Source: Ktedonobacterales bacterium
GTDB lineage: Bacteria > Chloroflexota > Ktedonobacteria > Ktedonobacterales > Ktedonobacteraceae
DNA: 55,718 nt
Assembly (NCBI GenBank): GCA_027311145.1
Contig: DAICZM010000001.1
Coordinates: forward strand, 1 to 55,718
Reading direction: 5' to 3'
Of the stretch, positions 1 through 55,718 are shown in pieces; position 1 is the first letter of the stretch; each line of letters begins with the position of its first letter. The translations under genes and the position numbers were made by a program. Below the pieces are notes generated by a model. It made no database searches. It was not told the DNA's origin and saw nothing but the letters and a program-made list of their open reading frames with translations.

Positions 1-1628
1 TCCGTGAAGGCCTTACCGTGCTACAGTACTTCATCTCCACGCACGGAGCGCGCAAGGGGCTCGCCGACACTGCACTCAAGACCGCCGACTCCGGATACCT
101 CACCCGGCGTCTCGTAGACGTGGCCCAGGATGTCATCGTGACAGAAGAGGACTGTGGCACGACTGAGAGCATCGTGATTACCGATTTCGACTCGAAGGAT
201 ATGGGTTTGGAAAACATGCGTTCCCGTCTCTTAGGACGTGTGTTAGCCGAGGCCATTCCGGGCCTTGAGGATATCGAGGTTGGCGAAGAGATGAGCGATG
301 AAACGCTCGACGAAATCGTCAATGCCGACACCAAGACTGTGCGTGCGCGCTCACCGCTGGGTTGTATGGCACGACGCGGCATCTGTCGCAAGTGCTATTG
401 GCGCGATCTCGCGGCGAACCAGCTTGCTCGTATCGGAAGCGCAGTCGGCATTGTTGCTGCGCAATCGATTGGTGAACCTGGTACACAGCTCACCATGCGT
501 ACCTTCCATACTGGTGGTATTGCAGGTGCGCAAGGTGACATCACGCAAGGCTTGCCGCGTGTAGAGGAGTTGTTTGAGGCACGTGTGCCGAAAGATAAGG
601 CCGAGATCGCGGAAATCGATGGTGTTGTGGAGATTGTCAAGGACGAAAATACTGGTGTGCGCACCGTCCGCGTTGTCTCGACCAATGTCTTCTTTGATGA
701 GTACCCACTTCCTGCTGCTAGCACGGTTCTGGTCGGTGATAGGGACCATGTGCTGCGCGAGCAGATTGTGGCACTCATGCCTGCTGAGCATGGCAGTGAG
801 CCAGTTCCTGTGGCGGCTCGTACCGAGGGTGAGGTTCTGATCAACGATGGTGTATTGACCATTCGTTTTGAGGAACGTGATGAGCGTTCTTATCCCGTGC
901 CAGCAGCGCGTAATCTGGCTGTTAGCGACGGGCAGAAAATTCAAGCTGGCACGCCGATCACAGCCGGGCAGCGCGACCCGCAAGATGTCTTGCGCGTTCA
1001 GGGCCGCGAGGCTGTGCAGCTCTACCTCGTCAAGGAAGTTCAGCGCGTCTACCGTAACACAGGCGTGTATATTCACGACAAGCATATTGAAGTGATTGTG
1101 CGCCAGATGCTGCGACGCGTCAAGATCGATGATCCGGGTGATACCGAGATGTTGCCCAGTGACCTGGTAGATCGCTTTAGCTTTGCCGATACTAATGCGC
1201 GTGTCTTGGCAGAGGGTGGCGAGCCAGCAACTGCCTCGATCATCTTGCTGGGTGTTACCAAAGCATCGCTGAACACGGATAGCTTCTTGGCGGCGGCATC
1301 CTTCCAAGAGACAACACGTGTATTGACCGAAGCTGCGATTCAGGCCCAGACCGACCACCTCGTGGGCTTGAAAGAGAATGTCATCATTGGGAAGCTGATA
1401 CCAGCTGGCTCCGGCATCTTGCAGCGTCGCCGCGAACAACTTTCGCGGCAGCAGAGTGCGGCCGCGCGTATGGCCGCCGGCTCTGTGGTTGCAGCGGGTG
1501 TTGCTGGTGCGGGTGCAGGCAGCAGTTTTCTGAGGGGAAACAGTACTCTTGGGATAACAGCACTTGACGGCAGTAGCAATCTGCGGGGAAATGGGATAAC
1601 ACCACTTGACAGCAGTGGCAACGAGTGA
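1..1628 (+). CDS. rpoC: RNA polymerase subunit beta' (C-terminal part; 5' end outside window)
   Basis: This is the last ~540 residues of the beta' subunit of RNA polymerase; the gene enters the window already open, in the frame starting at base 3. The stretch [10 protein letters not shown]...[12 protein letters not shown] is the trigger-loop/F-bridge neighbourhood. A Cys in EEDCGT and the cluster [11 protein letters not shown] form the second structural zinc site. [19 protein letters not shown] follows and is a hallmark of the C-terminal core. After the conserved body the protein ends in an Ala/Gly-rich stretch and two imperfect repeats (17 and 14 residues, both starting LRGN and ending in Gly-Asn or Ser-Asn), which are not part of the core fold. 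rpsL follows about 100 nt later, as in many bacteria. The call is secure; only the role of the tail is unknown. Confidence 0.98.
1530..1622 (+). repeat. In-frame tandem repeat at the 3' end of rpoC
   Basis: Two consecutive copies are seen at 1530-1580 and 1581-1622. They share the core GGGATAACA-CACTTGAC-GCAGT-GCAA and encode LRGN...GIT-LD-SS/SG-N. The first copy carries three extra codons (Ser-Thr-Leu). The repeat ends one codon before the stop, so the duplication lengthens the C-terminus without touching the conserved domain. Confidence 0.85.
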
Positions 1629-1726
1629 TAACATATGCAATCGCATATGTATGAAATGAGGTAAGGGCGTGACCTATCATGCCACGCCCTTACATGAGGA
1701 TAAGAAGGGACAGGGAGGATCTTTCC

Positions 1727-2179
1727 TTGCCGACAATTAATCAGTTAATCCGAAAGGGCCGTTCGCAGAAGCAGAAAAAGGTTAAGGCCCCCGCGTTGCT
1801 CTATTCATACAACGCGCTGAAGAATCGCACTTCGCGTCTGCGTGGCTCGCCACAGAAACGTGGTGTTTGTACGCAGGTTCGCACAATGACGCCTAAGAAG
1901 CCGAATTCGGCAATGCGTAAGATTGCTCGTGTTCGTTTGTCAAACCAGATGGAAGTCACGGCTTACATTCCTGGTGAAGGGCATAATTTGCAGGAACACT
2001 CCGTTGTGCTGATTCGTGGTGGCCGCGTGAAGGACTTGCCAAGCGTGCGTTATCACATTGTGCGCGGAACCCTGGACAGTGACGGCGTTTCAAAGCGACG
2101 TCGTGGTCGTTCTAAATATGGAGCCAAGCGTCCGAAGCCCGGACAGCCGGCTACTCCAACAAAGGGCGGCAAGAAATAG
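1727..2179 (+). CDS. rpsL: 30S ribosomal protein S12
   Basis: S12 sits at the decoding centre of the small subunit. I place the start at TTG 1727, with SD GGGAGGA at 1713-1719, because this gives the family N-terminus [12 protein letters not shown]. An upstream ATG at 1679 would add 16 atypical residues. The 150-aa product has the [19 protein letters not shown] and [32 protein letters not shown] blocks. It also has the insertion between the N-terminal helix and SPQKRGVC seen in Firmicutes but absent from proteobacterial S12. The Lys residues in TPKKPNSA and the GGRVKDLP loop, sites of streptomycin-resistance mutations in other bacteria, look wild type. A basic, Pro/Gly-rich tail extends past the usual end. 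It is the first gene of a str-type cluster. Confidence 0.97.
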
Positions 2180-2225
2180 TCATACTATAGAAGCTGTGTG
2201 CAAGCGGTGGGTGGCAAGAAATAGT
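2164..2225 (+). repeat. Duplicated 17-nt 3' end of rpsL, including the stop codon
   Basis: The last 17 bases of rpsL and its flank (2164-2180) recur with one mismatch at 2209-2225. The offset is 45 nt, exactly 15 codons, so the second copy again reads Gly-Gly-Lys-Lys-stop in the S12 frame. It may be a relic of a small duplication, or a back-up stop if the first TAG is read through. Confidence 0.7.
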
Positions 2226-2661
2226 TCGCCGCGCCGCACCCAGGTTTCTATCCGATACCACCTGAACGCCGTCAGGTAGGTCGGTTATTACACATCATTG
2301 CAGGCTGATCTTGCTCTGTGATGAGAGTCGGGTGTTCTCTTGAAAGGTTCTGATGTGTTTCAGCACGTTTAGAATCAGTGCTCAACAGGCTTTGTGACCG
2401 TCCTGCATAGCAGACGCGATCGTTACAAAGCGCACTTAATACTCTTTGTGACCAACGGGCATATGCGAAACGTTATCTGTACAGAGAGTATTGTGTGCGA
2501 CGAGCAACATCAGGATAGGCATCCGCGTGTAGGCGTCCGAAGAAAATTGCAGAGGCTTGGCCTGGCAATCGAATCGACGCCTTTTCTGGTGTCTTCTAAA
2601 GACGAAGCGTTTGCTCTATGCCAACCCGCCGCCGGGTGTGGAAATTAGGAGGAGGCAAAAA
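2180..2661 (+). other. Long rpsL-rpsG spacer (482 nt), no recognisable gene
   Basis: In most str operons rpsL and rpsG are close together; here 482 nt separate them. I see no convincing gene: the one sizeable open frame (from GTG 2394) runs into the rpsG SD region and resembles nothing known to me. Visible structure includes the duplicated rpsL end, a small perfect hairpin (ACCTGA 2260-2265 with TCAGGT 2272-2277) and a direct repeat of CTTTGTGACC at about 2389 and 2442. In E. coli the rpsL-rpsG gap binds S7 for translational feedback, so this spacer may hold an equivalent control site or an internal promoter. That is inference. Confidence 0.5.
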
Positions 2662-3132
2662 TTGCCCAGACGAAAGAGAGTCGTGCGACGGCCCGATGTG
2701 CCGGACGCAAGATACAAAAGCCGCAATGTGGCGCGCTTCACGAATAAGCTCATGTTGGACGGCAAGCGTAGCCTGGCGGAGCGTATTCTGTATGAAGCTT
2801 TTGATGCGATCGAACTGAAAATGAAGCGGCCACCGCTCGATGTGTTCGAGCAGGCTCTCAAAAATGCTACCCCCACCATCGAGGTTAAGCCCCGCCGCGT
2901 GGGTGGGTCTACGTATCAGGTTCCAGTTGATGTCCGCCGTGATCGTGGCAGCGCGTTGGCAATGCGCTGGCTTATTCGGGCCGCACGCTCGCGCACCGGA
3001 CGATCAATGGCTGAGAAGCTGGCAAGCGAGTTCATGGACGCCGCAGCGGGACAAGGGGCAACGATCAAAAAACGTGAGGAGACCCACAAGATGGCAGAGT
3101 CTAACAAGGCTTTTGCTCATTATCGCTGGTAA
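2662..3132 (+). CDS. rpsG: 30S ribosomal protein S7
   Basis: S7 nucleates assembly of the 30S head. The start is TTG 2662 behind a very strong SD, AGGAGGAGG (2647-2655). It gives exactly the family's usual 156 aa, beginning MPRRKRVVRRPDVPD. The frame stays open further upstream, but those residues do not match S7. Recognisable blocks are DARYKSRNVARFTNKLMLDG, ALKNATP, the VGGSTYQVP beta-ribbon and the C-terminal HKMAESNKAFAHYRW. The stop lies only 9 nt before fusA, which points to translational coupling. Confidence 0.97.
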   Translation: MPRRKRVVRRPDVPDARYKSRNVARFTNKLMLDGKRSLAERILYEAFDAIELKMKRPPLDVFEQALKNATPTIEVKPRRVGGSTYQVPVDVRRDRGSALAMRWLIRAARSRTGRSMAEKLASEFMDAAAGQGATIKKREETHKMAESNKAFAHYRW

Positions 3133-3141
3133 TAATACATC

Positions 3142-5217
3142 ATGCCTAGAGAATATCCACTCGAAAAAACAAGAAATATTGGTATCATCGCTCATATTGA
3201 TGCTGGCAAAACGACCACCACAGAGCGTGTCCTCTTCTATACAAAGAAGATTCACCGCATCGGTGAGGTTCATGAAGGGGCCGCGACGATGGACTGGATG
3301 CCACAGGAGCAAGAGCGCGGCATCACAATTACATCTGCTGCCACCACCTGCTTTTGGCAGGATACACGCATCAATATCATCGACACGCCCGGGCACGTAG
3401 ACTTCACTGCTGAAGTCGAGCGTTCACTGCGCGTCCTCGATGGCGGCGTTGTCGTCTTTGACGCGGTCGCTGGCGTGGAGCCACAATCCGAAACTGTCTG
3501 GCGTCAGGCTAATAAGTATGATGTTCCGCGTATCTGTTTTGTTAATAAAATGGACCGCACGGGAGCCGACTTCTGGCGCACTATTCAGATGATTCGTGAT
3601 CGTCTGGGCGCGGTTCCTGTTCCTATCCAAATTCCCATCGGTCGCGAGAGTAACTTTAAAGGTTTTATCGATCTGATTGAGCAGCAGACGGTCATCTTTA
3701 CCGATGATCTGGGTACCAAATCTGACCGTACCGAGGTTCCTACCGGTATGGAAGCTGAGTTTAATCTGCATCGCGAAGCTTTGATTGAGCGTATTGCCGA
3801 GACCGACGAAGAGATGACACGCAAGTACCTCGAAGGTGAAGAAATTACAAAGGAAGAACTGATTGTTGCCTTGCGCCATGCGACTATCGCCAACAAGCTG
3901 GTTCCCGTCCTCTGTGGTTCTGCGCTGAAGAATAAGGGTGTGCAGGCTATGCTGGATGCTGTCGTCACTTATCTGCCTTCGCCTCTCGATATTCCTCCGC
4001 CAAAGGGAAGCGATCCCGATAGCGGCGAGATTATTGAGCGTAGCGTTGCCGATAGTGCCCCGTTCAGTGCCTTGGTTTTTAAGATCGTCTCCGATCCCTT
4101 TGTTGGGCGTCTCTCGTACATGCGCGTCTATTCCGGCATGATCAACAAAGGTGCATCTGTTGAGAATAGCACCAAGGGCAGGACTGAGCGTGTTGGTCGC
4201 TTGCTGCGTATGCACGCCAACCACCGCGAAGATATTGATGAGATTCGCGCCGGCGACATCTGTGCTGCCGTTGGTCTCCGCAATACTTTTACGGGTGATA
4301 CGCTGTGTGACTCCCAGACTCCCATCGTTCTGGAGTCCATTGTCTTCCCGCGTCCGGTAATTGAGATTGCGATTGAGCCAAAAACCCGTGCCGACCAAGA
4401 TAAAATGTCTATTGCGCTTGGCAAACTCGCTGAAGAAGACCCCACCTTTCAACTCCATACCGACACCGAGAGTGGTCAAACCATTATCAGTGGCATGGGT
4501 GAACTGCATTTGGAAGTGATTGTAGATCGTATGCTGCGTGAGTTTAAGGTTGAAGCGAATGTTGGCCGTCCACAGGTGGCCTATCGCGAGACGATCACCA
4601 AAAATGCACAAGCGCAAGGGAAGCACGTTCGTCAGACAGGCGGTCACGGTCAATACGGTGATGTCTGGATCCGTATCGAGCCAAACGAGCGTGGCAAAGG
4701 TTTTGAGTTCATCAACGCGGTTGTTGGTGGCACGGTTCCCAAAGAATATATCAAACCAGCCGAAAACGGTATCAAAGAGACACTGGATAACGGCATTATT
4801 GCTGGCTATCCAATGGTTGACGTAAAAGTCACGCTTTTTGATGGCTCTTATCACGATGTAGACTCGAATGAAATGGCTTTTAAAACTGCTGGTTCGCTGG
4901 CAATTAAAGAGGCCACACGCAAAGCCGCTCCTATCCTGCTTGAACCAATGATGTTGGTGGAAGTGACTACTTCTGAAGAGTTCTATGGCGACATTATTGG
5001 AGACCTCAATCGTCGTCGTGGCATTATCCTGGGCATGGAGTCTCGTGGAACGCAACATGTGGTGCGGGGTCATGTTCCTCTATCCGAAATGTTCGGTTAT
5101 GTGAATGATCTTCGTTCTATGACGAGCGGGCGCGCTAACTATTCGATGGAATTTTCTCACTACGACCCTGTCCCTCGCGTGATTGCCGATGAAATCATCG
5201 CAAAACGCAGTCGATAA
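3142..5217 (+). CDS. fusA: Translation elongation factor G
   Basis: EF-G is the GTPase that drives translocation on the ribosome and, with RRF, ribosome recycling. The 691-aa product has the canonical length. Visible motifs are the P-loop [12 protein letters not shown] near residue 20, [12 protein letters not shown], and the domain IV-V blocks including [10 protein letters not shown] and [11 protein letters not shown] 3142 starts 9 nt after rpsG with no good SD, so initiation probably depends on ribosomes finishing rpsG. A strong hairpin follows the stop, then a 284-nt gap before tuf. Confidence 0.98.
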
Positions 5218-5235
5218 GGGATGGGATAACCTCTT

Positions 5236-5266
5236 ACACGAGGCAGTCTGACTGTCTGCCTCGTGT
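5236..5266 (+). terminator. Perfect 11-bp hairpin just after fusA, no T-tract
   Basis: Arms 5236-5246 (ACACGAGGCAG) and 5256-5266 (CTGCCTCGTGT) enclose a 9-nt loop, 19 nt after the fusA stop. No run of T follows, so it may be a Rho-type or partial terminator, or an mRNA 3'-end stabiliser that lets tuf be expressed separately. Confidence 0.6.
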
Positions 5267-5391
5267 TCCAGGAAATCGCCGTGGGTGCGCATCTCACAGG
5301 TGATGATGCAATGCTTTGCTATCTTGACAGGTCCGGTGCCGAGGTCAGGGAATAGGCCGACCGGTTCCTGCTCATTTCAGAGGTGACTTTT

Positions 5392-5431
5392 CTATCCTTA
5401 AGGATAGACGAGTAATTTTAGCTGTAATTAC
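5392..5431. promoter_or_regulatory. Palindrome and small hairpin in the tuf leader
   Basis: CTATCCTTAAGGATAG (5392-5407) is a perfect 16-nt palindrome. It is followed by GTAATT (5412-5417) pairing with AATTAC (5426-5431). Both lie 70-110 nt before tuf. A consensus -35 (TTGACA, 5324-5329) is present upstream, but I found no convincing -10 at the right distance. This could be an operator or leader structure for tuf. Confidence 0.4.
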
Positions 5432-5501
5432 CAGTGCCATCGCAAAAGTGCAGCCCTGACGCACGCTGTTTGCACTGAGCACTACTCCAAAGAGGAATGA
5501 C

Positions 5502-6707
5502 ATGGCAAAAAAGAAGTTTGAGCGAACAAAGCCCCACGTGAATGTGGGAACGATTGGACACATCGACCACGGCAAGACGACCTTGACGGCGGCGATCACG
5601 AAAGTGTTGGCCTCCTCCAAACTGGCGAAATATACTGCCTTTGACCAGATCGACAAGGCTCCTGAAGAGCGCGAGCGCGGCATCACGATTGCCATCGCGC
5701 ACTTGGAGTACGAGACGGAGCAGCGGCACTACGCCCACGTGGACTGCCCAGGGCATGCCGACTACATCAAGAACATGATTACGGGTGCGGCCCAGATGGA
5801 CGGGGCTATCCTGGTGGTGAGCGCGCCTGATGGCCCAATGCCACAGACACGCGAACACGTGCTGCTGGCTCGTCAAGTAGAAGTGCCGGCGATGGTCGTG
5901 TTCCTCAATAAAGTAGACATGATGGAAGACGAAGAGTTGCTGGAACTGGTGGAGCTGGAAGTGCGCGAACTGCTGTCGAAGTACCAGTTCCCCGGTGATG
6001 ATGTGCCAGTCATTCGTGGCTCGGCCCTCAAAGCGCTGGAGAGCAAGGGCGACCTGTCGCGCAATGACCCAGCCGCGCAGTGCATTTGGGAATTGATGGA
6101 TGCCGTGGATAACTACATCCCGACCCCACCGCGCGCGACCGACAAGCCGTTCCTGATGCCAGTAGAAGATGTGTTTGGCATTAAGGGACGTGGAACGGTG
6201 GCGACGGGACGTATCGAGCGTGGGCAGGTCAAGGTAGGCGACAACATCGAGATCGTGGGTATGCGCGAGGATATTCGCACGGTCGTAGTGACGGGCGTAG
6301 AAATGTTCCAGAAGACGCTCGATCAAGGGTTGGCGGGCGACAATGTCGGCTGTCTGTTGCGTGGAATAGAGCGTGCAGACATCGAGCGAGGGCAGGTGTT
6401 GGCCAAGCCAGGCTCGATCAAGCCCCACAAGACCTTCAAGGCTCAGGTGTATGTCCTCTCGAAAGAAGAGGGTGGACGCCACACGCCATTCTTCAATGGC
6501 TATCGACCCCAGTTCTATGTGCGCACAACGGACGTGACGGGAGCGATCAAGTTGCCAGAGGGAGTGGAGATGGTGATTCCGGGCGACAACATTGAGATGA
6601 CGGTGGAGCTGATCCAGCCGGTGGCAATGGAAGAGGGCGTCAAATTCGCTATCCGCGAAGGTGGACGCACGGTTGGCGCGGGCATCTGCACCAAGGTCGA
6701 GGTATAA
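5502..6707 (+). CDS. tuf: Translation elongation factor Tu
   Basis: EF-Tu delivers aminoacyl-tRNA to the ribosome. The 401-aa product has all G motifs: [10 protein letters not shown], the switch II region [13 protein letters not shown] and SALKALE, followed by the two beta-barrel domains ending in [14 protein letters not shown]. The start is ATG 5502 with SD AGAGGA. Codon choice differs from fusA just upstream: more GTG, GCG, ATC and CCA/CCG third positions. That may reflect very high expression or gene conversion with another tuf copy outside the window. The gene is insulated by the hairpin after fusA and by a classic terminator at 6723-6753. Confidence 0.99.
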
Positions 6708-6722
6708 AATTTTATAGCCCCA

Positions 6723-6753
6723 GTGGGCGCAATTTTCTTGCGCCCACACTTTT
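6723..6753 (+). terminator. Intrinsic terminator after tuf
   Basis: A perfect 10-bp stem (GTGGGCGCAA 6723-6732 with TTGCGCCCAC 6738-6747) with a 5-nt loop is followed by ACTTTTAC. It starts 16 nt after the tuf stop and should end or strongly reduce transcription from the str cluster. Confidence 0.85.
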
Positions 6754-6855
6754 ACATCTAGCAATGGCATATCTGAAAAATGGTTGATTGTTCCTGAAAA
6801 CGTGGTCGGGGAGCATCTTCTCAAAGAGTGACCACATACTGAGAGGCAGGACCCT

Positions 6856-7026
6856 ATGGCAAGTAAAGGTAAAGAGAATCGCATTGTGGTCACGCTGGCT
6901 TGCACGACCTGCAAGAGTCGTAACTACAATACCTCGAAGAACAAGAAAAATAACCCTGAGCGTCTGGAATTTCGCAAATATTGCCCCACCTGTCACGTGC
7001 ATGCGTCTCATCGCGAGACGAAGTAG
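6856..7026 (+). CDS. rpmG: 50S ribosomal protein L33
   Basis: A 56-aa open frame reads [19 protein letters not shown] and ends [11 protein letters not shown]33 lies near the E site of the large subunit. Two CxxC pairs, CTTC and CPTC, mark this as the zinc-binding (C+) form. The family core [22 protein letters not shown] lies between them. A purine-rich GAGGCAGGA sits 6-15 nt before the ATG. The position between tuf and secE is the classical one for rpmG. Confidence 0.95.
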
Positions 7027-7091
7027 GCCAATTAGTCATGGGTAATATGAGATAGTCCGATCTCGTATGCACAAACAAGACCTTTCACTGT

Positions 7092-7174
7092 TATAATAGA
7101 GGAATATACCTGGAGAGAGAACAATGAAGCCTGTTAGTATGATAAAGAGCTTATTCGTAAAGCGTATCATGTAG
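7092..7174 (+). other. TATAAT box and possible 16-codon leader ORF before secE
   Basis: TATAAT at 7092-7097 could be a promoter -10, although no good -35 is seen 16-18 nt upstream. About 27 nt later, ATG 7124 opens a 16-codon frame (MKPVSMIKSLFVKRIM, stop 7172-7174) behind GGAGAGAG (7112-7119). The peptide is basic and hydrophobic. It may be a translated leader controlling secE-nusG, or chance. Confidence 0.3.
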
Positions 7175-7231
7175 GGCAGGGAGCAACCAGGTTGGCTTAG
7201 GACAGTCACGACTGGTCAAGAAAGGTTTAAC

Positions 7232-7639
7232 GTGGCAAACAAAATGGCTGACAAGAAAAAGACTGCTAGCCAGGCGGCGGAGACGGTGAAGGCGCAAGGG
7301 AGTCAGGGTGGGCAGAGTGGGAACCGCGAAGTGCCTGCCAGAAGTAGCAAGGTAGGGCGTGAAGAGCGCAAAGAGCGATCAAAAGAAGAGAGCAAGCCTG
7401 TGCGTCGTGAAGCAGCGAAAAGTTCCTCTTCGCTAGAGAGCTGGCTGCGTAAGAATACTACTGGGCGTTTCGTTTTAGAGGCGTATTACGAATTACGTCA
7501 CAAAGTGACCTGGCCCACGTTTGAAGACGCTAGGAATATGACCTTTGTTGTTATCGCACTCTCGGCTGCCATTGGAATTGTGTTGGGTGCTGCCGACTTT
7601 GGGCTAACTCAACTCTTCTTGCTGATAACGCATAAGTAG
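7232..7639 (+). CDS. secE: Preprotein translocase subunit SecE
   Basis: SecE is the small essential clamp subunit of the SecYEG channel. The 135-aa product has a long, charged, low-complexity N-terminus (about 65 residues rich in Lys, Glu, Ser and Arg). The conserved module follows: an amphipathic helix around YYELRHKVTWPTFEDARN and a single C-terminal membrane helix (VVIALSAAIGIVLGAADFG). GTG 7232 was preferred, with GAAAGG 6-7 nt upstream; ATG 7244 is a possible alternative. The neighbours rpmG and nusG confirm the assignment. Confidence 0.95.
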   Translation: MANKMADKKKTASQAAETVKAQGSQGGQSGNREVPARSSKVGREERKERSKEESKPVRREAAKSSSSLESWLRKNTTGRFVLEAYYELRHKVTWPTFEDARNMTFVVIALSAAIGIVLGAADFGLTQLFLLITHK

Positions 7640-7673
7640 CTTCGTCACCAGGATAAGCGTAAAGGAAGAAGCC

Positions 7674-8261
7674 GTGGTTACTGAACATACCAGCGAGAAT
7701 GGGCAAACAGGGGCAAAAACGGACACAGAGAGCCAGCGTGCTTGGTATGCGATTCACACCTACTCGGGGTACGAGAAAAAAGTAAGAACGCATCTCGAAG
7801 CGCGTATCGCCTCAATGGACATGCGCAATAAGATTTTTCGCGTGATTGTGCCAGAGGAGGAAGAGGTAGAGATTCGGCAGGGGCAGCGGCGCACCGTTCA
7901 GCGCAAAGTGTTCCCCGGCTACGTCTTGGTTGAGATGGTGATGAGTGATGAGGCCTGGTATGTTGTGCGCAACACGCCCGGCGTGACAAGTTTTGTTGGC
8001 TCTGGCACGCATCCTATTCCCTTGCAAGAGCATGAGATGAAATCAATCCTCAAACAAGTCACAAAGGAAACGGAGAAGCCAAAAGCGAAAATCAGTTTTG
8101 CTAAAGGCCAGAGTGTGCGTGTGATTGATGGCCCGTTCTCTGAATTTATCGGGACGGTCAGCGATATTAACATGGATCGCAACAAAGTGACCGTGCTCGT
8201 CTCATTTTTTGGGCGAGAGACGCCTGTTATTCTGGATTTTCTCCAGGTTGAGAAAATCTAA
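7674..8261 (+). CDS. nusG: Transcription termination/antitermination protein NusG
   Basis: NusG binds the RNA polymerase clamp and, through its KOW domain, Rho or the ribosome. The 195-aa product has the NGN domain (RAWYAIHTYSGYEKKVRTHLE, then VFPGYVLVEMVM and VRNTPGVTSFVG). A linker leads to the KOW motif (FAKGQSVRVIDGPFSEFIGTVSDIN) and the usual ending PVILDFLQVEKI. GTG 7674 is used with AAGGAAG upstream. It is the normal partner of secE and probably shares its transcript. Confidence 0.97.
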   Translation: MVTEHTSENGQTGAKTDTESQRAWYAIHTYSGYEKKVRTHLEARIASMDMRNKIFRVIVPEEEEVEIRQGQRRTVQRKVFPGYVLVEMVMSDEAWYVVRNTPGVTSFVGSGTHPIPLQEHEMKSILKQVTKETEKPKAKISFAKGQSVRVIDGPFSEFIGTVSDINMDRNKVTVLVSFFGRETPVILDFLQVEKI

Positions 8262-8355
8262 AGCGAAGAGCCTGTCTCACCTCGTATGTGAATGCGTGCG
8301 GGCTAGGCAAGCCTCTTTTTCGGCATAAAGACCTTCTGAAGAGTGGAGTGTACGT

Positions 8356-8778
8356 ATGGCAAAGCGTGTCAAGGCGGTAGTGCGCCTGCAAATTCCGGCG
8401 GGTAAAGCCAATCCGGCTCCCCCGATTGGTACTGCGCTTGGTCCACAGGGCGTCAATATTATGATGTTCTGTAAGGAATACAATGCGCGTACTGCCGATC
8501 AGGCGGGGATGATTATTCCTGCTGAGATCACCATTTATGATGATCGTTCGTTCACCTTTATCACGAAGACGCCCCCTGTTGCAGACTTGTTGCGCAAGGC
8601 GGCGAGTGTTGAGAGGGGTTCGGCGACTCCGAACAAGACAAAGGTGGGGTCAATCACACCTGAGAAACTGCGCGAGATCGCACAACTCAAAATGAAAGAC
8701 CTGAATGTGAATGATCTTGAGGCGGCAGAGCGTACTGTCGCGGGAACCGCACGCAGTATGGGTATCACTATCGACTGA
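8356..8778 (+). CDS. rplK: 50S ribosomal protein L11
   Basis: L11 forms the GTPase-associated stalk base and is the site of thiostrepton action and stringent-response sensing. The 140-aa protein is standard in length. The flexible N-terminal domain ([34 protein letters not shown]) is followed by the rRNA-binding C-domain ([29 protein letters not shown]...GTARSMGI). Start ATG 8356. Confidence 0.98.
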
Positions 8779-8851
8779 TAAAGCGATCTTCGCATCAAGC
8801 GGTAGCCCGAAAGTCACTGCGGTTAGTAAACCCCCAGGAGGGCATGATATT

Positions 8852-9553
8852 ATGGCAACACACGGGAAGAAATATCTTGAGGCGGCTAAGCAGATCGATA
8901 GCACCCAAACGTATCCAGTGGGCGAGGCGATTGCGCTACTCAAGAAAACAAATTATGTAAAGTTTGATCCGACTGTTGAGATTCATGTGCGTCTCGGCGT
9001 TGATCCCCGCCATGCTGATCAGATGGTACGCGGCGTAGCCATGCTGCCATCGGGAACCGGCAAGGAAGTCAAGGTCTTGGTCTTTGCGCAAGGTGAAAAA
9101 GCCTCCGAAGCAGAGACAGCAGGGGCAGATTTTGTTGGCCTGGACGATCTTATTAAGCAGATTGAGGGCGATTGGATTGGCTTTGACGTGGCCATTGCCA
9201 CACCTGATGTGATGGGTAAGGTTGGTCGGCTCGGTAAAAAGCTCGGCCCACGTGGTCTGATGCCCAGCCCCAAAGCCGGGACCATCACATTTGATCTTGC
9301 CAAGACCATTCGTGAAGTGAAGGCTGGTCGCGTCGAATTTAAGGTTGATAAGACCGCACTATTGCATATTCCGGCGGGCAAACTTTCCTTTAGTGATGAG
9401 GCATTGCATTCCAACGTCTCTTCGATCATTGACGCGGTTGTGCGTGCGCGTCCAACAGGCGCGAAGGGAACATACATCAGAAGTATGGTTCTTTCTTCAA
9501 CCATGTCGCCTAGCATTCGCCTGGATTTGTCAACGACCCTTTTCCAGAAGTAG
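8852..9553 (+). CDS. rplA: 50S ribosomal protein L1
   Basis: L1 forms the mobile L1 stalk that helps release E-site tRNA and represses its own operon in many bacteria. I chose ATG 8852 with SD AGGAGGG (8836-8842), giving 233 aa that begins [16 protein letters not shown]. The frame is open further upstream but overlaps rplK and lacks family similarity there. Hallmarks are [24 protein letters not shown] (split by normal variation) and [18 protein letters not shown] 330-nt regulatory gap follows before rplJ. Confidence 0.97.
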
Positions 9554-9652
9554 GGATGGAATTTATTGCATCCTGTCGGAGAGGGTACGTGTCCAACGTT
9601 GCTTATGATGGCGCGCTGGCATATGCCTTGACCATCAAATAGAATAGAGAAA

Positions 9653-9840
9653 CGACCGAAGACAGCAAGTATACCCGCAAGGTGTTATAAAGAGCGCGCA
9701 GCGTGCGTTCGCTTGCCGAGGCATTCCCACACACCTATTTCGTGTGCCATAGGCCACTCGTGGCAATGTGCATGAAGCGTGGCGTGTTCTTGGAAAAAGA
9801 TTGCTTCTAAACCTTCGGTATCCATACCGAAGGTTTTTTT
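9653..9840 (+). ncRNA. Ribosomal protein L10 leader (autoregulatory mRNA structure)
   Basis: Between rplA and rplJ the sequence carries the core of the conserved L10-binding leader. CGAAGACAGCAAG (9656-9669 region) faces GCTTGCCGAGG (9711-9721), so GCAAG and CTTGC can pair across a variable arm and leave the characteristic AGACAG/CCGAGG internal elements. An attenuator terminator stands at its 3' end. In known cases, L10-L7/L12 binding to this RNA lowers expression of rplJL; that mechanism is applied here by family knowledge. Confidence 0.75.
9809..9840 (+). terminator. Attenuator upstream of rplJ
   Basis: A perfect 12-bp stem (AAACCTTCGGTA 9809-9820, TACCGAAGGTTT 9825-9836) with a TCCA loop runs into a T-tract ending at 9840. 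It lies 43 nt before the rplJ start. Because it precedes the gene, it acts as an attenuator rather than an end-of-operon terminator. Confidence 0.9.
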
Positions 9841-9883
9841 ATAGACCATACGATAATTTGCTCAGGAAGGAGGAAGGAAATAC

Positions 9884-10426
9884 ATGCCAACACAGGCAAA
9901 AACAGAGACGATTGACGAATTGACAGAAAAGTTGGGTCGTGCAACTGTTGCAATTCTTGTGCAGACCCAGGGCTTAAAAGTCAAGGAAATGAACGATTTG
10001 CGCAGCAAAATGCGCGCCGCCAACCTCGAATTTCACGTCACGAAAAATACGCTGTTGCGTATTGCTGCCGAGCGCAATAACATGACCGGGGTGGATAAAA
10101 AAATCTTCAATGGTCAAACCGCTGTTGCTTTTAGTTATGATGATGAAGTGTCGGCGGCCAAAGCGGTTGCTGATTATGTGCGTACTTCAAAGAGTGTCAT
10201 CCTCAAATCTGGTATCCTCGGTGGGCGTTCATTGAACGCTGACGAGGTAGAGCGGCTGGGCAAACTACCCGGTGGGAAAATGCAGGCCAAAGCTGAGGCA
10301 GTCGGGACTATTCAGGGACCGCTGGCAACCGTCTATGGTTTGGTGAGCGCGCCATTGCGCGACCTATGTTATGTTTTACAAGCACGTGCAGAGCAATTAA
10401 ATAGCAGCATACCTGCTGCCGAGTAA
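9884..10426 (+). CDS. rplJ: 50S ribosomal protein L10
   Basis: L10 anchors the L7/L12 dimers to the stalk base. The 180-aa product starts at ATG 9884 behind a purine-rich SD (AGGAAGGAGGAAGG). The N-terminal rRNA-binding part shows LTEKLGRATVAILVQTQGLKVKEMNDLRSKMR and NTLLRIAAE; the C-terminal helix that carries L12 ends near ARAEQLNSSIPAAE. rplL follows 18 nt later. Expression is probably set by the leader and attenuator just upstream. Confidence 0.97.
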   Translation: MPTQAKTETIDELTEKLGRATVAILVQTQGLKVKEMNDLRSKMRAANLEFHVTKNTLLRIAAERNNMTGVDKKIFNGQTAVAFSYDDEVSAAKAVADYVRTSKSVILKSGILGGRSLNADEVERLGKLPGGKMQAKAEAVGTIQGPLATVYGLVSAPLRDLCYVLQARAEQLNSSIPAAE

Positions 10427-10444
10427 TGAAGGAGGAACTATCCC

Positions 10445-10828
10445 ATGTCCGTTGAAAGCATTATCGCAGAGATCGAACAATTGAATGTGCTGGACCTGGT
10501 CCAGTTGAGCAAGAACCTGCAAGAGCGTTGGGGTGTCAGTGCAGCCGCGTCGGTGGCAGCAGCCCCTGTGGCCGCAACCACCACCGAGGCTGTTGTGGTG
10601 GCTCCAGTGGAAGAGCAGACCGAGTTTGATGCTATCCTGAGCGAAATTGGTCCTAACAAGATCAACGTCATCAAGGTTGTACGCGAGTTGACAGGTCTGG
10701 GCTTGAAAGAAGCCAAGGCAGTGGTAGACGAGGCTCCAAAGCCGATCAAAGAAGCTGTCTCGAAGGAAGAAGCCGAGAAAATTGCTGCCAAGATGGCCGA
10801 AGTTGGCGCGAAAGTCACCATCAAGTAA
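10445..10828 (+). CDS. rplL: 50S ribosomal protein L7/L12
   Basis: This is the multicopy stalk protein that recruits translational GTPases. The 127-aa product has the N-terminal dimerisation domain ([22 protein letters not shown]), an Ala/Val/Pro-rich hinge from about residue 33, and the compact C-domain ([32 protein letters not shown]...GAKVTIK). GGAGGAAC precedes ATG 10445. In most bacteria rpoB follows rplL; here the next gene is rpsO. Confidence 0.98.
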
Positions 10829-10873
10829 GTGGGTGACCAATCGCCCGCGTGCATGTCGTAAAGGCCAATGGAT

Positions 10874-10921
10874 CGCGTCCGCTATTCCCACACATGTTTG
10901 TGGTACAACATGGCGGACGCG
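10874..10921 (+). terminator. Hairpin after rplL
   Basis: CGCGTCCGC (10874-10882) pairs perfectly with GCGGACGCG (10913-10921). Inside the 30-nt loop a second stem (CCACA...TGTGG) can form. There is only a weak T-run (GCAGTTT). It probably ends or trims the rplJL transcript before the separate rpsO promoter. Confidence 0.6.
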
Positions 10922-10958
10922 ACGCAGTTTCACCCTGCCGTGTGGAGTCGCGGCATCG

Positions 10959-10987
10959 TTGCGTCTGCACTCCATCCATGTTATAAT
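10959..10987 (+). promoter_or_regulatory. Sigma70-type promoter of rpsO
   Basis: TTGCGT (10959-10964) and a perfect TATAAT (10982-10987) are separated by exactly 17 nt. Transcription should start about 40 nt before the rpsO GTG. This makes rpsO, and perhaps pnp, a new unit rather than a continuation of rplJL. Confidence 0.8.
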
Positions 10988-11037
10988 GCGTCCATATAGT
11001 CGTCTTTTAAAAAATGGAAGACAGGTGATTTAAAAGC

Positions 11038-11325
11038 GTGGCATTGACACAAGAACAAAAAAAAGAAGTGGTTGAGAATGCCCGTGTCCACGAAATGGAC
11101 TCTGGTTCGCCGGAAGTGCAGGTTTCGCTGCTGACACTGCGTATTACTCAATTGACCGAGCATCTCAAGATTCACAAACATGACCTTCACTCACGACGCG
11201 GTCTGATGCTGCTCGTAGGTCAGCGTCGTCGTCTACTTGCCTACCTGAGTAAGAAAAGCCCCGAGCGTTATCGTGCGTTGATTGCTAAGATTGGCCTGCG
11301 TCAGGCACGCAGTCGTAAAGGCTAG
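11038..11325 (+). CDS. rpsO: 30S ribosomal protein S15
   Basis: S15 binds 16S rRNA in the central domain and makes an intersubunit bridge. The 95-aa product starts at GTG 11038, with AGGTGAT upstream. It has the hallmark blocks [34 protein letters not shown] and [11 protein letters not shown]. The rpsO-pnp pairing is widely conserved, and in E. coli both are under post-transcriptional feedback. Confidence 0.97.
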
Positions 11326-11711
11326 TTCTGGGTTGCTGTGGATGCGGTTGGAGTCGTGGCTAGAAAACGGGTTGCCAAGAGGGCGTTGACATGCCCGATG
11401 CCATATGTTGATCCGACCGCCGCTCCATTTTTCCTCCAATCACTTGCAGAGATGGTGTTGAAGAGAAGAGCGTCTGAGACGAACGGAGACAAGCACGTAG
11501 AAAACTCCCTGTGGTTAAAAACAGTGATCCGACAGAGGAATAGGAAACAACACGCCAATATGAACATGCTGTGATGGTATTCGTCAGGCAAAAGCAGGAG
11601 TGAGAGGAATGTCACCCGGTCAGTTTCCACAATGGGATAAACGAACACAATGCAATATGCTTGCCGGGTAGCAATTGAAATGTAACGGGGTGCTTACTAG
11701 TCGGAGGAAAT
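11326..11711 (+). other. rpsO-pnp spacer (386 nt), no gene recognised
   Basis: The only sizeable frame (GTG 11338 to 11574) has no family features and no SD, so I do not call it. A consensus -35, TTGACA, occurs at 11386-11391, but the sequence 16-18 nt downstream (TGATCC region) is a poor -10. In E. coli the pnp leader is a structured target of autocontrol; the long leader here would fit, without direct proof. Confidence 0.4.
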
Positions 11712-14180
11712 ATGATTCATCGTCAAGAAGCTGTCATCGGTGGTCGGGTAATGAGTATCGAGACCGGGCGCGTGGCAGAACAAGCAAATGGCGCCGTGTT
11801 GTTGCGCTATGGAGATACCGTCATTCTGGCAACGGCTGTAGGTAGCGATGAGCCGCGTGAAGGTATTGACTTTTTCCCTTTAACTGTTGATGTAGAAGAA
11901 CGTATGTATGCCGCTGGGAAAATTCCTGGTGGGTTTATCAAACGCGAAGGTCGCGCCTCGGAACACGCTATCCTCGCCTGCCGTCTCGCTGATCGTCCTC
12001 TTCGTCCTCTCTTTCCCAAAGGCTACCGCAACGATGTCCAGATCGTTATCACGGTTCTCTCTGTCGATCAAGAGAATGATCCTGCTATTCTAGGTATTGT
12101 CGGTGCTTCCGCCGCGCTGAGTGTCTCGGATATTCCTTTTGCGGGTCCTGTAGGGGCGGTGCGTGTTGGCTATGTTGACGATCAACTCGTGATTAACCCG
12201 ACCGAGTCGCAGATGAGTCGCAGCAAACTTGATCTGGCCATTGCTGGCACGGCTGACGCGGTGATGATGGTTGAGGCAGGGGCAAAGGAATTGCCCGAAG
12301 ACCTCATGCTGGAGGCGGTGCGCTTTGGCCATGAAGCCTTGCAAGATATTATCAAGATGCAGGAAAAACTGGCGCTGGCAGTGAATATTGCCAAACGCCC
12401 TTATACTCCTCCCTTGGTTGACCAGGAACTACAAAAAAAGGTCGCTGATTTTGTCCGCCCGCGCTTTGATGCGGCTGTCAACAATCCAAACAAAGCGGCG
12501 CGCTCGGTTGCTCTCAATCTTGTGCAGGATGAGTTGGTTACCACACTTGGCACAGAGATGCCAGACCGCCTGAAGGATATCATCGCCTTCTATGAGAAGG
12601 AATTAAAGGCGTATGTGCGCAACAATATTCTGGATTTTGGCAATCGCCCTGACGGACGCGATCTAAAGACCATTCGGGCTATTTCCTGTGAGGTTGGGTT
12701 ATTGCCGCGCACGCATGGCTCGGCCATTTTCACACGTGGCCAAACACAGGTCTTGAGCGTTGTCACGCTTGGTTCGCCAGGTGATGAGCAGGTTCTGGAT
12801 GGCCTGGGCTTTGGCGAGAGCAAGCGTTTCATGCACCACTACAATTTCCCGCCGTTCTCCACTGGTGAGAGCAAGCCATTGCGTGGCCCTGGTCGCCGTG
12901 AAATTGGGCATGGCGCGCTGGCTGAGCGTGCGATTGCCGCCGTTATTCCCGCGCAAGATGAATTTCCTTACACCATCCGTGCCGTCTCCGATGTACTCTC
13001 GTCGAATGGTTCGACCTCGATGGGGTCGGTGTGTGGCACTACACTCGCTCTCATGGACGCGGGTGTGCCCATTCATGCTCCCGTCGCAGGGGTTGCGATG
13101 GGCCTTATCACGGGCGAAGGTGAGCGTGCGGGCAAATGGGCTGTTCTCAGTGATATTCAGGGCATCGAAGATGCTCTAGGTGATATGGACTTTAAGGTCG
13201 CGGGCACAGCGGATGGCATCACAGCTCTTCAAATGGATATCAAGGTCAAAGGTATCACTTACGACATCATGGCGAAAGCATTAGAGCAGGCACGCGATGG
13301 TCGTATGTTCATCATGGAGAAGATGCTTGACTCGATTGATGCGCCACGCGAAGAACTCTCTGAGTTTGCACCGCGTATTCAGACGATCAAGATCAACCCT
13401 GAGAAGATCGGTGCGGTCATCGGACCGGGCGGCAAGACGATTCGCAAGATCCAGGAAGATTCTGGGGCTAAGCTCGATATTGAGGATGATGGCTCAGTCA
13501 ATATCTCAGCTCACTCCGGTGAGTCGATGCAGTCGGCGATTGATGCAGTACGGGCTTTGACCGAAGAGGTTGAGGTAGGCCGTATCTACACGGGTACGGT
13601 GCGCCGTATCGTTGATTTCGGCTGTTTTGTCGAGATTTTGCCTGGCAAAGAAGGCTTGGTGCGCACGTCGCAGCTAGCAGATTACCAGGTGATGCGTCCC
13701 GAAGATGTTGTTTCCGTCGGTGATGAAATCACGGTCATGGTGATAGAGGTAGATCCGCAAGGGCGTATCAATCTTTCGCGTCGCGCTGCCTTGAGTGGCG
13801 AGATGCCTAGCCAGGCCGAAATAGAGGGTGATCGCTCGTCTGGGCGTGGGCCAGGACGTGGTGGGCGCCCAGGCGGTGCTGGTTACGGAGATCGCGGTGG
13901 CTACGGAGATCGCGGTGGTCGTGAGGGTCAGCCCCCCAATCGCAATACCGGTGGCTACGGAGATCGCGGTAGCTACGGAGATCGTGGCGGGAGCCGTGAA
14001 CGCGGCGGATACCCTGATCGCGGTGGTGGTAGCGGTAGCGGTGGCAGTGGTAGTAGTGGTGGCGGCAGCTTTGGGCAACGTCGTCCAATGGGACCAAGTG
14101 GCCCTGGACGTAGCCCCGGCGGTAGCCCCCCACGCCGTGACAGTGGCTTTGGACCGCGTCCGTCAGATCGTCGCTGGTAA
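11712..14180 (+). CDS. pnp: Polyribonucleotide nucleotidyltransferase (PNPase)
   Basis: PNPase degrades RNA 3' to 5' by phosphorolysis and can add heteropolymeric tails. The 822-aa protein shows both RNase PH domains. The second carries the catalytic segment [14 protein letters not shown] and the [12 protein letters not shown] block; the linker helix domain lies between. Next come a KH domain ([21 protein letters not shown]) and an S1 domain ([33 protein letters not shown]). The last ~110 residues are a Gly/Arg/Asp-rich low-complexity tail with repeated GYGDRGG units, longer than the typical ~700-720-aa enzyme. SD CGGAGGAAAT precedes ATG 11712. Confidence 0.97.
13855..14160 (+). repeat. Low-complexity repeat encoding the RGG-like PNPase tail
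   Basis: The DNA carries several near-identical copies of GGCTACGGAGATCGCGGT (at about 13902, 13953 and related units), followed by GGTAGCGGT-type runs. The encoded GYGDRGG and [10 protein letters not shown] stretches look intrinsically disordered and cationic, like RNA-binding RGG boxes. Confidence 0.8.
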
Positions 14181-14207
14181 TCTTCCATCCATGCATACCT
14201 AAACAGA

Positions 14208-14247
14208 GTATGACACCCCGGTGCGGGTGTCATACTTCATTCTTTCC
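14208..14247 (+). terminator. Intrinsic terminator after pnp
   Basis: A perfect 10-bp stem (GTATGACACC 14208-14217, GGTGTCATAC 14226-14235) is followed by a T/C-rich tract (TTCATTCTTTCCC). It closes the translation/RNA-decay supercluster. The next gene starts 57 nt after the stem. Confidence 0.8.
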
Positions 14248-14291
14248 CTCTTTTGGCTTTTGAAACAGATGAAATATGGAAAGAGGTACAT

Positions 14292-14954
14292 ATGGCAATG
14301 TCAACAGAGGAGGTTCTGCACGAGATCGCCGCAGAGGTCTCAACAGGCTCAAAATGGAATCTGTGTAAAGGGCGTACCAAAGCTGTTCCAGGTGAAGGGA
14401 ATAGCCACGCGAAAATTCTATTTATTGGTGAGGGGCCAGGCTTTAATGAAGATCGTCAAGGGCGGCCTTTTGTTGGTCCTGCCGGGCAGTTTCTCGAAGA
14501 ATTGCTCACTAGTATCAATCTACAGCGTCCCGATGTTTTTATTGCCAATGTCGTGAAGTGCCGTCCCCCCAACAACCGTGATCCTCTGCCTGATGAAATC
14601 CAGGCGTGTAATGCCTATCTAGATCGTCAGATTGCTGCTATCAAGCCACAAGTGATTGTCACCCTCGGACGCTATTCGATGGCCAAGTTCTTTGGCAGCG
14701 AGAAGATCAGCAGCATTCACGGGCGGGCACGCAGCGTGAATGGTTATCTCTGTATTGCTATGTATCATCCTGCCGCTGGCCTGCATCAAAGCAGTCTCAA
14801 AGATACTATTCGCGAGGACTTCAAAAAAATCCCCCACCTTATTGCAGAAGCCGAGCGTGTTGCTGCTGAGGCCGCGGCAAAACAGGCCAAAGCCGCCGCG
14901 CCTGTGCAAGCTGCCAGCCCTAAAGAGCCACCACAGCAGCTTTCACTCTTTTAA
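14292..14954 (+). CDS. Uracil-DNA glycosylase, family-4-like, with altered Fe-S cysteines
   Basis: This is predicted to excise uracil from DNA in base-excision repair. ATG 14292 follows AAAGAGG and gives 220 aa. Family-4 motifs are clear: GEGPGFNEDRQGRPFVGPAG near residue 40, the KCRPPNNRDP block, GRYSMAKFF, and MYHPAAGLH in place of the usual HP motif. Family-4 enzymes hold a 4Fe-4S cluster with four Cys, the first two as CxxC before the RT.xVPGEG segment. Here that pair is missing: one Cys (C25) stands three residues from the Arg, while C90 and C106 are kept. The C-terminus is Ala/Lys/Pro-rich. The enzyme may have a changed or absent cluster. Confidence 0.85.
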   Translation: MAMSTEEVLHEIAAEVSTGSKWNLCKGRTKAVPGEGNSHAKILFIGEGPGFNEDRQGRPFVGPAGQFLEELLTSINLQRPDVFIANVVKCRPPNNRDPLPDEIQACNAYLDRQIAAIKPQVIVTLGRYSMAKFFGSEKISSIHGRARSVNGYLCIAMYHPAAGLHQSSLKDTIREDFKKIPHLIAEAERVAAEAAAKQAKAAAPVQAASPKEPPQQLSLF

Positions 14955-14975
14955 ATAGATTGAAATTGATAGATT

Positions 14976-15043
14976 GAGAATGAGCATGGCATGCGGAGTG
15001 GGTACAATACATCGCACCCACTCCGCATGCCATGCTCATTCTC
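14976..15043. terminator. 28-bp perfect stem-loop between convergent genes
   Basis: Arms 14976-15003 and 15016-15043 are perfectly complementary over 28 bp around a 12-nt loop. The element starts 21 nt after the glycosylase stop and ends 6 nt before the end of the opposing peptidase gene. Neither side has a clear T-tract. It can serve both strands as a terminator or RNA 3'-end block. Confidence 0.75.
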
Positions 15044-15049
15044 AGGGTG

Positions 15050-16150
15050 TTAGATGATAAATTTGCCGTTCTCGTAACAGAGTTCGCCGTCGGCATAGAC
15101 ACGACCTTCATGCAGGTCACACACCATATCCCAATGTAAGCCCGACTCGTTCACCCCACCTGTTTCAGGATAGGATTCGCCGAGGGCCATATGCATTGTG
15201 CCGCCGATTTTCTCGTCAAAGAGAATCTCTTTGGTAAAACGTTGAATGCCATAGTTTAGACCGAAGGCAACCTCACCGAGGTAGCGCGAACCCGCGTCCA
15301 TGTCTAACATCGCATTGAGGAAATTCAGGCCACGTCCAGCATGTGCCTCAATAACTTTGCCGTCGCGAAAGGTCAGACGGACATCCTCAACCTCGTTGCC
15401 ATTGTAGACAGCAGGATAGGTAAAATGCACTGTGCCATTGACGGAATGCTCAATCGGGCCGGTAAAGACTTCGCCATCAGGGAAATTGGCCTCGCCCGCG
15501 CAACTAACCCAGGTGCGCCCGGCGACACGGTAGGTGATGTCGGTCTCAGGCGCAACGATGTGGATGACATCATGCTTCCCGAGGTAGTTGGCAATGCGTT
15601 GCTGTTCTACGCTCACGCGCTCCCACGCTGCTGCCGGGTCCTCTTGGTTGAGCAAACCGGCTCCGTAGACAAAATCCTCGTAGTCGCTTAATGACATCCC
15701 CGCATCCATCGCATGCGCCTGCGTTGGGTAAAGCGTGAGGCACCAGCGCATTTCTTTGTTAGCAGCGCGTTCCATAAAGCGTTTAGAGAGGGCAGCGCGT
15801 GAGGCACTTTGCATGGCCAGACGTTTCGGATCGATGCCGCTTAACGCCTTTGTATTCTGTTCGCCCATAATGTACAAGTGTACATCAAAGTACTCGTTGA
15901 GATAGGTGTCCAGCTTAGAAACATAGGTGAGTTGCTCATCACTACTCTCGCGCATGAAAATTTCATGCAAGCCATCGAGATCAATCATGGGCGTCACGTG
16001 CGCTCCTGCCCGTATGGCCTCACGATATATGGCGCGCAGCAGTGGGGCCGCGCAATCGGGGCCGCTTAATAGTAGCTTTTCGCCAGGTTTGACATGCAAA
16101 GAATAATGGATGAGAACGTGCGCAAGTTTTTCATGTAAAGGATCAGACAT
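15050..16150 (-). CDS. M29-family (AmpS/PepS-like) metallo-aminopeptidase
   Basis: It removes N-terminal residues from peptides using a pair of metal ions in the cytoplasm. ATG 16150 is preferred (GAAGGGA about 10 nt upstream, product MSDPLHEKLA, 366 aa); an upstream ATG at 16201 lacks an SD. Family features are the early VKPGEKLLLSG, the metal-binding GEANFPDGEVFTGP, and the cluster LGEVAFGLN...GTMHMALGESYPETGGVNESGLHWDMVCDL. That cluster provides the conserved Glu, His, His and Asp ligands. Length fits the family (~370-410). Confidence 0.92.
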   Translation of the reverse strand: MSDPLHEKLAHVLIHYSLHVKPGEKLLLSGPDCAAPLLRAIYREAIRAGAHVTPMIDLDGLHEIFMRESSDEQLTYVSKLDTYLNEYFDVHLYIMGEQNTKALSGIDPKRLAMQSASRAALSKRFMERAANKEMRWCLTLYPTQAHAMDAGMSLSDYEDFVYGAGLLNQEDPAAAWERVSVEQQRIANYLGKHDVIHIVAPETDITYRVAGRTWVSCAGEANFPDGEVFTGPIEHSVNGTVHFTYPAVYNGNEVEDVRLTFRDGKVIEAHAGRGLNFLNAMLDMDAGSRYLGEVAFGLNYGIQRFTKEILFDEKIGGTMHMALGESYPETGGVNESGLHWDMVCDLHEGRVYADGELCYENGKFII

Positions 16151-16298
16151 AGCATGTATTCCCTTCTGCTGGTAAGCATAGTTCAATGTCGTCTGGGACA
16201 TAGGTAAAAATCAGTAAGATGTAACCTATAGGTACAGTATCTGTGTGTGCAAAAACTGTAGTGTTACAATCTGTTTGTGTATGGAAAAGTGATCGCTG

Positions 16299-16362
16299 AT
16301 AGTTACTGTAGATATGGGCAAGCGTTGGCAGAAACGTAAGTGATCATATCTACAGTAACTAT
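16299..16362. repeat. Inverted repeat with 18-bp perfect arms in a divergent promoter region
   Basis: ATAGTTACTGTAGATATG (16299-16316) is repeated in inverted form at 16345-16362, with 28 nt between. It lies between the minus-strand M29 peptidase and the plus-strand amidohydrolase. This position suits a two-site operator controlling both genes, or a cruciform/MITE-like relic. No protein-coding potential is seen here. Confidence 0.75.
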
Positions 16363-16460
16363 ATCTCGTGCGTTCAGAAAAGTAAAGATGGTATTATAGA
16401 GCGGTGGCATTGGCGATGCCGCATGGTGCAGGTTTTGTTTGGGAAAGGATGACAGACGGT

Positions 16461-18080
16461 ATGAGTGTTGTGATCTACGTCAATGGCAATATTTATACGA
16501 TGGATGCCGCGTTACCATATGCGCAGGCGATGGCGGTCGATACCGAGCATGGACGTATTCTTGCAATTGGCCCAGATGATGAAGTGCGGCGTGTGGGGCC
16601 GGCAGGCCAGGCACGCGAGGTCATCGATCTGCATGGCAAAACAATGTTGCCCGGCTTTATCGATGCCCATATTCATTTACTGGACGCGGCCTATCGCTCT
16701 CATTATATTGATGCTGAAGGGTGTCGTAGTGCGGAAGCGGTCGCTCGCTTAGTACAGGAGCGTGTGGCGCAAACGCCAGCGGGTCAATGGATTCTTGGCG
16801 GGCATTGGGATAAAAACCTCTGGCCTGGACAGCATTTCCCCACGCGTCTGCTCCTCGATGCCGTAGCTCCTGCTCACCCTGTCGCATTGTGGAGCAAGGA
16901 TGGTCATCTGCTCTGGGTCAATTCGTTGGCATTACAGCGTGCTACGATTACATCTGCCACGCCACAGCCGGAGAATGGCGTCATTCTGCATGATGCCGAT
17001 GGTGTGCCAACAGGTGTTTTGCAAGAGGAAGGTGCCACGAGTCTGGTGTATCGTGTCATTGATAGGTCTGATCCTACAATGAATCGCGTCTTTCTCCATC
17101 GCATCATTGGGGAGTTACAGCGTTTTGGCATTACAACCATTCACGATATCGAAGGAGAGACTTCGTTAGACCTCTTTCGTGAAATGCGCGACGCGGGGAC
17201 ATTGGGTGTGCGCGTGCAGATGATCGTGCCGCGCACGTTGTTGCCGCAGCTACCTGCATTGGGTATTCATAATGCAGACAATGATCTTTTGCGGGTGGGC
17301 GGCATCAAGATTTTCGCTGATGGTACGCTTGGCTCACAGACCGCTGCCATGTTAGAGAGCTTTGAAGGCAGTCCTGGTAACTATGGCATTCTCTCCACCT
17401 CTGAGCGCGAAATGCTGGATAACGTGCGCGACGCGGCCCGTTTAGGAGCAACTATTGCTATTCATGCCATCGGCGACCGTGCCGCACGGGTCGCTCTCAA
17501 TGCTATCGAGTATGCGCAGACAATGTTGGCTCAAGGCGGTATTTCCAATGCATCTCTTCCGCAGTTGCGCTATCGCCTGGAGCATGTGCAATTGATCGCT
17601 CCCGAAGACCTGCAACGCATGCGGCGTCTGGGCGTTGTTGCGTCGATACAACCTTTTCACGCCGTCGCGGACCGCGATATTGCTGAACGTTATTGGGGGC
17701 GGCGTCATCGTCACGCCTATGCCTATCGCACGATGCATGCGATGGGTATTCCACTTGCGCTTGGCTCAGATGCACCAGTCGAAACTTTCGATCCATTCCG
17801 TATCCTCTATGCCGCCACACTGCGCCGTGACCCGAACCTGCCACGTCCGCCCTGGATGCTCGATCAAGCGTTGCCGATGGCTGATGCCCTATGGAGCTAT
17901 ACACTGGTGGCCGCGTATGCTGGGGCTGAGGAGCAACGCAAAGGCTCGCTCAGTGTTGGTAAACTTGGCGATGCTGTGGTGTTGCGTGAGGACATCCTGC
18001 ACGTTGCGCAAGAGCGGATGCCCGAAAATGGAGTGCAGGCGACCATCTTAGGCGGCAAGCTTGTCTATGGTACAGTCTAA
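16461..18080 (+). CDS. YtcJ-like metal-dependent amidohydrolase
   Basis: This is a predicted hydrolase of the amidohydrolase-3/YtcJ family; its substrate is unknown. ATG 16461, with AAAGGA about 11 nt upstream, gives 539 aa starting MSVVIYVNGNIYTMDAAL, the normal beginning of the family. Longer starts at 16404 or 16449 are possible. Visible motifs are the metal-binding LPGFIDAHIHLLDA, HDIEG, the IFADGTLGSQTA loop with the strand-4 Lys region (GGIKIF), AIHAIGDRA, YRLEHVQLI and the final Asp in LGSDAPVETFDPF. It appears monocistronic. Confidence 0.9.
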   Translation: MSVVIYVNGNIYTMDAALPYAQAMAVDTEHGRILAIGPDDEVRRVGPAGQAREVIDLHGKTMLPGFIDAHIHLLDAAYRSHYIDAEGCRSAEAVARLVQERVAQTPAGQWILGGHWDKNLWPGQHFPTRLLLDAVAPAHPVALWSKDGHLLWVNSLALQRATITSATPQPENGVILHDADGVPTGVLQEEGATSLVYRVIDRSDPTMNRVFLHRIIGELQRFGITTIHDIEGETSLDLFREMRDAGTLGVRVQMIVPRTLLPQLPALGIHNADNDLLRVGGIKIFADGTLGSQTAAMLESFEGSPGNYGILSTSEREMLDNVRDAARLGATIAIHAIGDRAARVALNAIEYAQTMLAQGGISNASLPQLRYRLEHVQLIAPEDLQRMRRLGVVASIQPFHAVADRDIAERYWGRRHRHAYAYRTMHAMGIPLALGSDAPVETFDPFRILYAATLRRDPNLPRPPWMLDQALPMADALWSYTLVAAYAGAEEQRKGSLSVGKLGDAVVLREDILHVAQERMPENGVQATILGGKLVYGTV

Positions 18081-18440
18081 ATGGAACTACAGAAAAGAAA
18101 ATAGACGCTCTTTTTGGCTCTCGTCTCTATACATAACGAAATAACATAATACGGCAAGATATGTGTAGCCACTACAAGAGACTCATACAAAAGTACCCCT
18201 TCACTCTCTTGTGTGGACAGGAGCGCATGCAAATATTAATATGTAACAAGCACCTGTGATCGTGGAAAGGAAAGACGGATGCTCGCCAGCCAGAAATTGG
18301 GAGACCCCGCTCTTTGCCAAATTGTTTACGGGTGGCTTAAGGTATGCATTATTGTGGACTTTTCAACCTTTTTTAGTCTTCGTAATATGGAATGATGGTA
18401 ATCATCGTATTACCTGCGTAGTTGTTTGTGGGAGCGTAAC
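18081..18440 (+). other. 360-nt spacer holding the HD-GYP gene promoter
   Basis: No coding frame with family features is seen. A short frame from 18256 overlaps the next gene out of frame and lacks an SD. The region is A+T-rich near 18100-18245 and contains the promoter listed at 18214-18242. The predicted leader would be about 190 nt. Confidence 0.5.
18214..18242 (+). promoter_or_regulatory. Sigma70-like promoter upstream of the HD-GYP gene
   Basis: TGGACA (18214-18219) and TAATAT (18237-18242) are separated by 17 nt in an A+T-rich stretch. Confidence 0.55.
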
Positions 18441-19103
18441 GTGGTGGGAATTGCGCGTTCTGAGCGAGATCAGGAAACAAGGATGGTTCTCCTCTCCCTG
18501 GCCCAGAGTATTCAAGAGCGCGATCGTGTAACATATGAGCACTCACGACGTGTGGCAACATATGTACAACGTCTGGCGCGCTACATCGGCTGGAATCGAA
18601 GTGATGCGCGTGACCTTGCCTTGGCTGCAATGGTCCATGACTTGGGCAAAACCTGGATTGCCAATAACATTTTGAATAAATCAGCAGCCCTTTCCGACAT
18701 AGAACGGCGCGAGATGGAGCGTCACCCGGTGATCGGTGCGCGCATTTTGATTGGATGTGAAGTCCCATCGTTTTTTGTCGAAGCGGTTCTTTATCATCAC
18801 GAAGCATGGGATGGGCATGGTTACCCTACCGGATTGAGTGGTGAGGACATTCCGCTCAGTGCGCGTCTGCTCACGATTGCCGATGTCTACGATGTATTAA
18901 CTTCGCAACGGCCCTATAAAGCACCGTTGTCCACCTACGCAGCGCGTGATCGGATGCTGGCTGGCGCGTCCAGCAGCTTTGATCCACAGTTGCTAGATAC
19001 ATTTCTGCATTTACTCAGTGAGACACCAAACTTTGTTGTGCCACAGCACGTGTGCGCACTTTCTCATCAACCCGTTGAGGCGATGGCGATTGTTGATATG
19101 TGA
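18441..19103 (+). CDS. Stand-alone HD-GYP domain phosphohydrolase
   Basis: HD-GYP proteins usually hydrolyse cyclic di-GMP. GTG 18441, with GGGAG 7 nt upstream, is the best start (220 aa); TTG 18426 is an alternative. The complete signature is visible in order: EHSRRVA, HDLGK, the helix ending MERHPVIGARIL, YHHEAWDGHGYPTGLSGEDIPLSARLLTIADVYDVLTSQRPYK. The motif-2 His-Asp, the HHE and the GYP loop are all intact, so it should be active. There is no receiver, PAS or membrane domain attached, so its input signal must come from partners or metal/nucleotide binding. It has its own promoter and terminator. Confidence 0.92.
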   Translation: MVGIARSERDQETRMVLLSLAQSIQERDRVTYEHSRRVATYVQRLARYIGWNRSDARDLALAAMVHDLGKTWIANNILNKSAALSDIERREMERHPVIGARILIGCEVPSFFVEAVLYHHEAWDGHGYPTGLSGEDIPLSARLLTIADVYDVLTSQRPYKAPLSTYAARDRMLAGASSSFDPQLLDTFLHLLSETPNFVVPQHVCALSHQPVEAMAIVDM

Positions 19104-19143
19104 CGGATCGCTGACAAAATCGCGACACGTAGCATCATCCCTG

Positions 19144-19170
19144 TGTAGGGGCATCGTGCCCCTACATTTT
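19144..19170 (+). terminator. Terminator between HD-GYP gene and convergent ABC operon
   Basis: A perfect 10-bp stem (TGTAGGGGCA 19144-19153, TGCCCCTACA 19157-19166) with a 3-nt loop is followed by TTTT. It overlaps the stop of the minus-strand ATPase gene, so the two transcripts end against each other. Confidence 0.85.
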
Positions 19171-19947
19171 AATCATACCCAGGAAGGTTCGGGTGCGCTC
19201 GTTATTCGTGTTGTCAAAAATTTGCGTGGGTGTTCCCTGCTCAACAATCACCGCTTTATCCATGAAAATGACGTGATCGGCTACATCGCGCGCAAAACTC
19301 ATCTCGTGCGTAACGACCACCATCGTCATGCCCTCTTCGGCCAGTTGGCGCATGACTTTGAGTACTTCACCGACCAGCTCGGGATCAAGTGCTGAGGTCG
19401 CTTCATCAAACAGCATCAGTTTGGGGTTCATCGCCAGCGCACGCGCAATTGCCACACGTTGCTGTTGCCCACCAGAGAGGCGATGGGGGTAGGCATGCGC
19501 TTTATCCGCAAGGCCTACTTTTGTCAGCAGTGCATGGGCGCGCTCCATCACCTCGCTTTTGGATTGATGCAAGACATGAATCGGAGCCTCGATGACATTC
19601 TCCAATGCAGTCTTGTGTGGAAAGAGATTAAAGCGTTGAAAAACAAAACCCATCTGTGAGCGGATACGGGCAATATTGGCTTCACTATCTTCGCGCAATT
19701 GCCCGTTCTGCTCGCGATAGCCGATCAGTTCGCCATCAATATAGATGCGCCCATCATCAATTCTTTCCAAGTGGTTGATACAGCGCAACATAGTCGTCTT
19801 GCCAGAGCCACTTGGCCCAATGACGACGACGACCTGTCCACGTTTGACGGAAAGATCGACGCCATTAAGCACGGTATGACTGCCAAAGCGTTTGACGATT
19901 TTTTCCGCGTGGACCATCTCAGTGTTGACTACCGATGTATTACTCAT
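19162..19947 (-). CDS. Polar amino acid ABC transporter, ATP-binding protein
   Basis: This GlnQ/HisP-type ATPase powers amino acid import. Its 261 aa carry Walker [10 protein letters not shown], a Q-loop in [20 protein letters not shown], the signature [15 protein letters not shown], Walker [15 protein letters not shown], and the switch His in VVVTHEM. The length is the usual one for the family. ATG 19947 follows GAGGAG. It is the last gene of a three-gene minus-strand operon, 24 nt after the permease. Confidence 0.96.
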
Positions 19948-19971
19948 CTTGACTCCTCGTTGCGAGCTATG

Positions 19972-20721
19972 CTAACGTACACCGCGTGGCGAGCCAAAAC
20001 CGATCAGGCGTTGGCCCCAGTTCTTCTTCTCGCTGGTGTCATCTGTGGTGGTGCGATAGGGATTAATGCTGCGTTCAATCCAGCCCTGAATATAGCCCCA
20101 AAGGGTGGTCATGATGAGGTAGTAAAAAGTAGCGACAATCAGCAATTCAAAAATCGAGAATGATTGTGCCCCATCTACTTGTGCTGTGCCTGTCAGCTCT
20201 AAAACGCCGATCACAGAGGCGAGCGAGGTTGTTTTGAGCATGTTATTAAACTCGTTGCCGAGTGGGGGGATAATAACGCGTGCCGCCTGCGGAAGAATGA
20301 TGCGCCGCATGGCCAGGGCGTAACGCATGCCAAGTGACTTGGCCGCTTCCATTTGGCCTGTGTCGACGGAGGAGATACCGGCACGAATGATCTCTGCCAT
20401 ATAGGCCCCTTCATTGAGGGAGAGCGCGAGCAGGATACAGACGTAGTCAGTCAGAAATGGTGTGAGATTGGGAAATATCTGTGGCAGGCCGTCGAAGAGA
20501 ATCAGAATCTGCACGAGTAGCGGGCTACCACGAAAAAGCCAGATATAGGCGCGGGCCGGCCAGGAGAGAAATGGATAGCGCGACATCTGCATGAGGGCGA
20601 GCAGAAGGCCGATGGCGACGCCAAGACACTGCGCCAGGACCGAAATCCAGAGCGTCTTCCAAGCCGCGCTGAGAAAGACGCCAGAGAAAAGAAACTGCCA
20701 GACGATTTGCCAGCGAAACAC
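19972..20721 (-). CDS. Polar amino acid ABC transporter, permease
   Basis: This is a HisM/GlnP-type integral membrane subunit (249 aa). It starts at GTG 20721 with AAGGAG upstream. About five hydrophobic segments are visible. The cytoplasmic EAA loop, MEAAKSLGMRYALAMRRIILPQA, contacts the ATPase. LFRGSPLLVQI and NEFNNMLKTTSLASVIGVLELT are typical of the family. The C-terminus is charged. It lies between the binding protein and ATPase genes of the same operon. Confidence 0.95.
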   Translation of the reverse strand: MFRWQIVWQFLFSGVFLSAAWKTLWISVLAQCLGVAIGLLLALMQMSRYPFLSWPARAYIWLFRGSPLLVQILILFDGLPQIFPNLTPFLTDYVCILLALSLNEGAYMAEIIRAGISSVDTGQMEAAKSLGMRYALAMRRIILPQAARVIIPPLGNEFNNMLKTTSLASVIGVLELTGTAQVDGAQSFSIFELLIVATFYYLIMTTLWGYIQGWIERSINPYRTTTDDTSEKKNWGQRLIGFGSPRGVR

Positions 20722-20849
20722 GATGGTCTCCTTAAAATAGGCTCCCCGCGTGAAAACACTGCAATGCGTCTCACGCGGGAGCGTTATGCGATCAAAAGTT
20801 GTGTCGGACCAGGTGTCAAAACGTGCTGTGCATCTGCTCTGGATGTCTG

Positions 20850-21782
20850 TTAGGCCATAAATGGGTTACGTCGCTCAATGGCACTAATGGCTTCATTGGT
20901 CAACCCCCATTTATTGATAATCACGCGGTAGGTTCCATCGCTTTTGATGGCGTTGAATGCGGCCTGTACAGCGTTAAACATGGAGGTATCGCCCTTACGA
21001 ATAACGATGCCTTCCAAGCCAGCATTGGCGACCGAGCCACCAACATCGAAATGCCCCGGGTTCTGCTTGATAAAGTAATCCGTCACAGGCGAGTCCTGGT
21101 AGGTTGCAACAACACGATTATTTGCTAGCAATTGTATCACAGCTGTCTGATCTTGCAAGACAGTCAGATGAATAGCTTGCTTGCCGCTACTCACGCAGGC
21201 TTTACTGCCCGTATTCAGGTCATCCTGCTCAATCGTGCCCGTTTGCACGCCCACATTCAGGCCACACAGGTCGGCGACGCTCTTGAGATTCATCGGGTTG
21301 CCCTTTTGCACCAGTAGCGATTCGCCCGCATTAAAATAAGGCACGAAATCAACCACTTTCTGGCGGTCGGGCGTCACGCTGACCGCGGACATGACCACAT
21401 CAAAGCGTTTTGCTTGCAAGCTGGTGATGATCGTGCTGAAATCTGCCTTGACGACGTTGACTTTGAGGCCCATGCGCTGCGCAACCGCCGTAATGAGATC
21501 AATATCAAAGCCGACATAGTTGTTGGTTGTGGTGTCGACGAATTCTTGCGGGGGATAGGTCGTGTCACTGCCAACCGTGAGAACGCCGGATGCGATCAGA
21601 TCTGTGGGGGGGGTGATGGCTGGTTGTGTTGTTGGCGTAGAAGTGCTACCCCCCGTACTACCTGTGCTCCCACAGGCTGCTAGCAAGAGGGACAACATCA
21701 CCGCTGCTCCTATCAAGAGCATGGGGAAGGGCAAACGCCGTTCTGAATGTGCTGCGCGTGCGCGCCGAAAAGGATATATCAT
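20850..21782 (-). CDS. Polar amino acid ABC transporter, substrate-binding lipoprotein
   Basis: This 310-aa family-3 solute-binding protein begins with a basic N-terminus and a hydrophobic stretch ending in the lipobox LLAAC, with Cys about residue 37. A Ser/Thr/Gly linker follows. The mature domain has LTVGSDTTYPPQEF, VGFDIDLITAVAQRMG, DVVMSAVSVTPDRQKVVDFVPY and GLNVGVQTGT. ATG 21782 is preceded by GAGGAGG. It should be tethered outside the membrane and feed polar amino acids (Gln, Arg or His type; the ligand cannot be read) to the downstream permease. Confidence 0.95.
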   Translation of the reverse strand: MIYPFRRARAAHSERRLPFPMLLIGAAVMLSLLLAACGSTGSTGGSTSTPTTQPAITPPTDLIASGVLTVGSDTTYPPQEFVDTTTNNYVGFDIDLITAVAQRMGLKVNVVKADFSTIITSLQAKRFDVVMSAVSVTPDRQKVVDFVPYFNAGESLLVQKGNPMNLKSVADLCGLNVGVQTGTIEQDDLNTGSKACVSSGKQAIHLTVLQDQTAVIQLLANNRVVATYQDSPVTDYFIKQNPGHFDVGGSVANAGLEGIVIRKGDTSMFNAVQAAFNAIKSDGTYRVIINKWGLTNEAISAIERRNPFMA

Positions 21783-22128
21783 GGAAAAGCATCCTCCTCT
21801 ACCGCTGTAAAACAGGTATATGCGAACAAAAAGTGCGATGCCATTTCTCAGTGCATGAAAAACGTGCGCGCCGTAGGCACGCCAGCTCTGGAAAAAACCA
21901 CATCTCGATGTAACTACGCTCTACTCTGCTTTTCTATCACATTGTTTATTAGTTTTAAACGCAGCAGTAGCAATTACTCACACATTTTTAATAGAAATGG
22001 CCAAGAATATGCTGCTTCTAGTAGCCGGGTATGTTAAACTATGTAAGGCGTGGATGTAATGATGCATCCTCATTCTCTGTAAGTACACACGTCGTTGCTT
22101 TTTTATCGCGGGGCTTGGAGGGTCTACT
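21783..22128. promoter_or_regulatory. Divergent region between ABC operon and debranching enzyme, with a weak minus-strand promoter
   Basis: The 346-nt region holds no gene. On the minus strand TTGCTA (plus-strand 21968-21973) and TAATAA (21946-21951) are 16 nt apart and could drive the transporter operon with a ~160-nt leader. I found no convincing plus-strand promoter for the debranching-enzyme gene. Confidence 0.4.
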
Positions 22129-24525
22129 ATGACCATTGCATATGATCGCAGCATCTGTTGTGACTTGGACGAGACCATTAGTCGAGAATGGCTTGTTACA
22201 AATGGCCTGGGGGGATATGCCTCGGGAACTATTGCCGGCGTATTGACACGCATGGAACATGGCCTGCTCGTGGCATCGTTGCCAGAAACTTCTGTCCCAC
22301 AGCTTTTGTTTGCGAAGGTTGACGAAGAGATTGTATTTGATCAGCGTACCTATTTTCTCGGCACGAATGAATATCGTGACGGGACGCTGAATCCGGCTGG
22401 TTTTTTTCACCTTGAAACGTTTCGCCTTGAAGAAGGTTTTCCGGTTTTTACTTATCATATTGGCGGCCTTGATGGCATTATGCTGGAGAAGCGCATCTGG
22501 ATGCCACAGGGCCAAAACACTACCTATGTGCAGTATCGCGTCTTGCGCACGGCGGCCAATGGGCATGCGGGCTATGGGCGAGGCAACTCGACAGGGCCAC
22601 TCAATCTTGGCTACGGGCGCTACTATGAATATGCGGAAACCACGCAACGTGCGCTTACCTTCACCTTGCTGCCATTCGCGGCTTACCGTCCATTTAATCG
22701 CCCTCAGTATGGTAAGCATGACTGGCATTTTCATATGCAGCAGCATCGTACTGAGCAAGCGCATCGGCATGCAGAAAACGCGCAACCAGGCACGCTGCCT
22801 GCTGGTGTGGTCGGTTGCACGATGCGCGCCTGGGAGGGTGCGCATCCCTATCATGTACTAGCGGTTGCCTCTCCTGAAAGCCATGTGACCTTCATTCCAA
22901 CCAATGTTTGGTACTGGAATTTCTTGCATCGCTATGATGCCGCGATGGAAAAACCCGCAACCGATGATCTCTATCTCCCCGGTGTCATTCGAGCTACACT
23001 ATGGCCCGGTGAAAATACTACTCTGACCTTGATTCTTAGTAGTGAAGAGCTGGCTACGCACGTATTGAACCCACAACAACTCGCGCGCTCGTTTACACAA
23101 AGCGTAGAGAAGCAAGCCCAGTTGCTCACGCACGGCCCGCAGTCCTTGCGCTATTTTGGTGAGGGAGGCGAGGCTGCACAGGCGTATCCCCTGTTCACAC
23201 AACCTCTGCTGAGTAGTTCTGATACCTTGAATGCCGATGCGGCATTCTTGCGTCTGCTTTTGCAAGCCGGAAGCCGTTTTCTGGCACAACGCGCTGAACG
23301 GCTAGAACCACAAAGTGGCTTTGCCGCATCCCCTTCTCTTTCAACGGAAAATTCACCTCTGATCTTTTCTGACTATTATAGTCTGGAGATGCGTACCCGC
23401 GATGCGCTGATTGCCCTACCCGGCCTCTTGCTTGCTACACAGCAGTATGGTCTGGCACGTCGCCTCTTGCGCGAGCTGGCGCAAACGTTCAAGCAAGGCA
23501 TGTTGCCCGAATATCTGCCTGCGAGCAAGCGCGAGAGGAGCGCAGATGACTACCGCAGTGTGGACCTCTTGCTCTGGTATATTGTCGCGCTTGATGCCTA
23601 TCTGCGTGCCACCCATGACACGGAACTCTTGAGCGAACTCTATCATCATTTGCTCGCAAGCCTTCATTGGTATATCCGTGGCAATGATGCGGGCATTGTT
23701 GTCGATGCGCAAGATGGTTTGCTAAGCGTACAGGCGGGTGGGCGTGCGTTGACCTGGATGAATGCGCTCGTCGATGGTTCACCCGTCACGCCTCGTTTTG
23801 GCAAGGCGGTCGAGGTCAATGCGCTCTGGTATCATGCTCTGGCTCGTATGCTCGAATGGTCGCGTCAATTGCATCGTATGGGTCACCCCACCCATTTTCC
23901 CGTCCATTATCGAGAACTACTGGAACGTTGTCAGCAGACCTTCCCGCAACGTTTTTGGTATCAAGAGGGTCACTATCTCTATGATGTGATCGATGGGCCG
24001 TTGGGCAACGATAGCTCTATTCGTCCTAATCAGGTTCTTGCCTGCTCTCTCCAGCCATGTCTGTTGTCTGGACACAACCGTAAAAATGTGTTGGATGTTG
24101 TTGCGCACCATCTCTTGACACCCTATGGCTTGCGCACCTTAGCTCCAAGCGACGCCGCCTATCAGCCTACGTTGGGTGTGTTATCTGCTGAACAGCAAGC
24201 ACATCTGCACCAGGGAAGCGTTTGGACCTGGCTGCTCGGTCCCTATATTGATGCCCTCCTGGCAAAAGATGCTCAACCTGCCCCCGCAGGTGGTGAACTG
24301 GTTCACGAATATATGTGGCGCAAAGGTTTAAAGCTTTTAATGCCTTTGCAAGAGCGGTTTTATGAAGGCATGCAAGGCATGTGTAGCGGCATCTTCGATG
24401 GCGAGGCCCCACATCATGCCGGCTATTGTGCGGCATCCGCGCTCGCTACTGGCGAATTGATGCGCTTATATGCGAAACTCGTGCGCATGCAGACGACTCC
24501 GCTGGTACACGCTCTTTTCGCGTAG
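22129..24525 (+). CDS. Glycogen-debranching-type amylo-alpha-1,6-glucosidase
   Basis: This predicted GH133-type enzyme removes alpha-1,6-linked glucose from glycogen-like glucans. ATG 22129 follows GGAGGG; 798 aa. The N-terminal domain begins with the hallmark REWLVTNGLGGYASGTIAG and ends its first strand pair in HGLLVASLP. The C-terminal (alpha/alpha)6 barrel has LIALPGLLLATQQYGLARRLL, GMLPEYLPA, VDLLLWYIVALDAYLRATHD, DGLLSVQAGGRALTWMNALVDGSPVTPRFGKAVEVNALWYHAL and HQGSVWTWLLGPY. The usual WGRDT/S catalytic segment reads MRTRDA (Asp 425): the Asp is kept but the Trp-Gly are not. It is longer than the usual 650-720 aa because of N-domain insertions. Confidence 0.9.
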   Translation: MTIAYDRSICCDLDETISREWLVTNGLGGYASGTIAGVLTRMEHGLLVASLPETSVPQLLFAKVDEEIVFDQRTYFLGTNEYRDGTLNPAGFFHLETFRLEEGFPVFTYHIGGLDGIMLEKRIWMPQGQNTTYVQYRVLRTAANGHAGYGRGNSTGPLNLGYGRYYEYAETTQRALTFTLLPFAAYRPFNRPQYGKHDWHFHMQQHRTEQAHRHAENAQPGTLPAGVVGCTMRAWEGAHPYHVLAVASPESHVTFIPTNVWYWNFLHRYDAAMEKPATDDLYLPGVIRATLWPGENTTLTLILSSEELATHVLNPQQLARSFTQSVEKQAQLLTHGPQSLRYFGEGGEAAQAYPLFTQPLLSSSDTLNADAAFLRLLLQAGSRFLAQRAERLEPQSGFAASPSLSTENSPLIFSDYYSLEMRTRDALIALPGLLLATQQYGLARRLLRELAQTFKQGMLPEYLPASKRERSADDYRSVDLLLWYIVALDAYLRATHDTELLSELYHHLLASLHWYIRGNDAGIVVDAQDGLLSVQAGGRALTWMNALVDGSPVTPRFGKAVEVNALWYHALARMLEWSRQLHRMGHPTHFPVHYRELLERCQQTFPQRFWYQEGHYLYDVIDGPLGNDSSIRPNQVLACSLQPCLLSGHNRKNVLDVVAHHLLTPYGLRTLAPSDAAYQPTLGVLSAEQQAHLHQGSVWTWLLGPYIDALLAKDAQPAPAGGELVHEYMWRKGLKLLMPLQERFYEGMQGMCSGIFDGEAPHHAGYCAASALATGELMRLYAKLVRMQTTPLVHALFA

Positions 24526-24554
24526 CTCCTGGTTCTGGGGAGTGCTTGCCGCGC

Positions 24555-25391
24555 TTAAGCACTCCCTATCGATGAATTTTCTAGTAACGTGTGCAATGTC
24601 TTGAGTTGTGCCCCTGTGGCCTTTTTGCGCACCATGACCATTTCGGCAGCAATACTCAACGCGATCTCGTCGGGGGTTTCTGCACCAAGATCGAGGCCGA
24701 TGGTGGCATGCACCTCCGCTAAGCGTTCATAGGCAATGCCCTCTTTGAGCAGATTTTTGAAAATCTGTTTGACCTTCCCTGTGCTGCCGATCATGCCAAT
24801 ATAGGCTGCACGGGACGCCAGGGCGGCTCGTAGAGCGTCCATATCCAGGTGGTGTCCACGTGTCACAATCACGATCCAGCTCGACTCATCCGGCTCTAGC
24901 TCGTGGATGCTCTGTGGGATATCGCCAAAGGTCAGTTGGACCTTCTCGCTAAACATCTGTGGGTCGGCGAGGTCGCGGCGATCATCAATAACGACGATCC
25001 GAAAATCGAGGGTGCTGGCAAGTTTGGCCAGAGCTTGTGCGACGTAGCCAGCACCCGCGATAATCAGGCGTGGCTCGGGGCGCAACACTTCAAAAAAAAC
25101 TTCTAATGTCGCGCCACAACTGCCCACCGCCTCACCCTGGTCAGCATCAAGATGAATGTGGGTGAGCAAGGATTGACCATCGTGCAAGGCCTGCAACGCT
25201 TTCTGAATCACTGTGCCATTGGTTTGTGGTCCCGCAAAACTGCCGGCCACCGTGCCATCTGTGCGTACCATCATCTTGCTGCCAACACCGCAGGGTGCTG
25301 CCCCAGCCGTCTTGACAACAGTAGCAACAGCGATGCGTTGCCCCTGGCGCAGTGCGGTTTGAATCTCGCTATAGATTGTTGTCGCATTCAT
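24555..25391 (-). CDS. XdhC/CoxI-family protein
   Basis: XdhC proteins bind molybdenum cofactor and help sulfurate and insert it into xanthine dehydrogenase or CO dehydrogenase-type enzymes. The 278-aa product has the N-terminal XdhC domain (AVATVVKTAGAAPCGVGSKMMVRTDGT) and a C-terminal Rossmann domain (RLIIAGAGYVAQALAKLAS, VVIDDRRDLA, VIVTRGHHLDMDALRAAL, AAYIGMIGS, GLDLGAETPDEIALSIAAEMV). The conserved Gly-Gly-Cys/Gly-Glu turn after the DG motif is replaced by GSFAGPQTN, so this may be a divergent paralogue. No molybdoenzyme gene is nearby. ATG 25391. Confidence 0.85.
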   Translation of the reverse strand: MNATTIYSEIQTALRQGQRIAVATVVKTAGAAPCGVGSKMMVRTDGTVAGSFAGPQTNGTVIQKALQALHDGQSLLTHIHLDADQGEAVGSCGATLEVFFEVLRPEPRLIIAGAGYVAQALAKLASTLDFRIVVIDDRRDLADPQMFSEKVQLTFGDIPQSIHELEPDESSWIVIVTRGHHLDMDALRAALASRAAYIGMIGSTGKVKQIFKNLLKEGIAYERLAEVHATIGLDLGAETPDEIALSIAAEMVMVRKKATGAQLKTLHTLLENSSIGSA

Positions 25392-25723
25392 CTGTTTTTC
25401 CCTTATGTTTAGTACGCATACTCATCGATTGAATACTACTCGATAGCGCTATTGTACAACATAAGGCAGGTGAAATGAATACACGTGTGTAGTGGGTACT
25501 GCTCCTCCAAAACAGTTGGAATGAACTTTGACAGAGCAGTATATCATGTCTAATACACACAGAAAAAGACCCTCAAACAAGGTCAAGCGTTGCTCGGTTG
25601 ATGCATATTGGAATTGTACGAAATATATCGGTTTTTATGATAGATTGATGCATAATAGCGATTATATTGCATGGTAGCGGCGAAAAACACATCGAGCTTC
25701 TACGATAGGTGGGCAAGCATGTA
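25392..25723. other. 332-nt spacer, no gene recognised
   Basis: The region lies between the ECF sigma gene and the XdhC-like gene, both on the minus strand. It is A+T-rich. I see no convincing coding frame and no strong terminator; promoter-like matches are weak on both strands. Confidence 0.4.
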
Positions 25724-26320
25724 TCAGGAGACGGCCCTGGCTTCATACTGATAAAAACGTTTCTGAAAATCGCTACGCGCACGCAACATGCGCATTTTGA
25801 CCGCGCTGAGCTTGATACCGAGCAGGCTGGCAACCTCTTGATAACTCATGTGCGCAACGTAATGTAATAAGAGCAGTTGCGCCTTCTCATGCCCGATTTC
25901 CGCCAGAATGTTATCGATGAGCGCACGTTGTTCAAGTTGTAAGAAGTAGCTTTCTGGCTCGAAGTTCTTTTGTCTATTGTGTGACTCCAGAGCAACTTCG
26001 TGTGATGGCTGCTTGTGACAAGTGCAAGATTGTGTGGCGATGAGCTGTTGTTGACGGGCTATGCGGTTTTGTGCGTCTAACGCGCTATTAATGGTGATAC
26101 GATAAATCCAGGTCGAAAAAGAAGCTTGCTGACGGAAGTGTGCCAGATGTGTGTATGCCTTGAATAATACTTCTTGGGTCACATCTTCGGCATCATCCTG
26201 GTTGCGTAGCATCTGTAGCGCAACATGATAGATAAAATTGCGTTGTTGTTGTACGAATACGTCAAAATAGTGTTCTAAATTCGTATAGTCTAGCTGGCCT
26301 CGCTTCTGAGGATCAGACAT
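25724..26320 (-). CDS. ECF-type RNA polymerase sigma factor
   Basis: The 198-aa product has region 2 (FDVFVQQQRNFIYHVALQMLRNQDDAEDVTQEVLFKAYTHLAHFR, then FSTWIYRITINSALD). A linker with a CxCH segment follows, then region 4 (LLLLHYVAHMSYQEVASLLGIKLSAVKMRMLRARSDFQKRF). It would direct RNA polymerase to a specific regulon. ATG 26320 sits 6 nt after GGGAG; ATG 26326 is too close to that SD. No anti-sigma factor is adjacent. The linker (about residues 95-125) is longer than in minimal ECF factors and could sense or bind something through its Cys/His residues. Confidence 0.92.
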   Translation of the reverse strand: MSDPQKRGQLDYTNLEHYFDVFVQQQRNFIYHVALQMLRNQDDAEDVTQEVLFKAYTHLAHFRQQASFSTWIYRITINSALDAQNRIARQQQLIATQSCTCHKQPSHEVALESHNRQKNFEPESYFLQLEQRALIDNILAEIGHEKAQLLLLHYVAHMSYQEVASLLGIKLSAVKMRMLRARSDFQKRFYQYEARAVS

Positions 26321-26544
26321 AATCATCTCCCAACTTACTCCATATTCAACTTAGCCGATTTATAAGCAGCATCCATAGACGGAGAAGCCGTCTTACTAAA
26401 GAAGAGTTTATAGCGGTTATGAACGTTAGAACACGTCATTTAGGGGGCAAATAAAAAAGGCAAGCATTGCGCGGAAAAATGCAGAATGTTCGTTATCTGC
26501 TTCCCCGTCTCGGTCCGCTTAAGCGCAGCAAGCGCGCTTATTGG

Positions 26545-27390
26545 CTAGAAGAGCAAATAATCGTTCTTTTGCCCGGTGAGTAGCAAGGTAAATTGATACA
26601 TGGCAAAAAGTTCGAGCGCGAATGGTAGATAGCCCATATAGCCAAGTACAGGCATTTCAAAGATTTTGAGGAAGCCAACATATGGAATGGTATAGTACCA
26701 TTTGGGCAGCGCAAAATAGTTCCACATCTCCCAGAAGAAGCCACACCAGAGACCGGCCAGTGGTAACATGATAAAACGCCAGTCGCCCACTGCGATATGC
26801 GCAAAAGCCGATTTACGCCCAAACAGGTTGTTGATAGGATCGAGTAAGAAGACCAGGCAGAGCCAGATCAGCTCAAAGAAGTAGTGTGGCAAAAGCCAGG
26901 GCAACACAAATGTGACGATGCCCAGCACTTCCAGGCCAAGCAAGATTGGCCAAGAGAGGCGTGGCCCGGGCGTGTTAGCAGACAGGCGTGGGTGGAGTGG
27001 CTTGAATGTAGAGAATAGCTCGGCGGTTACCATGACAGCTGGTAGGACCGTGCTGAAGTTGAGGCTGGCAAGCAAGAAATAGGCCAGCGGACTGTAGGGT
27101 TGGTCCAGACGATAATGCCAGTTTTGCACTGGCACATTGAGCCACTCGAAGACCCACCAGAAAACGCTAGAGTAGAGAAAGAGTTGTGGGTATCGCCAGC
27201 GCATACGTCGCAGGAGTGATGTACCATGACGCATGAAAACCAGGCTATCGAAGGTTAAGATATAGCCCAGCCAGAGTGGAAAAAAGCTAAAGCGGGACAA
27301 TGGGTTGATATGCAACCAGGATATTGCCCAAGCACTGAGGCACAGAGCTAGCCCAAGATAGCCGTAAAGTGGGAAGAGATGTTTTTTCAT
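26545..27390 (-). CDS. Polytopic membrane protein of unknown function, coupled to the CarH-like regulator
   Basis: ATG 27390 lies 4 nt after the upstream regulator's stop and has no SD, so it is probably translated by coupling. The 281-aa product begins MKKHLFPLYGYLGLALCLSAW and has about seven hydrophobic segments. Conserved-looking blocks rich in Trp and Tyr stand at helix ends: VFEWLNVPVQNWHYRL and FFWEMWNYFALPKWYYTIPYVG, then FEMPVLGYMGYLPFALELF. I do not recognise the family. A membrane enzyme acting on a lipid or carotenoid would fit the regulator's type, but that is a guess. Confidence 0.8.
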   Translation of the reverse strand: MKKHLFPLYGYLGLALCLSAWAISWLHINPLSRFSFFPLWLGYILTFDSLVFMRHGTSLLRRMRWRYPQLFLYSSVFWWVFEWLNVPVQNWHYRLDQPYSPLAYFLLASLNFSTVLPAVMVTAELFSTFKPLHPRLSANTPGPRLSWPILLGLEVLGIVTFVLPWLLPHYFFELIWLCLVFLLDPINNLFGRKSAFAHIAVGDWRFIMLPLAGLWCGFFWEMWNYFALPKWYYTIPYVGFLKIFEMPVLGYMGYLPFALELFAMYQFTLLLTGQKNDYLLF

Positions 27391-27394
27391 AAGG

Positions 27395-28576
27395 TTAATT
27401 TTTATTTTCAGCGCGGCTCTGTAGCATGCCGCGCAACTGATTGATAATTGCTTGGAGGTCCCCATTGAGATAGATGCCTGGGATTTGCGTGATGACATTG
27501 GGATAGTGCGCGAACACCTGACCTCCAAAGGTGAAAATGGGGCGTGGCTCTGGCTGTTCTTGTACCTGGTGACCCAGATCAATCAAGGCTGAGAGATAGG
27601 TCGGCACGGTCAGTGAGATGCAGAGCAGTGCCGGGGCCATTGTTCTAATCGTCTGCAATAGTCCTAGCGTCTCTATGCTCTGTCCCAGGTAGGCCACGCG
27701 CACACCACTACGGCGCAGGAAGAGGGCCAGCATGAGGGGAGCCAGTTCATGGGGTTCGCCAGGCGCGCTACAAACAATGACGAGTGGGCCAGTGTCAATG
27801 CTGGGCGTGACGTGGTAGAGGTTAGAAAGCAGACCACGAAAGAAATTGCTGGCAAAATGCTCAACCGAGACAGTAATCTGTCCCTCGACCCAAAGCTGCC
27901 CAATCTGCCACATCGTCGGCGCAATCAGTTCCGTACACACCTGCTCAACCGGATAGATTGCTAACATGGATGCTAATGTCACATGTGCTGCCGCCTCATC
28001 AAAGGACTGAAAAGCTTTTTGCAGGCGTCCACGTGCGCTACGCATGTTGTGGATGGTTGGGAAACCGCTTGTCGGCTCTTTCATGCTCGTAAATTCGTCT
28101 CCCAGACGTAGTTCGGGCCAATCATGGGCAGTTGTCTCGGACTGTTGCTCTTTCTTGAGCTTTTCGAGTCCGTTTGGTTCTTGTTGTTCTGCCGGCGTGG
28201 CCATTTGAAAGCCTGGTGGCCCTTCTGCGCGTCCCTGCTGAAACTCGCTCTCCGCTGGCTTGTTGGTTGCCTGTTTTTCCTGGGCGGCTTGCTGTTCTTC
28301 ATACATATGGCGAAAGAGCGCAATCGCCTGGCTAATTGCTATGCCCTCATCAACACGTTCTTTGAGCCAGCGAATCATAGCGATATCGCGTTCTGAGTAG
28401 AGGCGATAGGCGTTATTGGCCCGTTCTGGCGAGAGTAGTGTGTAGCGGCGTTCCCATGCTCGTAGTGTTGGTGCTGGCACGCCCGTCTGTTGGACTACTG
28501 CTTTTGTGTTGAAAATAGGAGCATCTGAGTATTGCTCCTGCTTGGGTAAGTCAATTGGCCCTTCACGTACTGTCAT
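27395..28576 (-). CDS. CarH-like MerR-family regulator with cobalamin-binding domain
   Basis: The 393-aa product starts with a MerR DNA-binding domain (FNTKAVVQQTGVPAPTLRAWERRY, then YRLYSERDIAMIRWL). A Gln/Glu-rich linker (about 92-165) joins it to a four-helix cobalamin cap with the exact CarH signature W-x9-EH (W229...E239-H240). A B12 Rossmann domain follows with the lower-ligand motif GEPHELAP (H276). In characterised CarH proteins adenosylcobalamin supports a DNA-bound tetramer in the dark, and light breaks it. That behaviour is inferred here from the motifs. ATG 28576; its own promoter and a flanking inverted repeat lie upstream. The downstream membrane protein is translationally coupled. 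Confidence 0.9.
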   Translation of the reverse strand: MTVREGPIDLPKQEQYSDAPIFNTKAVVQQTGVPAPTLRAWERRYTLLSPERANNAYRLYSERDIAMIRWLKERVDEGIAISQAIALFRHMYEEQQAAQEKQATNKPAESEFQQGRAEGPPGFQMATPAEQQEPNGLEKLKKEQQSETTAHDWPELRLGDEFTSMKEPTSGFPTIHNMRSARGRLQKAFQSFDEAAAHVTLASMLAIYPVEQVCTELIAPTMWQIGQLWVEGQITVSVEHFASNFFRGLLSNLYHVTPSIDTGPLVIVCSAPGEPHELAPLMLALFLRRSGVRVAYLGQSIETLGLLQTIRTMAPALLCISLTVPTYLSALIDLGHQVQEQPEPRPIFTFGGQVFAHYPNVITQIPGIYLNGDLQAIINQLRGMLQSRAENKN

Positions 28577-28636
28577 GCGCTTTCTCCACTCATCCTCGGC
28601 TCAATGCAAGAAGGCTCCAGGCAAAATGGCACACCA

Positions 28637-28669
28637 GTATGGTAGACCACCTTGTATAGGATACCATAC
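28637..28669. promoter_or_regulatory. Candidate operator flanking the -10 box of the CarH-like gene
   Basis: GTATGGTA (28637-28644) and TACCATAC (28662-28669) are perfect inverted repeats 17 nt apart. One arm lies in the -35/-10 spacer and the other just after the -10 of the regulator's own promoter. Binding there would block transcription, so autorepression is likely. Confidence 0.6.
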
Positions 28670-28681
28670 AATAGAGGGCAA
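28653..28681 (-). promoter_or_regulatory. Promoter of the CarH-like regulator gene
   Basis: On the minus strand TTGCCC (plus coordinates 28676-28681) and TATACA (28653-28658) are separated by exactly 17 nt. Transcription would begin about 70 nt before the ATG at 28576. Confidence 0.65.
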
Positions 28682-28808
28682 GTCCACGCTTTGCATAGTT
28701 TTTGTTCATCCTCTGCTTGTGGTATGTATCCCCTTCTCGCTACGTCAAAATGATGCATCAGTGGACGAAAGTGGGTAATCGCTGATGCTGTTCTGCTGTT
28801 CCAAACAA

Positions 28809-28837
28809 TTGACAGCCTCGGAAGATCGTGATATGAT
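28809..28837 (+). promoter_or_regulatory. Strong promoter of rplU-rpmA with a long leader
   Basis: A perfect TTGACA (28809-28814), a 17-nt spacer and TATGAT (28832-28837) make a near-consensus promoter. The start codon of rplU is 264 nt downstream, so the mRNA has a leader of about 255 nt with no convincing gene. Such a leader could carry L21 feedback control, as known in Firmicutes, but I could not match a known L21-leader consensus. Confidence 0.8.
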
Positions 28838-29101
28838 CTCATGGCTGTAATCTGTCCATCGACATCCATGTGTCGGTTGGACAACCCCACGCTAGGGCAT
28901 GTTCGCCTTCTCCTGCTTGCTAGCAGAGTGTGTGGCGACATGCAGAGAAGCGGAACTGTGCAAAAGGCTCATACCCCATGCCTTTCACGTATTCCTTCTC
29001 GGACGATGCCCGGATGCACCCTGGTGGTCCTCATAACATCGACATGCGCGTGGCTTGAATAAGAGACGTATGATACGTTCTGAAAGGCAAATGGGAAAAG
29101 A

Positions 29102-29527
29102 ATGTACGCAGTTATTAAAACGGGTGGGCGACAGTACAAAGTGGCTGTTGGCCAGACCATCGAAGTCAACCGTCTTGCGCTTGAAGACGGGCAGCAGGTT
29201 CAGTTTGATGAAGTGCTGCTGATCTCTGACGCGGATAAGGCGATGATTGGCACGCCACTCCTCGAAAATGCAATGGTGGTGGCGACTGCTGTCAAGCAGG
29301 GCCGAGGCGAGAAACTCATCGTTTTCCGCTACAAATCGAAGAAGCGTTTTCGCCATAAGAAGGGTCATCGCCAGGAGTTGACGATTCTGACGATTGACGA
29401 TATTGTCGCCAATGGTAAGAGCCTGGTGACGGGCGAAGCACCTCAATTACACACAAGCGTATCCGACGAGAGCGTGGTGACTGGCGCAGAAGCCGACACG
29501 GCAGCTCCTGTAGATGAAAAGGAATAG
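29102..29527 (+). CDS. rplU: 50S ribosomal protein L21
   Basis: L21 binds 23S rRNA domain II. The 141-aa product starts [25 protein letters not shown] and has the conserved basic segment [25 protein letters not shown]. The usual protein is ~103 aa. The extra ~35 residues form an acidic, Ala/Val/Glu-rich C-terminal tail. rpmA follows after 5 nt, the standard arrangement. Confidence 0.97.
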
Positions 29528-29532
29528 AAGCA

Positions 29533-29859
29533 ATGGCACATAAAAAAGGTGTAGGTAGCTCTCGTAACGGGCGAGACAGCAATCCTCAGATGCTGGGTGT
29601 CAAACGCTTTGATGGGCAGCTTGTGACCGCTGGCAGTATTATCGTGCGCCAGCGTGGCACGAAGATCAGGCCCGGCAAAGCTGTTGGCGTTGGTCGCGAC
29701 CATACGCTGTTTGCCTTAATTGATGGCTATGTCAAGTTTGGCCATGATACACGCCAACGCCGCTCAGTGAGTATCTTGACCGAGTTTCCTGATCGTCCCT
29801 CAATTGCAGATTTGATCGCACAATACACGCCGAATGAGAATATTGCCATCGTTGACTAA
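29533..29859 (+). CDS. rpmA: 50S ribosomal protein L27
   Basis: L27 reaches toward the peptidyl transferase centre. The 108-aa product begins [29 protein letters not shown] and has [29 protein letters not shown]. It lacks the cleavable N-terminal extension found in many Firmicutes, because HKKG follows the initiator Met-Ala directly. The C-terminal ~20 residues extend past the usual end. Confidence 0.97.
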
Positions 29860-29876
29860 TACGTTGTCAATCTTCC

Positions 29877-29919
29877 GAGAGGGTGCGATGCTCAGACAGC
29901 CTGAGCATCGCACCCTCTC
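29877..29919. terminator. 19-bp perfect hairpin after rpmA
   Basis: Arms 29877-29895 and 29901-29919 pair perfectly over 19 bp with a 5-nt loop, starting 18 nt after the rpmA stop. No strong T-tract follows (CCGTATTTC). Confidence 0.75.
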
Positions 29920-29935
29920 CGTATTTCACAGATGG

Positions 29936-29980
29936 TTGTTGTCGAAGAGGTCATACACGTCATGGCCTCTTCGACAACAA
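29936..29980. terminator. Second hairpin (15 bp) between rpmA and the convergent gene
   Basis: Arms 29936-29950 (TTGTTGTCGAAGAGG) and 29966-29980 pair perfectly around a 15-nt loop, 8 nt from the end of the minus-strand gene. Two stacked hairpins thus separate the convergent transcripts. Confidence 0.7.
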
Positions 29981-29987
29981 AACGTCC

Positions 29988-31523
29988 TTAGTTGTTGCCG
30001 TTTTGTTGGTTGCCAGCGGGCGGTTGCTGGCGTGTGCTTGGACAGACGACGGTTACCGTGTTATTGGCAAACGAGAATGTGCAAGATTGTCCGTTGATCG
30101 TGGTTGTGCCAGCGCAATCAGCCAACGTTGTGCCATTGACATTGCAGGTGGGGGTGTTTGCAGAGCCACTGCCTCCACTTGCGCCCGGCGTGACGCCGTT
30201 AATCGTGGCCGAAATCGCCACCCCATTCTCATCGGTGCGGACGCTGACAGGGTCGGGCATATCAAGCAGACCAACACAGTTCAGGCCATTGGGGCCATAA
30301 GTTGCGACAAAACGCTGGGCCAGGAAGGTGAAGAGATTATTAGCCATTGCGGGGGCCAAGGAGGGCGCGGTGATGGTAAACGTGCTGTCTAGCAGCAGAC
30401 GGGCCGGAGCGATCTGCCGTAGATTTGTGCAATAGGCTTTGGTGTTGGCGGCCCCAAGATTTGGTGCAAGTTGCTGATTGACGCCAAGGCGATAGGCATT
30501 GATTTTTTGCAGGTTCTGCTGACCGTTGACAACGACCATATCGTCGCGTGATGGCACAAGGGCAATGGGAGCTTGCTGCTGCGCGGCTGCTTGTAGCTCA
30601 TCGAGTGGCAATGCGGTTGCCATTTGACCAGGGTTTGCCAGGTCAGGAGCCATCCAGGGCTGGCAACCAAGCGAGCCATCAATGGCGATTGCCAGTAGAC
30701 GATTGTCGCTTCCGTTGACCTGCGTCTGGGCGTTCTGTAACTGTTGCGCGTTGGCCGCCGTCATCTGAGCGGTCTGCCCATTACCTGTCACCAAGTAGGC
30801 GGTGGTGACGTTATCACTCTGGTCCATGTCAACGACAGAGAAATCGCGCACTGATGGGCAGGTTAGGCCATCTTTGGCTTTGCCCAGAGCAGGTGGATGG
30901 AGTTGACCGCGCTGAATGGCCTGATTCGCGGCTTGGAAGAACGTGGGCGCATTGCAATAGCCGACTTGTCCAAAGATAGAGCCATTAATCGGGCCATGAA
31001 TGCCATTCACACACTGCCCATCATTCAAGCTGTTCTGAACGCTGCGTAAGCGGAGTTGATTGCCATTAAAACCAAACCAGATAGCAATCACTGCACCTTG
31101 TGGTAGTTGAGGGACGACAGGTGCAATGGCGGGCTGTGTGCCTTTGTCAATAACCAGTGGGTCGTAGACAGATATCTGGCCTGTTGCCGTATTAATGACT
31201 GCTCCTTGTACAAAGGCAGCCTGATTGGGGTTGGCCTCATTGCAGGGACCGTTATCGGGGTCGGTCGCGACAAGTTGGTAGGGTGTGGCCAAACCCGTTG
31301 CCGAAAGTGGCTGTGGTGGTACAATTAATGTGCAATTCATGTTGACCGCCGCTGCATGTGAACCCAAACGAGGCAGAACAAAGAAAAACGCACCCGCGCC
31401 AAGCGCGATTATCACAGTGATTGCCGCACCAATGAACATCAACGGAGAGAAGCGTTGCCGTCGGGAGCGCAAGGAGCGAAACTGGGAGTCTGATATTTTT
31501 GGTGGTCGAGTCAATGTTTGCAT
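29988..31523 (-). CDS. Membrane-anchored extracytoplasmic protein of unknown function
   Basis: I do not recognise the family. The 511-aa product has a basic N-terminus (RSLRSRRQRFSP), one membrane helix at about residues 28-50 (MFIGAAITVIIALGAGAFFFVLP), and a long outside part rich in Asn, Gln, Ala and Thr. About a dozen Cys in that part suggest disulfides. Near the C-terminus are short Cys-bounded units (CNVNGTTLADC, then CTFSF and VVCPS) and a Gly-Ser linker, ending in a Pro/Asn/Gln tail. It stands alone between the rplU-rpmA terminators and a 533-nt gap. No enzyme motif is visible. Confidence 0.8.
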   Translation of the reverse strand: MQTLTRPPKISDSQFRSLRSRRQRFSPLMFIGAAITVIIALGAGAFFFVLPRLGSHAAAVNMNCTLIVPPQPLSATGLATPYQLVATDPDNGPCNEANPNQAAFVQGAVINTATGQISVYDPLVIDKGTQPAIAPVVPQLPQGAVIAIWFGFNGNQLRLRSVQNSLNDGQCVNGIHGPINGSIFGQVGYCNAPTFFQAANQAIQRGQLHPPALGKAKDGLTCPSVRDFSVVDMDQSDNVTTAYLVTGNGQTAQMTAANAQQLQNAQTQVNGSDNRLLAIAIDGSLGCQPWMAPDLANPGQMATALPLDELQAAAQQQAPIALVPSRDDMVVVNGQQNLQKINAYRLGVNQQLAPNLGAANTKAYCTNLRQIAPARLLLDSTFTITAPSLAPAMANNLFTFLAQRFVATYGPNGLNCVGLLDMPDPVSVRTDENGVAISATINGVTPGASGGSGSANTPTCNVNGTTLADCAGTTTINGQSCTFSFANNTVTVVCPSTRQQPPAGNQQNGNN

Positions 31524-32056
31524 TGAAATCTAACTTCTTTCTGGTACTGTCTTGTACCTGTTCTAGCAATGTTGCGCGCATCTGATCGCGTGAAAAGTGG
31601 CGATAGGAGCGTGATCCTGAGTAAAGATGCGAGCCAACATCTGTATTTGGATGTTGATGGCGCACTTATTGCACTTTTTCATGCGCGCATCACCTGCCCC
31701 ACGAGAATAGCTCTATGTCTGTCATGTTCTCTAGTGAGAGAACAGTAGTCTAATAGCGGCAGTCACAGTGAACACGTAAAAAGCACTGTGAACTGATATA
31801 ATTATTATTGATACTTTTTGTGATAGTTCTATTGGTTGTGATCTTACCACATGGGTATCGCTATATTAGCATGTATCGCTTTGTTGTTAGTAGTAAAGTA
31901 CCAGATAGAGGTTAAGATATCTCAACCGGATGGGTGTGGAAAGCGGGGTGATTTGGCCCAAAAGCTATCCAAACGTGATACATTGCCAGGTATACTGGTA
32001 TCGGCTATACTACTATAGGAGATATTCCTTTGGGTTGAAAGGATGGGGACAAATCT
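31524..32056. other. 533-nt divergent spacer before purH
   Basis: No gene is recognised. The middle (about 31780-31920) is very A+T-rich, and the right end holds the purH promoter. A minus-strand promoter for the membrane-anchored protein must lie here, but none is clear enough to place. Confidence 0.45.
31983..32011 (+). promoter_or_regulatory. Promoter of purH
   Basis: TTGCCA (31983-31988), a 17-nt spacer and TATACT (32006-32011) lie 46 nt before the purH start. GTATAC also occurs inside the spacer. Confidence 0.7.
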
Positions 32057-33625
32057 ATGCGTGCGATAGTCAGTGTTGCCAACCGCGAGGGTCTCGCGGA
32101 GCTAGCGCGTGAACTTCAGAGTCACGAGGTAGCGATATATTCGACCAGTGGGACGCTCAAAGCATTACAGGCGGAGGGCATTCCAGCAGTGTCAATTGGA
32201 GACTTGACGCATTTTCCAGAAATCCTGGGTGGGCGTGTCAAGACGTTGCATCCCGCTATTCTCGGCGGTGTGCTGGCACGGCGTGATATCCCAGCCGATG
32301 AACGCGACTTGCAGGCACATGGCATTGAGCCAATTGGTCTGGTTGTGGTAAACCTCTACCCCTTTGCCGAAACGATTGCCCGACCGGATACGACGTTGAG
32401 CGAGGCACTCGAACAGGTTGATATCGGCGGGGTAACATTGGTGCGTGCCGCTGCTAAAAACTTTCCCGATGTGATTGTCCTGGTGCGCCCGGAAGATTAT
32501 GCAGCGGTGTTGCAGGAGTGGCGCGAGCAGGGTGAGGTGAGCCTGGAGACGCGCCGTCGTCTGGCGGCTATTGCATTTCAGCATACCGCAACCTACGACA
32601 CCGTGATTGCTGAGTATCTGCGTACTCAAGGGGGCGATTACTTCCCTGAAGACCTCACATTACCATTGGAATGCATCCAACGGCTACGCTATGGAGAGAA
32701 TCCACATCAGCAGGCGGCATTTTATCGCTGGGCAGATACCACGAATCATGCAAAAATGCCTTCGGTTGCGAGTGCCGAGGTGTTACATGGCAAAGAACTG
32801 TCGTACAATAACCTGCTAGACCTGGATGCAGCCCTGACCTCGGTGATGAGTTTTACAGCCCCGACCATCGCGATTATCAAGCATACCAATCCGTGTGGTC
32901 TGGCTTGTAGTGATACGCTGGCTGATGCTTATAAGCGGGCGCATGCGGGCGATCCGGTCTCTGCATTCGGCGGCATCATCGGGAGCAATCGTGTGATTGA
33001 TGAGGCAACTGCCCACGAAATGAGCCAGCTCTTCTACGAAGCGATTATTGCCCCTGACTATACGCCGGAAGCTCTGCATACTCTGGGCCGCAAGAAAAAT
33101 ATTCGCCTGCTGGCGACGCACTGCCCGATTGAGCCAAAAGTGGTCAGCACACAGGCCTTGTATAGTGGGCGACCGGAAGTGCGTACCGTGAGTGGCGGCC
33201 TCTTAATGCAGACCCCCGATGCGATGGGTGAGCGCGAGACCGAATATAGCGTGATAACCGAGCGTGAACCGACGCTGGAAGAGTTAACCGACCTGCTATT
33301 TGCCTGGAAAGTGGTACGGCATGTGAAGTCGAATGCGATTGTGCTGGCTCATAAGTTGATGGTGTTGGGTGTCGGGGCAGGTCAGATGAACCGCGTGACG
33401 AGCGTGCAGTTGGCGGTAGAGAAAGCGAACACGCGGGCGCGTGGCTCTGTGCTGGCCTCAGATGCCTATTTCCCCTTTGCGGATGGCGTCGAGACAGCGG
33501 CGAAGGCGGGTGTGACCGCGATTATTCAGCCTGGTGGTTCTATACGCGATGACGAGGCTATTCGGATGGCAAACCGCTATGCCATCGCGATGATTTTCAC
33601 TGGCAAGCGGCACTTTCGCCATTAG
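32057..33625 (+). CDS. purH: Bifunctional AICAR transformylase / IMP cyclohydrolase
   Basis: PurH catalyses the last two steps of IMP synthesis: formylation of AICAR, then ring closure. The 522-aa product is standard in length. The IMPCHase domain starts MRAIVSVANREGLAELARELQ and contains STSGTLKAL, GGRVKTLHPAILGGVLARRD and NLYPFAETI. The AICARFT domain has YGENPHQQAAFY, the catalytic-region KHTNPCGLA, VSAFGGIIGSN, FAWKVVRHVKSNAIVLA and QPGGSIRDDEAI. AAAGGA lies upstream of ATG 32057. It is isolated from other pur genes and has its own promoter and terminator. Confidence 0.98.
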   Translation: MRAIVSVANREGLAELARELQSHEVAIYSTSGTLKALQAEGIPAVSIGDLTHFPEILGGRVKTLHPAILGGVLARRDIPADERDLQAHGIEPIGLVVVNLYPFAETIARPDTTLSEALEQVDIGGVTLVRAAAKNFPDVIVLVRPEDYAAVLQEWREQGEVSLETRRRLAAIAFQHTATYDTVIAEYLRTQGGDYFPEDLTLPLECIQRLRYGENPHQQAAFYRWADTTNHAKMPSVASAEVLHGKELSYNNLLDLDAALTSVMSFTAPTIAIIKHTNPCGLACSDTLADAYKRAHAGDPVSAFGGIIGSNRVIDEATAHEMSQLFYEAIIAPDYTPEALHTLGRKKNIRLLATHCPIEPKVVSTQALYSGRPEVRTVSGGLLMQTPDAMGERETEYSVITEREPTLEELTDLLFAWKVVRHVKSNAIVLAHKLMVLGVGAGQMNRVTSVQLAVEKANTRARGSVLASDAYFPFADGVETAAKAGVTAIIQPGGSIRDDEAIRMANRYAIAMIFTGKRHFRH

Positions 33626-33632
33626 CTTGTCG

Positions 33633-33679
33633 CAACAAAAAACAGGCAGCCTCTCAAGATGGTTGCCTGTTTTTTGTTG
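33633..33679. terminator. Bidirectional terminator after purH
   Basis: A 19-bp stem (33633-33651 with 33661-33679, one G-U pair) has an A-tract on the left and a T-tract on the right. It works for purH and for the convergent small membrane protein gene ending at 33691. Confidence 0.9.
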
Positions 33680-33690
33680 TTGAGGTGCTA

Positions 33691-34077
33691 CTAGGCGATA
33701 ATCTCGTCTGCAAAGAAGCGCACCCAAAGAACGCAGATGGCGAGTCCCCCGATGAGGGCAAAGAAACCAACCGCACCGCCAGCATCATTGGTTGGGTCTT
33801 TGAAGGGATAAAAGATAATAAGGGAGAGCCAGATTACCGTCAAAGCCGCAGTCAAACTCAGTTTTGTGGTTTCAGCGGTCGAGCGATAAAAAATGTGATA
33901 AAACACAAGAATTAGGACGCCAATCACCGTGACAAGCAGGAGCAACGGGGTTGTGATGCTTCCGTTATCCAGCCAGTCAACGTACAGCGTGGGTTTGATA
34001 AATAAGAAGCACATAATCCACACCAGCGTGAGGATGACACTTCCTATAACTTTGCGTATTTCAAACGAGGCCGTCAC
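33691..34077 (-). CDS. Small membrane protein of unknown function
   Basis: The 128-aa product starts at GTG 34077 with AAGGAG about 9 nt upstream. Four hydrophobic segments are visible: residues about 12-30, 42-62, 72-92 and 102-120. The connecting loops are short and slightly charged. No family motif was recognised. It may be co-transcribed with psuG, which lies 91 nt upstream on the same strand. Confidence 0.75.
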   Translation of the reverse strand: MTASFEIRKVIGSVILTLVWIMCFLFIKPTLYVDWLDNGSITTPLLLLVTVIGVLILVFYHIFYRSTAETTKLSLTAALTVIWLSLIIFYPFKDPTNDAGGAVGFFALIGGLAICVLWVRFFADEIIA

Positions 34078-34168
34078 GATAAAAAGCTCCTTTCAAGGAG
34101 AAACTGATTGAATAGGATACAGGGTTAGAATATCCTGGTCGCTGGCAAATAGTCCCAGACATACTTAC

Positions 34169-35155
34169 TTACCTTGTATCTTGTATTGTAGTCGTTGTGT
34201 CGCCAGAAATCAACGGTTTTTCGTGTTGCGAGCGCGCTTCTGTTTGCCAATACGCGGCGGCAAAGCGTGCAGCCCAGCGTGCATTATTGAGCAGTAAGGC
34301 TTTGTTCGCCTCAACGCTCTCGCCAGCAGTCAGATGTGCGACATGGGCTAGCACAAAAGGTGTGGTAGCGGAGCCACGAATACCTTGTGCGCGTGCTATA
34401 CGCAGAGCTTCTTCCGTGGCGGCTTCCAGGGGAGCAGCTTCCAGGGCATACTGTTCAGGAATGGGACAGCCAACAACGATGCCATGCAGGCCACAGGCCC
34501 ATTGGATGCGAGCGATCTCCGCCAGCATTTCGACGGTATCGACGCGCTGTGCCAGCTTGCGTCCGCTTGAGCGCACGTAGAATGCGGGTAGCTCATCGGT
34601 TTGCCAGCCGATGAGTGGAACGCCCTGCGTCTCTAAATATTCCATCGTCAAGTCCAGGTCAAGAATTGACTTGGCTCCGGCACAGACGACAAGAACTGCC
34701 GTGCGACTCAGCTCGGTCAGATCAGCAGAGACATCCATACTGGTCTCTGCCCCACGATGGACGCCGCCGATGCCCCCTGTGGCGAAGAAACGTACACCGG
34801 CCATACTGGCACACAGCATCGTGCTAGCAACGGTGGTTGCCCCTAAGGCGCGTGCTGCTAATGTGACGGCCAGGTCACGCCGACTGACCTTGTGAACGGA
34901 GTGGGCCGTGCCGAGGCGTGTGATCTCGTCCAGGGTGAGACCAACCTTGATGCTGCCATCAAAGAGGCCAATGGTCGCGGGCAGTGCCCCCTCGGCACGA
35001 ATGGCCGCCTCCATGGCCTGCGCAATCTCAACATTGGCGGGATAGGGCAGGCCGTGTGCAATCACCGTCGATTCCAGGGCGACGATGGGCTGTTGCGCGT
35101 GTAACGCATCTTGCACTTCATCAGAAAGAGCTATGTAAGAATGATTATGTTGCAT
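34169..35155 (-). CDS. psuG: Pseudouridine-5'-phosphate glycosidase
   Basis: PsuG cleaves pseudouridine 5'-phosphate to uracil and ribose 5-phosphate, using a catalytic Lys and a Mn ion. The 328-aa product shows VALESTVIAHGLPYPANVEIA, GTAHSVHKVSRRDL, FFATGGIGGVHRGAETSMDVSADLTEL, VVCAGAKSILDLDLTMEYLETQGV, LPAFYVRSSG and GKAL-like TAGESVEANKALLLNNA. ATG 35155 has GAGGA a few bases upstream. The usual partner, pseudouridine kinase PsuK, is not next to it; the adjacent gene is a small membrane protein instead. Confidence 0.95.
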   Translation of the reverse strand: MQHNHSYIALSDEVQDALHAQQPIVALESTVIAHGLPYPANVEIAQAMEAAIRAEGALPATIGLFDGSIKVGLTLDEITRLGTAHSVHKVSRRDLAVTLAARALGATTVASTMLCASMAGVRFFATGGIGGVHRGAETSMDVSADLTELSRTAVLVVCAGAKSILDLDLTMEYLETQGVPLIGWQTDELPAFYVRSSGRKLAQRVDTVEMLAEIARIQWACGLHGIVVGCPIPEQYALEAAPLEAATEEALRIARAQGIRGSATTPFVLAHVAHLTAGESVEANKALLLNNARWAARFAAAYWQTEARSQHEKPLISGDTTTTIQDTR

Positions 35156-35360
35156 GTATCCTCACCGATGATCTATTGCCTTCAGTATAGCTGGGCTGCC
35201 CTAAAAAGGCAATCCCTCGGCATGCTCTGCGGCATGACCATCTAGTACTATGGTTGCAATTTTGGCGGGCAACATGCTATAGTATCTCTTGGGTCTGCCA
35301 GATATATATTTCACGCGGAGCAGTCCCGGTGAGAGAGAGCATTTCTCTCTATGTACATTG

Positions 35361-35388
35361 TTGGCGTAGCAAAATAGATCGTTATTAT
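35361..35388 (+). promoter_or_regulatory. Possible promoter of the alpha/beta hydrolase gene
   Basis: TTGGCG (35361-35366) and TATTAT (35383-35388) are 16 nt apart, about 90 nt before the ATG at 35478. It lies in a 322-nt divergent spacer (35156-35477) in which I see nothing else. Confidence 0.5.
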
Positions 35389-35477
35389 TTACTATATGGC
35401 ATCATCTAAAGGTGCATCTTGCTTAATTCTGTGTAACAATAGTGATGTTTGCTGGTGCAAAGACAGGAGAGAAAATA

Positions 35478-36443
35478 ATGAAACTGGCTGGTAAAATCTT
35501 GACTACAAGTCTGACTGTAGGTGGCGCGTTGGGAGCGGTGGCTATTTACAACAAAGTAACCGAGATGATGGCGGGCGAACTCGACACCACGCTCTTTGGT
35601 GAGGAACGCCGCTATCCCTGGAAATATGGCGATATGTACTATCAGGTGAAGGGCGCACGCGATGCCAAGCCCCTCCTGCTCATTCATGGCTTTGGCCCTG
35701 GTGCGTCCTCTTACGAGTGGCGCAAGAATATTGACAATCTGGCGGAGCAATTTCGCGTCTATTCCCTTGATCTACTCGGCTATGGCCTCTCTGATCGCCC
35801 CGCTATGGACTATAGTGCACAAACCTACATCGATCTCATCAGCGACTTCATGAAAGAAGTGATTGGCAAACCCACTGTTGTTGTTGCTCATGGCTTGAGC
35901 TGCGCGTATGCTATCGAGAGCGCGTTCCGTCGCCCCCAACTCTTCGAGCGTTTAGTCTTGTTGACCCCACCCCCAACCATTCTGCAAGAGTCTCTGCCTG
36001 GACCACTGGCTTCTGTCGTGCGTGCTGCCTTGCGGATGCCTGTGATTGGCGAATTTTTCTATAACATGCTGAACACACGCCAGGCTATCAGCGGCTACTA
36101 TGATGTTCAAGGGTATCATAATCCCGGTCTCATCACTGATGAACTGGTCGAATATATCTATACCAGCGCGCACCAATCAAATGCACGCTGTCCTCAGGCT
36201 TCATTCATCTCTGACGCACTCAATGTCGACGTTCACGAGGCATTCGCTCGCCTCAAGATGCCCATCATTGCCATCTGGGGTCGCGAAGGCGTGTTAACAC
36301 CTTCCGAGGCCAGTGAGGCCTTCAAGCGTGTCAACCCGCGCATCGAGGTCCGCATCATCGACAAGAGTAGTGGTCACGTCCAGGATGAGCAGGCTGCCGC
36401 GTTCAATAATCTGGTCAAGGAATTTGCCAGCGCGCGCGTCTAA
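35478..36443 (+). CDS. Membrane-anchored alpha/beta-fold hydrolase with altered active-site motifs
   Basis: ATG 35478, 7 nt after AGGAGA, gives 321 aa. An N-terminal hydrophobic segment (LTTSLTVGGALGAVAIY) suggests a membrane anchor. The fold is clear from PLLLIHGFGPGASSYEWR (oxyanion loop), VYSLDLLGYGLSDRP and VVVAHGLSCAYAIESAF. The nucleophile elbow is G-L-S131-C-A rather than GxSxG. In the acid loop WGREGVLTP the usual Asp position is not Asp. The His is present (SSGHVQDEQ). The enzyme may use another acid residue or have a changed reaction. Substrate unknown. Confidence 0.85.
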   Translation: MKLAGKILTTSLTVGGALGAVAIYNKVTEMMAGELDTTLFGEERRYPWKYGDMYYQVKGARDAKPLLLIHGFGPGASSYEWRKNIDNLAEQFRVYSLDLLGYGLSDRPAMDYSAQTYIDLISDFMKEVIGKPTVVVAHGLSCAYAIESAFRRPQLFERLVLLTPPPTILQESLPGPLASVVRAALRMPVIGEFFYNMLNTRQAISGYYDVQGYHNPGLITDELVEYIYTSAHQSNARCPQASFISDALNVDVHEAFARLKMPIIAIWGREGVLTPSEASEAFKRVNPRIEVRIIDKSSGHVQDEQAAAFNNLVKEFASARV

Positions 36444-36523
36444 GCTCCCTGTCAACATATATATCCTTTGCACACTATTACGGCAGTAGCGAAGTGACTG
36501 TTCGTATGATGTGCTACGGCAAG

Positions 36524-36570
36524 TGATAGCCGCATGACCGATAACTTCGCTGTCCGTCATGCGGCTATCA
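36524..36570. terminator. 15-bp hairpin between hydrolase and acyl-CoA dehydrogenase genes
   Basis: TGATAGCCGCATGAC (36524-36538) pairs perfectly with 36556-36570 across a 17-nt loop, between two convergent genes. There is no T-tract directly after it. Confidence 0.65.
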
Positions 36571-36679
36571 ACCCTGTAGGAATAAAAATAAACTATACAC
36601 ATAGTAGCATGTTTGCTGCTATGTGTAGTGTATTGCCTTTTAACAGTAAGATTTTACGATGCGATTTTGCCTTTTATGA

Positions 36680-37852
36680 TTAGACCTGTCCACGTGCAAA
36701 GGTATGCTCATGTAGATCGGCAAGCAAGGCACGGGCGATGACGATGCGCTGAATCTGATTGGTCCCCTCAAAAATCTGTGCGACCTTGACATCGCGCATA
36801 TAGCGTTCAACTGGATAATCGCGCACGTAGCCCGCGCCGCCGAGAATTTGGACGGCATTCGTTGTAACTTCCATGGCTGTATCGCTTGCCAGACATTTTG
36901 CCATCGAGGCATACATGGAGGCCTGCTGTCCCCTATCTAGTTTGTAGGCAGCTTCATAGACCAGCAGGCGTGCGGCCTCGATTTTCATGGCCATATCAGC
37001 GAGCAGAAATTGTATGCCCTGGAAAGATGCGATGGCGGCTCCAAACTGTTTGCGTGTACGTGCATAGTCACGTGCGCTCGTAAAGGCAGCTTGGGCTACG
37101 CCGCTCGCGATGGCCCCAATGTTGACCCGCCCGCCATCGAGAGAGGAGAGGGCGATTTTGAAGCCTTGTCCCTCCTCGCCAATGCGCTGTATGACGGGAA
37201 TCACGCACTGCTCAAAAATCAGTTCGCGTGTCGGCGAGGAATGCAAGCCCATCTTGCGCTCAGTTTTGCCAAAGGTCAGACCTGCGGTCTGTTTTTCAAC
37301 CACAAAGCATGAGATGCCGGAAGCCCCTTTCCCTGGGCGTGTGCGGGCCATGAGCAAATAGAGGTCCGCTTCGCCGCCATTAGTCACCCACATCTTCGAA
37401 CCGGTCACCAGATAGTGATCCCCCATGCGCTCCGCCCGACAGGTCAGGCTGGCGGCATCTGAGCCAGCATCTGCCTCGCTTAACGAGAATGCTCCTAATA
37501 ATGCTCCCTCTGCCAGGCGTGGAACCCAACGGCTGCGTTGTTCCGCGCTGCCAAAACGGGCAAGCGAACCCGTGACCATATTATGGACGGAAAGGCCAAC
37601 CGCGATGGCCATCTCGCCTTTTGCCAGCTCCTCGTAGACGATGGCCCCTGTCAGGCGATTCAATGGTGTGCCCCCCAACTCTTCGGGTGTGGTCATGCCC
37701 ATCAGACCTAAGGCCGCCATTTTCTTATATGTCTCACGCGGGAAGTAGTCATGCTCATCCCAATCGCTAGCATTGGGAGCAACTTCCCGTGCCGTAAACT
37801 GACGCACCATATCGCGAATAGCTGTTTGCTCTTCATTGAGATCAAATTGCAC
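36680..37852 (-). CDS. Acyl-CoA dehydrogenase
   Basis: This FAD enzyme makes the alpha,beta double bond in acyl-CoA and passes electrons to ETF. GTG 37852 (AAGGAG six nt upstream) gives 390 aa starting MQFDLNEEQTAIRDMVRQF, the normal family beginning. Visible are the FAD/substrate segments FSLSEADAGSD and KMWVTNGGEADLYLLMART, the RKQFGAAIASFQGIQFLLADM helix and AVQILGGAGYVRDYPVERYMRDVKVAQIFEGTNQIQR. The last carries the usual catalytic Glu of short-chain members (FEG). No other beta-oxidation gene is nearby. The exact acyl chain cannot be told. Confidence 0.95.
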   Translation of the reverse strand: MQFDLNEEQTAIRDMVRQFTAREVAPNASDWDEHDYFPRETYKKMAALGLMGMTTPEELGGTPLNRLTGAIVYEELAKGEMAIAVGLSVHNMVTGSLARFGSAEQRSRWVPRLAEGALLGAFSLSEADAGSDAASLTCRAERMGDHYLVTGSKMWVTNGGEADLYLLMARTRPGKGASGISCFVVEKQTAGLTFGKTERKMGLHSSPTRELIFEQCVIPVIQRIGEEGQGFKIALSSLDGGRVNIGAIASGVAQAAFTSARDYARTRKQFGAAIASFQGIQFLLADMAMKIEAARLLVYEAAYKLDRGQQASMYASMAKCLASDTAMEVTTNAVQILGGAGYVRDYPVERYMRDVKVAQIFEGTNQIQRIVIARALLADLHEHTFARGQV

Positions 37853-38059
37853 ACGCAACTCCTTCTGTTGATACGCTCTCAACAACCCTGATCGACGCTT
37901 GCATCGTATCACATTGCTGTAAAGGATGGCAGCAGATCCGCCAATTTGAGGGATAGACCAGCATAAGTAAAAATGGTAAGATAGAGCGAAAATATACGTC
38001 TATCTATAGGGGAACAGTGTGGTTTATTGGTAATCGAGAGAAGAGAGGCATTGTAATCT

Positions 38060-41041
38060 ATGCCCACACATGATACTGGCAGGCTAGATCCGAGTACTAT
38101 GCTCAATGGTCGCTATCTTATAGGGGAACTGGCGGGTAAAGGTGGCATGGGAGCTGTCTATAAAGCGACCGATACATTGGAAAATTACCGGACCGTTGCG
38201 ATAAAAGAGCTGAGTTTAAGCAAAGTTAGTCCCGAGAAGATTGCGGAAGCGCGTGCAAATTTCCGAGCCGAGGCCGAAATGCTCAGTCGGCTCTCGCATC
38301 GAAACTTGCCTAAAGTCTATGATTTTTTTGATGATGGCGACGACCGTTCGTATCTCGTCATGGAATTTATCCAGGGCAAGACGTTGCGTGATCTGTTGGT
38401 ACAAACGCCTGACAGACGCCTGGCGGTTAATCTGGTCATTGACTACGCTCTCCAACTCTGCGAAGTGCTTTCCTATCTTCATGCACAGGCGAAGCCGATT
38501 GTTTTTCGTGACCTCAAACCTGTCAATGTGATGGTGACACCACGCGGCCAGGTGTATCTGATTGACTTTGGGATTGCGCGCATCTTTAAGCCGGAGCAAT
38601 TGTGGGATACCATTTCTATGGGCACGCCCGGTTTTAGTCCCCCAGAGCAGTTTAGAAATCATACGACGCCCCGCTCAGACCTCTATAGTCTGGGGGCAAC
38701 GCTGTATTATTGTCTCAGCGGATTTGATCCACGCAATAACACACCGAACCTTTTCTCTTTCCGCCCGGTTCGCACGTATAATCAAAGTGTGCCGCCGGAG
38801 CTTGATAAACTGATCCAGCAATTGGTGGCAACCGAAGATACGCGGCGACCTGTCGATGCCGCGCAGGTCATGCAAACGCTCCAATCAATCCAACAATGGG
38901 CCGCAGCGGGAACTTCCAATTTCAATGGCGCGCTTACATCGCCTATCGCACTCTCTTTCTATGATCCCTATAAGGCACGTGCTACCCAATTTGGCCTACT
39001 CCTCTCAACTCACTTGAATAAACTGCCTGGGATCATTGGGACATGGTCTGCTAAAACGCTGATCCCTTTTCTCTCTCAGACGTATAGCCTGCTGACCACC
39101 TGGTTTGTCGCAACTTTCTGGCCCTGGCTCACGGGCCAAAGTGGGCGCATACGCCATGCCGTTATACAGTGGTATCAGAATGCACTACGTGGCAATAGCA
39201 GTTTCTTTGCGATCCTGCTGAATGGCTTCAGACCCCCTGTCTGGAGACCCTATTTTGTCATGCTTTTCCTGCTTCTACCGCTTCTGATGATTGGTGGGAG
39301 TTTCTACATGGCTGGCGCATTGCATTGGTCATTGCATCAGATGGCTTTAGCATTTTGTTTACCATTATCGCTGTTTATGTTTTTTGCTAGCTTCCATCAA
39401 GGTGTGCAGCATGCCCTGGCCCGTAGCGTCTTGCTGGTGAGTACGTTTCTCCTTCTTCTTACCTCTCTGACGTTAGTTGCACTGCCAGATGTTCAACAAG
39501 CTTTGCTGGCAACTACAATGGGTCAGGCTGTGGGCCTACTGCTGATCCTGCTTGCCAGTACAACTTTCCTGCGTCCGCTGAACCGCTTTGCCTGGCTAGC
39601 CCGCCTGACCGTGCTGGTCTTGGTGATGACCTGCCTGGGCTTACAGCTTGCCGAAGGTCCGAGCGAGTGGCCGCAATTTTCGTTCATTCCCGCAGCTCTC
39701 GACCAGATGGTGAACTTGATTGCCATCGGGGTGTTGGTGGTCATTCTGCTGTTCACGTTACTCCGCTTCGCCGCTGAGTTTGAACGGTTTGATCGCTTCT
39801 TGTTCTTGCTGTTGGCAACCCTCGCGATGGCCCTGCAATTTGCCTTTGGCTTGCCCATTGTCAGCAGCACTATGACGATGGCAAATCCCGTCTCACTCTT
39901 GATCCTTCATATCCTGTTTGGGGTGTTGCCCTTCGCGCTGGCCCTGCTCTGGCTGCTGTTGCCAACGACCAACACGCTGATCGGGAGTGTTCCGCTGGTA
40001 GTATTGACCTATGCTTATGTGCCGTTGCTGCTCTTCCTTGCTAACCATATTACCCTTCCCTTCAAAACATTGCCCAGTATGGTTCATCCGCTGCAAGCGC
40101 ATCTGCAAACGCTGCTCACACCCAACCAACTGCTTTTTTATCTCCTGTTGGCATTAGCCATCCTGCTGCTCTTGCGCATTAGCCAGCAATTTACGGCTGT
40201 TGATCGTTTTGCCTTGTTTAGTATGGCCATTGCCTGTGTGCTATTGCAAACATCCACCTGGAATCAGTTTATGAGTCCGCAAGGTGTATCTGCTCAAAAG
40301 GGTGGGCTAAACCTGACCGCAAGCAGTATCAACGCTCTCTACGGGACTGCTTGGAACAATCTCGTCACGATTATTCTGGATCTCGTCGTTGGAGCCAGTA
40401 TGCTTTTTTTGCTCTTCTCGCTTTTCATACAAATTTTGCCGCATATTCCCCGCTTAGGAAACATCGGTGCGTCTCGTCTGTATAGCTTTTTCAGCCAGGG
40501 ACGTATACCGCAGCTCCTTGAGCATCTGATGATTCTGATGTCTACAATTGCCTGTATCGTGCTACAACTCACTTTTGGCCCAAAAGAGTCGCTGCTGGCC
40601 TATCGCGTTGTCTTTCAGCAAACAACACTCTCGTTTAATGTGATTGTTGTTGGTTTGCTCGCGCTGTTGGCTATTGTAGAACTCATCCGTTTGGGACGTG
40701 CTTTTAGCGGTGTAGATCGCTTCATCCTGTTGATCGATGCTCTGGTGTGCGTTCTGTTGTTGTTCAATGGTTCACAGGTGATGCCACAGCAGGTTGCGCT
40801 ACCACATCTCGGCTTACCCGCGTTGGCTATTATGCCAGAATTGCTCGTGGTGGCGGTCACTGCATTGCTTTGGCTGCGGCGTTCTTATCCACAGGGCGAT
40901 AAAAACGCCCTGCTGTTGCTCTTTGGCCTGGCGTGCGCAACGGCCTTGTTGCAGCTTATCAGTCCTGTTTTCTTGCTTGTGACGCTCTTTCTGTTGATTC
41001 AGGGCACGTTGCTGGCAACGCGCATTGAAGCTGTGCATTAG
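38060..41041 (+). CDS. Ser/Thr protein kinase fused to a large polytopic membrane domain
   Basis: The 993-aa product has an N-terminal Hanks-type kinase (about 18-290). It shows the Gly loop GELAGKGGMGAVYK, Lys49 (VAIKE), the catalytic loop FRDLKPVNVM (F replaces H of HRD; D151 present), DFG at 169-171, GTPGFSPPEQ and SDLYSLGATLY, all expected for activity. After a ~100-residue linker the remaining ~600 residues contain about 17 hydrophobic segments. In that part F..-D/N-RF signatures recur at residues 508, 578, 715 and 886, pointing to an internal two-helix repeat. Known bacterial receptor kinases usually have one membrane helix and an outside sensor. Here the membrane domain itself may sense or transport. 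Confidence 0.92.
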   Translation: MPTHDTGRLDPSTMLNGRYLIGELAGKGGMGAVYKATDTLENYRTVAIKELSLSKVSPEKIAEARANFRAEAEMLSRLSHRNLPKVYDFFDDGDDRSYLVMEFIQGKTLRDLLVQTPDRRLAVNLVIDYALQLCEVLSYLHAQAKPIVFRDLKPVNVMVTPRGQVYLIDFGIARIFKPEQLWDTISMGTPGFSPPEQFRNHTTPRSDLYSLGATLYYCLSGFDPRNNTPNLFSFRPVRTYNQSVPPELDKLIQQLVATEDTRRPVDAAQVMQTLQSIQQWAAAGTSNFNGALTSPIALSFYDPYKARATQFGLLLSTHLNKLPGIIGTWSAKTLIPFLSQTYSLLTTWFVATFWPWLTGQSGRIRHAVIQWYQNALRGNSSFFAILLNGFRPPVWRPYFVMLFLLLPLLMIGGSFYMAGALHWSLHQMALAFCLPLSLFMFFASFHQGVQHALARSVLLVSTFLLLLTSLTLVALPDVQQALLATTMGQAVGLLLILLASTTFLRPLNRFAWLARLTVLVLVMTCLGLQLAEGPSEWPQFSFIPAALDQMVNLIAIGVLVVILLFTLLRFAAEFERFDRFLFLLLATLAMALQFAFGLPIVSSTMTMANPVSLLILHILFGVLPFALALLWLLLPTTNTLIGSVPLVVLTYAYVPLLLFLANHITLPFKTLPSMVHPLQAHLQTLLTPNQLLFYLLLALAILLLLRISQQFTAVDRFALFSMAIACVLLQTSTWNQFMSPQGVSAQKGGLNLTASSINALYGTAWNNLVTIILDLVVGASMLFLLFSLFIQILPHIPRLGNIGASRLYSFFSQGRIPQLLEHLMILMSTIACIVLQLTFGPKESLLAYRVVFQQTTLSFNVIVVGLLALLAIVELIRLGRAFSGVDRFILLIDALVCVLLLFNGSQVMPQQVALPHLGLPALAIMPELLVVAVTALLWLRRSYPQGDKNALLLLFGLACATALLQLISPVFLLVTLFLLIQGTLLATRIEAVH

Positions 41042-41409
41042 CCATTGTGCTGAAAAGGGGCAGTGGTGGAATACCTGTTTGTGCCGTGTTGTTCTTCTAG
41101 ATATAAATAGTACTAAGGAAGAGTGAGCTTGTCTCTGCAACTCACCTGTATTGAGAAACGTATTTATAGCAAATCCCTGACAGGTTATAACGCATATGGA
41201 GATATGTGGCATAGAGTGCCTATGGGAGAAATATGCGAGTTATCAGATAGCCCAGATGGGGCAAAAAAATAGTGGACGGCACGTATAGAGAGCGTGTCAT
41301 ATACTATAAAGAAAGAGCTACGAAGACTTAATTCTGTATTGCAGGACTCGATACTCTAGATGGTACTGATGAACAGTATTGTCTAATGAAGAAAGCAGGT
41401 CTGAACTGA
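41042..41409 (+). other. 368-nt spacer before ftsH, no gene recognised
   Basis: The region is A+T-rich and has no coding frame with family features. TATACT/TATAAA strings near 41300 could be -10 boxes, but no -35 is properly placed. No terminator hairpin for the kinase gene is evident. Confidence 0.4.
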
Positions 41410-43419
41410 ATGGATGCTCAGGCTATATATATGTACCAGAATAGCCCAAATGATGGCGGACCACGCGGTACACAGCGTCCAAATTCTGGTGGGAATGGGA
41501 ATGGCAGCAATGGTGGTAACGGTGGTAACAGTGGTAACAGTGGTATGTCCCTGCTTGTGCGCTCGATTCTGATCGTGGTTGTCGTTCTGCTTGGCTGGTA
41601 TTTTTTCCAGTACTTTTTCCAAAGTGGTAGCAGTAGTAGCAGCACAAGCGTCTTAGAAGTGCCGTACAGCACGTTCTACCAGCAAGTACAAAATGGCAAT
41701 GTGCAAAAGGTCGTGTTCCAGGGTCAGGACATCACGGGACAATTTAAAAGTGCTGTGACGGTCCCCAACACAAGCGGCAGCGGTACGCAGACTGGGATTG
41801 ATTTTCATCTAACGCAACTTCCTAACGGAGATCCAAACCTAAATGCGTTGATCTTGAAGAATGTGCCAGATTTCCAGACAAAACAGGTCCAGGATAATAA
41901 TCTCTTATGGACAATTGTCTTGAATGTGTTGCCCTGGTTGTTAATTATCGGCGTGTTTTTATTTATTGCGCGCAGAGCCACGCAGAGCCAGCAAAACATT
42001 TTTAGCTTTGGTAAGAGCAAAGCCAAGGTGGTGCTGGAAGACCGTCCCAGCACGACGTTTGCAGATGTGGCAGGTGTTGATGAGGCGAAAAGTGATCTGG
42101 TGGAGGTGGTCGAGTTTCTCAAGACGCCCCAGAAGTTCCAGCGTCTGGGAGGGAAAATTCCACGTGGCGTGCTACTGGTCGGCTCGCCAGGCACAGGTAA
42201 GACGCTGTTGGCACGTGCGGTCGCGGGCGAAGCAGGTGTGCCGTTCTTCTCAATGAGCGGTTCTGAGTTTGTTGAGGTGCTAGTAGGTGTTGGCGCGAGC
42301 CGCGTGCGCGACTTGTTTGATCAGGCCAAGAAAGCCTCACCGAGCATCATCTTCATTGATGAAATCGATGCAGTTGGCCGCCAGCGTGGATCGAGCATTA
42401 ACAGCAATGACGAGCGTGAGCAGACGTTGAACCAGTTGCTTGTCGAGATGGATGGTTTCGATGCGCGTCAGGCGGTAGTGGTGATTGCCGCGACCAACCG
42501 CCCCGATGGTCTTGACAAAGCCTTGTTGCGTCCAGGGCGTTTTGACCGTCGTGTCACGGTGGAGCGGCCCGATTGGAATGGGCGTCTGGCGATCCTCAAG
42601 ATTCACTCACATAACGTGCCGTTGGGCCGCGACGTGGACTTGATTACGGTTGCACGCGGCACGCCGGGTATGGTCGGTGCAGACCTGGCAAATCTGGTCA
42701 ACGAGGCAGCTTTGCTGGCAGCACGCCGCAATCTCGATGCTGTCACGCAGTCCTGTTTTGATGAAGCTCTCGATAAAATCTTGATTGGGGCGGAACGCCC
42801 GCTCGTCCTTAGCGATGAAGACTTGAACGTGATCGCCTATCATGAAGGCGGACATGCCTTGACGGGTCTGCTGACCGAGGGCGTTGACCCAGTGACGAAG
42901 GTGACGATAGTGCCGCGTGGGCAGGCTCTTGGCGTGACCATGTATACACCGCTCGATGATCGCTATAACTACTCACGTGATTACCTGGAAGCTCAGATGG
43001 TCACTGCCCTGGGTGGGCGTGCCGCTGAGCAGGTTGCGATTGGGCACATCACTACCGGCGCGGAAAACGATTTGCAGCGCGTGACCGCGATTGCGCGCCA
43101 AATGGTCACTCGCTGGGGCATGAGCGAGCGTCTGGGAACCATTTCTTACAGCGAACGTGAAGACCCCTTTGCCGGCACGGCCCTAGCCAATGGCTCACAT
43201 GATTATAGTGAACGCACGGCGGCGGTGATTGATGAGGAAGTCAATCGTCTGATAAAGATCGCTTATGACCAATCAGTGAGTCTTTTGACTGAGCATAAAG
43301 CGACCTTAGATGCGATTGCGAAATCGTTGCGCCTGCATGAGACGATTGATGCGCGTCGGCTGCGCGAAATCATGATTGAAACAGGGGCGATAGGGGCGGC
43401 TCCAGCTGCTTATCGCTAG
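41410..43419 (+). CDS. ftsH: ATP-dependent zinc metalloprotease FtsH
   Basis: FtsH is the membrane-bound AAA+ protease that removes misfolded membrane proteins and short-lived regulators. The 669-aa product starts with a Gly/Asn-rich stretch, then membrane helix 1 ([24 protein letters not shown]), an outside domain of ~100 residues, and helix 2 ([20 protein letters not shown]). The AAA domain has Walker A GSPGTGKT (usually GPPGTGKT), the pore [17 protein letters not shown], Walker [10 protein letters not shown] and the second region of homology [20 protein letters not shown]. The protease domain has the zinc motif HEGGH and the third-ligand Asp region TTGAENDL. Confidence 0.97.
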
Positions 43420-43434
43420 AGACCTTCCGGGCAG

Positions 43435-43473
43435 ACAAAAAGAGCATAGCGACAGTTGCCATGCTCTTTTTGT
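43435..43473. terminator. Terminator after ftsH
   Basis: ACAAAAAGAGCAT (43435-43447) pairs with ATGCTCTTTTTGT (43461-43473) over 13 bp. The A- and T-tracts on either side make it usable on both strands. It starts 16 nt after the ftsH stop. Confidence 0.85.
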
Positions 43474-43513
43474 GGTTAGTGGGTGAGGATATTGCCGATC
43501 TGTAGCAGAAAAA

Positions 43514-43589
43514 AGGGTGGGTCGTGTTTGCACACCCCTGCGTAACCGACAATAGTATGGCTGAGCAGGGGCGAAACACAACCCACCCT
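43514..43589. repeat. Large imperfect inverted repeat between ftsH and the M32 peptidase gene
   Basis: Arms 43514-43541 and 43565-43589 pair as three blocks (9, 6 and 7 bp) separated by a C-A mismatch and a small bulge. It looks like a decayed long hairpin or a MITE-like relic rather than a simple terminator, as ftsH already has one. Confidence 0.55.
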
Positions 43590-43618
43590 GAATAATATCT
43601 GGCGGGGTCACTGGATGT

Positions 43619-43642
43619 CTGTATCTGTATCTGTATCTGTAT
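43619..43642 (+). repeat. Hexanucleotide tandem repeat (CTGTAT)4
   Basis: Four perfect copies of CTGTAT stand in the ftsH-M32 spacer, outside any gene. Such a short tract can vary in copy number between strains. Confidence 0.9.
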
Positions 43643-43754
43643 AAGTATGTGCTTAGTAAGCATACACTATAGAAACGCAAATTGGAAGGGGTTTGGGCGG
43701 GAATCACGGCGTTTCGTGATTCCCACATGACAATTGACGGTATACTACACGCGC

Positions 43755-45320
43755 TTAGAGCGCGTAAAGCTGCTCAAACTTGCTGGTCAGGTAGTGATTG
43801 AAGTAGCTGGCGTCGAGCGTAGCTCCGGTGACGCGCTTCATCAACTCGTCTGGACGGTAAATGGCACCGACATTGTACATGTGGTTTTGTAACCAGTGTA
43901 GAATGTGTGCCGTCTCACCCTCTGCCAAGGCAGCATCGAAATTGGGCAGAGCGGAGCGCAGCGTTGAGAGAATTTGTGCCGCGTTGAGGTTACCGAGCGT
44001 GTAGGAGGGGAAGTAGCCAAAGCCGCTTGTCCGGTGGACATCCTGCAAGATGCCGTCGCTATCACTGTTTGGCGTGATGCCCAGATACTCCTGATAATGC
44101 TCGTTCCAGAGGCGCGGCAAGCTCTCAACTGCGATGTTCCCGTTCACCATCATCTTCTCGAGTTCGTAGCGGATGATGATGTGCAGGTTATAGGTCACTT
44201 CATCGGCCTCGACGCGCACCAGACTGGGTTCCACATGATTGAGGGCACGTGCAAAGGTCGCAGAATCGAGCTTGCCATACTGCGCAGGCAAGATTTTGCG
44301 CATGAGATCGAACTGACCACGCCAGAATGACTCGGAGCGCCCAATCGCGTTTTCCCAGAGGCGTGACTGTGACTCATGCATGCCCATCGATGCACCACCA
44401 GCGATGGGTGTTTGCACTAGTGTCGCTGCACTGCCTTGCTCATAGAGGGCGTGACCACCCTCGTGGATGGCCGCCATCAATGACTGCTGGATAAATTGTT
44501 CATTGGTGCGCACCGTGACGCGCACGTCGAAAGGACTGCCTAGCCCCGTAGTGAAGGGATGCGGCGATTGCGCAATTGCTCCACGCGAGAAATCGTAGCC
44601 AATGCGTTTGAGAATCTCTCGACTGAGTTCAAGCTGTTTCTCGGCTGGAAAGTGCCCGTGCAAGCATGCTGTGTCAATCGTGTGTCCACTGGCCTGAATG
44701 CGCTTGAGCAGTGTGCTGCTGACCACGCGCACAGGTGTAAAGAGCGCATCGACCTTCTCAACGCTCAGCTCTGGCTCATAGAGGTCGAGTAGTGCATCGT
44801 AGCGCGTCTGCTGATAGCCAAAACGGTCTGCAACTTCGCGTTGCAAGGCGATTGTGCGGGTGAGATGGGGAGCAAAAGCCGCAAAGTCGTTGTTGCTGCG
44901 TGCGCGCCGCCATGCCTCGAAACTAGCGGCTTCGGTGCGGGCCATTTCTTCTACCAATGCCCGCGAGAGCTTTGTATATTGTGTATAGGTGCGTGCTGAC
45001 TCGCGTATCAGGCTGCGATCAGCATCGGTGAAACTGTCTCCATGTACTACCTCTTCTAGTTGACTGAGCAGACTGCCCAACTGAGGATTGGTCCAGCGTT
45101 CATACAAAATGCCTTGCATGACGGCCATCTGTGTGCCACGCACTTCGCCAGCGCCCTCTGGCATAATTGTATTCTGGTCCCATGCTGCTAACGCACTCAA
45201 TGCTCCAAGTGCAGATATCTCTTGCATCCGACCAAGCAGCTCGCTAATGCGTGCGTTGCTGCGTGTGAAATCTGGCGTACCTGCTGTATTGTGTTGTGTC
45301 TGGTCGTGTATGATTGCCAC
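43755..45320 (-). CDS. M32-family metallocarboxypeptidase (Taq type)
   Basis: It removes C-terminal residues from peptides. The zinc motif HEGGH lies in SLMAAIHEGGHALYEQG, with the third ligand region GMHESQSRLWENAIGRS downstream. Other family blocks are DQNTIMPEGAGEVRGTQMA, SPHPFTTGLGSPFDVRVTVR, EADEVTYNLHIIIRYELEK and GFGYFPSYTLGNLNAAQ. GTG 45320 is about 9 nt after AAGGAGGG and gives 521 aa; TTG 45326 is a possible two-codon-longer start. Length is standard (~500). Confidence 0.95.
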   Translation of the reverse strand: MAIIHDQTQHNTAGTPDFTRSNARISELLGRMQEISALGALSALAAWDQNTIMPEGAGEVRGTQMAVMQGILYERWTNPQLGSLLSQLEEVVHGDSFTDADRSLIRESARTYTQYTKLSRALVEEMARTEAASFEAWRRARSNNDFAAFAPHLTRTIALQREVADRFGYQQTRYDALLDLYEPELSVEKVDALFTPVRVVSSTLLKRIQASGHTIDTACLHGHFPAEKQLELSREILKRIGYDFSRGAIAQSPHPFTTGLGSPFDVRVTVRTNEQFIQQSLMAAIHEGGHALYEQGSAATLVQTPIAGGASMGMHESQSRLWENAIGRSESFWRGQFDLMRKILPAQYGKLDSATFARALNHVEPSLVRVEADEVTYNLHIIIRYELEKMMVNGNIAVESLPRLWNEHYQEYLGITPNSDSDGILQDVHRTSGFGYFPSYTLGNLNAAQILSTLRSALPNFDAALAEGETAHILHWLQNHMYNVGAIYRPDELMKRVTGATLDASYFNHYLTSKFEQLYAL

Positions 45321-45504
45321 AATCAATACCCTCCTTTGCCCATGTTAGAATGATGCACGTACCCGTGGCACCCTGCTTGCTCTTGTACGTGCTGATTATT
45401 TCCCCATTATACTTCGCATGTCAAAAAACGCTCTCTCCTGCCCAGGTCGGTATTGGATGACTGCTTGCTTCCTGCCATTTGCACCAGGAGCGCACCTGAA
45501 GGAA

Positions 45505-45540
45505 TTGACAGTATACTCATTTCCATTTTTGACGTATACT
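45505..45540 (+). promoter_or_regulatory. Direct repeat TTGAC-GTATACT upstream of the ABC exporter
   Basis: TTGACAGTATACT (45505-45517) is repeated as TTGACGTATACT (45529-45540), 24 nt apart, about 60-95 nt before the exporter start. Each copy resembles fused -35 and -10 pieces, so the exact promoter is ambiguous. The repeat may be an operator. A related TTGACGGTATACT stands at about 43735. Confidence 0.4.
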
Positions 45541-45601
45541 AGTAGGTGTGAAAAAACTCTCTAAAATGGATACTACTTCCTAAGAAAGCATAAGCGTATT
45601 G

Positions 45602-47467
45602 ATGAGACGCCATGGTTCACCTCTAGCTGGAAAAACAGAAAAAGAGCAAGAAAAGTTTAGCCTCAAGCAGGTTGTTGGCGCATTTACTGGATTACCGCGT
45701 GTTTTGCGCCTTGTCTGGTCTACTAGTTCACTGCTCACACTCTTTATGGGTCTGCTGAGCCTGTTACAAGGGTTCACGCCTGCGGTAAGCGTGCTGATTA
45801 CTAAAATGGTGATTGATAGTGTTGTGCTAGGCTTTCGTATTCATAGCGCATCGCCCATTTTTTTCCCTGTTGGTCTGCAACTGGGCATTTCACTTTTCTC
45901 AAACTTGCTCAGTTCTTTGAGCAATATTACGCAACAGTTATTACAGGAACAAGTAGGCAATAAAATTCAACTGATGATTTTGGAGAAGGCCAATACACTT
46001 GATCTCGCCTTTTTCGAGAATTCAGAGTTTTATGACAAGCTACGTGAAGCGGCTGACCAATCGAGCTATAAACCGGTCTCGATGATTTCACAAACCTTTG
46101 ACCTGCTGCGCACCATTATCACGTTAGTCTCCATGCTGTTTCTTTTGCTGCAACTGGCGTGGTGGCTGGCGATTATTGCGCTGGTTGTGCCTATTCCTTC
46201 TTTTATCTCCAGTAGTCGCTATGGTTGGATTGGTTATCAGCGTATGCGTCGCCAATCGCCTGAGCGTCGTTTGATGCAATACTTTAACATGATAATGACG
46301 ACGGATACACCCAATAAGGAGATTAAGCTCTTCACGCTCGGTCGTCTCTTCACGGAGCGTTTTCGCACCCTCTCTGAGAAATTCTATCAAGAGACAAGAG
46401 AAATCGTCACACGTCGCTATCTGATGAATTTTATCTGGACGAGTTTAACAGTGATCTCGAATAGTGCCATTTATCTCTATGTTGCACTTCAGGCAGTGAT
46501 TGGGCGCATCACGCTCGGCGGTTTGACGCTCTATACCCAAACCGCAGTGCAGGTAGGGCAAAATTTTCAGGGCTTGTTAAATGGCATTGCCAATACGTAT
46601 GAAAACAATTTGTATGTCAACAATGTGTTTGAGTTTCTTGAGTATGAGCCGCGTATCCTCTCGCCTGTTAGCCCAACACCGCTCACGTTTACGTCCGAAC
46701 AGCGTGGACTGGATATCGAGTTTCGCCATGTCAGCTTTACTTATCCGGGCAAAGACCCGGAGACGCAAGCGGCCTTGAAGGATGTTAGCTTTACGGTGAA
46801 GACAGGCGAGTCAATTGCGCTGGTGGGACGCAATGGCGCAGGCAAGACAACGCTGGTGAAACTGTTGACGCGCCTGTATGACCCTGATGAAGGCGAGATT
46901 TTGATTGGTGGCCGCAACATCAAAGAGTATAATTTGCAGGACTTGCGTGAACAGATCGGTGTGATCTTTCAGGATTACATGACCTATCATATGAATGCAC
47001 GCGAGAATATTGGTGTGGGAAATGTGGGCCGCATAGGAGACCACGAGCGTATCGTGAGCGCGGCGAACAAAAGCGGGGCCAGTGTCGTTATTGAGCAACT
47101 GGAAAAGGGCTATGACACCATGCTCGGCAAATGGTTCAAAGAGGGGGCACAACTGAGCGGGGGCGAATGGCAAAAAGTCGCTCTGGCACGCGCCTTTATC
47201 CGCGACGCACGTATTCTCATTCTTGATGAGCCAACTAGCGCGCTCGATGCGCAGGCCGAGTACGATATCTTTGCACAATTCCGTGTGCTGACTGAGGGTA
47301 AGACGGCCATTTTTATCAGTCACCGTTTCAGCACGGTGCGTCTTGCCGACCGTATCTTTGTGATCGAGCATGGTGTCATCCGTGAAGAAGGCTCGCACGA
47401 AGAACTGATGGCACTGGACGGACGCTACGCGCAACTGTTCAACCTGCAAGCCGAGGCTTATCGCTGA
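45602..47467 (+). CDS. ABC exporter (membrane domain fused to ATPase)
   Basis: This is a half-transporter that probably works as a homodimer to export a lipid, peptide or drug; the substrate is unknown. ATG 45602 (621 aa) was chosen; a TTG immediately before it is possible, and neither has a strong SD. The N-terminal ~340 residues hold about six membrane segments. The ATPase follows: VSFTYPGKDPETQAALKDVSFTV, Walker A GRNGAGKTT, Q-loop IGVIFQDYMTYHMNARENI, signature LSGGEWQKVALARAF, Walker B ILILDEPTSALD and the switch His FISHRFSTV. It is a single gene with no partner half next to it. Confidence 0.93.
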   Translation: MRRHGSPLAGKTEKEQEKFSLKQVVGAFTGLPRVLRLVWSTSSLLTLFMGLLSLLQGFTPAVSVLITKMVIDSVVLGFRIHSASPIFFPVGLQLGISLFSNLLSSLSNITQQLLQEQVGNKIQLMILEKANTLDLAFFENSEFYDKLREAADQSSYKPVSMISQTFDLLRTIITLVSMLFLLLQLAWWLAIIALVVPIPSFISSSRYGWIGYQRMRRQSPERRLMQYFNMIMTTDTPNKEIKLFTLGRLFTERFRTLSEKFYQETREIVTRRYLMNFIWTSLTVISNSAIYLYVALQAVIGRITLGGLTLYTQTAVQVGQNFQGLLNGIANTYENNLYVNNVFEFLEYEPRILSPVSPTPLTFTSEQRGLDIEFRHVSFTYPGKDPETQAALKDVSFTVKTGESIALVGRNGAGKTTLVKLLTRLYDPDEGEILIGGRNIKEYNLQDLREQIGVIFQDYMTYHMNARENIGVGNVGRIGDHERIVSAANKSGASVVIEQLEKGYDTMLGKWFKEGAQLSGGEWQKVALARAFIRDARILILDEPTSALDAQAEYDIFAQFRVLTEGKTAIFISHRFSTVRLADRIFVIEHGVIREEGSHEELMALDGRYAQLFNLQAEAYR

Positions 47468-47559
47468 AGAGGCTACCCACCTAGTTATCTTTCTTCGTCT
47501 TTAGACCGTATCATGTATAGTAGTAATAGGAAAAGAAAGCTGATTAGGAGAATACCTAG

Positions 47560-48204
47560 ATGTCCACATCAATCAAAGCAGATGAGAATACTACCACGAG
47601 TGCCAGCGCGGAGCCGCAGCAATGGCACTGGTATCAGGGGGTGGCTTTTTGGGCTATCGTCCAATTGCTCACCTTTGCTCTTTCGGGCTTGACCAATATT
47701 GTCGCCGGACGCAAGGGCAAAAACTTGGGCGAGACATTCTTTGGCGATGTTTCGTATTTCCGCGCTCTTAAACAGGGCATTGTCGCTCCGCCATCCTGGG
47801 TTTTTGGCCCGGCGTGGACGATTAATAACTTCTTCGCTATCTGGGCAGGGGTGCGCGTCTTGAACAAACCGCAAGGCACGCCAGGGCGCTCAGCGTTCCT
47901 TGCCCTACAAGCCGCAACATGGGTTGAGTTTGTGATCTTTAATGCCGCCTACTTCGGCCTGCGTTCGCCCATTAACGCCCTGTTTCTGACCTTGACCTTC
48001 TTCGCCTTCACCCTGGCTAGTGGCTTTGTCGCGCTCTTCCGCTTGAAAGATACGACTGTTGCCTTGCTGCTGAGTACGCTCTATATCTGGCTGATGATTG
48101 CTTTGACGGCAGCAGCTTTCCAGGCACTATGGAATCGTGACGATTTCTATAAGGTCGGCCCTTTCGCACAACCCATTCCCGCACTGCTGAAAAAAGAAGC
48201 CTAA
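47560..48204 (+). CDS. TspO/MBR-like membrane protein
   Basis: TspO proteins bind porphyrins and related ligands and act in stress or tetrapyrrole control. The 214-aa product shows the family block APPSWVFGPAWTINNFFAIWAGVRV and the later LLSTLYIWLMIALTAAAFQALWN. The five expected membrane helices are visible, starting at about residue 27. It is longer than the ~160-aa norm, with a Thr/Ser-rich N-terminus and an insertion between the first two helices (AGRKGKNLGETFFGDV). ATG 47560 lies after TTAGGAGA. Its stop is only 36 nt from that of the convergent recQ. Confidence 0.8.
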   Translation: MSTSIKADENTTTSASAEPQQWHWYQGVAFWAIVQLLTFALSGLTNIVAGRKGKNLGETFFGDVSYFRALKQGIVAPPSWVFGPAWTINNFFAIWAGVRVLNKPQGTPGRSAFLALQAATWVEFVIFNAAYFGLRSPINALFLTLTFFAFTLASGFVALFRLKDTTVALLLSTLYIWLMIALTAAAFQALWNRDDFYKVGPFAQPIPALLKKEA

Positions 48205-48240
48205 TAATGGCGATAAACGAAATAACGTGGGAATAGTGTA

Positions 48241-50439
48241 CTACGATCGCAAACTACGGAGATGTATGCGCACTAGCCGAATCTCATCATACGAATAATT
48301 GTCGCCGAGAAAATCCTTCACAGGCCGCAGTTCTGTCTCTCCGACCTGCTGGAGTGCAGCGGCGATGATCTGATAACGTGTGGCTGGAACAAATTGCTGT
48401 ACCTCGATCTGCTCACCTGCTTCAAGCAAGAGCGCAATGTGGTCGGCAATTGTCGCGGCCTTGAGGTTGCGTTCTCTGGCAATCTCCGCGATGTTCAAAC
48501 CTTGCTTGAGCAATGCAAGCGTCTGCTGATGCGTTTGTGTAACGTGTCCCTGTATGCGTATTCTATGAACATCAGCCGATATTTTTGGTGTTGGTTCCGC
48601 GTCAACGAGAAGCTCAGTGTCAAGCTGGTAGCGTTCGCAATAGCGGCGAATTGCTTCAGCAAAAGCCTCAAAGTAGGTAGCCAGTTTCTGTTGACCTATA
48701 CCAGGAAGACGTGCGAAACTCGCCCTGCTCTGTGGACGTTGACGCGCTAGAGCATATAAGGTGGCATCCGAGAAAATCGCATAAGGGGGAATATGCTGCT
48801 CATCAGCAAACTGTTTGCGTAGAAGGCGCAACTGCCGAAACAAGCCATCTTCGGCAGGGGTGAGCGGTATTTCCGGTGTCGAGGCAGTGGCAGATGCCGC
48901 GATAGCCACTGGCAGAGGAAGTTCAACGCGACGTTGGCTTTTGAGAATGGCGTGTGACTGTGCGTTGAGGTGCAACACATGAAAACCATCACTGCTCTCG
49001 CTCAACAAGTCTTGTTGCAGCATGGCACGTACAATGCGCGCCCACTCATCAACGCTTTTCTCTTTGCCGATGCCATAGGTCGAAAGTTGGTCATGACCCT
49101 GCTCGCGAATTTTTTGTAGATTGGCCCCGCGCAACACATCAATAATATAGCGCATGCCAAAACGTTCTCTCGTGCGTGCCACACAAGAAAGAAATTTCTG
49201 AGCATCAACCGTGTGATCTTCGAGGACCGATACCTGGTGGCAGACATCACAATTATTGCAGTTTGTCTGCGAGAGCGTTTCGCCAAAGTAGGCTAGCAGC
49301 GTGCGGCGGCGACAGCTTCTTCCCTCACAATAGGTGATTACCTGCTGTAGCTGCTGATAGGCGATCAACCTCTCTTGTTCGTCAGGTTTTTTTGCCAACA
49401 AATACTCGATTTTGAAACGGTCGTTGTAGCTGAAGAAAAGAATGCATTGCGCGGGCTGTCCATCGCGCCCGGCTCGGCCTGACTCCTGATAATACCCTTC
49501 GAGACTGGCTGGTAAATCATAATGGATGACGGCACGCACGTCGGGTTTGGCCACACCCATCCCGAAGGCGATAGTGGCGACTAGCACGGGCACATCGTCA
49601 CGGATAAAGCGATTCTGATGCTCACTGCGTTGTTCGTTACTCAAGCCGGCATGATAGGGTAGCGTCTGGATGCCATCGCTATTGAGAGCTGCACTCAGTC
49701 CATCCACGCTCTTACGGCTCTGGCAATAAATGATAACGGGCTCATTCGATAAAGAACGTAATATCTGCACAAGCTCCCGATAAGAGCCGCTATGCTTCGC
49801 ACGTACCTCATAAGAGAGATTGGGGCGGTTAAAGCTGGCGACATGGAAATGTGGAGAGCGTAGATGCAGTTGTTCCAGGATATCGTCGCGTACACGTCCT
49901 GTGGCTGTTGCCGTCAAAGCCATCACGGGCATATGGGGATAGCGGGTGCGCAGGCGCCCTAGTAGTCGATACTCGGGGCGAAAGTCGTGGCCCCACTCGC
50001 TGACACAATGGGCTTCATCTACCGCCATCAAGGAGATGCCTACGCGCTCTTGCACGATGTCAAGCAAATGAAGAAAACTCTCGTTAGCAAGGCGTTCAGG
50101 TGCGACATACAGCAGCTTAATGTTGCCTTGTAGTACATCGTATTCTCGTTTTGTGCGTTCTGTATTGTTTAATGCGCTATTGACAAAGGTAGCGGGTAGG
50201 CCATTGACTTGTAAGCGATCAACCTGATCCTGCATCAGAGCGATGAGAGGGGAGACAATCAGTGTCAGACCGGGCAGTAAGAGGGCCGGAAGTTGGTAGG
50301 TCAGCGATTTACCGCCGCCTGTTGGCATCAAGACCAATGCATCGTGCCCCTTCACCACCTGCTCGACGATCTCGCGCTGTCCGGGCAGAAATGCATCATG
50401 CCCAAAATACTGTTTTAATGTTTCTTTGATGGCATCCAC
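48241..50439 (-). CDS. recQ: ATP-dependent DNA helicase RecQ
   Basis: RecQ unwinds DNA in recombination and repair. The 732-aa product has motif 0 [13 protein letters not shown], Walker A PTGGGKS, the aromatic-rich loop with [38 protein letters not shown] and the motif [12 protein letters not shown]. The RQC zinc site is built from YCEGRSC and CNNCDVC. An HRDC domain follows (about 520-590). A C-terminal ~100-residue region has a helix-turn-helix-like [20 protein letters not shown], found in longer RecQ proteins but not in the 609-aa E. coli enzyme. ATG 50439. Confidence 0.97.
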
Positions 50440-50662
50440 AAAAATCCCTCACAACATATAATGGGCGTCATTTATCGCGCCTTGCTCGCATAGAGATCAG
50501 CCTGTGGAGCGGATTGATTGGGTACTATAAGTTTTCGCTGTTGCCCTATGCTTCGCTTTAGTTTGCGCTGCTTTGCGTAAGCACGTAGCATTGCTCCACT
50601 GCCTGCATTGTACTGTATCTATGATGGATGAGCAAGCCTGTGATCTCGTTGTGAGAGCATAG

Positions 50663-50671
50663 TGGTATAAT
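50663..50671 (+). promoter_or_regulatory. Extended -10 promoter of fumC
   Basis: TGG-TATAAT (50663-50671) is a full extended -10 element. No good -35 is present 16-18 nt upstream, which is acceptable for this promoter class. The fumC ATG lies 117 nt downstream. The rest of the 348-nt recQ-fumC divergent spacer (50440-50787) holds no gene. Confidence 0.6.
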
Positions 50672-50689
50672 GCCTGCTAGAGCGGTGGA

Positions 50690-50706
50690 CCTAAACATTG
50701 TTTAGG
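50690..50706. promoter_or_regulatory. Inverted repeat in the fumC leader
   Basis: CCTAAAC-ATT-GTTTAGG (50690-50706) is a perfect 7-bp inverted repeat starting 18 nt after the -10 box, where a repressor would block elongation or initiation. It could also form a small RNA hairpin. Confidence 0.5.
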
Positions 50707-50787
50707 ACGCCCAATCAGTGCATCTGCAATGCCTCTTCCGGGTTATAGCCCAACATGAAAGAGACGATACTTAGGAGCGAAATAGAC

Positions 50788-52206
50788 ATGAACAGTACTG
50801 AAGAGACTCGCATCGAACGCGACTCGATGGGTGAGATGCGCGTCCCCATCAATGCATACTATGGCGCAAGCACGCAGCGTGCCGTGCTGAATTTTCCGAT
50901 TAGTGATGTACGTTTCCCACGTCAATTTATCCGCGCTCTGGGCCAGATTAAGCAAGCAGCAGCTCAGGCCAATGAGGCTCTTGGTTTACTTGATGCGCAG
51001 GTGGCTGAGGCTATTGTGCGAGCTGCACAAGAAGTCATTGACGGCAAACTCGATAGCCACTTTGTCCTTGATATTTTCCAGACGGGGTCTGGCACTTCGA
51101 CCAACATGAATGCGAACGAGGTCATTGCCAATCGTGCCAGCGAGCTATTGGGCGGCGCACGTGGCTCGCACAAGGTGCATCCGAATGACCATGTTAACTT
51201 TGGACAATCTTCAAACGATGTGATTCCAACCGCCATTCATCTTTCCGCTCTGGTCAGCATTGAGCATGAGTTGCTACCGGCCCTCCAGGGTTTGCAACAG
51301 GCGTTGCAGCAGAAAGCCGAAGAGTTTATGCCTGTGATTAAGACTGGACGCACGCATCTCCAAGATGCCACGCCGATTCGCCTGGGTCAGGAATTCCTCG
51401 GCTACGCGGGCCAGCTTGAGCGTGGCATTGCTCGTATGCGTCACGCGCAACGAGAACTTGCTGAAGTTGCTTTAGGTGGTACAGCAGTTGGCACGGGTGT
51501 GAATACCCATCCAGAGTTTTCTGCGCGTGTCTGTCAGCGTCTCTCCATGTTGAATGGTGTGGCTGTGCATGAGACTAGCAACCATTTTCAGGCACAAAGC
51601 ACGCTTGACAACATTGTCGAGGCCAGTGGGTCACTCAACACGCTCGCGGTGAGCCTGATGAAGATTGCCAATGATATCCGTTGGCTTGGTTCTGGCCCAC
51701 GTGCGGGTATTGGTGAACTCGATCTACCTGCCGTCCAGCCTGGTAGCTCGATTATGCCCGGCAAGGTCAATCCGGTGATCGCTGAATCGGTCTGTATGGT
51801 GTGTGCGCAGGTGATTGGTAACCATACGACGGTGACGATTGCGGGACAGGCCGGCAATTTCGATATCAATGTGATGATGCCTGTCACGGCTTATAATCTG
51901 CTGCAATCGATCAGCTTGCTGGCAGCGGTTGCACGCAATTTCACCGAACAGTGTATTAAAGGTCTCACAGCCACCACGAAGGGACCGGAAATGGTCGAGC
52001 GTGGCCTTGCTATCTGTACCTCGCTGGCCCCGATCATCGGCTATGATGCTGCCGCCAGCATTTCGAAAGAGGCATATAAAATGGGCAAAACCATTCGCGA
52101 AGTGGCGCGCGAGAAGACTAACCTGAGCGAAGAGGAACTCAATCGCGTGCTTGACCCGGCCAGCATGACCAAACCCGGTCTGGATGGGGGTCCTGTCGCC
52201 GGCTAA
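50788..52206 (+). CDS. fumC: Class II fumarate hydratase
   Basis: FumC interconverts fumarate and malate in the TCA cycle without an Fe-S cluster. ATG 50788, with AGGAGCG about 10 nt upstream, gives 472 aa. The earlier ATG 50755 has no SD. The superfamily signature GSSIMPGKVNP is intact and contains the catalytic Ser loop. Others are SGTSTNMNANEVIANRA, HPNDHVNFGQSSNDVIPTAIH, KTGRTHLQDATPIRLGQE and GGTAVGTGVNT. The GRTHLQDATP block supports fumarase rather than aspartase. Confidence 0.96.
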   Translation: MNSTEETRIERDSMGEMRVPINAYYGASTQRAVLNFPISDVRFPRQFIRALGQIKQAAAQANEALGLLDAQVAEAIVRAAQEVIDGKLDSHFVLDIFQTGSGTSTNMNANEVIANRASELLGGARGSHKVHPNDHVNFGQSSNDVIPTAIHLSALVSIEHELLPALQGLQQALQQKAEEFMPVIKTGRTHLQDATPIRLGQEFLGYAGQLERGIARMRHAQRELAEVALGGTAVGTGVNTHPEFSARVCQRLSMLNGVAVHETSNHFQAQSTLDNIVEASGSLNTLAVSLMKIANDIRWLGSGPRAGIGELDLPAVQPGSSIMPGKVNPVIAESVCMVCAQVIGNHTTVTIAGQAGNFDINVMMPVTAYNLLQSISLLAAVARNFTEQCIKGLTATTKGPEMVERGLAICTSLAPIIGYDAAASISKEAYKMGKTIREVAREKTNLSEEELNRVLDPASMTKPGLDGGPVAG

Positions 52207-52308
52207 CTCTTTGTGACAGAACATCGGTATCAACCTACGCGAACATAGGCCCTGCTTACACATTGAGCCGTCTGGGAAGTGGGATGGCGTGCAGGTAGGG
52301 CGCGTTCC

Positions 52309-53265
52309 TCACCATTGTACAATGAAGCAAGCGAGTATTACCAGCACAAAACCGCTGATCTTCGCCAGTGTGATGTTTTCTCCTAAAAAGAGAAACGAGA
52401 GCAGCAAGGTCACGCCTGGAATAATGAAATCGCTGTATGAGGTACGAATTGCGCCAATTCGACGAATCAGCCAGAAGGTGAGAAAGAAACTGATACAGCT
52501 ACAGAACACGGCCAGGTAGAGCAGGATACCGAAGCTGCTCCATGTCGGATGGAGGGTATAGCCATGCTCGAAGATGAAGCTCAAAAGGCCGACAAAAATC
52601 CCCGTATAGAACATTTGCCACGTTGTCATCACCACAATGGGCATGTCTGCATTATTGCGTTTTGCCAGACGTAGGCCAAAACCGTAGATTGCTGACGAGG
52701 CCAACACTGCAATTTCACAATAGAAGGCCAGATTGCTACTCTTCGTCAGTGATGCCGGGCCGCTGCTCCCAGGTAAAAAAGGCAGTCGACCAAGCAGGAC
52801 AGTGCCGATGCCTAGCAAGCCCACCAGCAAACTAACGAGCAATTTCCAACCACGCGCCTCGCCAACGCCACCTAGATTGAAGAGCGAGGTAAATAGCGGT
52901 GTGGTAGACCACATCAGCGTTAGGACACCGATGGGTGCATAAGGGGCCGCGGCGAAAAAAATACTGCTCGGCAGACCCACCATAAAAAGCGATATCAGAA
53001 ATACCTGTAAATGCTGTTTAGGCGTAATCCACAAGTGTGTACGTTGTATGAAGACGATGGGCAGCATGATAAGAAATGCGAGCAGGAAACGCATGCTAGA
53101 GAGAAACAGTGGTGGTGTCTGCTCTACACCGAATTTCGCGGCAACAGGGAAAGAACCCCAAATGAACACAATTGCAACAAAACCCAGCACGGTGACGAGA
53201 CGTCGCTGTGTAGACAGTTTTTTCTTGGCATGGATGTTCGTTGGTGTGGTAGATGTGGTTTGCAT
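52309..53265 (-). CDS. EamA/DMT-family transporter
   Basis: This 318-aa protein has about ten hydrophobic segments in two homologous halves, typical of the drug/metabolite transporter family. The first half includes FIWGSFPVAAKFGVEQTPPLFLSSMRFLLAF and PIGVLTLMWSTTPLFTSLFNL. The second ends SDFIIPGVTLLLSFLFLGENITLAKISGFVLVILACFIVQ. It probably exports a metabolite or takes part in uptake; the substrate is unknown. ATG 53265. It converges on fumC without an obvious terminator in the ~100-nt gap. Confidence 0.93.
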   Translation of the reverse strand: MQTTSTTPTNIHAKKKLSTQRRLVTVLGFVAIVFIWGSFPVAAKFGVEQTPPLFLSSMRFLLAFLIMLPIVFIQRTHLWITPKQHLQVFLISLFMVGLPSSIFFAAAPYAPIGVLTLMWSTTPLFTSLFNLGGVGEARGWKLLVSLLVGLLGIGTVLLGRLPFLPGSSGPASLTKSSNLAFYCEIAVLASSAIYGFGLRLAKRNNADMPIVVMTTWQMFYTGIFVGLLSFIFEHGYTLHPTWSSFGILLYLAVFCSCISFFLTFWLIRRIGAIRTSYSDFIIPGVTLLLSFLFLGENITLAKISGFVLVILACFIVQW

Positions 53266-53393
53266 GACAAAAAACTTTCAGTGCTATGGTAGTAAATAGG
53301 GCGAGCATGATTGGCAGAGACCAATACGTATCAGTATACAACACAGCCTGTCAAGAAAAGATGACCAATTGCTTACTTTTCCTTTAGACATTC

Positions 53394-53423
53394 TTGAGAT
53401 TTTGGGCATACACTCTGTATAAG
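53394..53423 (+). promoter_or_regulatory. Promoter upstream of the 44-aa membrane protein
   Basis: TTGAGA (53394-53399), an 18-nt spacer and TATAAG (53418-53423) lie about 40 nt before ATG 53465. The region 53266-53393 before it holds nothing I can identify. Confidence 0.6.
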
Positions 53424-53464
53424 AAAAATAGTGTTTCTGCGCAACACTTCTAGGTGGTGTAATT

Positions 53465-53599
53465 ATGCTGCGTTATCGTCGTCTTCGTCGTCGTCCACTT
53501 TTTTGTCTGCCCGGTTGCTTGACGGGTATGTTTGCTTGCGTGCTGCTGGTTTTCTTCTTGCTTTTCTTGACGGCTCAATCCTTGCATCTATTCTGGTAA
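53465..53599 (+). CDS. Small membrane protein (44 aa), unrecognised
   Basis: ATG 53465 is 7 nt after AGGTGG. The 44-aa product starts with a highly basic segment (MLRYRRLRRRP), then LFCLPGCLTGMF and a strong hydrophobic helix (about residues 22-38), ending in LHLFW. The Arg-rich start followed by one helix predicts an N-in single-span membrane protein with two or three Cys near the membrane face. A promoter stands upstream and lgt starts 115 nt downstream with its own promoter-like element. I do not recognise the family. Other frames here read only Ser- or Arg-rich nonsense. Confidence 0.6.
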   Translation: MLRYRRLRRRPLFCLPGCLTGMFACVLLVFFLLFLTAQSLHLFW

Positions 53600-53636
53600 T
53601 AATGCAAAATAAGCATTTTTCAGTAGTCTTGACCAC

Positions 53637-53665
53637 TTGCATGTATTTGCATTGCGTACTATCAT
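53637..53665 (+). promoter_or_regulatory. Promoter of lgt
   Basis: TTGCAT (53637-53642), a 17-nt spacer and TATCAT (53660-53665) lie 49 nt before the lgt ATG. A short AATGC/GCATT hairpin with TTT (53601-53620) just upstream could separate it from the small membrane protein gene. Confidence 0.6.
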
Positions 53666-53714
53666 ACAGGATAGGTAAAATCAGAAACATGTACATGCAT
53701 TGGAGAGAAAAAGC

Positions 53715-54791
53715 ATGGGAAGTATTCTTCCGTTGGCCTACCTGATTGATTGGGGATGGCTGCGTATTGGACCGCCGTATATTTATATCAACATCAATCC
53801 TGTCATCGTCAGTCTGGGACCGCTGGCTTTGCGCTGGTATGGTTTGATGTACGTTGTCGGTATCATCATCGGTCTCTGGGCTATTCAGGGGTATACTGCG
53901 CGCAAGGGTATTACGCAGGACCTCATCTATCGCGTTCTCTGGTGGTGCATTGCCGCCGGTGTAATCGGTGGACGCCTCTATTTTGTTGTGCAGCAGCCGG
54001 ATTTGGTTCAGAATTATCTTCTCAAGCCCTGGAATATTTTGGCTACCTGGGAAGGCGGCATGGCGTTCTTTGGGGCAATTTTCTTGGTTGTGGCTACGCT
54101 GATCTGGCGCGCCCGTCTTGAGCGTGTCAACCCACTGGTCTTTATTGATGCTGCCGTCCTTTTTGGGATCGTGGGACAGATTTTTGGGCGTATCGGCAAC
54201 CTGATTAATGGTGATATCATCGGTTTTCGCAGCACGCTTCCCTGGTCTACGGTGTACGTGAACCCTGCTAGCTGGGCCTGTCTGAATCCTGCTACCTGTA
54301 ATGTTCCCGTGCAGCCTGCTGCCGCCTATGAGCTACTCACAAACCTTGTCGTCATGGCGATCATGTTTTATATTGCCAGCAAAACAAAGCGTCCCGGCGT
54401 ACTGACCTTTGTCTACCTCTTTTTCTACTGTATTACGCAGTTCACCGTTTTCTTTGTGCGCGACAATATCATTGTCTCCTTCCTCGGTCTCGATTGGGGC
54501 CTGAAACAGGCCCAATGGACCTCTATTGTCGTTTTTATTCTACTCATTCCGGTGAGCATTCTGGTGATGCGTTCACGCTATGCACGCCCTGTTCCCGTTG
54601 ATGAGCTAGCCGCTACGTATGGGATTCCGCAAAAGCCTCTGCAAGAAGCTGTGGCGGCACTTGACACTACCACGGTCGAAAGTGATGAGATACCGGTAGA
54701 AACGAGCGTTACGGACACTACTCCTGACCAGGCAGAAGAGGATAATCCTGCTGCGAAAGAAGAAACAACAGCAAGCGTACAGGAGATATAA
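53715..54791 (+). CDS. lgt: Prolipoprotein diacylglyceryl transferase (divergent)
   Basis: Lgt transfers diacylglycerol from phosphatidylglycerol to the lipobox Cys of prolipoproteins. ATG 53715 with GGAGAG gives 358 aa. About seven membrane segments are present, with LALRWYGLMYVVGI, IGGRLYF, EGGMAFFG, the signature FGRIGNLINGDIIG and FVRDN. Compared with E. coli Lgt, R143, N146 and G154 have equivalents (R159, N162, G170), but E151 is Asp (D167) and the His of the FHGG motif (H103) is Phe (F119). The last ~70 residues are an acidic, Thr-rich cytoplasmic tail. It would process the lipoprotein encoded at 20850-21782. Confidence 0.92.
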   Translation: MGSILPLAYLIDWGWLRIGPPYIYININPVIVSLGPLALRWYGLMYVVGIIIGLWAIQGYTARKGITQDLIYRVLWWCIAAGVIGGRLYFVVQQPDLVQNYLLKPWNILATWEGGMAFFGAIFLVVATLIWRARLERVNPLVFIDAAVLFGIVGQIFGRIGNLINGDIIGFRSTLPWSTVYVNPASWACLNPATCNVPVQPAAAYELLTNLVVMAIMFYIASKTKRPGVLTFVYLFFYCITQFTVFFVRDNIIVSFLGLDWGLKQAQWTSIVVFILLIPVSILVMRSRYARPVPVDELAATYGIPQKPLQEAVAALDTTTVESDEIPVETSVTDTTPDQAEEDNPAAKEETTASVQEI

Positions 54792-54949
54792 AAACTGTAA
54801 CCCGCCGTCGTATTACCCTAAGATAGTGTCAGGAGCGTCACTTGCTCTGAGAGAGAAAAATCTTAAGATAGGTGCGCCCACCTCCTGATCACTATTGCTG
54901 TGGGTGATACAGGAACCCGTGCATCATTCCGGTCGGAAGCCTGAAGACT

Positions 54950-55567
54950 ATGGGGGATGTCGTGAATATTTCACGTGGTTCATCTCGGCACACATCATCG
55001 GCTACGTCGCAGGGGGCTGCCAATGCTGCTCCACAAGAGCCGATACGCCAAAATTACGATGCGCAGGCATTTCATGCTTTTTATCAGGAAAACCTGGCCC
55101 TCATTTACCGCTATGTGTATAGTAAGCTGGGCAATCGAGAAGAGGCTGAAGATCTGACGTCGCAGATCTTTATCAAAGCTATGCGTAGTGCGGATCATGA
55201 GCGTGGCCAACAGACGTTACAACGCTGGCTATTTCAAGTTGCACGTACCACTATCGCGGATTACTGGCGTGCTTACTATCGTGCGCCCGTGAGTTCTCTG
55301 GAAGAACTACTCGACGGGGGGTGGGAAGGGCCTATTGAGGAGACGGAGCATATAATATACACATCTCCGTCTGAGCGTGTGCAAAAACTTTTACAGGCGT
55401 TGCCGGAACATTATCGCGAGGTGCTGACATGTCGCTTCCTACTCAACCTTACGATTAAAGAGACGGCACTCCGTATGGGATTGAGCGAGGCAAACGTCAA
55501 AGTGTTGCAGTTTCGCGCTCTGAAACGGGCGGCTGGGATGGAAACAGTTGTTGCCGAGGTCCAATAA
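54950..55567 (+). CDS. ECF-type RNA polymerase sigma factor
   Basis: The 205-aa product has a Ser/Gln/Ala-rich N-terminus, then region 2 (FHAFYQENLALIYRYVYSKLGNREEAEDLTSQIFIKAMRS, then LQRWLFQVARTTIADYWRAYYR) and region 4 (LPEHYREVLTCRFLLNLTIKETALRMGLSEANVKVLQFRALKRA). ATG 54950 is given; GTG 54962 right after GGGGGA is an alternative start. A small open frame with likely anti-sigma or regulatory function begins 46 nt downstream, the typical sigma/partner layout. Confidence 0.92.
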   Translation: MGDVVNISRGSSRHTSSATSQGAANAAPQEPIRQNYDAQAFHAFYQENLALIYRYVYSKLGNREEAEDLTSQIFIKAMRSADHERGQQTLQRWLFQVARTTIADYWRAYYRAPVSSLEELLDGGWEGPIEETEHIIYTSPSERVQKLLQALPEHYREVLTCRFLLNLTIKETALRMGLSEANVKVLQFRALKRAAGMETVVAEVQ

Positions 55568-55612
55568 TGTGGAACCCGTGCTACATGTTTTTGCTGATCG
55601 TGGAGAACAGGT

Positions 55613-55718
55613 ATGTCAGGTGAAGACCAGGAACGTTTTGAAGATTATCTGGAATTAGAACGATACATTGAAGAGCTACAAAGCGGGCAGGTTGCACACC
55701 CTCCACAGGATATGACAC
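55613..55718 (+). CDS. Start of an unknown protein downstream of the sigma factor (partial)
   Basis: ATG 55613 follows GGAG by 8-9 nt and opens MSGEDQERFEDYLELERYIEELQ; the window ends after ~35 codons. The acidic, amphipathic start and its place directly after an ECF sigma gene suggest an anti-sigma or membrane-linked partner, but too little is visible to say. Confidence 0.6.
   Translation, partial: MSGEDQERFEDYLELERYIEELQSGQVAHPPQDMT

Follow-up and report, generated by a model that had tools for sequence, protein, structure and literature searches.

A CarH-like regulator gene and the gene of a membrane protein from an undescribed family lie next to each other on the minus strand of the window, the whole 55,718-nt stretch of DNA that was analysed. 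It belongs to the incomplete genome of a soil bacterium (Ktedonobacterales, Chloroflexota). The regulator of 393 aa is encoded at 27395–28576, and the membrane protein of 281 aa at 26545–27390. In our judgement, there is an even chance that the regulator is an autorepressor of the CarH kind dependent on adenosylcobalamin (AdoCbl), which controls itself and the membrane gene and is released by light or AdoCbl shortage. In the dark, the regulator loaded with AdoCbl would oligomerise and bind to three tandem repeats of 11 bp that cover the –35 element of its own promoter. The bound regulator would silence its own gene and the membrane gene. Light would break the Co–C bond and release the regulator, and a shortage of AdoCbl would be an alternative trigger of the release. 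Both proteins would then be made from genes transcribed together, the membrane protein through coupled translation.

The pair is divergent from the rplU-rpmA genes (29102–29859, plus strand). These are preceded by a strong extended promoter, TTGACA-17-TATGAT, at 28809–28837 on the plus strand, which is also divergent from the regulator. Two other features of the window were recorded. A ribosomal protein L10 leader (RF00557) at 9638–9848 (plus strand) scored slightly over the threshold. A 511-aa protein at 29988–31523 (minus strand), which is conserved in relatives, has a hydrophobic N-terminal stretch and gave zero Pfam matches.

Domains and key residues of the regulator

The Pfam domains MerR_1, B12-binding_2, and B12-binding were all found above their cut-offs in the regulator. 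Its layout consists of a MerR DNA-binding domain (residues 24–89), a four-helix B12 cap (184–253), and a Rossmann B12 domain (266–360). The AlphaFold2 model has a mean pLDDT of 83.8, and the linker at about 111–174 is of low confidence or disordered in it. CarH was the top fold match of the model, and the B12 half was superposed by Foldseek on the structures of Thermus thermophilus CarH (TtCarH) at about 2.2 Å with a TM of about 0.87. The Thermus structures are also the closest PDB sequence relatives of the regulator. The cap carries G226xxW229 and E239-H240, which together make W229-x9-E239-H240, and the Rossmann domain carries G273-E-P-H276-E, G298QSIE302, and G351G352. The earlier note had recognised a CarH-like protein from the W-x9-EH and GEPHE motifs, and this assignment is confirmed by the residues and by the three Pfam domains.

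The W-x9-EH cap motif is present in all 27 members of the Ktedonobacterales clade of this regulator. The Gly, Trp, Glu, and His of the cap and the lower-ligand His are invariant in the same 27 orthologues. From the B12 motif D/ExHx2G/P...SxT/V...GG, the regulator has E274-P-H276, SLT, and GG, with Ala at the G/P position after HxL; this position is Ala in 12, Gly in 10, Ser in 4, and Pro in 1 of the clade members. Against the NCBIfam CarH equivalog NF052513, the regulator scored 120.6 bits, below the cut-off of 400. Identity as CarA, the B12-independent protein, was rejected, as it would need the cap Trp to be missing and the Trp is present in 27/27. In a broader form of this idea, the regulator would resemble CarA or class II LitR, bind DNA without B12 and use a partner protein as its switch. 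Two such relatives, CarA (partner CarS) and PmlR2 (partner a short LOV protein), are precedents (PMC9304148, PMC9758184), and the long, poorly ordered linker is in favour of it. However, class II LitR has no Rossmann B12 domain and CarA no cap Trp, whereas both features are intact here. In a general inspection of the neighbourhood, no CarS or LOV gene was noticed next to the regulator. We consider a partner-switched regulator quite improbable.

In the tree, the 27 Ktedonobacterales regulators form one clade (support 100/99) apart from the carotenoid-linked paralogues. Therefore, judged from its sequence, the regulator is a real CarH relative but not a carotenoid CarH. Relatives carry the carotenoid-linked CarH as a second, different paralogue, and the identity of our regulator to three of these proteins (L203, L204, and L207) is 28–31%. 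They have the same domain order and cap motif. On the other hand, they contain GxxxP and adjoin phytoene synthase-like, phytoene desaturase-like, and lycopene cyclase genes. In their genomes (G033, G041, and G029, respectively), the paralogue is divergent from the carotenoid genes, and a PlsY-like membrane protein and a glycosyltransferase-like gene lie downstream of it. A CruF-like carotenoid gene is found elsewhere in the window's own genome (L140, G000:C712), where the lycopene cyclase domain gave only a weak fragment match.

With CarH of T. thermophilus (5c8d, 5c8e), the regulator shares the MerR domain, the four-helix cap, and the Rossmann B12 domain, as well as the GxxW, EH, and GxxH motifs. 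It differs in its separate clade, in the absence of His after the cap Trp, in GxxxE instead of GxxxP, in its long interdomain linker, and in being unlinked to carotenoid genes. The published light signature is composed of GxxW, EH, GxxH, and GxxxP (PMC11796333), and the first three of the four are found in the regulator. GxxxP is replaced by GxxxE/D in 27/27 clade members (GQSIE in the window), but Thermus CarH and the nine further paralogues that were examined have the Pro. Position 230, which corresponds to His132 of Thermus CarH, is His in none of the 27 members. The bis-His light state of Thermus CarH is formed through this residue, which comes right after the cap Trp, and the H132A mutant is unable to monomerise after light (PMC11796333). 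The missing His does not preclude light sensing, since CtMerR of Chloracidobacterium (8jbs), whose CarH-like B12 domain also has no bis-His residue, is experimentally light-responsive (PMC11796333). CtMerR has the full published signature, whereas GxxxP is missing from our regulator. A light response of the regulator is a plausible prediction.

The same residues could be read as the loss of effective light switching. The regulator would then sense the supply of AdoCbl only, repressing when it is plentiful and releasing when it is scarce. The lack of the bis-His residue and the GxxxE/D across the clade, with Pro retained in the carotenoid-linked paralogues and TtCarH, point in this direction. 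However, the example of CtMerR argues against it, and there is no variation in the cap residues holding the adenosyl group. We regard AdoCbl-only sensing as unlikely, though worth keeping in mind; the gene neighbourhoods that bear on it are described below.

Promoter and predicted operator

The experimentally defined CarH operator is composed of three TnnACA at 11-bp spacing and a –10 (PMC9304148). Comparison of the upstream regions revealed three 11-bp steps, TGAACAAAAAC TATGCAAAGCG TGGACTTGCCC, at 28708–28676 on the minus strand, which end in the –35 element. The recurring promoter consists of TGGACT (28681–28686), located within the third repeat, and TATCCT (28658–28663), placed 17 nt past it. 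This layout, with three 11-bp direct repeats and the –35 in a repeat, is also that of Thermus CarH. The promoters of 27 regulators were scored against the literature rule of three TnnACA, with a –10 required and shuffles as control. Ten of them, from five genera and two families, matched 9–11 of 12 positions (shuffle p 0.003–0.017), and the window promoter matched 10 of 12 (p 0.007). A clear match was absent from the other 17 of the 27 promoters. Therefore, the operator is divergent or lost there.

The derived motif occurs as an exact copy six times in 47 genomes, always upstream of a regulator orthologue. The motif was built from most of these six sites, and the G021 site was not used in the derivation. 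One of the six copies sits in a genome without the membrane gene. The search at this high stringency, by which divergent operators would be missed, found no further convincing targets in the 47 genomes. A wider regulon based on other operator copies was rejected, as the other near-matches examined fall inside coding genes. In the window alone, the relaxed repeat pattern was found once against 0.53 expected, which is not beyond chance. The support for the operator comes from its position and its conservation.

A different operator had been proposed in the earlier note, namely the inverted repeat GTATGGTA-N17-TACCATAC. It is present at 28637–28669, but at chance frequency and unconserved, and was rejected as the operator. 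Perfect inverted repeats of 8 bp with 3–30 between the arms occur 118 times in the window, and the complementarity of the arms is lost even in the sister genome (L003), whose membrane protein is 80% identical. The left arm coincides with the recurring TATGGT(ATA) –10 region. The promoter proposed with it, TTGCCC-17-TATACA, is not the recurring one and gives way to TGGACT-17-TATCCT. The three tandem repeats at 28676–28708 are the better operator candidate.

The gene pair and the membrane protein

The membrane ORF starts with ATG at 27390. The spacer of 4 nt after the TAA of the regulator (27391–27394, minus strand) contains no SD, as had been described. Of the 30 Ktedonobacterales genomes having the membrane gene, 23 carry the regulator immediately upstream of it and in the same orientation. 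The pair is kept in the families f1, f2, and f4 of the order. Overlaps of 1 or 4 nt between the genes are common in f2 and f4, which suggests translational coupling, and the intergenic gaps reach about 250 nt in genus g9 of f1. All paired genes cluster inside the Ktedonobacterales section of the membrane-protein tree, so the pair probably goes back to the ancestor of the order. A downstream ECF sigma gene was considered as a third operon member and rejected; it is about 1.3 kb away in the sister genome, and in the other relatives that were examined it was not found next to the pair. The unit is of two genes and is not strictly obligate. Co-conservation of the pair, which had been named as a check, holds for the 23 genomes and fails in 12 of 47 Ktedonobacterales genomes, where the regulator is kept without the membrane gene. 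The compact self-regulated two-gene unit envisaged earlier finds support in the fold, the key residues, a CarH-type operator, and the pairing, but its palindromic operator and exact promoter do not.

The pairing could also be historical. The chief targets of the regulator would then be its own gene and loci elsewhere, with the membrane gene carried along as an expression passenger. Such a history would fit the 12 genomes with the regulator only, the 7 of 30 in which the membrane gene has no adjacent regulator (some at contig ends), and the existence of the membrane family on its own in other phyla. On the contrary, the pair is retained in three families, with overlapping genes in two of them, and the high-stringency search gave no further operator. 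We consider a passenger role improbable.

The membrane protein belongs to no known family, as the earlier note had proposed. Searches of Pfam, NCBIfam, and PDB sequences were all empty, and 57 relatives (40–80% identity) gave zero significant Pfam matches. Among these relatives, 35 alignment columns are invariant. They include two similar stretches, W-W-x-F-E-x2-N-x4-N-W-x-Y and F-F-W-E-M-W-N-x6-W-x-Y. The two halves of the protein (residues 32–95 and 166–234) align weakly with an E of 0.018, which suggests an old duplication. The AlphaFold2 model (pLDDT 94.5, pTM 0.92) shows eight main helices instead of the seven counted before. The best structural match of the model in the PDB was the Insig homologue MvINS (4xu4, 4xu6), but it was not significant (E about 0.5, TM 0.35–0.49), and an Insig-like identity was rejected. 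A viral fold library gave no match to the model. CruF (PF04240) and lycopene cyclase domain (PF18916) proteins likewise span the membrane with several helices and carry acidic and aromatic motifs. However, neither had a Pfam match to the protein, and the profile–profile comparison by hhalign gave no similarity (E 0.65–0.77). Both identities were rejected. By inference, the substrate of the protein is probably lipid-soluble or a component of the membrane.

The family is widespread outside Ktedonobacterales without such a regulator adjoining. By record titles, it occurs in Chloroflexota, Bacteroidota, Ignavibacteriota, Verrucomicrobiota, Planctomycetota, Methylomirabilota, Thermodesulfobacteriota, Fermentibacterota, and Myxococcota; nearly all records are metagenome bins, and these labels may err. 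The gene was present in 28 of 201 Chloroflexota genomes sampled, and no members were found on plasmids. A verrucomicrobial contig (L091) has two tandem copies, and the second match has a stop codon in the matched range. The neighbours vary outside Ktedonobacterales. In five Anaerolineae loci (L059, L061, L077, L082, and L111), the membrane gene comes directly after methylmalonyl-CoA epimerase, with methylmalonyl-CoA mutase upstream. The position after or near the epimerase and the AdoCbl-dependent mutase in some Anaerolineae is a weak lead. It also favours the sensing of AdoCbl supply only. However, only one part of Chloroflexota shows this neighbourhood, and the scan of 22 outside loci revealed no cobalamin riboswitch upstream of the membrane homologues.

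Significance of the pair

CarH proteins are known mainly as switches of carotenoid genes. Here, a sister branch of CarH in which key residues have changed is associated with an entirely different, undescribed membrane protein, one strongly conserved across many phyla. Quite possibly, though we put it forward tentatively, this distinct CarH-type branch without bis-His and GxxxP was recruited from carotenoids to control the membrane family, which may have a new fold, by light and/or coenzyme B12. The pair offers a natural experiment on the residues behind the light sensitivity of a B12 domain. It is also a first handle on the function of the membrane family, because it predicts when the protein would be needed.
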